This document shows, piece by piece, positions 1 to 36,987 of a stretch of DNA of 36,987 bases (position 1 is the stretch's first letter; each line of letters begins with the position of its first letter). The position numbers and the translations under genes are program-made. The stretch comes from Singulisphaera sp. GP187. GTDB lineage: Bacteria; Planctomycetota; Planctomycetia; Gemmatales; Gemmataceae. The stretch is taken from NCBI GenBank assembly GCA_945905925.1, contig CAMDQN010000065.1:1-36987 (forward strand), in the 5' to 3' direction. The notes beneath the pieces were generated by a model. The model did no database searches and was not told the origin of the DNA. It saw only the letters and a program-made list of their open reading frames with translations.

Positions 1-119
1 TGTTGGCAAAGGCTCAACGCCAGGAAGGTTCCTTCGGAACCATGAAGCTCTCACCCATCGCCAAAAAGCTACGCGAACTCATCGGGGAGAAAGACGCGAA
101 CTCAGCCGAGGGCGGCTGA
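1..119 (+). CDS. 3' end of an unidentified gene (partial)
   Basis: An open frame enters from the left edge and stops with TGA at 117-119. The visible ~39 residues include the run MKLSPIAKKLRELIGEKD and end in EGG, a short charged helix-like tail. An ATG at 42 could start a 25-residue peptide, but an incoming longer gene is more likely. I do not recognise the family. The next gene on this strand begins 110 bases later. Confidence 0.45.
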   Translation, partial: LAKAQRQEGSFGTMKLSPIAKKLRELIGEKDANSAEGG

Positions 120-229
120 GTTACAAGTCCACAGCGCAAGCCCCTCAGCGAACCAGATTCGGTAGTCCGGCGCACTCGCGACCCGGTAACATACCAACCA
201 CTCGCGCGCACCGCCTGAGAGGATCGGGA

Positions 230-2170
230 ATGGCCATCGAGTTCATCTGTCCCACCTGCAACGGCACGCTTCGCGTGGGCGACGAGTCCGCGGGGCGGGT
301 GATCCGCTGCGGCGCGTGCCAGACCATGCTCCGCGTGCCCGGCGAGGTGGTCTCGCCTCCGCCCCCGCCGCTGGCTGCGGTGCCGGTCGCGCCGCCCCGC
401 GCTTCCGTTCCCGCACCAGTCCCGACCACCGACCCGGCCCAACCCCACGACGCGGAACCGGACGCCGCCGTGACTCTCGCGGACGAACCGCTGGACGCGG
501 AACTGCTCGACGCGCCCGCGGCCGAACCCCGCGAGGCCGAACCGACACCACCGGCCGAAGTCGCTTCCACGGACGAACCCCGCGAGTCCGAACCGGAATC
601 GGCGGCACAACCGGTTGGGCGGAGCTGGAATCCCGACTGGAACAACCCGTATGACGCCCCACGGCGCGACCGCGACCGCGATCGACCGCGCCGCCGGCGC
701 CGGCCACCGGCCCCGCCGCCGGGTCGCGGTGCCCTCTTCTGGCTCGTGGTGATCGGGGGCGTCTTCTGTCTTCTCACGTTCGGCTGTTGCGGCGGAATGT
801 ATTTGCTGATCCCCGGACCCAAGTGGCAGAAGCACGAGTCCGCACGCGGCGGGTTCCGGGTGGATCTTCCCGCCCCGCCGCGCAACGACATGGACAAAAT
901 CGCAGGCGAAAAGCCCGACCCGAGCGCACCGATGGAGGGCACGATCCTGTTCGGTCGCATGGAGGAGTACGCGATCGTCTACCGCGACATCCCGGCCCAC
1001 GAACTGCGGTTCGGCATGGACAAACAACTGCTCGACGAGGCCGTGAAGGGAATGAAGGACACCGGTGAGGTAACGGTCATCCGTCAGAAGGACATCACCG
1101 TGGGTGGGTTCCCGGCTCGCGAGGTCGAGTTCAGCGCCAAGGGGAGCGGGTGGTACGTGGCCCGCATCATCATCGCGGACTCGCGGGTCTACGTCATCAT
1201 CGCGGGCGGCCGGTTCGCCAGCCCCGGCAACGAGAACGCGAAGCGGTTCCTCGACTCGTTCGAGATCATCGACCCGAAGCTGAAGACCGTCGGGCAGAAG
1301 AAGGCCGACGTCGAACGCCAACGGGCCGAAGAGGTGGCCAAGCGAGAGGAGGAGCAGCGGGTCGCGGCCGAGCGGGCGCGGCGCGTTCAGGAACACGCCC
1401 AGAAACAACGAGACGCGGACATCGCGTTCATGCAGTACGAGCACGATGGCCCGGAACCGGGCCGCCTCGTCGCTGGCAAAGGGGAAGAACTGGCCGAGTA
1501 CGGGTTCGGGCGGTTCACCCGTTGGAACGAGCGGACCGACCTGGGCCGCGGGCCGTTCGGCGGCCCTGGTGTGAGTGGCATGGCGTGGTATCCAACCGTC
1601 GGCGTGAATCCCGGGTTCCGCGCTTACGGTCCGCCGCGCCCGAACCATTTGCGGTCTGGCAGTCTGGCGGCCACGGTCGATCCGAACGGGTACTCCGTCG
1701 CCGGTTGGGTGCGCGTGCGGTACATCCCGATCACACCGATCTCGGTCCACGCGACCTACGGAAAAGAAGAGCCGCTCGCCGAGATCACCGCGACCCGCAC
1801 GCACTTCACGGCCCGAATAGCCGGCTCGAAGGGCACGGTCGAGTTTAAACACGCCTGGACGCACGACGAGAAGTGGCATCACGTCGCGCTGGTCCGCACC
1901 CCGACCGGGGCGAAACTGTACCTCGACGGCGAACCCGTCGTATCCAGCGACACGGTCGCTCCGCGGTTGCCCGACTCCGTCGGTCTTACGTTCGGCTGGT
2001 TGCGGTACACTGACCCCGAATGGCCTGGCCCGTCGGACGCGGACGGGAAACCGGCCAATCCACAGTGGGGTCACATCATCGGGGCCGTAGACGAGTGTAT
2101 GGTAATCGCTCGCGCGCTGACCGACGCCGAGGTCGCGAAGATGGCCGGCCGGAAGACCCCAGGCGAGTAA
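230..2170 (+). CDS. Zinc-ribbon, single-TM, LamG-like surface protein
   Basis: This 646-residue protein has five visible parts. Residues 1-35 form a short zinc ribbon with Cys pairs at 7/10 and 27/30 (CPTC and CGAC). Residues ~40-160 are rich in Pro, Ala and Glu, with several acidic EPREAE-like repeats ending in a basic Arg/Pro run. One transmembrane segment lies at ~168-193 (starting ALFWLVVIGGVF), followed by an extracytoplasmic region. A charged alpha-helical stretch at ~360-395 (KREEEQRVAAERARR) is probably a coiled coil. The last ~200 residues look like a concanavalin/LamG fold, with the pattern KWHHVALVRTPTGAKLYLDG. Basic residues before the membrane segment suggest the ribbon is cytoplasmic and the LamG part outside. 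The ATG at 230 follows a purine-rich GAGAGGA. Similar zinc-ribbon/TM proteins are common in planctomycetes; the function is unknown. Confidence 0.9.
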   Translation: MAIEFICPTCNGTLRVGDESAGRVIRCGACQTMLRVPGEVVSPPPPPLAAVPVAPPRASVPAPVPTTDPAQPHDAEPDAAVTLADEPLDAELLDAPAAEPREAEPTPPAEVASTDEPRESEPESAAQPVGRSWNPDWNNPYDAPRRDRDRDRPRRRRRPPAPPPGRGALFWLVVIGGVFCLLTFGCCGGMYLLIPGPKWQKHESARGGFRVDLPAPPRNDMDKIAGEKPDPSAPMEGTILFGRMEEYAIVYRDIPAHELRFGMDKQLLDEAVKGMKDTGEVTVIRQKDITVGGFPAREVEFSAKGSGWYVARIIIADSRVYVIIAGGRFASPGNENAKRFLDSFEIIDPKLKTVGQKKADVERQRAEEVAKREEEQRVAAERARRVQEHAQKQRDADIAFMQYEHDGPEPGRLVAGKGEELAEYGFGRFTRWNERTDLGRGPFGGPGVSGMAWYPTVGVNPGFRAYGPPRPNHLRSGSLAATVDPNGYSVAGWVRVRYIPITPISVHATYGKEEPLAEITATRTHFTARIAGSKGTVEFKHAWTHDEKWHHVALVRTPTGAKLYLDGEPVVSSDTVAPRLPDSVGLTFGWLRYTDPEWPGPSDADGKPANPQWGHIIGAVDECMVIARALTDAEVAKMAGRKTPGE

Positions 2171-2176
2171 CTCGCG

Positions 2177-3361
2177 CTACCCCTTGACCGCGATGAGGCC
2201 CGCGAGGAACCCGACGGCGTCGTTGCGGGCCTTCGCCGCTTCCGCCAGCGCGGTGAAGTCGCCGGCGCGGCGCGCCAGTTCGTTCACGCCGGGGCAGATC
2301 AGGTTGCGGTCGTCTTCCGCGAGCAGGAACTTCTTCGCCGCCAGGAGTGCCTCCGCGGGTTTATTCGCGCGGAGCAACAGGTTCACGTACACTTGGGCCG
2401 CGTAGGTCGCGCCTTCGGCGGCTTCGCGCTCAGCCTTCGTCGCGAACCGCGCCAAACCCTCTTCGATCCTCTCCCCGGCAAGCACGCTCAGGAACGCGAG
2501 GTAATCGACGTAGTTCTCGTCGAACGGCGCGTCGTTAGTGCCCTGAAGGTTGGGGGCGAGTTTGCGGCCGTAGGCGCAGAGTTCGCGAGCGCAGTTCAGC
2601 GCCGGTCCGGCCGGTAACTGTGTGCTCATCTGCACCACGCTCGACAAGTGCGACGTGTCGATGTGGTACGCGTCGTCCGCGAACAGGTCCGGGTGCAGTT
2701 CCACGAGTTCGGGAATCGTGGCCGCTTTGGTGAGGATCACGCCGCGGGCCGCGAGGTCGCTCGTCAGGCGCTCGGTGAGTTGTGCGTGCAGCGCGGTTGC
2801 GAGTTTGCCGACACAGTAGTCACGCAGGTCCGGGTTGGACGCGAGGTCCGAACCGCTGACCATCGTGATGGCCGAACAGATGCCGTGGCGATCAATCACG
2901 AGATCGAAGCCTTTCTTCGGCAACAGCCCGCTCTGCCACGCGATCTCGATGATCGGGTACACATCATCCTCGGGAGAAGGGACGAACTTCTCCAGTGCTT
3001 CGCGCACTGGTTCGGGTTCGCCGAGCATCCGGTAGAACGCCCATGCTTTCGTGTACTCCTTGCGTCCGAGGAGCAATCCACCGACGTGCCGGCCCGCGTC
3101 GCGGATCGCGTCCTCGTAGGATTCGTGCGTTTCCGGCGGGAGTTCGTTCGCGGGTCCAGTGGGAAACGGAGATACACCGAGTTCGATCCGCTTCTTCATC
3201 AAGAGCGCGTAGAAGAGTCCCTGGAAGTCGTCGGCCTTGCGCAGTTCAGCGACGAGTTCGTCCACCGCGGCGACCGGCCCGCGTTCCGCGAGCGTGGCTT
3301 TCAGTCGTTCGAACACGGCACCGTCGAGTGCGGTGGCTGGGGCTTCGTCGGGGTCGTACAT
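2177..3361 (-). CDS. Unrecognised soluble helical protein
   Basis: A 394-residue protein with no signal peptide or membrane segment. It starts MYDPDEAPATALDG and is almost entirely helical by composition. Stretches such as KEYTKAWAFYRMLGEPEP and VYVNLLLRANKPAEALLAA resemble TPR-like helical pairs, though no clear repeat register is visible. I do not recognise a family. It is convergent with the zinc-ribbon/LamG gene, leaving only 6 bases between the stops. It lies downstream of the small secreted protein at 3477-3866 on the same strand, 115 bases away. That gap contains a short hairpin (around 3371-3385). Confidence 0.8.
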   Translation of the reverse strand: MYDPDEAPATALDGAVFERLKATLAERGPVAAVDELVAELRKADDFQGLFYALLMKKRIELGVSPFPTGPANELPPETHESYEDAIRDAGRHVGGLLLGRKEYTKAWAFYRMLGEPEPVREALEKFVPSPEDDVYPIIEIAWQSGLLPKKGFDLVIDRHGICSAITMVSGSDLASNPDLRDYCVGKLATALHAQLTERLTSDLAARGVILTKAATIPELVELHPDLFADDAYHIDTSHLSSVVQMSTQLPAGPALNCARELCAYGRKLAPNLQGTNDAPFDENYVDYLAFLSVLAGERIEEGLARFATKAEREAAEGATYAAQVYVNLLLRANKPAEALLAAKKFLLAEDDRNLICPGVNELARRAGDFTALAEAAKARNDAVGFLAGLIAVKG

Positions 3362-3476
3362 CTGAGGTGCTCCAGCGCCCGCTGGAGCGAATCTGTTCGC
3401 GCCGGCGGCTTCAAGTGGGGTGGGTTCGATTTAGTTTAGCGAGAACGGTGCGGCCCGTCGCGGAGCGGTCGCGGGT

Positions 3477-3866
3477 TCACTTTTTCTCCGGGTCCACGAT
3501 CTTATCCCATTCCTTTGTGAACTTGCTGATCAGTTGGAACGTGGCGACGGGATCCTTGTCCAACCCGTGCAGTGCGAGGAATTCTTTGGTGTTGACGAGC
3601 GCCCAGGCGAGATCACGTCCGGCGGCGGGGCGCTTCTTGGGGTCGGTGCCGAGGTGCTTGACGGCAGCTTTCTTCTCGTCCTCCTTCGGGAGTCGGCCGA
3701 GGGTAATGAAGAACAACGCGTCCACGATTTCGGCGTCGGTGCGCCCGGCCTGAACCAGTTCGCCCGGCAGCGCCCCGATGCGATTGATGAGCGGTTCCGG
3801 GTTCTGTGCGGAAGCGAGAGCGGTGAACGCGAACAGCGCGACGAGCGGAGCGAGTGCGCGGGTCAT
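3477..3866 (-). CDS. Small secreted protein resembling the DUF1553 C-terminal tail
   Basis: A 129-residue protein with an N-terminal signal peptide (MTRALAPLVALFAFTALASA, cleavage likely just after). The mature part contains FFITLGRLPKEDEKKAAV and DLAWALVNTKEFLALHG. This pattern (aromatic start, LGRxP, charged helix, ALxNTxEF) matches the last ~60 residues of DUF1553 proteins. The two full-length members in this window end with VLNRSPKPKELEAF...LLNSSEF and LALGRGPTDGEREIA...ASAEF. It therefore looks like a free-standing, exported copy of that end module, with Lys-rich ends. It is divergent from the PAAR gene across 82 bases. Function unknown. Confidence 0.75.
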   Translation of the reverse strand: MTRALAPLVALFAFTALASAQNPEPLINRIGALPGELVQAGRTDAEIVDALFFITLGRLPKEDEKKAAVKHLGTDPKKRPAAGRDLAWALVNTKEFLALHGLDKDPVATFQLISKFTKEWDKIVDPEKK

Positions 3867-3948
3867 GGGAATCGTCCTGAAATAGGGGAGTGCAGTTTCA
3901 CGCGCCGTTTCAGAGTATCATCTCGTAACCACTTGTGGGAGTTCCGTC

Positions 3949-4242
3949 ATGGGAATGCCGGCCGCACGCCTCACCGACATGCACACGTGCCCGATGGTGA
4001 CGGGAATCATTCCGCACGTCGGTGGCCCGATTAGCGGGCCGGGAGCGCCCACGGTTCTCATCGGCGGAATGCCGGCCGCGCACGTCGGTGACATGGCCGT
4101 GTGCGTCGGTCCACCGGACAGCCTCGTGAAAGGCTCCGCGACCGTGCTGATTGGTGGCACGCCCGCGGTGCGCCTGGGCGACACCACCGCCCACGGCGGC
4201 GTCATCATTTTGGGGTGCCCGACAGTGTTGATCGGGGGGTAA
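3949..4242 (+). CDS. PAAR-domain protein (type VI secretion spike tip)
   Basis: A 97-residue, single-domain PAAR protein. PAAR proteins cap the VgrG spike of type VI secretion systems and sharpen it or attach effectors. The full repeat set is visible: PAARLTDMHTCP, GPGAPTVLIGG, PAAHVGDMAVCVGPPD, KGSATVLIGG, PAVRLGDTTAHGG and a final GCPTVLIGG. The His and Cys residues that bind the tip metal are kept (HTCP, CVG, AHGG, GCP). The length is normal for PAAR-only proteins, and there is no effector extension. GGGAG lies about 8 bases upstream of the ATG. The only other type VI piece nearby is the ClpV relic immediately downstream on the other strand, so this may be a survivor of a lost or split locus. 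Confidence 0.93.
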   Translation: MGMPAARLTDMHTCPMVTGIIPHVGGPISGPGAPTVLIGGMPAAHVGDMAVCVGPPDSLVKGSATVLIGGTPAVRLGDTTAHGGVIILGCPTVLIGG

Positions 4243-4269
4243 TCGCAGGCGAACACTCCGGGTTTGCCT

Positions 4270-4665
4270 TCACTCCACGCCGATCACGAACTGCGATTTC
4301 TCGTCCACACCGACACTCACTTTCGTGATCGACTTACCCTCGGCGATGCGCGTGAGCACTTCCGCCGAGATCATCGTGAGTACGGTGCCGGTGATGATGT
4401 GGTCCGCGTTGCGGGCGCCGGTGTCTACATCTTTGCACCGCGCCGCGATCGTATCGACCACCGCGGGCGTGTAGCTGAACACCGCCTTGTAGTTGGTCTT
4501 CAGACCGTCGCTAATCTGCTTCAGTTTCAACTCGATGATCTTCTTCAGCACGGTGTCGCCAAGCGGGTAGTACGGCACCACCGTCATGCGGCCTAGCAGC
4601 GCGGGCTTGAACGATTTCTGCAAGTCGGCCTTCAGCATCTCCGTCAAGCCTTCGGGAGAAGGCGT
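4270..4665 (-). pseudogene. tssH: 3' remnant of ClpV/TssH, the type VI secretion ATPase
   Basis: The frame encodes ~130 residues that match the end of ClpV: SFKPALLGRMTVVPYYPL, then helices of the D2 small domain, then GARNADHIITGTVL (the sensor-2-like GAR region) and a final beta strand. Full ClpV is ~850-900 residues, so more than four-fifths is missing, including both P-loops. Reading upstream, the frame meets a stop at 4666-4668 straight after TPSPEGLTEML. Upstream of ~4655 the DNA instead resembles a sigma gene on the other strand. A TTG at 4647 could formally start translation, but a product with only this subdomain would have no ATPase function. ClpV normally disassembles contracted TssB/TssC sheaths. 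Confidence 0.82.
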
Positions 4666-4810
4666 TCAAACTCGCGGCGCTCGACGGCGTGGCTCCGCAG
4701 ACCAACTCGGCGTTCGCGTGTCGCAAGTGTATCTGTCCAAACACCGTGTCCAGAAGCTTGTGCAGGAAGTGATCCGCACTCTGGAAGGTACTTCAAGTGT
4801 TGAGCGATGA
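4654..4810 (+). pseudogene. 3' remnant of an ECF sigma factor gene, frameshifted
   Basis: Two frames together give the end of region 4 of a planctomycete-type ECF sigma factor. The first reads EKAFKLAALDGVAPQ (bases ~4655-4701). The second reads ADQLGVRVSQVYLSKHRVQK and LVQEVIRTLEG, stopping at TGA 4808-4810. The helix-turn-helix order (FKLAALDGVAP, then QLGVRVSQVYLSKHRV) is that of sigma region 4.2, but the frame changes between PQ and ADQ, so bases were lost there. Regions 2 and 3 are absent. The left end abuts the ClpV remnant on the opposite strand, which marks a rearrangement junction near 4655-4665. Confidence 0.6.
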
Positions 4811-4871
4811 GTGCAGACAGGCCCGTACAGAGTTGCCGGTCTTGATTCATCACTCAGCACTCAGGTATTCC

Positions 4872-4950
4872 ATGCCCGACTGTCCCGACGAGCATACCGA
4901 GGCCACGCTTCTTCGGAAAATCGGATCACGGGTTGTTCCTGACGGATTTC
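4872..4950 (+). pseudogene. Possible 5' relic of the kinase gene that follows ECF sigma genes
   Basis: The ATG at 4872 opens MPDCPDEHTEATLLRKIG. This resembles the CPxE-type opening of planctomycete serine/threonine kinases, whose genes often follow ECF sigma genes directly. It lies 61 bases after the sigma remnant stop. No kinase motifs follow: the frame soon loses protein-like character and overlaps the leader of the DUF1549 gene at 5050. The assignment depends mainly on position and is weak. Confidence 0.28.
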
Positions 4951-5049
4951 TGGTTGGCAAACACTCCGCCGCTAGTGTATTCTTCACTCCAACCTACCCA
5001 ACCGACAAACGCCCACCACCAGCCACTTCCCCACCACGGGGTTCTCCAA

Positions 5050-6630
5050 ATGCTCCGCTTCCGCTGGCTGCTCGCCACTCTGGTACTCGTTCCCAACATC
5101 GGCCGCGCCGACGAGCCGCTTCGCACCGTCATCGACCGCGAAGTGTCCACGCGGTGGAAAGAACAGAAGATCACGCCCGCGGTGCGCTCCACCGACACGG
5201 AGTTCCTCCGCCGCGTTTACATCGACATCGTCGGCACCATTCCCACTGCCGACGAGACGACCAAGTTCCTCAATAACACGGACGCGAAGAAACGCGAGAA
5301 GGTCATCGACGCGCTGCTCGCCGATCCGCGATTCGCACAGGCGCAGGCCGACGTGTGGGATCTGGCGCTGTTCACTCGCCGACCGGGGAACTTCTCGGAC
5401 ACCTACCGGCGCCCGGCATTCAAGACGTGGCTCGCCAAGCAGTTCGCCGACGGCGTCACGCACGACAAGTTGGTGAAAGAACTGCTGCTCGCGGAACAGC
5501 CCGGGAGCGAGACCTTCATGGTGCAGTTCCGCAACGCGCCGGACGAGGCCGCGATCAACGTCAGTCGTCTGTTCCTGGCGACGCAACTTCAGTGCGCGAA
5601 GTGCCACGATCACCCCTATGACGTGTGGACGCAAAAAGACTTTTATGGCGTGTCCGGGTTCTTCGTGCGGATGGTGGTTCAGGACAAGGGCGACGGGAAC
5701 AACCGCTCGTTCACCATCGGCGAGAAGAATAGCGGTGAGGTGCTGTTCGCGGGCAACGCGAAGGAACTGAAGCCCGGTCAGAAGGGCGACCCGATCAAGC
5801 CGAAGTTCCTCGGCGGCACCGCCCTCGACGAACCGCCGTTGCCGAAGGACTACAAGGAACCGCCGCTTCCGAAGGGGAGCGAGAAGATGCCGAAACCAAC
5901 GTTCTCGCGCAAGGAGAAATTCGCCGCGTGGGTCGTCGCGCCGGAGAACCCGTACTTCGCGAACGCCACTGCGAACCGCGTGTGGGCGCAACTGATGGGT
6001 CGCGGAATCGTTCACCCGGTCGACGACTTCCACAAGGAGAACGCACCGAGCCACCCGGCGCTGTTGAAGGCGCTCGCAAAAGGGTTCGTCGCGCACAAGT
6101 ACGACTTGAAGTTTTTGCTCCGCGAGATCGCGAACAGCGAAGCCTACCAACTGAGCGGCACCGGCCCGACGAAGGAGGCGCTGCCAAAGCACTTCGAGCG
6201 CGCCCGCGTGCGCCCGCTCACGGCGGAAGAGATCGTTGCCGTGATGCGCACCGCGAATGGCTTTGAGGTGAACCCAAAAGACCCGAACGCGAACTGGGAT
6301 TACTTCCTCCGCGCGTTCGGCGAACCGACCAACGGTTTGGGCGAGTTCCAAGGAAGCCTGAGCGAACACCTGTTCCTGAACAACTCGGACCAAGTCCGGG
6401 CGCTCTTCAGGCGCAAGAAAGGCAACCTCGCCGATAAAGTTCTCACGTCCACGGAGCCGTGGGAGAATCGCGTCGAACTGATGTACCTGAGTGTGCTGAA
6501 CCGTTCGCCGAAGCCGAAGGAACTGGAAGCGTTCGTGAGCTTCATCAAGCGCGAGCCGAAGCCGGACGCCGCCGTGGAAGACGCCATCTGGGTGCTGCTT
6601 AACAGCAGCGAGTTCCGATTCAATCATTAA
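5050..6630 (+). CDS. Secreted DUF1549/DUF1553 protein without a cytochrome domain
   Basis: Starting at ATG 5050 gives 526 residues with a signal peptide (MLRFRWLLATLVLVPNIGRA). The frame is open further upstream, but that stretch is not signal-like. DUF1549 follows (FLRRVYIDIVGTIPTADE, then QCAKCHDHPYDVW with Cys 182/185 and His 186), and then DUF1553 (NPYFANATANRVWAQLMGRG, ending LLNSSEFRFNH). The N-terminal PSCyt1 cytochrome domain found in the 944-residue relative at 14978-17812 is absent. The CxxCH within DUF1549 is typical of the family; whether it binds haem is not established. It is the first of four plus-strand genes; a DUF1501 partner follows across the large inverted repeat 6638-6820. 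Biochemical role unknown. Confidence 0.92.
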   Translation: MLRFRWLLATLVLVPNIGRADEPLRTVIDREVSTRWKEQKITPAVRSTDTEFLRRVYIDIVGTIPTADETTKFLNNTDAKKREKVIDALLADPRFAQAQADVWDLALFTRRPGNFSDTYRRPAFKTWLAKQFADGVTHDKLVKELLLAEQPGSETFMVQFRNAPDEAAINVSRLFLATQLQCAKCHDHPYDVWTQKDFYGVSGFFVRMVVQDKGDGNNRSFTIGEKNSGEVLFAGNAKELKPGQKGDPIKPKFLGGTALDEPPLPKDYKEPPLPKGSEKMPKPTFSRKEKFAAWVVAPENPYFANATANRVWAQLMGRGIVHPVDDFHKENAPSHPALLKALAKGFVAHKYDLKFLLREIANSEAYQLSGTGPTKEALPKHFERARVRPLTAEEIVAVMRTANGFEVNPKDPNANWDYFLRAFGEPTNGLGEFQGSLSEHLFLNNSDQVRALFRRKKGNLADKVLTSTEPWENRVELMYLSVLNRSPKPKELEAFVSFIKREPKPDAAVEDAIWVLLNSSEFRFNH

Positions 6631-6637
6631 CAGAGAA

Positions 6638-6820
6638 GACCGAAGAGTATTAACCACAGAGTCACAGAGGACACAGAGAGGAAGACAAATACAGAGAAAG
6701 GCAGAAGACTGAGAGGCTACCATTTCGGATAGCCTCTGAGTTCAAAACACTGCATTCTGTTTTCTCGGCCTTTGTCTTTCTCTGTGTCCTCTGTGACTCT
6801 GTGGTTAATACTCTTCGGTC
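6638..6820. repeat. Family-1 stem-loop element, 183 bases, perfect 41-base arms
   Basis: The left arm 6638-6678 and right arm 6780-6820 are perfect reverse complements over 41 bases. The arm begins GACCGAAGAGTATTAACCAC and continues as a roughly 9-base CACAGAG repeat. The interior partly pairs too (TTTGTCTT next to the arm), and a small apical hairpin is formed by AGAGGCTA and TAGCCTCT around 6712-6737. It starts 8 bases after the DUF1549 stop and ends 13 bases before the DUF1501 start. GAGG directly after its right end could serve as that gene's ribosome binding site. No target duplication is visible. Confidence 0.93.
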
Positions 6821-6833
6821 GCGAGGCTCTCCA

Positions 6834-8096
6834 ATGTCGCACGCACAATCGCACCTCTCCCGGCGGGCGTTCCTGAAGGGCGCGGCCGTCACCGGTGGCG
6901 GGCTGATCCTCCCCAACTGGGGCGGACTCGCGCACGCACGCTCCGCCGCGGAGACCGTCACCAAGAACAAGAAACGGTGCATCCTGCTCTGGGCCAACGG
7001 CGGCGCCAGTCAGATCGACACCTTCGACATGAAGCCGGGCCGCACCACAGGCGGACCGTTTCGGCCGATCCAGACCAAGGTGAACGGCCTTCAAGTGTGC
7101 GAGTACCTGCCGAAGATGGCGGCGGTCGCTGACAAGCTCGCGGTGATCCGCAGTTTGAAGACGCAGTCGCCGGACCACCCGGACGGCATCTACCACATGC
7201 ACACCTGCTACAAGATGGCCGAGCGCACTCCGCACCCGGAAATCGGTGCGGTGATCGCGAAGTTCAACGGCAACCCGGATAGCGATCTGCCGTCGTTCGT
7301 GCGCATGGGGTCGACCGGGAACGGCGGCGCGGGTTACCTCGGGCCGAAGTACGAGCCGTTCGGAATCGACCGCACCGGGCGCATGCCGTACTTCACCACG
7401 TCCTACCTCAAGGACGAAGACGAGAAGAAGCGCGCGGATCTGTTTCGCTTGGTGGAAGACGAGTTCACAGCGGATCACAAGGCGGAGCCGTTCGAGAGCC
7501 ACCGCACCGCGAAGGAGCGAGCCTGGCGGTTGCTCCGCGCGAAGGGCGTGTTCGACACCGCGAAGGATTGGCCGAAGGCGAAGGACCGCTACGGCGATAC
7601 GGAGATCGGTCGCGGGTGCTTCATGGCGAAGAAGTTGGTCGAAGCCGGCATCCCGTTCGTGGAAGTGGGTCAGGAGAACTACGATAGCCACGGCGACAAC
7701 TTCGTCGTTCACAAAGGGAACATGCTCGGGCTGGACCCCGCGTGGAGTTCGCTGCTCGCGGACCTCGCGGACAGCGGGCAACTGCAAGACACGCTGGTCA
7801 TCTGGATGGGCGAAGTCGGTCGCACGCCGCAGATCAACAACCGGGCCGGGCGCGACCACTTCATCAGCGCGTGGACGGTGGTTCTCGCGGGCGGCGGCAT
7901 CAAAGGTGGCGTCGTGTACGGTGCGAGTGACGCCGACGGAAAAACGGTGAAGGACAACCTCGTGACCGAAGGCGACCTGTTCGCGACGATCTACAAGACG
8001 CTCGGGATCAACTACCGCGCGAAGCACCATCATGGCGTGCGCCCGATCTGGCTCACGCCCGAAGGTGCCAAGCCGGTGGACGCGCTGTTGGGGTAA
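6834..8096 (+). CDS. Tat-exported DUF1501 protein
   Basis: ATG 6834 gives 420 residues. The open frame extends to a GTG inside the upstream inverted repeat, but the ATG follows a GCGAGG and directly precedes a twin-arginine signal (SRRAFLKGAAVTGGG). The body is DUF1501, an alkaline-phosphatase/sulfatase-fold relative: CILLWANGGASQIDTFDMKP near the start, KPGRTTGGPF, then VWMGEVGRTPQINN-like and GRDHF toward the end. DUF1501 genes almost always accompany DUF1549/DUF1553 genes in planctomycetes, as here. Known sulfatase catalytic Cys/Ser is not evident. Substrate unknown. The stop at 8094-8096 directly abuts the next stem-loop. Confidence 0.93.
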   Translation: MSHAQSHLSRRAFLKGAAVTGGGLILPNWGGLAHARSAAETVTKNKKRCILLWANGGASQIDTFDMKPGRTTGGPFRPIQTKVNGLQVCEYLPKMAAVADKLAVIRSLKTQSPDHPDGIYHMHTCYKMAERTPHPEIGAVIAKFNGNPDSDLPSFVRMGSTGNGGAGYLGPKYEPFGIDRTGRMPYFTTSYLKDEDEKKRADLFRLVEDEFTADHKAEPFESHRTAKERAWRLLRAKGVFDTAKDWPKAKDRYGDTEIGRGCFMAKKLVEAGIPFVEVGQENYDSHGDNFVVHKGNMLGLDPAWSSLLADLADSGQLQDTLVIWMGEVGRTPQINNRAGRDHFISAWTVVLAGGGIKGGVVYGASDADGKTVKDNLVTEGDLFATIYKTLGINYRAKHHHGVRPIWLTPEGAKPVDALLG

Positions 8097-8145
8097 GCCG
8101 CTTGCGGCTTCGCGGGGAACACACGCTCGCGAAGCCGCGAGCGGC
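8097..8145. repeat. Family-2 stem-loop, 18-base arms
   Basis: GCCGCTTGCGGCTTCGCG at 8097-8114 pairs with 8128-8145 with a single mismatch. The loop is 13 bases. The left arm begins on the first base after the DUF1501 stop codon. The arm is related to the perfect 30-base stem at 27628-27693 (both built from GCCGC...GCCGC and GCGAGCG pieces). No T-run follows, so it is not a standard intrinsic terminator. The WD40 start lies 15 bases downstream. Confidence 0.85.
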
Positions 8146-8160
8146 AATTAAGAGGATCCC

Positions 8161-9273
8161 ATGGCCGATCTCACGAAGCCCGCGCAAGCCTGGAACCTCC
8201 AGTGGGACGCCGACTGGGTGACTGCGGTCACGTTCCTCGGTTCGTCGCGTCGCGTCGCGGCCGGGAACAACCTCGGGCAGATCCTCCTGTGGGAACTCCC
8301 CGACAAGACCGGTGGCGATGCGCCCAAACCCGTTGCGCGGCTCGACGGCCACACCAACGTGATTTCGCGGCTCGCGGCCACGCCCGACGGCAAGACGCTC
8401 ATCTCCACGAGCTACGACCACACCGTTAAGTACTGGGACATCCCCGCGAAGATTCCCGATGCGACGGAACCGATTCTCCTCAACGCGCGCACCATCGAGG
8501 ACACGACGCGCCGCAAATCGAACGGCGCGAAGGTGCCGCCGCCGAACGAAGCGAAGGTGTACGTGCTGAAACCGGTGAAGACGCTCACCGAGCATAAAGA
8601 GTGGATTCTCGGGATGGAGATTTCCCGCGACGGCAAAGCGATGATCACCGGCGACGACGCGGGACACGTCATCATCTGGGACGCCGCAGTTGGTATCGTG
8701 AAGAAGCGGTGGCAACTCGCGAAGGGCTGGGCTTACGCGGTCGCGCTGTCGCCGGATCAGAAGCAAGCGTGCATCACGGAGCGCCTTACGCTCGTGTTCG
8801 ACAGCGGCCGGCACGCGGCGGTGAAGCTCTGGGACGCGACTACCGGCACCGCGACCAAAGACCTCTCCGCGGAGAAGGAGTTCAAGGGCAACCACATGTG
8901 TTCCGCGAGCTACTCGCCGGACGGCAAGGCCCTCGCGATTCTTCGCGGCGGCGAGTCCGGCGGGCTGAGCGGCAAGCCCATTATCCTCGATCCTTCCAGC
9001 GGCAAGATCGTGAAGGAATGCGGGCCGGGCCACCTCGACGGCGGAACCGATCTCGCGTGGCACCCGGACAGCAAGCACCTCGCGTCGAGCGGGCGCGACA
9101 CGACGGTTCGCGTGTGGGACACGACCACGGGCAAACTCGTCTCGGAAGTGGGTAAGGGTCGCGGGGGTCAGTTCAAGGACTGGATCTGCGCGGTCGCGTG
9201 GTCCGCGGACGGCAAGTGGATCGTCGGCGGCGACATGATCGGTGCCGTACAGGTGTGGAGTTTCCCGGCCTAA
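8161..9273 (+). CDS. WD40-repeat protein
   Basis: A 370-residue protein built of WD40 repeats, probably one seven-bladed propeller with some weak blades. Clear repeats are LDGHTNVISRLAATPDGKTL with VKYWDIP, LTEHKEWILGMEISRDGKAM with VIIWDAA, AAVKLWDATTG, LAWHPDSKHLASSGRDTTV with RVWDTTTG, and a final CAVAWSADGKWI with VQVWSFPA. There is no signal peptide or Tat motif, unlike the other three genes in its cluster, so it is predicted to be cytoplasmic unless exported with a partner. AGAGGA precedes the ATG by 5 bases. Its TAA stop (9271-9273) overlaps the arm of the next inverted repeat, so the last codon context is set by that element. Likely a protein-protein scaffold; partner not shown. Confidence 0.9.
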   Translation: MADLTKPAQAWNLQWDADWVTAVTFLGSSRRVAAGNNLGQILLWELPDKTGGDAPKPVARLDGHTNVISRLAATPDGKTLISTSYDHTVKYWDIPAKIPDATEPILLNARTIEDTTRRKSNGAKVPPPNEAKVYVLKPVKTLTEHKEWILGMEISRDGKAMITGDDAGHVIIWDAAVGIVKKRWQLAKGWAYAVALSPDQKQACITERLTLVFDSGRHAAVKLWDATTGTATKDLSAEKEFKGNHMCSASYSPDGKALAILRGGESGGLSGKPIILDPSSGKIVKECGPGHLDGGTDLAWHPDSKHLASSGRDTTVRVWDTTTGKLVSEVGKGRGGQFKDWICAVAWSADGKWIVGGDMIGAVQVWSFPA

Positions 9274-9369
9274 GAGTATTCACCGCAGAGAACGCGGAGG
9301 ACGCGGAGAAGAATTTCACTTTGTTCTCTCTTCTCCGCGTCCTCCGCGTTCTCTGCGGTGAATACTCTT
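9272..9369. repeat. Family-1 stem-loop element, perfect 41-base arms
   Basis: Arms 9272-9312 and 9329-9369 are perfect reverse complements over 41 bases with a 16-base loop. The arm begins AAGAGTATTCACCGCAGAG and continues in nine-base units of the form ACGCGGAGR. The first two bases are the AA of the WD40 stop codon. The shared AAGAGTATT...ACC(A/G)CAGAG start identifies it as the same family as 6638-6820, yet most unit positions differ between the two copies (CACAGAG against CGCGGAG). The hydrolase ATG follows after 20 bases that lack a clear ribosome binding site. Confidence 0.95.
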
Positions 9370-9389
9370 CTCCTTTTCTGGTTTCATCC

Positions 9390-11474
9390 ATGCGACCTCT
9401 CGCGCTTCTCGCGGTCGTGTTCCTCTCCGGGGCACTCATCGCCGCTGACGATCTCACCGTTCTCAAGACCACCAAAGGCGAGACGCCACCGCGGAAGTTG
9501 CTGCACGCGGCGCTGCTCGTTGATTGCGACAAGCACTTCGCGGCGCGCAAAGCGGAAGTCGAAAAACTCAAGACGCCCGCGGATGTCGCGGGCCGGCAGA
9601 CCGCGCTGCGGGCGAAGTTCATCGACGCGCTCGGCGGGTTCCCCGACAAGACGCCGCTTAACGCGAAGACGGTCGGCACGCTCAAGCGCGAAGGCTACAC
9701 GGTCGAGAAGGTGATTTACGAGAGCCGCCCGGAACACCACGTCACCGCGAACCTCTACCTCCCCGACGGCAAAGGTCCGTTCCCCGGCGTGTTGCTGCCG
9801 CTCGGCCACAGCTCAAATGGGAAAGCCGCGGACTACATGCAGCGCGCGGCGGTGCTGCTCGCGAAGAACGGCATCGCGGCGCTCGTGTACGACCCCATCG
9901 GTCAAGGCGAACGCACTCAACTCCTCGACAAGCTCGGCAACCCCGCGATCAAGGGCATGACGAGCGAACACACGATGTGCGGCGTCGGCGCGATCCTCGT
10001 GGGGCGAAGCACCGCGAGTTACCGCATTTGGGACGGCATCCGCTCGCTCGACTACCTCGTGAGTCGGCCGGAGATCGACGCGAAGAAACTCGGTTGCACC
10101 GGCTGCTCCGGTGGCGGCACGCTTACTTCCTACCTCATGGCCCTCGATGAGCGCATCGTCGCCGCGGCACCATCGTGTTACCTCACGTCGCTCGAACGCT
10201 TGTTCGCCACGATCGGGCCACAGGACGCGGAGCAGAACATCACCGGTCAGGTCGCGATCGGTCTCGATCACGCGGACTACGTCTTCCTGCACGCGCCGAA
10301 ACCGACGCTCATTCTCGCTTCGACGCGCGACTTCTTCGACATTCAGGGAACGTGGGCGACGTTCCGTGAAGCGAAGCGGATTTACACGCTACTAGGTGTT
10401 CCAGATCGCTTGGACATCATCGAAGCGGACGCGGCCCACGGCTATCCCAAGTCGCACCGCGAAGCGATGGCGCGGTTCATGTCGCGCTGGCTGAAAGGCG
10501 AAGACAAGGCCATTGAGGAAGGCGCCTTCACTGCGGAGAAAGACGCGGACCTGCGCTGTACGCGCACGGGGCAAGTGCTCGACGACCTTCGCGGCAAGTC
10601 GGTGTTCGATCTGAACGCGATGCTTGCGACCGAGTTCGCCAAGGAGCGCGCGAAGAACGAGTGGAAGCCGGAGGAGTTCCGCAAGACGGTGGCGCGGGTG
10701 ATCGGGGTGAACGAGTTCTCGGTCGGAGCCGGGGTCAGTCGGTACGAGAGGATCGACCGCAACGGCTACCGGATTCACAAAACGGTCTACCGGACGCGCG
10801 ACGACATGCGGCTTCCCGAATTGCTGTTCGAGCCGGGAAATCCTGGCTCGAAGGGCCTTCCGGTGATCTACCTCAACGACAGCGGCATAACGCCCGGTTC
10901 GCTCGAAGAGATCGAGTCGCTCGTGAAGGCTCGCCGGCGGGTGACTGCGGTCGATCTCCGGGGGTTCGGGGAAACCGCTCCGAGCGCGGGGAAACCAAGC
11001 ACGTTCGGCACCGAGTACAAGGAATCGTTCCTGTCGCTGCACCTGAACCGGCCGCTGGTCGGGCAGCGCACCAACGATGTGCTGAGCGTGGTCCGTGAGG
11101 TGGTGGGAACCGACGGGGGCGAAGTGGTCGCGTTCGGCGCGACGGCCTCGGCCGTGTTGCACGCGGCCGCGCTCGACGACCGCGTGAAAGTTGTCACCAT
11201 CGACGGCGGTCTTGTGTCGTGGGACAGTGTGGTCCGCATCCCGATCAGTCACAATCAACTTGCGAGCGTCGTTCACGGCGCGCTGAAGGTGTACGACCTG
11301 CCGGACCTCGCGGCGAGCATCGCGCCGCGGAAGCTCACGATCCGCAACCCGGTCGATGCCGCAGGCAAGCCGCTCACGAAGGAAGCCGCAGAAGAGGCTT
11401 ATAAGCCGGTGCGCGAGGCGTACAAGAAGGCGAAGGCCGAAGACAAGTTCACGCTCATCGTGGACGCGAAGTAG
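9390..11474 (+). CDS. Secreted two-domain alpha/beta hydrolase (acetyl xylan esterase-like)
   Basis: ATG 9390 gives 694 residues and a clean signal peptide (MRPLALLAVVFLSGALIAAD). The longer frame upstream only translates the inverted repeat. The first half is an alpha/beta hydrolase of the AXE1/dipeptidyl-peptidase-like type: oxyanion region LLPLGHSSNGK, nucleophile elbow GCTGCSGGGT, acid candidate in ASTRDFFD and His in DAAHGYPKSH. The second half repeats the fold (LPVIYLNDSGI, AVDLRGFGETAPSAG), but its elbow reads FGATASAV, with no Ser at the expected centre, so it may be inactive. No carbohydrate-binding module is seen. It is the last gene of the cluster, convergent with the next gene with one base between the stops. 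Substrate unknown; an ester of a polysaccharide is a reasonable guess from the family. Confidence 0.87.
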   Translation: MRPLALLAVVFLSGALIAADDLTVLKTTKGETPPRKLLHAALLVDCDKHFAARKAEVEKLKTPADVAGRQTALRAKFIDALGGFPDKTPLNAKTVGTLKREGYTVEKVIYESRPEHHVTANLYLPDGKGPFPGVLLPLGHSSNGKAADYMQRAAVLLAKNGIAALVYDPIGQGERTQLLDKLGNPAIKGMTSEHTMCGVGAILVGRSTASYRIWDGIRSLDYLVSRPEIDAKKLGCTGCSGGGTLTSYLMALDERIVAAAPSCYLTSLERLFATIGPQDAEQNITGQVAIGLDHADYVFLHAPKPTLILASTRDFFDIQGTWATFREAKRIYTLLGVPDRLDIIEADAAHGYPKSHREAMARFMSRWLKGEDKAIEEGAFTAEKDADLRCTRTGQVLDDLRGKSVFDLNAMLATEFAKERAKNEWKPEEFRKTVARVIGVNEFSVGAGVSRYERIDRNGYRIHKTVYRTRDDMRLPELLFEPGNPGSKGLPVIYLNDSGITPGSLEEIESLVKARRRVTAVDLRGFGETAPSAGKPSTFGTEYKESFLSLHLNRPLVGQRTNDVLSVVREVVGTDGGEVVAFGATASAVLHAAALDDRVKVVTIDGGLVSWDSVVRIPISHNQLASVVHGALKVYDLPDLAASIAPRKLTIRNPVDAAGKPLTKEAAEEAYKPVREAYKKAKAEDKFTLIVDAK

Positions 11475-11475
11475 C

Positions 11476-12978
11476 TCACGCGGCGCGATTCTCCGCGTCG
11501 CGCGACGCCGGGAACGCCAACGTCGCTTCGCGCTTCGTTCGGGTCGCGTGCCAGCGCACCAGCGCCCACGCGACGAGCGAAGTCCCGAACACCCACCAGT
11601 AGCCCGGCACGTTCCGCATCCACCACGGGCCGACCACCCACGCGCTCGCGGCCAGTGGAACGCCACACGCCGCGAGTACCGCGAAGTCGCGTCGGAACTC
11701 CGGGCGCTCCTTCAGCACGTTCGCGAGTAGCCAAAAGCCGGGCACAAGGAACGGCACGAACCACCGGACCGAGACGCACGCCCCGCCGTGGTTCTTCGAC
11801 AGCACGCCATACATCAGCCAGCCGACCGCGCACCACGCCACGAGCGCGAGTAGTTCCACGCGGTCCCGCGCACAATCGGAGCCGCGACCGTCAGGGAGCG
11901 TCTTGCCCACGCTCCCTGACGGTCGCGGCTCCGACGAACGGCGCCGCAGCACAAACGCTCCGGCGACCAGCGCGAGCAATAGCGGCGGATTGTGCGTGAG
12001 GAATCCTTTCTTCCCGAACAGCAGATCGAGCGTGTACGTGAACTGCGCGAAGTACCGCGTGCGGACCACGCCGGTCATCGTGGTCTCGAACGGGTTGCCC
12101 GGCCACGCAAGGTATTCCGGGTGCATGTTCAGCGGCTTCAGCCAGTCGCCACCGATGGCGAAGTTGATCGCGTGCCCACCGACCACACAGGGGAGCAACG
12201 CGAAGCCACAAGCGGCGACCGCGAAGATGCGGCGTGTGCGAAGCGCGACTACCGTCAGCACCGCCAGCACGAGAGGCGGACCGACGCCGAAGTCCAGGTT
12301 GTAGGCGAATCCCGTGACGAACCCCGCTGCGAGCAGAGAACTCCACGCGGTTCGGCCTTCGCGCGCGGCGTCCGCGATGCGGCACAGGAACACGCAAATC
12401 GCCGCGACTGCACCGAGCTGCGCGATGTGGTTGTTCGCGCTTCGCGTGTACACCGGCAACACGGTGCTGAGCGCGAACGCGCCGAGCCAAATGAGCCGCC
12501 ACTTCGGAGAAAGGCCGACACGCGTTCCGAGGCTCCACATACAGCCGACCGCGACCGCGTACCCGGTGCCGCTCAGCAGCACGCAGATCACCCACGCGAA
12601 CACGTCCGGCCGCGCACTCGGTTTCGGCAGACCGAGTTGCATTAGCCCGCGGTAGGCCACCGCGAGCGGTACGCTCACGAGCGGCGGCTTGTCGGAGTAG
12701 TAGCGGTCGTTGATGTAGAGCTTGTCGAGTGTGCCACGCCGCGCGAGGGTGTTGTCGGGATCATAGGGCGGCGTGCCCTGATCGAAGAGTTCCGCGGGCG
12801 GAGTGAGGAACACGCTTTCGTCGATGCAGAAGGTGTTGCGCTCGACGAGCGATTCGACCGACGCGAGCCGGCTACCGTCGTTCCACGAGGAAGCGAACGG
12901 GCGCGCGCTCGTCGCCGCGCCCGCGAACGCGACCGCCGCCAACACCCACGCCGCAGCCCAGTGATCCGCCCACTTCAT
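11476..12978 (-). CDS. Polytopic membrane protein, GT-C glycosyltransferase-like
   Basis: A 500-residue protein with about 10 hydrophobic segments. The first extracytoplasmic loop holds acidic and aromatic motifs (SSWNDGSRLASVESLVE, then DRYYSDKPPLVSVPLAV). A YxDKPPL loop after the first helix is characteristic of GT39/ArnT-like GT-C enzymes, which use polyprenyl-phosphate sugars. I infer the fold, not the donor or acceptor. Residues ~349-368 (SEPRPSGS...LPDGRGSD) are encoded by a perfect 26-base inverted repeat. They sit in a loop after RRR, probably cytoplasmic, between two membrane helices. The reading frame is intact across it. No other cell-wall genes lie nearby. Confidence 0.78.
   Translation of the reverse strand: MKWADHWAAAWVLAAVAFAGAATSARPFASSWNDGSRLASVESLVERNTFCIDESVFLTPPAELFDQGTPPYDPDNTLARRGTLDKLYINDRYYSDKPPLVSVPLAVAYRGLMQLGLPKPSARPDVFAWVICVLLSGTGYAVAVGCMWSLGTRVGLSPKWRLIWLGAFALSTVLPVYTRSANNHIAQLGAVAAICVFLCRIADAAREGRTAWSSLLAAGFVTGFAYNLDFGVGPPLVLAVLTVVALRTRRIFAVAACGFALLPCVVGGHAINFAIGGDWLKPLNMHPEYLAWPGNPFETTMTGVVRTRYFAQFTYTLDLLFGKKGFLTHNPPLLLALVAGAFVLRRRSSEPRPSGSVGKTLPDGRGSDCARDRVELLALVAWCAVGWLMYGVLSKNHGGACVSVRWFVPFLVPGFWLLANVLKERPEFRRDFAVLAACGVPLAASAWVVGPWWMRNVPGYWWVFGTSLVAWALVRWHATRTKREATLAFPASRDAENRAA
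11876..11934. repeat. Family-3 palindrome inserted in frame in a coding sequence
   Basis: Arms 11876-11901 and 11909-11934 are perfect reverse complements over 26 bases (arm start TCGGAGCCGCGACCG) around a 7-base loop. The core GAGCCGCGACCG...GGGAGCG is shared with the intergenic palindrome at 17927-17986. It lies wholly inside the membrane-protein gene on the minus strand and contributes about 20 residues without a stop. Inserted rather than ancestral origin is inferred from the shared sequence and its low-complexity translation. Confidence 0.9.
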
Positions 12979-13155
12979 CCGCTGTCTCCGCGCGACGCGG
13001 GAAGATAGCGAAGGGCGGCGGGCAACGCAACCGCGAAGAGCGGCGAGTTATTCGCCCGAGGTCAGTTCTCGGTTTGCGTGGATCCTTGCGGTACGTTCGC
13101 TTCGGGATAGAAGTGCTTACGCTGTCCTCAACGCAACTCCAAGGCAGGATTCGCC
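12979..13155. other. Intergenic leader between divergent units
   Basis: No gene is visible here. It is the 5' region of the membrane-protein gene on the minus strand and of the small broken gene at 13156 on the plus strand. I see no confident promoter or hairpin. Together with 13156-13353 it makes a 375-base stretch without an intact gene. Confidence 0.5.
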
Positions 13156-13299
13156 ATGCCCGCTCCGCGTTTTACGCCCGAGGAACTCGACTGACTCCGG
13201 GCACTGACTGCCGAGTGGGGCAAAGTCGTTTCCTATCGAGAATTCGGCGACGACGGACCGGGCCTCGATGTCGACTTCCGTAAGGGAGCGGAAACGTAA
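13156..13299 (+). pseudogene. Short broken gene, possibly a transposase N-terminus
   Basis: ATG 13156 reads MPAPRFTPEELD, then a TGA at 13192-13194, and continues in the same frame as LRALTAEWGKVVSYREFGDD and GPGLDVDF before ending at 13297-13299. The stop sits where Trp (TGG) or a similar codon would fit, and the two halves read as one protein-like sequence. Pattern memory suggests the N-terminus of ISKra4-like planctomycete transposases (EWG...GPGLDVD), but I cannot confirm it. The coding character ends where the family-3 repeat relic (13282-13320) begins, so the gene seems truncated by that repeat. Confidence 0.5.
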
Positions 13300-13320
13300 A
13301 CCGTTCCCTTGCGGTCGCGG
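13282..13320. repeat. Truncated family-3 palindrome relic
   Basis: AAGGGAGCGG at 13282-13291 pairs with CCGTTCCCTT at 13301-13310 with one mismatch. It is followed by GCGGTCGCGG, which is the outer arm seen in the complete copy at 17927-17986. The matching left outer arm is missing, replaced by the broken gene at 13156-13299. Confidence 0.6.
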
Positions 13321-13353
13321 ATCGTTGGAACCGCTCCGCGTTGACCTCGGCGG

Positions 13354-14775
13354 TTACCCCACGACTTCCTTCACGACGCGGCCGTGAACGTCCGTTAAGC
13401 GGAAATCGCGGCCCGCGTACTTGAACGTCAGTTTCTCGTGGTTCAAGCCCAACTGGTGCAAGATCGTCGCGTGCAGGTCGTGCATGTGAACCTTGTTTTC
13501 GACTGCTGCCGCGCCAAACTCGTCGGTCGTGCCGAACGAGAAGCCGGGCTTGAACCCGCCGCCCGCCAGCCACACGGTGAAGCCGCCGGGGTTGTGGTCG
13601 CGACCGGTGCCGTTCTGCTGCGCGTATGGCGTGCGCCCGAACTCGCCGCCCCACCACACGATCGTGTCTTCCAACAGCCCGCGTTTCTTCAGGTCCGCGA
13701 GTAACCCCGCGATCGGCTTATCCACCGCCTTCGCGTGAGTGCCGTGCTGTATGAGGTTCGAGTGCTGGTCCCACGCCGGGTTCGCGGAGTTGTCGCCGTA
13801 GGTCACCTGGATGAATCGCACGCCAGCTTCGCTCAGTCGCCGCGCCATCAGGCACTGCTTCCCGAAGTTGTCCGTCGCCTTCTCGCCGATGCCGTATAGC
13901 TTTTGCGTCTCCTTCGTCTCCTTCGCAATGTCCATCACGTTCGGCGCGTTGTTCTGCATCCGCCACGCGAGTTCATACGACGCGGCCACCGCTTCGAGTT
14001 CCGCGTCACCAGGCTTCGCCTTGAGTTGCTCGGCGTTCAGTTCGCGAAGCAGGTCGAAGTGTTCTTGCGTGGCGCTCGTGGAAAGACCGGGCGCGAGGTT
14101 GCGGATGGTCGCGTCGGCCGCGGTGCCGCCGGCGCGCCCGGCTGGCGTGCCCTGGTAAATCGCCGGCAGGAAGGCGTTGCCGAAGTTCCGCGCGCCGCCG
14201 TTCCCGTAAGAAGGCGCGATGCTGATGAACCCGGGCAGGTTCGCGTTCTCGCTGCCGAGACCGGACAGCACCCAACTCCCCATGCTCGGTCGAATGAAAT
14301 TCGTCGAACCGCAGTGGAGAAACAGCGTGGCCGGACCGTGGGCGACGCCTTCCGTACTCATCGAGTGGATGAAACACAGGTCGTCGATCACGCCGTTCAC
14401 TTCGGGGAAGAGGTCCGATGCCTGCTTACCGGTCTGACCGCGTTTCGCGAACTTCCACAGCGGTTTCATGACGCGTTGGGTGCTGCCGCGCATCCCGGTG
14501 TTCGCGATGACTCGCGCGTCGTCGAACTTGAACTGCTTGCCGTCTTCCTTGTCGAGCATCGGCTTGTAGTCGTAAGAATCGACGTGCGACACGCCACCCT
14601 GCATGAACAGGAAGATGACGCGCTTGGCTTTCGCCTTGTGGTGACTCGCTTTGACCGCGAGCGGATTCGTGGGGGCTGCGGCGCGTGCGTTCTGCGACGC
14701 GAGACCCGCGAGCGCGAGCGCGCCGAAGCCGCACGAGGTTTGGGCCAGGTATTCGCGACGAGAGAGCGGGAGCAT
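13354..14775 (-). CDS. Tat-exported DUF1501 protein (second locus)
   Basis: ATG at 14775 gives 473 residues. The frame runs on upstream through repeat DNA, which is not coding. The start reads MLPLSRREYLAQTSCGFGAL, a twin-arginine-type signal (SRREYL) with a short hydrophobic stretch ending ASQNARA. DUF1501 landmarks are VIFLFMQGGVSHVDSYDYKP, GVAHGPATLFLHCGSTNF, VRFIQVTYGDNSANPAWDQH and WWGGEFGRTPYAQQ with GRDHNPGGF. It ends KFAYAGRDFRLTDVHG-like, the usual tail of this longer DUF1501 type. It follows the cytochrome/DUF1549/DUF1553 gene on the same strand, 202 bases away, the typical two-gene planctomycete arrangement. Function unknown. Confidence 0.94.
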   Translation of the reverse strand: MLPLSRREYLAQTSCGFGALALAGLASQNARAAAPTNPLAVKASHHKAKAKRVIFLFMQGGVSHVDSYDYKPMLDKEDGKQFKFDDARVIANTGMRGSTQRVMKPLWKFAKRGQTGKQASDLFPEVNGVIDDLCFIHSMSTEGVAHGPATLFLHCGSTNFIRPSMGSWVLSGLGSENANLPGFISIAPSYGNGGARNFGNAFLPAIYQGTPAGRAGGTAADATIRNLAPGLSTSATQEHFDLLRELNAEQLKAKPGDAELEAVAASYELAWRMQNNAPNVMDIAKETKETQKLYGIGEKATDNFGKQCLMARRLSEAGVRFIQVTYGDNSANPAWDQHSNLIQHGTHAKAVDKPIAGLLADLKKRGLLEDTIVWWGGEFGRTPYAQQNGTGRDHNPGGFTVWLAGGGFKPGFSFGTTDEFGAAAVENKVHMHDLHATILHQLGLNHEKLTFKYAGRDFRLTDVHGRVVKEVVG

Positions 14776-14812
14776 ATCAGTTCTCGTTAGCGGTGTTGGC
14801 GTGTGCTCTTTG

Positions 14813-14962
14813 CCCTCTCCCCTTGCGGGAGAGGGTCGCCGCGCTTCGCGGCGGGGTGAGGGGTAAGTTTCGCGCGTCAAGTAGGCTTCGCGTGGTCCGT
14901 GTAGCTCAGCGCCCTCACCCGTCGGCGAAGCGCCGACACCCTCTACCCGCAAGGGGCGAGGG
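14813..14962. repeat. Large inverted repeat between the DUF1549 and DUF1501 genes
   Basis: The block 14813-14872 (CCCTCTCCCCTTGCGGGAGA, then CGCCGCGCTTCGCGGCG and GGTGAGGG) recurs in inverted, diverged form at 14911-14962 (GCCCTCACCC, GTCGGCGAAGCGCCGAC, CCCGCAAGGGGCGAGGG). Each half also contains its own small hairpins. Dispersed repeats of this CCCTCTCCC...GGGTGAGGG type are seen in many GC-rich bacteria. It fills most of the 202-base gap between two co-transcribed-looking genes. Confidence 0.8.
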
Positions 14963-14977
14963 AAAAACAGAAGCAAT

Positions 14978-17812
14978 TCAATTCACGTACCGGAACTCCG
15001 CCGACGCGAACAGCGCGTGGAACAGCGCCGCCCACGCGTCCTTCTCGGTCTTGCCCTTCAGGAATCGCGCCGCGATCTCGCGCTCGCCGTCCGTCGGCCC
15101 GCGACCCAGCGCGAGCCGGTATGCGCGTGTTAAACGTGTCGCGTCATCGGCGTGCTTCTCGGCTAGTAGGCGAGCCGCGGCGTGCTTCGACTGATCCAGC
15201 ACGAACGGGTTGTTCATCATGAACAGCGCCTGTGGAGCGACCGTGCCCGCGTTGCGGCGGCCGGTTACCGTACTACTGTCGGCCGCGTCGAACACTTCGA
15301 GCATTTCGGGCATCGAGTTGCGGAACAGCGGCAAGTAAATGCTCCGGCGCACCGAAGTCGCCTTGTAGCCGTAGTCGGCGGCGAGCGTCGCCGGGAACGT
15401 CAGACCGCCGCGGGCGAGGTCGAGTTGTCCGCTGACAGAAAGCGTGGTGTCGCGGATGCACTCGGCTTCGAGGCGCCGACGATTCGCGCGGCCGAAGAGC
15501 CGGTTCTCGGGGTCCGCAACGGTGGCCGCCGCGTCACCGGTCGAACTCTGGCGGTACGTCCGGCTCAGAACGATGTACCGCACCAACTCCTTCGCGCTCC
15601 ATTTCTTGTCCACGAATGTGAGCGCGAGGTGGTCGAGCAGTTCGGGGTTGCTCGGCAGCTCGCCAGTGGTACCGAAGTTGTCCGTGGTGCGCACGATGCC
15701 GTCACCGAGCAGCCAGTGCCACGCGCGGTTTGCGAACACGCGAGCCGTCAGCGGGTTGTTGCTCGAAGCGATCCACTCCGCGAGTTCCTTGCGCCCGCTT
15801 TGCGTCTTCGGGATCGCGGGCACGGTGCCGTGAACCGCGACCGTAAGGAACCCGCGCGGGGCCAATTCGGTCAGCGTGTGGACGCTCCCGCGAACGTGAA
15901 CCTTCGTGTCTTCGATCACCTTTTCTTCGATCACCGACATCGTCACGTCGCGCTTCGGGCCTCTCGCCAGAAGCGATTTCAACTCGGCTTCGAGCGACTT
16001 CACGTCGTCGGGCTGCGCCTTCGGGTCGTTTTGTTCCTTCTTGTCGAGAGGGATGAACACCACCGCGTCCGGGCACACATGCCCCTTCGTCTCCTCGTTC
16101 GAGACGAGTACGTAGGCGATGCCGTTCTTCTCGAAGCGATACTCGCCGAGCGAGATGAACCGGCCGTCGACGGGCGGATTCTTCTTCATGTCCACGGGAA
16201 CGGTCTTGTCGCCATCGGCGCTGGCAACGTGAACCGGTACGTTCGTCGCGCGGTTCGTGCCGGGTGAGTACGCGAGCCGCACCTCGTACTTGCCCGGTGG
16301 CAGCGCTTCGGGCTGGAAGGTAATCGACTTGTCGCCTTTACCCGCGTCGCCGTCGTGAACGTAGCCGGCGCCAATGTACGTCTTGTTGAAGCTCGATACC
16401 GTCCATTCGCCGACCTTCTTCGCATCCACGTCATCGACCACGATACCGGCCACGTCCTTCACCGCGACGATGCCGTTGGCGACCTTCGTTGCGCCTTTCG
16501 CCTTCGCCGCATTCACCTTCGCTTGCAGGACGGCGACTGCGGCTTCGTGTTTTTTGAGCGTGGCTTCGCGATCGGGGTCGGCCGGGAGCGGCACTTCGAG
16601 CCACTTCGACACGTTCGCGGTTTCGAGCGCCCGCACGTTGCGAAGGATGCCCGCGATCGCGTAGTAGTCCTTCGTCGGAATCGGGTCGAACTTGTGGTCG
16701 TGGCACCTCGCGCACGTCACCGTCTGGCCCAAGAAGCCTTTCGTGATGACGTCGAGTTGTTCGTCCACCACGTCCATGCGGAGTTGCTTCTTGTCTTGCT
16801 CTTCGAGGTTGGTGTTGCCGAGTTGCAGGAACGTCGTGGCGATCAGTTTGCGCGCGCGGTCCGGGCTGTCGGCGGAAGGAAGCAGGTCGCCCGCGATTTG
16901 TTCCTTGATGAGTTGATCGAAGGGTACGTCCGCGTTGAACGAGTCGATGACGTAGTCGCGGTAGCGCCACGCCTGGTTGAAGACGAACCCGCGAAGCGTG
17001 ACGGACTCCGCGTAGCGCGCGACGTCGAGCCAGTGCCGACCCCATCGCTCGCCGTAATGCGGACTCGCGAGCAACTTATCGACTAACTTCTCGTAGGCGT
17101 CCGCACTCTTGTCATTCACGAACGCATCGACCTCTTCGGGCGATGGCGGCAACCCGACGAGGTCGTAATAGAGACGTCGAATGAGCGTCGCGCGGTCCGC
17201 GAGCGGTGCCGGCTTCAGCCCCTTCTTCTCCAGCGCAGCGAGAATGAAATTGTCGATCTCGTTCGCGCTCGCCTTCGGCTCGCGGCTAACCGGCACTTGA
17301 GGTCGCTTGGGTAACTGATACGCCCAGAACTTCCGTCCCTCTTCGATGGTCATGCCGACCTGCTTGCGCGGAACGACGGCCATGGCGGTTCGCGGGTCCG
17401 GTGCGCCCATCGCGATCCACTTCTCGAAGTCCTTGATGACTGCGTCCGGGAGCTTGCCCTTCGGCGGCATTTTCAGTTCGTCAGCGTAGTGCAGCGTCTT
17501 CAGCAGGAGGCTCTCGGACGGCTTACCAGGGACGATCGCGGCGCCGGTGTCGCCACCTTTCAGCACACCGTTGCGGGTGTCGAGGAACAGGTTGCCTTTG
17601 AGTTTCTTGTTCTTCTCCGCGTCAGCGGAGTGGCAGCCGGCGCAACTCTCCGTGAGAACCGGCCTGATCTTCTTCTCGAAGAACTCGATACCGGCTTGGT
17701 CCAGTGGCTTCTCGGGCGGTGCGGGGTTCGCCGCGCGGAGTTCCGGCACGGCGGGAGTGGCGAACAGAACCGCGAGCAGAACGAGCAGAACGACAACGCG
17801 CATCGGGGGCAT
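14978..17812 (-). CDS. Secreted PSCyt1-DUF1549-DUF1553 protein with golvesin-like insert
   Basis: A 944-residue protein. ATG 17812 and ATG 17803 are both possible; the second gives a tighter signal peptide (MRVVVLLVLLAVLFATPAVP). A planctomycete cytochrome domain follows, with SCAGCHSAD (Cys 57/60, His 61), GVLKGGDTGAAIVPGKPSES and LKMPPKGKLP. DUF1549 follows (LIRRLYYDLVGLPPSPEE, then CARCHDHKFDPIPTKDYY). A central ~150-residue insert (VDDVDAKKVGEWTVSSF, GKYEVRLAYSPGTNRATNVP, FRFEKNGIAYVLVSNE-like) matches the golvesin C-terminal/Xly-CBD-like beta-sandwich, probably a binding module. DUF1553 closes the protein (NPLTARVFANRAWHWLLGDG, LRRLEAECIRD-like, ending FASAEFRYVN). Its DUF1501 partner is next downstream. 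Role unknown; a periplasmic redox or sugar-binding function is inference. Confidence 0.93.
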   Translation of the reverse strand: MPPMRVVVLLVLLAVLFATPAVPELRAANPAPPEKPLDQAGIEFFEKKIRPVLTESCAGCHSADAEKNKKLKGNLFLDTRNGVLKGGDTGAAIVPGKPSESLLLKTLHYADELKMPPKGKLPDAVIKDFEKWIAMGAPDPRTAMAVVPRKQVGMTIEEGRKFWAYQLPKRPQVPVSREPKASANEIDNFILAALEKKGLKPAPLADRATLIRRLYYDLVGLPPSPEEVDAFVNDKSADAYEKLVDKLLASPHYGERWGRHWLDVARYAESVTLRGFVFNQAWRYRDYVIDSFNADVPFDQLIKEQIAGDLLPSADSPDRARKLIATTFLQLGNTNLEEQDKKQLRMDVVDEQLDVITKGFLGQTVTCARCHDHKFDPIPTKDYYAIAGILRNVRALETANVSKWLEVPLPADPDREATLKKHEAAVAVLQAKVNAAKAKGATKVANGIVAVKDVAGIVVDDVDAKKVGEWTVSSFNKTYIGAGYVHDGDAGKGDKSITFQPEALPPGKYEVRLAYSPGTNRATNVPVHVASADGDKTVPVDMKKNPPVDGRFISLGEYRFEKNGIAYVLVSNEETKGHVCPDAVVFIPLDKKEQNDPKAQPDDVKSLEAELKSLLARGPKRDVTMSVIEEKVIEDTKVHVRGSVHTLTELAPRGFLTVAVHGTVPAIPKTQSGRKELAEWIASSNNPLTARVFANRAWHWLLGDGIVRTTDNFGTTGELPSNPELLDHLALTFVDKKWSAKELVRYIVLSRTYRQSSTGDAAATVADPENRLFGRANRRRLEAECIRDTTLSVSGQLDLARGGLTFPATLAADYGYKATSVRRSIYLPLFRNSMPEMLEVFDAADSSTVTGRRNAGTVAPQALFMMNNPFVLDQSKHAAARLLAEKHADDATRLTRAYRLALGRGPTDGEREIAARFLKGKTEKDAWAALFHALFASAEFRYVN

Positions 17813-17926
17813 CCAGGCGGGCGGGTAAGTCGTGTTGCGAGGGAGAAGGATTCAGGCTTCTATTATGGCGAGTTCGCGGGCGGGAACACAGTCTGAATCC
17901 CGCGAACTTGGCTCGCGGACGCCCAA

Positions 17927-17986
17927 ACGAGCCACGACCGCAAGGGAGTGGGTAACGTTGCCCGCTCCCTTGCGGTCGCGGCTCGT
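17927..17986. repeat. Family-3 palindrome, 30-base arms with no spacer
   Basis: 17927-17956 and 17957-17986 are adjoining reverse complements over 30 bases with three mismatches (consensus ACGAGCCGCGACCGCAAGG then GAGCGGGCAAC). It ends four bases before the stop codon of the LamG/formylglycine-enzyme-like gene on the minus strand, so it lies just after that stop in transcript sense. The core matches the in-gene copy at 11876-11934. All three mismatches can form G-U pairs in one of the two RNA orientations. Confidence 0.9.
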
Positions 17987-17990
17987 CAAG

Positions 17991-19877
17991 TCACTTCACG
18001 GACGGCAGCGCAACCGCGACGCGGAAGCCGAGGTTGCTGTGGCAGAAGTGCGGCGGGTCGGCGTTCCGGCCACCGCTGCGAACGTCCTTCGCGACGTTGC
18101 TCCAACCACCGCCCCGAACCGCGTGCCCGCGCTTCGGGTCGATGTCGCCGGGGTCGGTGGCCGCGTCCTTCGTGTAGGCGCCGAAGTGCGTCGAACAGAA
18201 CTCCCACACGTTCCCGATCGTGTCGTGAAGGCCGAACGCGTTCGGCTTGTAACTGCCCACCGGCGCAACGAACGCGAACCCGTCGTCCATCGGCATCGCG
18301 GCGCGTGGCCAGTCCGGGTGAGTCTTCTTCAATGTGAGATCACACACGTTCGCGACCTTGCCCGTCGCGTCTTCTTCGTCTCCCCACCAGTATCGCGTCG
18401 CGGTTCCGGCGCGGCACGCCCATTCCCACTGCGCTTCGGTCGGCAAACCGTAGACGAGTTGCGCCGTGCTTCCGCCGCGTGAGCCGAGCCACTTACAGAA
18501 GGTGTTCGCGTCGGTCCAACTGACGTGAACAACCGGCTGATCGTTCTTCAGCTCGAACGGCCCCGCGAAGCCGGGCTTCTTCCAGTTCGTGCCGGGTTTG
18601 TGCTTCCACACCGCCTTCTCGTCGTGGGCGTTCCCGCCGTCGTTCTTCTCGCCGTCGGTGGTGTACTTCGCGGCCTCCACAAACGCGGCGAACTGCCCGA
18701 CGGTTAGCTCGTGCTTGCCCAGATAGAAGGGCTGCGTGAGCGTGACCGCGTGTTGTGGTCCCTCCGCGTACTCCGCGCCCTTGTGCCCCGGTTCGTTTTC
18801 GGGCGTACCCATTGTGAAGGTGCCCGGCGGAATCAGCACGAACGTCATGCCGAGGTCGTTGGTGCATTCCACCGGAACACCGAGCCATTTGGCGTAGTCG
18901 CGCTGGTATCGCGCGGCGGTCGCGGCGTCGAACGGAAATTTCGGAGCGGCCGGTGCCGCGCCGGTGCGCGGCGGCAGGCGCTCCGGCAGCGGTTCCTTCT
19001 TTCCTTCCTTTTTCTTCAAGCTCGTGAGCATCCCGGGCTTCTTCTGAAGCGCGACCACTTCCGCAAGCGTCAGCGCACGATCAAAGAGGGCCATCTCGTC
19101 GAGGAGGCCGATGTAACTGATCGCGGTGTAGATGCCGGCTTTCTCGATGTCCCAGCCCATCGCGATTGCTTTGCCCTTCACCTGACCGATTAACTTGCCG
19201 TCGATGTAGAGCGACGTGACCGCGTTGTCCTTCCCAGTGTCGAGGTTCTCCCACGTCAGAACGACGTGATGCCATTCGCCGTCTTTCCAGCCGATCTTTG
19301 GCACGCGCACCATCGGGGCGTTCGGGTCGTTCTCGCCGATGCCCTTCTTGCCTTCGGGGATCACCGGGAACGCGCCGTGCCGCAGATCACGCGGCTTCGC
19401 GTCGTTGAAGTCGAACCACAGCGCGCCGTTGTTCGCGCCTTTCTGCGTAATCTGCACCGGGTCGCAGAAGCCGGTTTTCAGCATCGTGTCGGGGTTGAAG
19501 TTGCACCACATTGAAACGGACCCGCCCCAGCCGTCATTCTTGTACGCGAGGTTCCCCTTCGCGGGCACGAAGATGCGGCCGTTCTTGGGGATGATGTCAA
19601 CAACCTCGAGCGCGCCCGCCGCGATGCCCTTCGTCTTCGCAATGCGGAACGCCTTGTCGGGAAAGCCTTTCTCGACGACGTACTGGCCTTTCTCGGTGGG
19701 GTGGTTGGTGCGCGTGTCGAAGGTGAGTTGTCCCTTCCCGAAGTCGCCTTTCACCTCGTCGTCGAACGACGCATAGAAGGTGACGGCCTTGCGGATTGCC
19801 TTCTCGTCCGCATCCTGGCCAAATGCGGGGAGGTTCACGGCGAAGAGGAGTAAGACGCCGAGCGGGAGAGCACGCAT
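17991..19877 (-). CDS. Secreted LamG + formylglycine-enzyme-like protein
   Basis: ATG 19877 gives 628 residues with a signal peptide (MRALPLGVLLLFAVNLPAFG). The longer frame upstream belongs to a transposase relic. Residues ~30-280 form a LamG/ConA-like domain (VTFYASFDDEVKG, GEWHHVVLTWENLDTG, SLYIDGKLIGQVKG, ISYIGLLDEMALFDRALT). After a Pro/Lys linker comes an FGE-sulfatase (SUMF1) domain: MTFVLIPPGTFTMG, YLGKHELTVGQFAAF, VVHVSWTDANTFCKWL, LPTEAQWEWACRAGT, GNVWEFC, AVRGGGWSN and LGFRVAV. The paired active-site cysteines of true formylglycine-generating enzyme are not in their usual place (GGWSNVAKDVRSGGR has none), so sulfatase maturation is unlikely. It may be a lectin-like or binding version. 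A second LamG-like protein lies at 230-2170. Confidence 0.9.
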   Translation of the reverse strand: MRALPLGVLLLFAVNLPAFGQDADEKAIRKAVTFYASFDDEVKGDFGKGQLTFDTRTNHPTEKGQYVVEKGFPDKAFRIAKTKGIAAGALEVVDIIPKNGRIFVPAKGNLAYKNDGWGGSVSMWCNFNPDTMLKTGFCDPVQITQKGANNGALWFDFNDAKPRDLRHGAFPVIPEGKKGIGENDPNAPMVRVPKIGWKDGEWHHVVLTWENLDTGKDNAVTSLYIDGKLIGQVKGKAIAMGWDIEKAGIYTAISYIGLLDEMALFDRALTLAEVVALQKKPGMLTSLKKKEGKKEPLPERLPPRTGAAPAAPKFPFDAATAARYQRDYAKWLGVPVECTNDLGMTFVLIPPGTFTMGTPENEPGHKGAEYAEGPQHAVTLTQPFYLGKHELTVGQFAAFVEAAKYTTDGEKNDGGNAHDEKAVWKHKPGTNWKKPGFAGPFELKNDQPVVHVSWTDANTFCKWLGSRGGSTAQLVYGLPTEAQWEWACRAGTATRYWWGDEEDATGKVANVCDLTLKKTHPDWPRAAMPMDDGFAFVAPVGSYKPNAFGLHDTIGNVWEFCSTHFGAYTKDAATDPGDIDPKRGHAVRGGGWSNVAKDVRSGGRNADPPHFCHSNLGFRVAVALPSVK

Positions 19878-20072
19878 TGGGGAGACTCCTGACGGGAGCG
19901 GTGGTGGGAGCATGGGCGTGTGTCGGTTGACACGATACCCGCTCGCCCGCCGGGTTGGTAGCTCCCGAAAGACGCGACTATTGACTATTCCCGCTCGGCC
20001 GGTCGTTGGCAAGTATTCACAACGGGTCGGAACCGGTTCGCCGGAAGGAAGCCGCGTCGCGTCGTGCGCCCT

Positions 20073-20213
20073 GACCTTCCCCGGTGGCAACCGGGCGTCG
20101 AACAGGGGCGTGCAGGTGCGGCACCGGAGCATGCGGCAGGTCTTGTTCGGCCCATAACGCGCAGTAACGATGAGGTTGCCGTGCCCGCGTTTCCCCAGAT
20201 CGACACACGCGCG
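20073..20213 (-). pseudogene. Transposase N-terminal relic (IS1-like zinc ribbon)
   Basis: In the frame upstream of the LamG gene the translation reads [35 protein letters not shown], then TPLFDARLPPGKV. This matches the N-terminal zinc-ribbon pattern of IS1-type transposases (CxxxGKRGxGNL, RCRTC, then normally a RFSERKGTPLF segment and a helix). About eight residues between RCRTC and TPLFD are missing and nothing beyond PGKV is recognisable. No terminal inverted repeats are seen. Most of the 545-base space between the LamG gene and proS is otherwise free of genes. Confidence 0.55.
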
Positions 20214-20343
20214 GCGTAAAGCGACGCTCCGAGACAGCAACGGCAAGCCGCTGGTTGCTCACACTGTTGTGTCGCTCACCATCACTCGACTTCGTTGGCG
20301 CCGAGGCCACTGATCACCTTTCGGTCGCGGCGCTGTCCCTATC

Positions 20344-20390
20344 TATAATCGTCTCTGTCACGGCGGGGGGCGTAAGCCCCCTGTTGTTTT
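20344..20390 (+). promoter_or_regulatory. proS leader: -10-like box plus terminator-like hairpin
   Basis: TATAAT at 20344-20349 is a perfect -10 hexamer, 74 bases before the proS start; the -35 region is poor. Between it and the gene, GGGGGC (20366-20371), a GTAA tetraloop and GCCCCC (20376-20381) form a 6-base GC stem followed by TGTTGTTTT, which looks like an intrinsic terminator. This arrangement could allow attenuation of proS. GGGGGCGTAAGCCCCC may equally be a dispersed repeat in such genomes. No anti-terminator pairing or T-box was recognised. Confidence 0.4.
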
Positions 20391-20422
20391 GCCGTTCGCT
20401 TCCATTTGAAGGAATACCGCTC

Positions 20423-21964
20423 ATGGCCGACGTAATTACGACCCGCGCGAAAAACTACTCCCAGTGGTATCTGGACATCGTGAAGGAAGCGGGGTTAGCG
20501 GACAACTCCGACGTTCGCGGATGTATGGTCATCAAGCCCACCGGATACGCGATCTGGGAGAAAATGCAACGCGCCCTCGATGGGCTTTTCAAAAGCACTG
20601 GGCACGTGAACGCGTACTTCCCCCTCTTCATCCCCATGAGCTTCCTGGCGAAGGAAGAGCAGATGGCCGAAGGGTTCGCGAAGGAGTGCGCGGTCGTTAC
20701 GCACTACCGCTTGAAAGCGGAACACGGCAAGCCGCTGCACGTCGATCCCACGGCCGAACTCGAAGAGCCGCTCATCATCCGGCCCACGTCGGAAACAATC
20801 ATCTGGAACACCTACAAGAAGTGGGTGCAGTCGTACCGCGACCTGCCGCTGCTCATCAACCAGTGGTGCAACGTGGTGCGATGGGAGATGCGCACGCGCC
20901 TGTTCCTGCGCACCGCGGAGTTCCTGTGGCAAGAAGGCCACACCGCGCACGCGAGCGCACAGGAAGCCGAAGCGGAGACGCTTCAGATGGTTCGCGTGTA
21001 TCAGAAGTTCGCGGAGGAGTGGATGGCGATGCCCGTGCTGGTCGGACCCAAGACGGATGGCCAGAAGTTTCCCGGTGCGGTGTACACGCTCTGCATCGAA
21101 GCGATGATGCAGGACGGCAAGGCGCTGCAAGCCGGCACGAGTCACTTCCTCGGCCAGAACTTCGCGAAGGCATTCGACGTGACGTTCAAGGACAAAGAGA
21201 ACAAGGAAGAGTTCGCGTGGGCGACGAGTTGGGGCGTGAGTACGCGGCTCATCGGCGGCCTCATCATGACGCACTCCGACGATAATGGGCTTGTCGTTCC
21301 TCCGCGGCTCGCGGCGACGCATGTCGTCATCGTGCCGCTTGGCAAGAACGACGCGGAACGCGCTCCTTCAATCGCCGCTGCGGAGAAGCTCGCGGCCGAA
21401 CTGCGAGCGCTTCCTCGCGACGACTTCTTCGGTTACGAACCGATCAGCGTGAAGATCGACGCGATGTTCGACAAGCAACCCGGCTTCCGGTACGCGGAAT
21501 ACGAGGTGCGTGGCGTGCCGGTTCGCGTCGAGATCGGGCCGAAGGACATCGAGAAGTTGGCGTGTGCGGTGGCGCGTCGCGACGTTCCCGGCAAAGAGGG
21601 GAAGCAGTTCGGGGTGCCGCTCGTGTCGGCCGCGGACCACGTCGCGAAGTTGCTCCGCGACATCCAGTCAGCGCTCTACAACCGCGCGAAGGCGTTCCGC
21701 GATTCGCGCATCGTGACCGCGAACACGCTCGATGAGTTTAAGGCGCTGTTCCCCGAACGCGAGGAGGCGAAAGAAGCGGGCGCAGAACCGCTGAAGTTCG
21801 TGTACGCCCACTGGGACGGCACGAAGGAAACCGAGGATCGCGTGCAGAAGGAGTACGCCGCGACGATCCGGTGTCTGCCGTTCGACGGCCCGCAAGAAGC
21901 GGGAACGTGCATCTTCACCGGTAAGCCGTCAACTCGCCGCGTGATCTTCGCGCGAGCGTATTGA
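20423..21964 (+). CDS. proS: Prolyl-tRNA synthetase, archaeal/eukaryal type
   Basis: ATG 20423 gives 513 residues, normal for the short (type 3) enzyme without the bacterial editing insertion. It charges tRNA-Pro. Class II features are visible: [18 protein letters not shown] at the start, [18 protein letters not shown], motif 2 [29 protein letters not shown], and motif 3 [20 protein letters not shown]. The anticodon-binding domain begins near [11 protein letters not shown]. The C-terminal domain ends with the conserved FARAY. The zinc-binding cysteines of this domain are mostly gone (WDGTKETE in place of a WCGxxxCE-like site; only RCLPF and GTCIFTGKP keep Cys), as in many bacterial members. 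GAAGGA lies ~12 bases upstream. The archaeal-type ProRS is common in planctomycetes. Confidence 0.97.
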
Positions 21965-21979
21965 AGTTGACGAAGCGAG

Positions 21980-22005
21980 CCGACCACTCTCGTAAAAGTG
22001 ATCGG
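21980..22005. terminator. Hairpin between convergent proS and rpmA
   Basis: CCGACCACT at 21980-21988 pairs with AGTGATCGG at 21997-22005 (one G-U). It is followed by CCCGCTCCCTTCACGGCTCGTTT, in which the run CCCGCTCCCTT...GGCTCGT is a shortened family-3 arm. T-runs are short on both strands. It lies 15 bases after the proS stop and 38 bases before the rpmA stop, so a bidirectional terminator role is plausible. Confidence 0.5.
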
Positions 22006-22042
22006 CCCGCTCCCTTCACGGCTCGTTTAAAAGAAAAGTGCC

Positions 22043-22312
22043 TTACGCGATGGTGGTGGCCGCGGGGTCGGAGGGCTTCACGTTGAGGCGCTTGCCGCCC
22101 TGGTCGAAGTACACGGTGCCGTCGGTCATCGCGAAGATGCTGTTGTTCTTCGCCAACCTGACGAATCGGCCGGGCGAGAACGTCGTTCCGCACTGCGTCA
22201 CGATGATGCTGCCGGTGGTCACCGCCTGCCCGCCGTAGGCCTTCAGTCCGCGGCGCTTCGCCTGCGAGTCTCGCCCGTTGCGGACTGACCCTTGACCCTT
22301 CTTGTGTGCCAT
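22043..22312 (-). CDS. rpmA: Ribosomal protein bL27
   Basis: An 89-residue protein, standard length for bL27, a large-subunit protein near the peptidyl-transferase centre. The start MAHKKGQGSVRNGRDSQAKR is diagnostic, followed by GGQAVTTGSIIVTQCGTTF, SPGRFVRLAKNNSIFAM and a final beta strand VYFDQGGKRLNV. The usual RQRGT is VTQCGT here. It stands alone: rplU, normally its upstream partner, and obg are not in this window. GAGG lies 12 bases upstream of the ATG. Confidence 0.97.
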   Translation of the reverse strand: MAHKKGQGSVRNGRDSQAKRRGLKAYGGQAVTTGSIIVTQCGTTFSPGRFVRLAKNNSIFAMTDGTVYFDQGGKRLNVKPSDPAATTIA

Positions 22313-22354
22313 GACGATATACCTCGAAAGTTCGGTGTTCGCGGAAGATAGAGC

Positions 22355-22382
22355 ATTGTAGCGGCTGCACGGGAGTGGGCAA
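22355..22382 (-). promoter_or_regulatory. Candidate sigma-70-type promoter of rpmA
   Basis: On the minus strand TTGCCC (22382-22377), a 16-base spacer and TACAAT (22360-22355) resemble a housekeeping promoter. The -10 box lies about 43 bases before the rpmA ATG. The gap is divergent towards the M6 protease gene, for which no clear promoter is seen. Confidence 0.45.
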
Positions 22383-22512
22383 GGCGCGCTCCTGCGCTCG
22401 CTTCGGCGTGCGGCTAACTTGCGTTTGCCACCGCTTTCATTTCCCCTTCACATCCGTCAGACTACAACGCGCCGTAACCGGTTTCTCATCTTCCCCTTTA
22501 CCCGCGTGCCAC

Positions 22513-24093
22513 ATGACGCACCTTCGGCTTGTCGCGTTCGCTTGTTTCGTCACTGCGTTGCTCACCGCGTCGGCGCGGTCGGCACCGGAGGTCGCGCCGT
22601 TCCCCTCGCCCGGCGGCTACAAGACGGTGAAGACCGCCAAGGCGCTCAAAGATGCGCCCGCGACGGCGGTCACGTTCAACGCGGCCGGGTACCTCGGCGT
22701 GGTGGTCGGCGACAAGGCTGGCAAGCCGGTGATTGAAGTCGTCGCGCCGGACTCGCCCGCGGAAGCCGCCGGGCTGAAGGAAGGCGATGTGGTAATCAAG
22801 TTCGGCGGTGAGAACGTGACCGCCGCGACCCTGAAGGACGTGCTGCGGAGCAAATCGGCCGGCGATTCGGTCACGTTCACTGTGTCGCGCGGCGCCAAGA
22901 CGGAGACCGTCACCGCCAAGTTGAAGGCAACCACCACGCCGATGACGGACGCGGGAACCGGCGGCAAGGGCGGGCTGGGCTGGGACGACCGGCTTCCGCG
23001 CTCATGGCGCAAGCCGACCTACAACCTCGCCATCATCGGCGTCGAGTACCCCGACGTGAAGCACAACCCGAAGGTGACCGACAAGGACTGGGAAGACTCG
23101 ATGTTCAGCCTGGGGAAGTACACGGACAAGAGCGCGACCGGGCAACAGGTCTTTGGCAGCATGAACGACTACTACAAGGAACTCAGCTACGGCACGTTCA
23201 AGATCGAGGGGAAGTTCGTGGGCTGGGTGGAAGCGTCGAAGAAGCGGATGGACTATTCCAGTGGGAGCGGCACCAGCGCCGGCGAGAAGAAATCGCTGCT
23301 GACCGAGGCGCTGGACCTGTACACGAAGAAGGCCGGGAAGGATTCGCTGAAGGAGTACGACGGGGTGTTCTTCCTGTACGCGGGCGGTCGCGTGCAGACC
23401 ACGCGAGGCGGGTTGTACTGGCCGCACCGGGCCAATGTGAGCTTCGGCGGGCGCAGCCTCCCGTACTTCATCGTTCAGGAGGGCGGCACCACGATGAATG
23501 ACATCAGCGTGTTCTGCCACGAGTTCGGCCACATGCTCGGCCTACCGGACCTGTACGCACGCCCGGAGTTGCCCGGTAGCGAGGGCGTGGGTCAGTGGTG
23601 CGCGATGTCGAACCAGATCGGCAACGGGCGGCCCCAACACTTCAGTGCGTGGAGCAAGGAAGTGTTGGGCTGGGTGAAGCCGACCGTGATCGACCCGACC
23701 GTGCGCCAGAAGTTAATCCTCTCGCCGATTGAGACCGACCCGACGCAGTGCTTCAAGATCAAGGTGCGGGCCGACGGCAGCGAATACTTCCTGTTGGAAG
23801 TTCGCAAGCGCACCGGTTGGGACGAGCGGCTCCCCGGCGAGGGGCTTCTGATCTGGCGCGTGGTGAACAACAAGCCGGTGTTGGAAGAGTCGCACGGTGT
23901 CGAGGGCGCGCGAGGCCCGAACATCCACCTGGGTTCGGTCCCGTTCCCGAGCGCCGCGAACGACAGCTTCACGCCGTACACGATCCCGAGTAGCAAGAGC
24001 CAACTCGGTGGCGGCTCGTCGGTTCACATCACAAACATCCGCCGGTTGCCCGACGGTCGCGTGACGTTCCACATTGGCTATGACTACCAGTGA
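22513..24093 (+). CDS. Secreted M6-family metalloprotease with PDZ domain
   Basis: ATG 22513 gives 526 residues with a signal peptide (MTHLRLVAFACFVTALLTAS). Residues ~50-140 are a PDZ domain (YLGVVVGDKAGKP, VVAPDSPAEAAGLKEGDVV, KFGGENVTAATLKDVL). A Gly/Thr linker follows. The catalytic domain resembles M6 (immune inhibitor A-like) peptidases: LAIIGVEYPDVKHNPK, FGSMNDYYKELSYGTFKIEG, and the zinc motif HEFGHMLGLPD with His 336, Glu 337, His 340 and Asp 346. WCAMSNQIGNGRPQHFSAW is the following turn. It ends in a beta-rich region (FHIGYDYQ). PDZ before M6 is usual for planctomycete and proteobacterial forms. An extracellular or periplasmic protease; substrate unknown. Confidence 0.93.
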   Translation: MTHLRLVAFACFVTALLTASARSAPEVAPFPSPGGYKTVKTAKALKDAPATAVTFNAAGYLGVVVGDKAGKPVIEVVAPDSPAEAAGLKEGDVVIKFGGENVTAATLKDVLRSKSAGDSVTFTVSRGAKTETVTAKLKATTTPMTDAGTGGKGGLGWDDRLPRSWRKPTYNLAIIGVEYPDVKHNPKVTDKDWEDSMFSLGKYTDKSATGQQVFGSMNDYYKELSYGTFKIEGKFVGWVEASKKRMDYSSGSGTSAGEKKSLLTEALDLYTKKAGKDSLKEYDGVFFLYAGGRVQTTRGGLYWPHRANVSFGGRSLPYFIVQEGGTTMNDISVFCHEFGHMLGLPDLYARPELPGSEGVGQWCAMSNQIGNGRPQHFSAWSKEVLGWVKPTVIDPTVRQKLILSPIETDPTQCFKIKVRADGSEYFLLEVRKRTGWDERLPGEGLLIWRVVNNKPVLEESHGVEGARGPNIHLGSVPFPSAANDSFTPYTIPSSKSQLGGGSSVHITNIRRLPDGRVTFHIGYDYQ

Positions 24094-24100
24094 CCGGCTA

Positions 24101-24133
24101 GAGTAGGTGCCTCTTGCCGAGCGGCACCTACTC
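24101..24133. terminator. Hairpin between the convergent M6 and M81 genes
   Basis: GAGTAGGTGCC at 24101-24111 and GGCACCTACTC at 24123-24133 pair perfectly over 11 bases with an 11-base loop. The M81 stop codon (24128-24130 on the minus strand) lies inside the right arm, and the M6 stop is 7 bases before the left arm. There is no T-run. The stop-codon overlap follows the pattern of the larger palindromes in this window. Confidence 0.65.
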
Positions 24134-25597
24134 CAGACCATCCAGTGGGTACATTGGCCGGCGGATGCGATTGTACTCGAACCGCGCTGCGTTGATCGCG
24201 GTGAGGCCGGGCGTGTCAACTTCGATGATCTCACCGCCGACCGGTGCGTACGCGGCCTTGTATGCGACCGCGGCCTTCACCACGATTGCCCGTGCCTGTT
24301 TCGGGTCGATGCCGAGACTGGTGAGTTGACCGAGACTAAAGGGCGGGGTGCGGAGCGCATTCAACACGAGCAAGTTGCCGTCGGCGAGGTCGAGCACGGC
24401 GGTGTGCCCCTGGTCGTTCTGCCGGCGCCCGCCGTGGCGTGCTTCGACTTCGACCCACTTTCCATCGTGAAGCGAACGGACGCTCCCGCGAACCCGAACC
24501 GGGTCGCCGTGAAGCGTGCCCGTTGTGCCGCCGACAGTGACTTCCAACCGCCCACCCACACCGACCGCTTTTGCTTGTTCGACGGCTGCGGGCGCGTGAA
24601 CCACCACAACGAAGCCCTTCGCGTGCTGCTTCAGAAGCTCCGCAAGCAGCACGGTGCCGTCGCCCGCGGACCCGCCTCCGATGTTGTCGCCGAGGTCGAT
24701 CAGAAGCGCCGGCGGTTTGGTCGAAGCGAGCGCCCGGCGAACCGCTTCCTCTGGTTCTGGACTTAACACGTTGAGTTGTTCGCGCACCGACCACATCGCG
24801 CTCGCGAGTTCGTCCGCGGCGGCCTTCGCGTGACTGCGGTTACCGTCGGCGACGACGATCACGCTCGCGCCCATTTCGGGTACGTCCGCGTAAGGGAAGC
24901 CGGCCATCAGGCTCACGGAGAGGATACCGGGTTGCTTTTCCATTTCGCGTGCCATCCGCATCAAGCCGGCCATCGGTTCGCGCGCGGTGTCCTGACCGAG
25001 TAGGTTCAGCAACATCGGCGGCTTCACGACTTGGCACACCGGGCGAATCGCGCCTTTCACCGCGCGTGCGAGCAGTTCCGCCGCGACCAGCCCGCGCTGG
25101 CGCTGATCGACGTGCGGGTACGTCTGGTAACCGACGATGATGTTCGCGGTTTCGGCCATCTGCGGCGACACGTTGCCGTGAAAGTCGAGCGACACCGAGA
25201 GCGGTACGTTCGGCCCGAGAGCGGCGCGCACGCGGCGAAGCACTTCCGCGTCCGCGTCCGGGTGCCGGGGCGTGACCATCGCGCCGTGCAGCGCGAGCAG
25301 CACGCCGTCGGCGCGAGCGAGCTTGAGACCGGTCGCGAGCGCGTCGGTGAAGTGGTCGAAGAACTCGTCCGTGACCGGCCCGGCGGGTGTCGCCCACGCC
25401 ATCGCGACCGGCACGAGTTCGTAGCCGAACTGCGCCGCGCCGGCGATGAACCCGCCGACTTCGTGGTGCGCCTCCTGCCAGATGGGAATCACCGCGTCGC
25501 CGTAGGTGAGGCTGCCGTCGCGGAACCGTTGAAGGTCCGTCGGCAACGGGGCGAAGGTGTTCGACTCGTGCATGAACCCGCCGATGGCGATTCTCAT
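24128..25597 (-). CDS. M81/MlrC-like metallopeptidase-family protein
   Basis: A 489-residue protein of the MlrC family, named for microcystinase C, a zinc enzyme cleaving linear microcystin. The start MRIAIGGFMHESNTFAPLPT carries the family's HESNTF motif. GVLLALHGAMVTPRHPDADA, LSVSLDFHGNVSPQMAE and IIVGYQTYPHVDQRQRG are the other signature runs, with conserved Asp/His for metal binding. The C-terminal half holds LLIDLGDNIGGGSAGDGTVL. Length and layout are complete. Most members are not microcystin hydrolases; the real substrate is unknown. It is divergent from asd across 131 bases. Confidence 0.93.
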   Translation of the reverse strand: MRIAIGGFMHESNTFAPLPTDLQRFRDGSLTYGDAVIPIWQEAHHEVGGFIAGAAQFGYELVPVAMAWATPAGPVTDEFFDHFTDALATGLKLARADGVLLALHGAMVTPRHPDADAEVLRRVRAALGPNVPLSVSLDFHGNVSPQMAETANIIVGYQTYPHVDQRQRGLVAAELLARAVKGAIRPVCQVVKPPMLLNLLGQDTAREPMAGLMRMAREMEKQPGILSVSLMAGFPYADVPEMGASVIVVADGNRSHAKAAADELASAMWSVREQLNVLSPEPEEAVRRALASTKPPALLIDLGDNIGGGSAGDGTVLLAELLKQHAKGFVVVVHAPAAVEQAKAVGVGGRLEVTVGGTTGTLHGDPVRVRGSVRSLHDGKWVEVEARHGGRRQNDQGHTAVLDLADGNLLVLNALRTPPFSLGQLTSLGIDPKQARAIVVKAAVAYKAAYAPVGGEIIEVDTPGLTAINAARFEYNRIRRPMYPLDGLE

Positions 25598-25728
25598 GAC
25601 AATTCTCCCAACGCCCCTTCGGGACGAACGCTAAACGTGACATCTGACACTGCGCTTTGTCAACGAGATTTCATATGGTTTCTGTGGGCGTAATCTCGTG
25701 CCATATCTCCAAATTCCGAGGTGTTACC

Positions 25729-26745
25729 GTGTCCGTGAACGTGGCGGTTGTCGGTGCGACGGGTGCCGTGGGCGATCTGATTCGGAAGGTGCTCGCGGAG
25801 CGCAGTTTCCCGATCAAGTCGATCAAATTCCTGGCTTCCGAGAAAAGCGCGGGCAAATCCGTCGAGTTCGCGGGGAAACAATACACGGTCGAACTCATTC
25901 GCCCGGAAGCGTTTGCAGGCGTGCAGATCGTGCTCAGCAGCACGCCGAGTTCGGTGAGCAAACAGTATTCGCCCATCGCGGCGAAAGCCGGTGCCATCGT
26001 GGTGGATAACTCGTCCGCGTGGCGCATGGACCCGGACTGCCCGCTTGTCGTTCCCGAGGTAAACGCAGAGCAACTTCACCACATCAAGAAGGGCATCGTC
26101 GCGAACCCGAACTGCGTCGCGATTCCACTGTGCGTCGCGCTCAAGCCGCTACACGATCTCGCGACGGTGAAGCGCATCGTCGTCTCGACCTACCAGTCGT
26201 CTTCGGGCAAGGGTGCGACGGGCTTGACCGACTTCAACGCGCAGGTGAGCGCGTGGGCCGCGGGCAAACCGGTACCGGCGCCGACCGCGCACCGGGCGCA
26301 GCTCGCGGGGAACGTCATCACGCTCGACTGGACGCTCGACCCGAACGGCTTCACGGAAGAAGAGAACAAGGTCATCAACGAGACGCGAAAGATCATGGGT
26401 GACCAGACCATCGGCGTGTGCCCGACGTGCGTTCGCGTGCCGGTGAAGGTGGCCCACAGCGAGGCGATCACAGTCGAGTTCGCGCGGCCGCTGTCGGTGG
26501 CTGATGCGAAGGCCGCGCTCGTGAAGGCGCCCGGCGTGGTGTTCATGGACGAAACGAAGGGCGAGTTCCCGCAACCGATCCACGCGGAGGGAAGCGACCA
26601 CACGTTCGTGGGCCGCGTGCGGCAAGACCCGAGCAACCCGAACGCGTTGTGCCTGTGGGTCGTCGCGGACAACCTCCGCAAAGGCGCCGCGAGCAACGCG
26701 GTGCAGTGCGCGGAAGAGTTGGTGAAACGCGGCATCGTGAAGTGA
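25729..26745 (+). CDS. asd: Aspartate-semialdehyde dehydrogenase
   Basis: Converts aspartyl-4-phosphate to aspartate semialdehyde with NADPH (lysine, diaminopimelate, threonine, methionine pathways). GTG 25729 is preferred over upstream ATG 25675: it follows CCGAGGTG at SD distance and gives the canonical start VSVNVAVVGATGAVG with the GxxGxxG nucleotide loop. Length is then 338 residues, the normal size. The catalytic Cys is Cys 129 in ANPNCVAIPL. STYQSSSGKGATGL and RVPVKVAHSEAI hold the substrate and His motifs. The stop codon precedes a family-1 inverted repeat, then truA. Linkage of asd to truA is common in several phyla. Confidence 0.96.
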   Translation: MSVNVAVVGATGAVGDLIRKVLAERSFPIKSIKFLASEKSAGKSVEFAGKQYTVELIRPEAFAGVQIVLSSTPSSVSKQYSPIAAKAGAIVVDNSSAWRMDPDCPLVVPEVNAEQLHHIKKGIVANPNCVAIPLCVALKPLHDLATVKRIVVSTYQSSSGKGATGLTDFNAQVSAWAAGKPVPAPTAHRAQLAGNVITLDWTLDPNGFTEEENKVINETRKIMGDQTIGVCPTCVRVPVKVAHSEAITVEFARPLSVADAKAALVKAPGVVFMDETKGEFPQPIHAEGSDHTFVGRVRQDPSNPNALCLWVVADNLRKGAASNAVQCAEELVKRGIVK

Positions 26746-26753
26746 GAAGAGTG

Positions 26754-26844
26754 TTCACCGCAGAGACCGCGGAGACCGCGGAGAGAAAACAGGAGAGTTG
26801 AAAACCGACTGTCTTCAAACTCTCTCTGCGGTCTCTGCGGTGAA
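26754..26844. repeat. Family-1 stem-loop between asd and truA, imperfect
   Basis: Arms 26754-26770 and 26828-26844 are reverse complements over 17 bases (TTCACCGCAGAGACCGC). Units CCGCGGAGA follow in the left arm. An inner pair GAGAGTTGAA / TTCAAACTCTC around the loop completes a long hairpin. The left flank GAAGAGTGTTCACCGCAGAG matches the other family-1 starts, but the right flank (GCAGTTTTTCACC in complement) has diverged. It begins 8 bases after the asd stop and ends 11 bases before truA, whose start has no clear SD. Confidence 0.85.
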
Positions 26845-26855
26845 AAACTGCTTCC

Positions 26856-27635
26856 ATGCGTAACCTCCAACTCACCATCCGCTACGACGGGACGGACTTC
26901 TTCGGCTGGCAAACGCAGCCCGGCCGGCGCACGGTGCAAGAGACCATCGAGAAGGCAATCGTCGAGATCACACGCGAGGATCGCGTGCGGCTGAACTGTA
27001 GTGGCCGCACGGATTCCGGTGTTCACGCGGTCGGGCAGGTTGCGAACGTCTACACCGCGAGCAAGCTTTCGTGTGAAGTTCTGCTCAAGGCGATCAACGC
27101 GAAGTTGTCCGAAGACGTGAGCGTGCGCGAAGTGGTCGAGGTGCCGCAGGGCTTCTGCGCGAACAAGGACGCGGTGCGGAAGAAGTACCGCTACGTCATT
27201 CAGGACGGACGCATTCAAGACCCATTCATGCGGAAGTACGCGTGGTTCGTGCGGCAGAATCTGGACGTGGAAGCGATGCTGCGAGCGTCGCGGTGCTTGG
27301 TCGGTCGGCACGATTTCCGGTGCTTCGAGACGGAGTGGCCGAACCGCCTCACAAGCGTGCGGACCATCATGCACCTGAGCGTGAACCGGTTCGGCGACTG
27401 TATCTGGATCGATGTGGAGGCGAACGGCTTCCTCTATAACATGGTGCGGGCGATCGCGGGGAGCTTGGTGCAAGTGGGCCGCGGATTCTGGCCGGAAACG
27501 CAGATCGAAGATGTGTTGACGGCGATGGATCGTAGACTGGCGGGGCCGACGGCGCCCCCAGAGGGATTGTTCCTGATGCGAGTGACTTATCAGCAGTCAG
27601 GAGACAGGAATCAGGAATCAGGAGAGACCTGTTAG
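26856..27635 (+). CDS. truA: tRNA pseudouridine synthase A, with repeat-derived tail
   Basis: Makes pseudouridine at positions 38-40 of the tRNA anticodon arm. The protein has 259 residues. MRNLQLTIRYDGTDFFGWQ starts the domain; catalytic Asp is Asp 53 in NCSGRTDSGVHAVGQVA. KKYRYVIQDG, GRHDFRCFE and EANGFLYNMVRAIAGSLVQV are standard family runs. The natural core ends near GLFLMRVTY. The last ~13 residues (QQSGDRNQESGETC) come from a TCAGGA-rich short repeat at 27596-27627. The TAG stop lies inside the next stem-loop, so the gene end has been rewritten by repeat DNA. aroA follows on the same strand. Confidence 0.96.
   Translation: MRNLQLTIRYDGTDFFGWQTQPGRRTVQETIEKAIVEITREDRVRLNCSGRTDSGVHAVGQVANVYTASKLSCEVLLKAINAKLSEDVSVREVVEVPQGFCANKDAVRKKYRYVIQDGRIQDPFMRKYAWFVRQNLDVEAMLRASRCLVGRHDFRCFETEWPNRLTSVRTIMHLSVNRFGDCIWIDVEANGFLYNMVRAIAGSLVQVGRGFWPETQIEDVLTAMDRRLAGPTAPPEGLFLMRVTYQQSGDRNQESGETC
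27596..27627. repeat. Short degenerate tandem repeat at the end of truA
   Basis: Four or five units of about seven bases based on ATCAGGA (AGTCAGGA, GACAGGA, ATCAGGA, ATCAGGA, GAGA) run from the end of the truA core up to the left arm of the palindrome at 27628. It supplies codons for the protein's last residues. Confidence 0.7.
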
Positions 27636-27693
27636 CCGCAAGCCGCAGGCGAGCGCGTCACTTCGCGCTCGCCTGCGGCTTGCGGCTAACAGG
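27628..27693. repeat. Family-2 perfect 30-base stem, 6-base loop
   Basis: 27628-27657 and 27664-27693 are perfect reverse complements over 30 bases (arm start CCTGTTAGCCGCAAGCCGC) with loop TCACTT. The truA stop TAG (27633-27635) is inside the left arm, and the aroA start is 12 bases after the right arm. A stem this long in an operon-like junction with no T-run would act more like an RNA processing or stability signal than a classical terminator. Confidence 0.95.
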
Positions 27694-27705
27694 GTGAAAG
27701 TAACC

Positions 27706-29028
27706 ATGTCAGACTTCACCTATCCACCAGAGTTGGTAATCGCGCCTTTGGCGAAGCCTGTGAATGCGACCGTGACTGTGCCCGGCAGCAAGAGCATCAC
27801 CAACCGCGCGCTGGTACTCGCGGCGCTCACGGCAGTCGATCGCGAGTGCTACCTCGGCAATTTCCTCCACAGTGAGGACACCAAGGTCATGCTCGATTCG
27901 CTCAACCGTCTGAATTTCAGTCTGTTCGGAGAGCCATCGACGGGCGGTATGAAGATCGTGCGAAACTCCGGGTTGGTGCGGACGGACCGGGTGATTCCCG
28001 CTCTCAACGCGGAACTGTTTGTCGCCAACTCTGGCACGTCGATGCGTTTCCTCACCGCGATGGTAAGTCTCGGGCACGGGCACTACCGACTGGACGGCAT
28101 CGCTCGGATGCGCGAACGCCCCATCGAAGACTTGCTTTTCGCACTCCGGCAACTCGGAGCCAACGTCTCCAGTGAATCGAACAACGGTTGCCCGCCAGTG
28201 GTGGTTGAAGCGGTGGGACTTCGCGGCGGTCGAATTCGGATGCGTGCCGACGTGAGTAGCCAGTACCTGAGTGCCGTCCTGATGGCGGCACCGTTTGCCG
28301 ACGGGAAAGTTGAGATTGAACTGGACGGCCCTCTCGTATCGGAGCCGTACGTTGAGATGACCCTTCGGATGATGCAGTCGTTCGGACTACACGCCGAGCA
28401 AACGGCGCCCGGTCACTTCAGAATCCGACCCCACACGACCGGGCAAAGTCGGACGAACTATTACATCGAACCGGATGCGTCCGCGGCGAGTTACTTCTGG
28501 GCCACGGCAGCGATCACCGGTGGGCGAGTCACGGTCGCGGGGCTGAATCGCACGTCGCTTCAAGGCGATATGCGGTTCGTCGATGTGCTCGCGCAGATGG
28601 GCTGTCGCGTCGAGGAGTGCGACGCGGGGATCACCGTTCACGGCGCCCCGCTTCGCGGCGCCGATGTCGATATGAACGACATCAGCGACACCGTGATGAC
28701 GCTCGGTGCGGTCGCGTGCTTTGCCGACGGGCCGACCACCATTCGCAACGTCAGGCACATCCGCCACAAGGAGACGGACCGCATCGCGGCGCTCGCGACG
28801 GAGCTTCGCAAACTCGGCGCGGAAGTCGAAGAGCGAGAGGATGGGCTGACGATCACGCCGCGCCCGCTCACGGGCTGCGAGGTGGACACGTACAACGATC
28901 ACCGCATGGCGATGAGTTTAGCGCTGGTGGGGCTGAAGGTGCCCGGCGTGGTGATCCGCAACCCGGGGTGCGTTGCGAAGACGTATCCAGCGTTCTGGAA
29001 GGACTTGGAATCGATTCGCGGTTCGTAG
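27706..29028 (+). CDS. aroA: 3-phosphoshikimate 1-carboxyvinyltransferase (EPSP synthase)
   Basis: Sixth step of the shikimate pathway: shikimate-3-phosphate plus PEP gives EPSP. ATG 27706 gives 440 residues, normal length; a GTG four codons upstream is also possible. VTVPGSKSITNRALVLAALT (Lys 29) and ANSGTSMRFLTAMVSLG (108-124) are the substrate loops; RPIEDLLFALRQLGA, SSQYLSAVLMAAPFA and DPDASAASYFWA-like follow. The C-terminal half has VRHIRHKETDRIAALATELR and YNDHRMAMSLALVGL. NSGTSMR replaces the NAGTAMR of class I enzymes, with the key Gly kept. It follows truA across the perfect 30-base stem. Convergent with the HAD gene. Confidence 0.96.
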   Translation: MSDFTYPPELVIAPLAKPVNATVTVPGSKSITNRALVLAALTAVDRECYLGNFLHSEDTKVMLDSLNRLNFSLFGEPSTGGMKIVRNSGLVRTDRVIPALNAELFVANSGTSMRFLTAMVSLGHGHYRLDGIARMRERPIEDLLFALRQLGANVSSESNNGCPPVVVEAVGLRGGRIRMRADVSSQYLSAVLMAAPFADGKVEIELDGPLVSEPYVEMTLRMMQSFGLHAEQTAPGHFRIRPHTTGQSRTNYYIEPDASAASYFWATAAITGGRVTVAGLNRTSLQGDMRFVDVLAQMGCRVEECDAGITVHGAPLRGADVDMNDISDTVMTLGAVACFADGPTTIRNVRHIRHKETDRIAALATELRKLGAEVEEREDGLTITPRPLTGCEVDTYNDHRMAMSLALVGLKVPGVVIRNPGCVAKTYPAFWKDLESIRGS

Positions 29029-29072
29029 GGTGCGAGGCTCCGACCCGACGCGACATCATTCCTGAAATCGCT

Positions 29073-29720
29073 CTAAACACGGCGCTCGTTCCGTGCCAGA
29101 CCGATCACACCCATCAACGCGCTCGCGTCGCTCACCACGTAATCAGGCTCACCGGTCCGCAGCAGTTCCACCGTGTGGAAGCCCCACGCGACCGCAGCCA
29201 TCTTCACCCCGGCCTTCTTCGCGGCCTCGATGTCGCGCGACTCGTCCCCGATGTACAGCACGTCCTCGCGGTTCAACCGCTCGGCGCGGAGGATGCGCTT
29301 CAGCGCCTTGCCCTTGCCGAACAGTCGCGGGTAGCCGACCACGAACGTGAAGTGCTGCTCCACGCCATTGGCGCGCAGGCACCGCCGGATGTTGTCCTCG
29401 CGGTTCGACGACAACACGCCCAAGCGAACGCCGGCGCCGGCGAGCACCGCGAGAACTTCCGGTAAACCTGCGACCAACCTCAACCGGTCGGCTTCTTCCG
29501 CTACCGCTGCCTGGTACTTGCGCACGAGTCGCGGTAAGCGCCAGAGCGAGATGCCGTGCTGCTTGAGGAACTGACGCGTGGACAGCGCGCGGGCCGCGCT
29601 CAGGTTTTCGATCGGCTTGAAACCCATCTCCGGGGCGAGTCGGTTGAAGATGCCCATGGCGGTCGGTAACGAGTCCGCGAGCGTGCCGTCGAAGTCCCAG
29701 ACGACGAGTTTGAATGCCAC
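29073..29720 (-). CDS. HAD-superfamily phosphatase (phosphoglycolate phosphatase-like)
   Basis: A 215-residue HAD hydrolase. Motif I is WDFDGTLADS (Asp 9 nucleophile, Asp 11); motif II is GVLSSNRED; motif III is the Lys in FGKGKALKRIL; motif IV is YIGDESRDIEAAKKAGV. An alpha-helical cap of ~60 residues (residues ~17-80) follows motif I, as in subfamily IA enzymes such as Gph. The substrate cannot be set from sequence. No signal peptide. The gene lies downstream of the helicase-like gene on the minus strand, 51 bases away. Confidence 0.92.
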   Translation of the reverse strand: MAFKLVVWDFDGTLADSLPTAMGIFNRLAPEMGFKPIENLSAARALSTRQFLKQHGISLWRLPRLVRKYQAAVAEEADRLRLVAGLPEVLAVLAGAGVRLGVLSSNREDNIRRCLRANGVEQHFTFVVGYPRLFGKGKALKRILRAERLNREDVLYIGDESRDIEAAKKAGVKMAAVAWGFHTVELLRTGEPDYVVSDASALMGVIGLARNERRV

Positions 29721-29771
29721 GGCAACCTCCGGGAGAGCGGGGGCGGAGGAATTGTAGCAGAGCGGATCGCC

Positions 29772-31874
29772 TCACCCAAGCGGACGGGTAGTATCGCGCG
29801 GTAACATCGCGAACCGGCTCGGTGATGGGGCCGGGAGATGTGCTTCGAGCCACGCGGCGGCCTTCTCCGCGTTCCACCCCGTGGCGGGATCGAAGCTCAC
29901 GGCAGCGGTGAACGCGAACGGGCCGCTCCCGGTCACCTTCTCACGCACGCCGGCTTCCAGATCGACCCACGCCGCGTCCGAATTCGCATCGGCGGCGGGC
30001 CATGTAACCGTGATTGCGTCGTCGGAGTGGGTCCAGGCGGGTTCGCCACATGGCCGCAACAGCACTTCGCCGAGTTCGTGGAACAGGAAACTCTTCGCGA
30101 CATGTGCGGGTGTGTGGCCCGGGAATGCGATCTCCGCAACAATGGGGTCGCCGTCGGACGCGGTGAATCGGAGTTCGATCTCGGGCCGGTCGGCGAGGGG
30201 CTCGCGGGTCATCACGCGGTGCTGTTCGGAGGTCAGGTGCGTGAGCCGGCAAACGAGCCGGTCGCCCTCGACGGTCCAGGTTTCGCAGTCGAGCAACTTC
30301 GCGACGCGGACCGCGAACGGCACGTCGGTCGGGCGTGCGCCGCGAGGACGGGCGCCGTTGAACTGCGGGCGCGGGTCTTCGGGCGGAAGCGTGTGCCCGA
30401 CCAACACACATCGCTTGGCGAGGCGAGCCAGGGGAGCGAACTGCGTTTCGGGCAACTCTTCGGCGCGGTCCAGCACGAGTACCCCGAAGAGCGGCGAGTC
30501 CGCGAGAAGCCCGAACACCGGGTCGGCGTTCAAACTACCCGGCGTGCCAACGACCACGCGAACGACGGCTTCCGGCCCGGTCCGGGCGACTTCGGCAACC
30601 TTCTCTCGCGCGGCGGTCAACTTCCGCACGGCGGCCGCGTGATCCTCGCCAGGGACAGCCACACAGATGACCCGGTTGAGCGCCGCGGCTTCGGCCCGTG
30701 CCCGCGTCAGTTCGTCCTCGGTGGCGGTGATCGCGGCGTCACTCGCGGCGCGGCGCGCCGCGACCTCGGTCGCGATCAGTTCAGCGGACCCGGTCGCGAG
30801 CGATGCGTTGTTCGCGGCCGACTTCGCTTGCAGTTCGCGGACCTGGCCAGCGAGCGCGACGACTTCCGCTTCGAGCGCGTGAACCTGTTTCTCGAGGTCT
30901 GCGGGATCGACGGTGCCGGGTTTCGGCTTCGCGCTGAACAACCGCGACAGGAACCCGGGTTTGCGGACCGCTTCAGCGTGTGCGTGGCTCGCCTGCGCGC
31001 GGGCCGTGTCCTTCTCGGCGTGTCGCCCGGTCGCGGTTAGAAGTTCGGTCGCGATGCGAGTGGCTGTGTCGTCGTGATCGATTTGAAGTTTGGCCAGTGC
31101 CAGCGCGAACGGCGTGTCCGTTTCGGTTCGCGAGTCCGCTTCGATGCGACCTCGCCGGGTGGTCCGCTCCGCGAGGTCCGCGTCCAGGCACGCCAGCGAT
31201 TCGTTGACTTCGGCCAAACGCGCGAGTGCCTTCGACACACTGGCGAACGCGGCGAGCCGGTTCTCGGCCGCGGCGACTTCGGTGGCGGCTTCGCGCCGGG
31301 CTTGCTCCGTGCGGGCGCAACCCAGCGCGACTGATGTAACTTTGCTCACGGCCGGCGACGGGCGAACCGGGTTCTCGTCGTCGGCGAGTGCGCGAAGGAC
31401 CGACACGCCACACTTGAGCAACCGCTCGGTGATACGATCCGCCGCGTCCGCGTCCGGGGAGAGCACCAACACGCGGTCGGTGGAGACGTGGGCGATGTCG
31501 ACGATGACGCGCTCGCCGGTGGCGGGGTCAGCGTGGATCACGAACAGGTCTCGGCACCCGGCAGCGCGGGTGGCGGCGCTGTGTTCGGCCGCAGTGTGGT
31601 TGTCGGCCGGGAGCGGAACGGGATGAACAACGGAGAACGGGAAGTCGCCCGCGAAGAGGCGGGCGAGCCACTGATGACCGCGGTCGCCGGGGTCTGAGGC
31701 GGTCACGGGGTACTCTTCCCGCGCGGCAGTTGTGCCGGGTGTGGTCGGGCGTGGTGCGAGAGTCGCGGTCATCAACAAGCCGTTGCCTTCGTGAGAGTGG
31801 TCGGGGTACGGGACCGTGTGCCCGGGCGACCGGGTTGGGGGAGCGAGCGGGGCGTGCGGTTCCCGGTCCGTCAT
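29772..31874 (-). CDS. Degenerate SF1 helicase-like protein with coiled-coil insert
   Basis: ATG 31874 gives 700 residues; the frame extends to 31982 and a later ATG at 31772 is possible. The layout follows DNA2/NAM7-type SF1 helicases. At ~112-122 LFVIHADPATGERV sits where a GPPGTGKT P-loop belongs, followed by RVLVLSPDADAADRITERLL (motif Ia-like). Residues ~190-440 are a long Ala/Glu/Arg-rich coiled coil with a Pro/Lys break (FLSRLFSAKPKPG). Then VVVGTPGSLNADPV, FGVLVLDRAEELPETQF (DEAS replaced by DRAE) and KRCVLVGHTLPPEDPRP (GDxxQLPP replaced by GHTLPPED). No C-terminal RecA lobe (motifs IV-VI) is recognisable. The last ~200 residues are unassigned. ATPase activity is therefore unlikely; a scaffold or regulatory role is inference. 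Confidence 0.7.
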   Translation of the reverse strand: MTDREPHAPLAPPTRSPGHTVPYPDHSHEGNGLLMTATLAPRPTTPGTTAAREEYPVTASDPGDRGHQWLARLFAGDFPFSVVHPVPLPADNHTAAEHSAATRAAGCRDLFVIHADPATGERVIVDIAHVSTDRVLVLSPDADAADRITERLLKCGVSVLRALADDENPVRPSPAVSKVTSVALGCARTEQARREAATEVAAAENRLAAFASVSKALARLAEVNESLACLDADLAERTTRRGRIEADSRTETDTPFALALAKLQIDHDDTATRIATELLTATGRHAEKDTARAQASHAHAEAVRKPGFLSRLFSAKPKPGTVDPADLEKQVHALEAEVVALAGQVRELQAKSAANNASLATGSAELIATEVAARRAASDAAITATEDELTRARAEAAALNRVICVAVPGEDHAAAVRKLTAAREKVAEVARTGPEAVVRVVVGTPGSLNADPVFGLLADSPLFGVLVLDRAEELPETQFAPLARLAKRCVLVGHTLPPEDPRPQFNGARPRGARPTDVPFAVRVAKLLDCETWTVEGDRLVCRLTHLTSEQHRVMTREPLADRPEIELRFTASDGDPIVAEIAFPGHTPAHVAKSFLFHELGEVLLRPCGEPAWTHSDDAITVTWPAADANSDAAWVDLEAGVREKVTGSGPFAFTAAVSFDPATGWNAEKAAAWLEAHLPAPSPSRFAMLPRDTTRPLG

Positions 31875-32060
31875 ACCGATACCCTGACTGACACCACAAA
31901 CATCAGCGATCGCTCGCGGGTTTGAGGGTGGGGGCCGCGCGGGAGGAACGACGCCCGTCGCGCACCTTGCGCTTCGCGACACCGGGGGAACGGGTTCAGT
32001 AGCAGTGCCAAGAGTATAGACGGCCGATCACGGGGAAGCTATCGCACACATAAAATTCAC

Positions 32061-33803
32061 CTACCCCACGGTCACGGATGGTTTCGCGGACAGCACGCGT
32101 AGCACGGGCAACAGCGGGGCGAAGGTCTTCTCGTCGTGCCAACTGTGGTCCGCGATCTTCAGGTGACCGGGGCCGACGCCCCCACCGCCGAGCGTCGCGT
32201 CGAGCGGGAGCCACTGCCCTTCCGCGAACACCTCGAACCACATGTGGTACGCGAGGTACGGTTTGCCGTCTTTCGCGGGGGCGTACACCAACCCTAGCAC
32301 GGTGCGGGACGGCACGCCAACCGCCCGGCACATCGCGGCCCCGAGCATCGCGTATTCGGTGCAGTCACCGGTCAGCGTCTTTGCCACGTTGTCGGCCGTC
32401 GCCATCGCCTGTGAGAACTCGAACGCCTTCATGTTCCGGTTGACCCACCGCTCGACGGCGGCGGCCTTGTCCCAATCAGTTGCGGTCGCGGGTAAGCCTT
32501 TTACAGCCGCTGCGGCGTGGCCTTTCACGCCGTCGTTGTCCCAGTTGATGAAGTAGTTGCTCGCGGTGAACTCCTTGCCCGGCGCGGGAATCGCCACCGC
32601 GTTCTTCACCGGTCCGCGAACCGCCAGGACGTGCAGCTCGAAGGTCTTTGCCTTCGCGTCGAGGTTCTTCGTCGACTGTCGCGCGTCGGTCGGGAACAGC
32701 GAGCCGATGTCGTCGTCCTTCGGGGCCGATACCTTGTAGACGACGGCACTCCCCCGATGTATTCCCGGAATCTCGCGATCCAGCCTGATCGACTGAGCAT
32801 TAAACAGCTCGATTGGCCGAATAACGGCCACGGTCGCGGACTCTTTCGTGGTACGGAGGAACGTGACTTTCCCGCCGAAGCCGGGGAAATCGAACTCCAT
32901 TTTCAGCGGCTCGAACGTTTCCGCGTCTACCCAGGTCGTCGCGGGCGGCAGTTTGAAGTTACCGACCGGCTCCATCTTGGAAACGTAGCGGAGCAGTTTT
33001 CGGGCCGGTTCCTTTGGCCACAGCGCCAGCGATTCTTCACCTTCGAGCGTCACGGTCATCTTCACGACGCGATTGAGGACGCCGATGTACGCGGGGTAGT
33101 CGAAGGATTCGCCGGCCTTGAGCCGCTTCTCCTTGAAGAGAGCCGGTTCGCGGGCGCACCCGACCACGCCTTCGGGCCAGGGTGTGTCGCTCGCGCCTTT
33201 CGCGGCTCCGTCGCCGGTGACTTTCAGCGTCCTGCCCTCGACCACGCCGCTGAGCACGAGCGCCTGATCCTTGCCGAGTCCCTGCCGCATCCCAGTAATG
33301 AGAATCTCGCCGGTCGTGTTCTCGACGGTGGATTCTTCGCCCCACTGACTCACGATCTGCCCGAACCGCGACACGGTGAAGTTCTGATACTTCACGCCGA
33401 CCAGAAGTTCGCGCTCGTTTTTCTTTGCCTTCTTCGCGCCCCACTGAATGTACCCGATTCGCTGACCATCCACGGCGGCCACGAACCAGTGGTCGAACAC
33501 CATATCGGCGTCGAGTTTGGGGGTGCCTGGCGGCGGGACCGCGAGAGTGCCGGTCGTGGGCTGACCGGTCGGCGGTTGGGTGGGCGTGACCGGTGTGGTC
33601 GGCTGCGTGACGAGCGACGGTGTTTTTCCGTTAGGGCGAATGACGATGAACTTTGATTCATCGAACCGGTCTGGGTCGCCGCCGGGTTTCTTCGGCGTGA
33701 TGACGATGTTCTTGTCGTTCGGCTTGGGCGGTTGCGCGAACGAATCGGTGGTGAGCATCGCACAAAATGCGGCGAAGCCGAGAAGTACGCCGAGGTGCCG
33801 CAT
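32061..33803 (-). CDS. Secreted transglutaminase-like protein
   Basis: A 580-residue protein with a signal peptide (MRHLGVLLGFAAFCAMLTTD, cleavage near SFAQ). Residues ~45-90 are a Pro/Thr-rich linker. A beta-rich middle domain follows (FDHWFVAAVDGQRIGYIQWG, GEILITGMRQGLGKD), typical of planctomycete and other secreted transglutaminase-like proteins. The C-terminal transglutaminase core has AAVERWVNRNMKAFEFS, the catalytic Cys 481 in LTGDCTEYAMLGAAMCRAVG, RTVLGLVY, His in AYHMWFEVFAEGQW and Asp in LPLDATLGGGG. All three catalytic residues are kept, so the fold can act as a transglutaminase or cysteine protease. Substrate unknown. Confidence 0.92.
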   Translation of the reverse strand: MRHLGVLLGFAAFCAMLTTDSFAQPPKPNDKNIVITPKKPGGDPDRFDESKFIVIRPNGKTPSLVTQPTTPVTPTQPPTGQPTTGTLAVPPPGTPKLDADMVFDHWFVAAVDGQRIGYIQWGAKKAKKNERELLVGVKYQNFTVSRFGQIVSQWGEESTVENTTGEILITGMRQGLGKDQALVLSGVVEGRTLKVTGDGAAKGASDTPWPEGVVGCAREPALFKEKRLKAGESFDYPAYIGVLNRVVKMTVTLEGEESLALWPKEPARKLLRYVSKMEPVGNFKLPPATTWVDAETFEPLKMEFDFPGFGGKVTFLRTTKESATVAVIRPIELFNAQSIRLDREIPGIHRGSAVVYKVSAPKDDDIGSLFPTDARQSTKNLDAKAKTFELHVLAVRGPVKNAVAIPAPGKEFTASNYFINWDNDGVKGHAAAAVKGLPATATDWDKAAAVERWVNRNMKAFEFSQAMATADNVAKTLTGDCTEYAMLGAAMCRAVGVPSRTVLGLVYAPAKDGKPYLAYHMWFEVFAEGQWLPLDATLGGGGVGPGHLKIADHSWHDEKTFAPLLPVLRVLSAKPSVTVG

Positions 33804-34207
33804 GACCGCTCTCCCTGTCGAGTTGGTGGCCGCGTCGAGTTCATAGGGCTTCCGCCCTGTGAACCCAACCGCCTTACTCCATCCTTCACTCTTCTTGTCG
33901 CGTTGCCGACCGGCTTGACCGGTTCAACGGAATCCGCGCCGGCCTGTTGGTAACGGGCCGGTGCCGTCGTGCCAATGCCCCGATCATACACCGGCTCTCT
34001 AACCAGAACACCCGGAGTTCGCGCCAGTTTCGCGCCCTCTGGACTCGTGGCGTGCTATTATTTGGCCGGCAAGGACGCCACGACGCCGAATTGGGGCTAT
34101 GTTCGAGTACCCAGGCTACCCACCCAGACGCCGCACGCCACGACGCGACACCACTGATTACCGTCTCGACTTGGGCCGAATGACCTGTTGTCGCGCGAGG
34201 TGTTCCC
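33804..34207. other. 404-base intergenic region, no gene seen
   Basis: The divergent space between the transglutaminase gene (minus) and the 210-residue gene (plus). It has only short hairpins (for example ACCGGCTTGACCGGT around 33910) and a repeated CGCCACGACGC motif around 34074-34145. No frame has protein-like character. Promoters for both genes are expected here, but I cannot place them. A GAGGTG sits 8 bases before the GTG at 34208. Confidence 0.5.
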
Positions 34208-34840
34208 GTGACCCCTGACCAGATTGCCGCACACTTATCCGTTAATGCCTACGGTTCGTTCATGCTAACGGACGCGATCCGTCCGGGGGCCGCGATTCCG
34301 GTGCGCCCGCGTCAGGGCTACCGCACGGAGGTCTTCCGCGACCACCGCGCGAAGTTGCGCCTGCCGATGCTCTCGGCGGCTGTCTCCGCGGAACGCTTAT
34401 TCGAGACGTTCCTGGCGCTGCTCGAACCGCTCGGTGAGGTGGTTCACGTTGTACTGGAGAGCAGCCACGGGGCGAGCGCCAACGGGCACACCGACCTGCG
34501 CCGCGAACACATCGACCTGGCAGTTCTCGCGAGTCACTTCTGCGACTTCGAGGAACTGCTCACGCACGACGGCTGCACCGGGGTCGCGGTGCTCGCCGAC
34601 CGAAAGCCGATCGAAGTGCAATTCGACGAACACAAGCTGTTCCACATCTACGCGCCGAACCTGAAGCCGTTCCGCAGGGTACTGCGAGCACAAGGCGTGA
34701 AGCGAAGGGCGATTCTGCCGCTGATCTCCGAGGCCGAACACCTGCACCACACAACGGACGACTTCGCGGGCGACTTCCGCCAGCTCGCGATGCGCGCCGG
34801 TGTCGGCGACTTCGACCGCGTCTTCAGCGACGAGATGTAA
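34208..34840 (+). CDS. Unrecognised 210-residue soluble protein
   Basis: GTG 34208 is preceded by GAGGTG at SD distance, and the frame begins MTPDQIAAHLSVNAYGSFML. There is no signal peptide or membrane segment. A two-part alpha/beta composition is seen: GEVVHVVLESSHGASANGHT, DLRREHIDLAVLASHFCDFE, GVAVLADRKPIEVQFDEHK and FHIYAPNLKPFRRVL. I do not recognise the family. It is probably conserved in planctomycetes, judging from its regular codon use. Its stop overlaps by one base the left arm of the palindrome 34840-34986, which separates it from the convergent SMR gene. Confidence 0.78.
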   Translation: MTPDQIAAHLSVNAYGSFMLTDAIRPGAAIPVRPRQGYRTEVFRDHRAKLRLPMLSAAVSAERLFETFLALLEPLGEVVHVVLESSHGASANGHTDLRREHIDLAVLASHFCDFEELLTHDGCTGVAVLADRKPIEVQFDEHKLFHIYAPNLKPFRRVLRAQGVKRRAILPLISEAEHLHHTTDDFAGDFRQLAMRAGVGDFDRVFSDEM

Positions 34841-34986
34841 CGAAGACAAAACGAAGAGCATCCCACGCAAAGGCGCAGAGACGCAAAGAAGACATGAAGA
34901 GCAGAGTTCTTTGAAGAACAGTCTTTTCTCTTGTCTTCTTTGCGTCTCTGCGCCTTTGCGTGAGATGCTCTTCGTTTTGTCTTCGT
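34840..34986. repeat. Family-1 stem-loop filling a convergent gap stop to stop
   Basis: Arms 34840-34894 and 34932-34986 are reverse complements over 55 bases with one mismatch, around a 37-base loop. The arm reads ACGAAGACAAAACGAAGAGC, then units CACGCAAAGG, CGCAGAG, ACGCAAAGA. The first base is the final A of the upstream TAA, and the last base is the outermost base of the SMR stop codon on the other strand. The element therefore fills the whole intergenic space. Confidence 0.95.
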
Positions 34987-35312
34987 CATTCCTTTTCCGG
35001 CGACGCGAGTTTCAGCCCGATCAAGCAGGCGATTAGCCCCGTCAGGAAGAAGAGCCGCCAGAACGTAGCCGGGTCTTTGAACCAGATGATCCCGATGATC
35101 GCGGTGCCGGCCGCGCCGATGCCGGTCCACACTGCGTAGGCGGTGCCCAGTGAGATCTTCTGCGCCGCGAGCGTGAGCAGCCCGAAACTGACCATCGACA
35201 ACAGCACGAACGCTACCGCCCAGCCGATCTTAGTCAGACCGTCGGAGAGTTTCAGGCAGGTTGTGAACCCGCACTCGAAGAAGCCCGCGGCGATGAGGTA
35301 GAGCCAGTGCAT
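34986..35312 (-). CDS. SMR-family small multidrug/guanidinium-type transporter
   Basis: A 108-residue, four-helix SMR protein. The conserved membrane Glu is Glu 13 (LIAAGFFECGFTTCLKLSDG). KISLGTAYAVWTGIGAAGTA is the helix-3 signature; AYAVWTGIGA is typical of the SugE/Gdx branch, which exports guanidinium and related cations, though the exact subtype is not certain. SMR proteins work as antiparallel homodimers. There is no second SMR gene nearby, so it is probably a homodimer. Its stop touches the palindrome arm; the oxoamine-synthase gene lies upstream on the same strand, separated by another inverted repeat. Confidence 0.9.
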   Translation of the reverse strand: MHWLYLIAAGFFECGFTTCLKLSDGLTKIGWAVAFVLLSMVSFGLLTLAAQKISLGTAYAVWTGIGAAGTAIIGIIWFKDPATFWRLFFLTGLIACLIGLKLASPEKE

Positions 35313-35316
35313 GTTT

Positions 35317-35419
35317 TGTAGGGTGGGTCGAGCCGGCTTTGCGGCGAAGGCCCACCACAGCCGTTAACGTGGAATGGTGGGCCTTCGGCTCGCAAGGCCG
35401 AGCCTCGACCCACCCTACA
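35317..35419. repeat. Inverted repeat between the oxoamine-synthase-like and SMR genes
   Basis: TGTAGGGTGGGTCGAG at 35317-35332 and its reverse complement at 35404-35419 are perfect over 16 bases. Inner blocks also pair (GGCGAAGGCCCACCAC with a GTGGGCCTTCGGC-type partner). The right arm ends one base before the stop codon of the oxoamine-synthase-like gene, and the left arm is 4 bases from the SMR start. Related TGTAGGGTGGG...CCCACCCTACA repeats are dispersed in many bacteria. Confidence 0.85.
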
Positions 35420-36679
35420 TCAAGCTGCTACCAAGGCCGCGATCGCCGCCGGTTCCGGCATTGGGGTCGAGTCCTTGAGAGCGGACAGCACGTCGAGCAA
35501 CCCGTCGATCTGTTCGGGCGCGTGGTTCGCGTTCACCTGCATCCGCAGAACGCCGGCGCCATGCGGCACTGCGGGGAACACCACCGACTGCACGTAGTAG
35601 CCGCTCTCGTACAGGAACTTCCCGGCCTTCAGGGTCGCCTCTTCCGCACCCACCAGCACGGACACGATCGGCACCAAACCACCCATCACGGCAAGCCCCA
35701 ACCGGCGAGCCCCCTCAGTGAGACGACGCACGTTTAGGTCGAGTTTCGCCCGCAGTGCCGGGTATTCAGCCGACATCAGGATATCCACGACTGCACACAC
35801 CGCTTCGAGATACGGCGGCGGAACCGGCCCGCCGAAGATGAGCGAGTTGGAACGCAGTTTCAGTACGTCGATGGCGTTCTGTGTCCCCGCGACGAACCCG
35901 CCGAGGCACGAGAAGCCTTTTGAGAGCGAGCCAATGGTCAGCACGTTGTCGTAACTGCCGAGGGCCTCGCGCACGGTGCCGCGCCCGTGTTCGCCCAGAA
36001 CGCCGCTCGCGTGCGCGTCATCGACGTACAGGCAGCCGTTGTGCGACTTCGCGATGCGCTGAAACTCCGCGAGCGGCGGCAAGTGCCCGCTCATGCTGTA
36101 CACGCCATCCACCGCGATCACCGCGTGCCGAAACGGTCGCAGCCCACGCAGAGTTTCTTCGAGTGAGTCAGGGCAGTTGTGGGTGAACTTCGCGGTGCGG
36201 ACGCCGCGTGCCTTCGCGAGTTTCAATCCCTCGTCGATGGAGTTGTGCGCGAACTGGTCCGTGACGAGAACGTCGCGCCGCGTGACCAAACCGGGCAGTG
36301 CGCCGACGTTCGCGAGCGTGACTGAGGGATAAATGAGCGAGGCTTCAGTCCCGAGCCATTCGGCGATTTTGCGTTCGGCGCGCACGTTCGGCTCAACGGA
36401 CGCGAACGCGCGAGAGCTGCCGTTGTGCGACCCCCACGTTCGCACGCCGCGCTCGATGGCCGCGATCACGCGCGGGTCTTGGTCGAGACCGAGAAAGCTG
36501 TCGGAGCCAAAGTTCGTCACCCATTTGCCGCCAAGTTTGAAGGTCCGATTGGGTCTGACGGCTTCGACGGTTTGGTCCTTCATCAGCAGGTCGGGGTACT
36601 CGTCGAACATGCGCCGGAAGAACCGGGTCATGCCGGTGTCCGCGAGCGCATCAACGAGTCGATCCAGAGGCGCGGGCAT
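35420..36679 (-). CDS. Alpha-oxoamine synthase-like PLP enzyme (AONS/KBL type)
   Basis: ATG 36679 gives 419 residues; the longer frame upstream is not protein-like. Fold-type I aminotransferase class II, of the group with 8-amino-7-oxononanoate synthase, 2-amino-3-ketobutyrate CoA ligase, ALA synthase and serine palmitoyltransferase. These condense an amino acid with an acyl-CoA. Visible: NFGSDSFLGLDQDPRVI, GSHNGSSRAFASVEPNV, DQFAHNSIDEG, DGVYSMSGHLPPL, VDDAHASGVLGEHGRG (Asp 220, His 223), and the PLP Lys 254 in GSLSKGFSCLGGF. It lacks the biotin or threonine genes that would decide the subtype. FVAG at the next loop is normal. SMR follows downstream on the same strand. Confidence 0.88.
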   Translation of the reverse strand: MPAPLDRLVDALADTGMTRFFRRMFDEYPDLLMKDQTVEAVRPNRTFKLGGKWVTNFGSDSFLGLDQDPRVIAAIERGVRTWGSHNGSSRAFASVEPNVRAERKIAEWLGTEASLIYPSVTLANVGALPGLVTRRDVLVTDQFAHNSIDEGLKLAKARGVRTAKFTHNCPDSLEETLRGLRPFRHAVIAVDGVYSMSGHLPPLAEFQRIAKSHNGCLYVDDAHASGVLGEHGRGTVREALGSYDNVLTIGSLSKGFSCLGGFVAGTQNAIDVLKLRSNSLIFGGPVPPPYLEAVCAVVDILMSAEYPALRAKLDLNVRRLTEGARRLGLAVMGGLVPIVSVLVGAEEATLKAGKFLYESGYYVQSVVFPAVPHGAGVLRMQVNANHAPEQIDGLLDVLSALKDSTPMPEPAAIAALVAA

Positions 36680-36933
36680 GGGTTGAACCTCGTCCAGCGG
36701 CAGGCACCGGGAGTATCGACCGTGCGAGCCGGGAAGTTTGGCTGATGTGGGCGGATTCCGCGGGCGCCGCGACACACAAAGCGTATGTGCAAACAGCGAG
36801 ACCTTGCGCCTGATGAATGGGTAATTTGGGAGATATAAGCAATAGTGTTCGGCACGGGATTTGCGCCTTTGTCGGGTTGTGTGCGGTCGGACGTCTCCGT
36901 CCGCAAAATTGGCACCCGATCCTTCTCGCCACG
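36680..36933. other. Divergent intergenic region
   Basis: A 254-base space between the oxoamine-synthase-like gene (minus) and the gene leaving the window (plus). A small hairpin CGGACG / CGTCCG occurs around 36889-36904. A TATAAG-like run at 36833-36838 could belong to a plus-strand promoter. No protein-like frame is seen. Confidence 0.4.
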
Positions 36934-36987
36934 ATGCCACGCCAACCCAAACCCGCTCCGACCAAACAGAATATCGCCGGCCTGAAG
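36934..36987 (+). CDS. 5' end of a gene leaving the window
   Basis: ATG 36934 opens MPRQPKPAPTKQNIAGLK and continues past the window edge. A basic, Pro-rich start ending in a GLK-type segment resembles the beginning of IS4-like planctomycete transposases, but 18 residues cannot settle it. No terminal inverted repeat was recognised upstream. Confidence 0.35.
   Translation, partial: MPRQPKPAPTKQNIAGLK

Follow-up and report, generated by a model that had tools for sequence, protein, structure and literature searches.

The 36,987-nucleotide stretch of DNA analyzed here (the window) contains a minus-strand open reading frame (11476-12978) for a GT-C-like membrane protein of 500 amino acids, and a perfect palindrome lies in frame within this gene. 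The locus raises the question of where such a palindrome comes from, and how a protein gene can take it up and remain a gene. The palindrome spans 11876-11934. Its two arms (11876-11901 and 11909-11934) form a perfect inverted repeat of 26 bp each around a 7-nt loop (11902-11908), and on the minus strand it supplies residues 349-368 of the protein. This agrees with the preliminary description, which had reported a repeat of this size in the GT-C-like gene and about 20 encoded residues. The RNA fold of 11860-11950 has a z value of -9.06.

Copies of the same arm occur elsewhere. The arm AGCCGCGACCGTNAGGGAGCG has 5 matches in the window with up to 3 mismatches, compared with a mean of 0.00 in 100 shuffles. 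The host genome contains 67 matches with up to 2 mismatches, which group into about 45 places, while a control with the reversed pattern gave 0. Chance is ruled out for these arm matches in both the window and the host genome. One further family copy (17927-17986) lies outside genes, between two minus-strand ORFs (14978-17812 and 17991-20246), exactly as had been proposed. Two relics were also part of the earlier proposal. The one placed at 13282-13320 is real, albeit with a different 3' limit: it is a decayed copy (13282-13322) with one arm at 13302-13322 that has 3 mismatches and a second, shortened arm. The other, at about 22006-22028, could not be established; it requires 6 substitutions, and with so many allowed the window gives 116 matches. 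A small deletion might account for the poor fit at this site.

A role of the palindrome at 11876-11934 as a terminator is ruled out by its position inside a conserved frame. In a simple scan, 11476-18200 contained 9 terminator-like sites, compared with 7.3 in shuffled sequences, and none of them is at the palindrome. A known structured RNA is also ruled out; at the Rfam gathering threshold the window and four transposase loci gave 0 matches. The palindrome had no match at E 1e-3 among the PLSDB plasmids.

The window contains additional hairpins. A perfect one with 30-bp arms (27628-27693) has a TTAGCCGCAAGCCGCAGGCGAGCGCG core, and the same core brackets a host Y1 transposase gene on contig C29 (L420). 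This combination points to a second REP-like family in the host, with its transposase present. Other repeat families are apparently represented by three long hairpins, whose sequence is TTCACCGCAGAGA-like or ACGCAAAGGCGCAGAGACGC-like; they are located at 9272-9369 (41-nt perfect arms), 26754-26844 (22-nt arms, 95%) and 34840-34986 (58-nt arms, 97%).

Exact arms were found in 22 of 59 genomes, including 16 of the 19 genomes of the genus, the host among them. Among GTDB genomes the full hairpin occurs in Planctomycetota, in Acidobacteria and in MAGs labelled Chloroflexi and Proteobacteria, in at least 116 stretches. The label of a MAG may be wrong for an individual contig; the LacPavin and NC_groundwater_1442 MAGs have the hairpin on several contigs each. 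Four IMG/VR contigs (L423-L426) also carry the full hairpin, and these are possibly vehicles or misclassified host DNA.

The two arms of a hairpin resemble each other more than the arm pattern requires. The pattern leaves two bases free, and these agree between the arms in 126 of 157 distinct hairpins, compared with 24.8 after shuffling (sd 4.5). The same holds within genomes, where 62 of 72 hairpins agree versus 35.2 in shuffles (sd 3.0); this count covers genomes with at least five hairpins and leaves out contig loci that are not assigned to a genome. We infer from this symmetry that copying involves the whole hairpin, or else that one arm serves to repair the other. The tetranucleotide at the hairpin foot is CnGA in 151 of 314 arms and ACGA in 126, and the three bases 5' of GCC are CGA, AGA or GGA in 298 of the 314. 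Longer forms exist as well. A type A element in the host (GCGTAGCGTCTGGTC..palindrome..CCGCTACGAATTTTCTGAAAGCGC) has similar flanks in many copies, e.g. L008, L016 and L096, and in genome G001 the palindrome is embedded in a longer imperfect palindrome. In genome G009 (L113, 1640-2600) the palindrome is seemingly split by an insertion-like stretch with the ends CAGTAGTTTCAAGG..CCTTGAAACTACTG; this stretch also includes an apparent lox linker and a run of N, which make the assembly doubtful there.

For a comparison of the loop we fetched 29 other homologues of the 500-amino-acid protein from relatives. At this position 27 of them have no arm with fewer than 5 mismatches; two of these (L043 and L044) have longer loops, which are unrelated to the palindrome. 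The close homologues from G015 and G003 have four residues where the host has 26. The host gain of 66 nt compares with a palindrome of 59 bp, and a clean target duplication is absent. Residues similar to those of the host occur at the loop in two homologues, and both of these have nucleotide arms: G002 has two arms of a different subtype (AACGAGCC.., CAAGGG) and G005 has one arm only. None of the homologues thus has the segment without the palindrome, which the preliminary description had named as the refuting case. In the host, in G002 and in G005 the inserts are all read in frame as EPRP(S/Q)GS. The homologues hence bear out the earlier view of the segment as an insertion, and they support the conclusion that it is a copy of the dispersed palindrome, inserted in frame and tolerated. 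A tree of the GT-C proteins, computed from 18 rows with the insert columns excluded, requires three changes for the three insert carriers and rejects a single clade (p-AU 0.0035); the strongly supported branches alone stay compatible with one origin. This analysis showed that related palindromes landed separately at one GT-C loop in the host, G002 and G005.

The protein itself matches no Pfam family well (DUF6077 at E 0.019). Its AlphaFold model, based on 26 sequences, has a pLDDT of 88.9, and the best fold in a Foldseek search of the PDB is ArnT (E 1.3e-4, TM 0.47); other GT-C enzymes are also near, and two matches only were under 0.001. The model places the insert in a low-confidence loop (ten-residue blocks at 54 and 55) between helices 332-345 and 368-393. 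With the insert included, the loop (345-373), which had been proposed as probably cytoplasmic and is possibly so, contains 8 K/R and 4 D/E. The 132 codons 3' of the insert have no stop and no frameshift. In comparisons with three relatives dN/dS is 0.24-0.29 in this part and 0.14-0.19 in the part 5' of the insert; a pair of homologues without the insert gave 0.23 in the same 3' part. The values of 0.24-0.29 after the insert indicate that the rest of the GT-C frame is under constraint.

The GT-C gene is not the only gene with an in-frame copy. A second in-frame hairpin of the host lies in a PVC-type heme protein (TIGR02604 and TIGR02603), where it is read in a different frame (SRDRKGA..EPLSRGRGS). 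In the heme protein of G002 there is also an insert, whose borders match those in the host and whose loop is related. The homolog from G003, which is 83% identical to the host protein over the 333 amino acids searched, has no insert and a different short loop. In G015 the heme gene (L408) is out of frame at the loop that bears the palindrome in the host and G002, possibly because of decay or an assembly error. Furthermore, the MAG Phycisphaerales Emb289P4bin17 (G069) has two in-frame hairpins, one within a COX15-CtaA match, read in the third frame, and the other within an ACR_tran match. An HlyD-like protein of this MAG contains SLPDGRGSD, encoded by a half element. All three reading frames of the palindrome are therefore used across the in-frame cases, which indicates that no single peptide is what is kept.

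Such insertions are rare, and most of the copies that we saw lie between genes. In-frame hairpins inside genes account for 4 of 237 classified non-edge clusters (36 from the host, 17 from G001, 15 from G002, 23 from G012, 23 from mixed relatives and 123 from named contigs; 33 edge clusters were excluded), in a non-random sample of copies that was classified by a threshold on codon usage and not by annotation. The inserts of G002 and G005 at both loops (GT-C and heme) came from the homologue searches and stand outside this sample. The four hairpins belong to 9 clusters of the type 'intragenic open'; the remaining five are single arms with up to 3 mismatches and were left uncounted. Also uncounted were one 'intragenic stop' cluster (L024) and eight clusters of the type 'same strand, frame changes'; among these nine the sequence was seen for L024, L184 and L186 only. 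A looser classifier had in addition returned L162 (in frame), L229 (stop) and L200 and L231 (frameshift), which looked like antisense or spurious frames and were not counted; L167, with a stop in the element, was likewise left out of the counts. Another uncounted locus, L330 (a TPP enzyme, FPAPSRSRLF), possibly contains a short remnant of the palindrome. An unusual lack of stop codons in the palindrome was considered and rejected; the element has on average 3.7 open frames of 6, compared with 4.1 in shuffles.

Next we turn to the enzyme that could move the element. Y1 transposases in general (PF01797) are present in 48 of the 59 genomes. The mere presence of any Y1 gene was rejected as an explanation, because G008 has 7 such genes and no arm while G007 has none and 28 arms. 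The best-scoring Y1 genes were also rejected as mobilizers: among 20 loci only L140, from the copy-rich G002, has a clear copy within 1.5 kb. Matches at six others have 4 mismatches and were taken as chance, and no copy was found near the best-scoring Y1 gene of the host (on C25). It is a weaker-scoring Y1 gene that is bracketed by the palindrome, in G012, G002 and G031. We used the G012 protein (P0002; Y1_Tnp score 33.5 bits, cut-off 23) as a query for homologues and inspected their flanks, in one round at 30 loci from the 40 matches listed. Among 59 loci with a P0002 homologue, in which two pairs represent one gene each, the palindrome occurs on both sides in 11 and on one side in 1; L340 and L360 were left out of this count. 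The 11 bracketed genes are spread over 10 genomes of Planctomycetota, Acidobacteria and MAGs labelled Proteobacteria. There is one each in G012, G002, G003 and G031 and in Planctomycetaceae UBA4732 and Planctomycetia SED3; Acidobacteria contribute Solibacter RYN_21 (one) and Bryobacterales palsa_129 (two genes), and MAGs with proteobacterial labels contribute Proteobacteria BP5.bin118 and Gammaproteobacteria LacPavin (one each). The one-sided locus (L339), from Acidobacteria NC_groundwater_990, is close to a contig end. All 12 loci with flanking hairpin copies are outside the host assembly. The transposase match in G003 holds one TGA. In G031 the last residues of the transposase (EPRP) and its stop codon come from the flanking palindrome, and in G012 the stop codon is immediately 5' of it.

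Sister palindromes are present at several homologues elsewhere, e.g. GAGCCCGAGCGC.AGCGAGG in G008, the genome without an exact arm; at many other homologue loci a hairpin scan of the flanks found none. In a tree of 39 transposases (14 of 53 rows, either repeats or too divergent, had been removed) 4 changes suffice for the palindrome label, compared with 11.1 after shuffling, and 0 of 500 shuffles were as low; L360 entered this tree mislabelled as 'core' and is really of the sister type. The three genomes with the most arms (520, 214 and 177; n=59) are all among the four in which a gene flanked on both sides is known. A rank test of arm number against the flanked gene gave p 0.0001, and 0.011 within the genus, in a comparison that ignores relatedness.

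The flanked genes have the features of a Y1 (HUH) transposase with NHVH, W[TA] and Y....Q motifs. In an alignment of 22 rows HxH, Y149 and Q154 are invariant, and the NHVH motif varies to THVH, RHVH and SHVH. The best NCBIfam match of P0002 is REP_Tyr_transpos, albeit below the cut-off (30 of 80 bits), and the predicted structure resembles IS200 structures and TnpA-REP 4er8. A cognate transposase was not found in the host assembly, which gave two weak profile matches only; one of them, the Y1 gene on C29, adjoins the other palindrome family. The complete genomes G001 (77 arms) and G007 (28 arms) gave no match to P0002 or to the A2 profile, and the Phycisphaerales MAG with in-frame copies gave none to P0002. 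The search with P0002 covered 24 palindrome-bearing genomes; a match was present in 18 and a flanked gene in 7.

Together, these data make it probable that the segment in the GT-C gene is a non-autonomous REP-like palindrome, which has been spread by a class-3-like REP-associated tyrosine (HUH, Y1) transposase. Alternatively, the palindromes could be unconnected with the tyrosine transposase, either as MITEs of some other insertion sequence or as a separate RPE-like family. The copies in the host, G001, G007 and G069, where the cognate gene was not found, are consistent with this, as is the presence of some copies within longer units (type A in the host, the longer imperfect palindrome in G001). 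However, exactly this palindrome brackets 11 transposase genes in 10 genomes, and relatives of these genes have sister palindromes. An inspection by eye of two wide-spaced arm pairs in G009 also argues against a MITE, since one pair is split by the insertion-like stretch with its own ends and the other encloses no obvious transposase. We consider an origin of this kind quite unlikely.

A different doubt concerns the gene, which could be decaying, with a protein broken by the insert and a frame that is open by a passing accident. Intragenic copies are indeed rare, and dN/dS is higher after the insert than before it. Nevertheless, the pair without insert reaches a similar value in the same part, the frame continues past the insert without a stop or frameshift, the insert is located between two helices, and the loop received in-frame inserts in three species; decay is thus unlikely, if somewhat less so than a MITE. 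Selection for the added peptide, as a useful linker or tag, would explain why one loop was hit in three species, always in the frame EPRP(S/Q)GS, and why the heme protein of two species has in-frame inserts with matching borders. Yet other genes read the remaining two frames, G005 retains a single arm, and a permissive or preferred landing site accounts for the repeated hits equally well. We regard a selected function as the least probable of these alternatives.

The reading as a transposase-borne REP-like palindrome suggests the following scheme. The enzyme would recognize the single-stranded hairpin, cleave the DNA at the hairpin foot and insert the element at a new place; this chemistry, like the movement of the palindrome and the translation of the inserted peptide, is deduced from sequences. 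A landing inside a gene would be rare, and where the frame is left open and the target is a flexible loop, the gene would survive with roughly 20-28 added residues. The host may have lost its transposase, or its assembly may miss the gene; this is a guess. Our confidence in this mechanism is slightly lowered by the Phycisphaerales MAG and by the fact that most of the 24 searched genomes have no flanked gene. A bolder interpretation is that one transposase-and-hairpin system acts as a natural linker-insertion mutagen across phyla and adds ready-made peptides some 20 residues long to protein loops, with the same loops receiving or retaining them time and again. It would span Planctomycetota, Acidobacteria, a Chloroflexi MAG and proteobacterial MAGs, in which the hairpin core is nearly the same, and peptides common to unrelated proteins of different lineages would then go back to shared mobile DNA. 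We think that this is improbable.

A protein-coding palindrome of the RPE type is now tied to a candidate mobilizing enzyme. Two questions thereby become open to testing: do such enzymes still mobilize REPs, and are the inserts put to use or only tolerated? In practice, odd planctomycete peptides such as EPRPSGS, LPDGRGSD or SLTVAA can be translated mobile DNA. In the open-licence literature we found no paper on in-frame class 3 repeats (main texts) and none that combines Gemmata with REPs; the palindrome sequence gave a single 12-base string match in open-licence papers, which was taken as chance.

The parallel with Rickettsia palindromic elements, which the preliminary description had drawn, is valid as an analogy: these are likewise dispersed palindromes that are tolerated in frame in protein genes, and the insertion into otherwise conserved proteins is found here as well. 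It does not extend to identity. According to the available portions of the reports, the Rickettsia elements are about 100-150 bp long and occur in Rickettsia and Wolbachia (PMC10969869, PMC3767692), whereas the element described here has 59 bp, occurs in other phyla and has a candidate mobilizing gene; it matches a class-3-like transposase repeat. Intragenic REPs are known from the GTAG and CGTC families; many of these REPs encode 20-30 residues, and in two Xanthomonas species recB is interrupted by REPs at roughly one position (Di Nocera et al. 2013, PMC3733652, in excerpt). The palindromes studied here are likewise found inside genes; they differ from those REPs, as far as the excerpt describes them, in tag and transposase class, and none of the few in-frame cases is a repair gene. 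No terminal GTAG or CGTC tag was found at the hairpin foot, where 298 of 314 arms have CGA, AGA or GGA before GCC.

The closest known system is 'class 3' in Quentin et al. 2018 (PMC6006769); the palindrome is most likely the repeat of a similar REP-associated tyrosine transposase. The accessible part of that paper describes class 3 TnpA-Y1 genes as flanked by 'atypical secondary structures' and gives a hairpin number of about 600 for Solibacter usitatus. The likeness to this partial description, judged by motifs and taxa, comprises the occurrence in Planctomycetes, Acidobacteria and Proteobacteria, the NHVH, W[TA] and Y....Q motifs, the gene-flanking hairpins and the high copy number. The class 3 foot is given there as CnGA, compared, in a register that may differ from that of the paper, with CnGA in 151 and ACGA in 126 of 314 arms here. 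In-frame copies in unrelated genes are not given in that part of the class 3 description, and they are present here. In-frame REPs have thus already been published for other REP families; what is new is that a repeat of the class 3 type is the inserted element, and that it occurs repeatedly at one protein loop.
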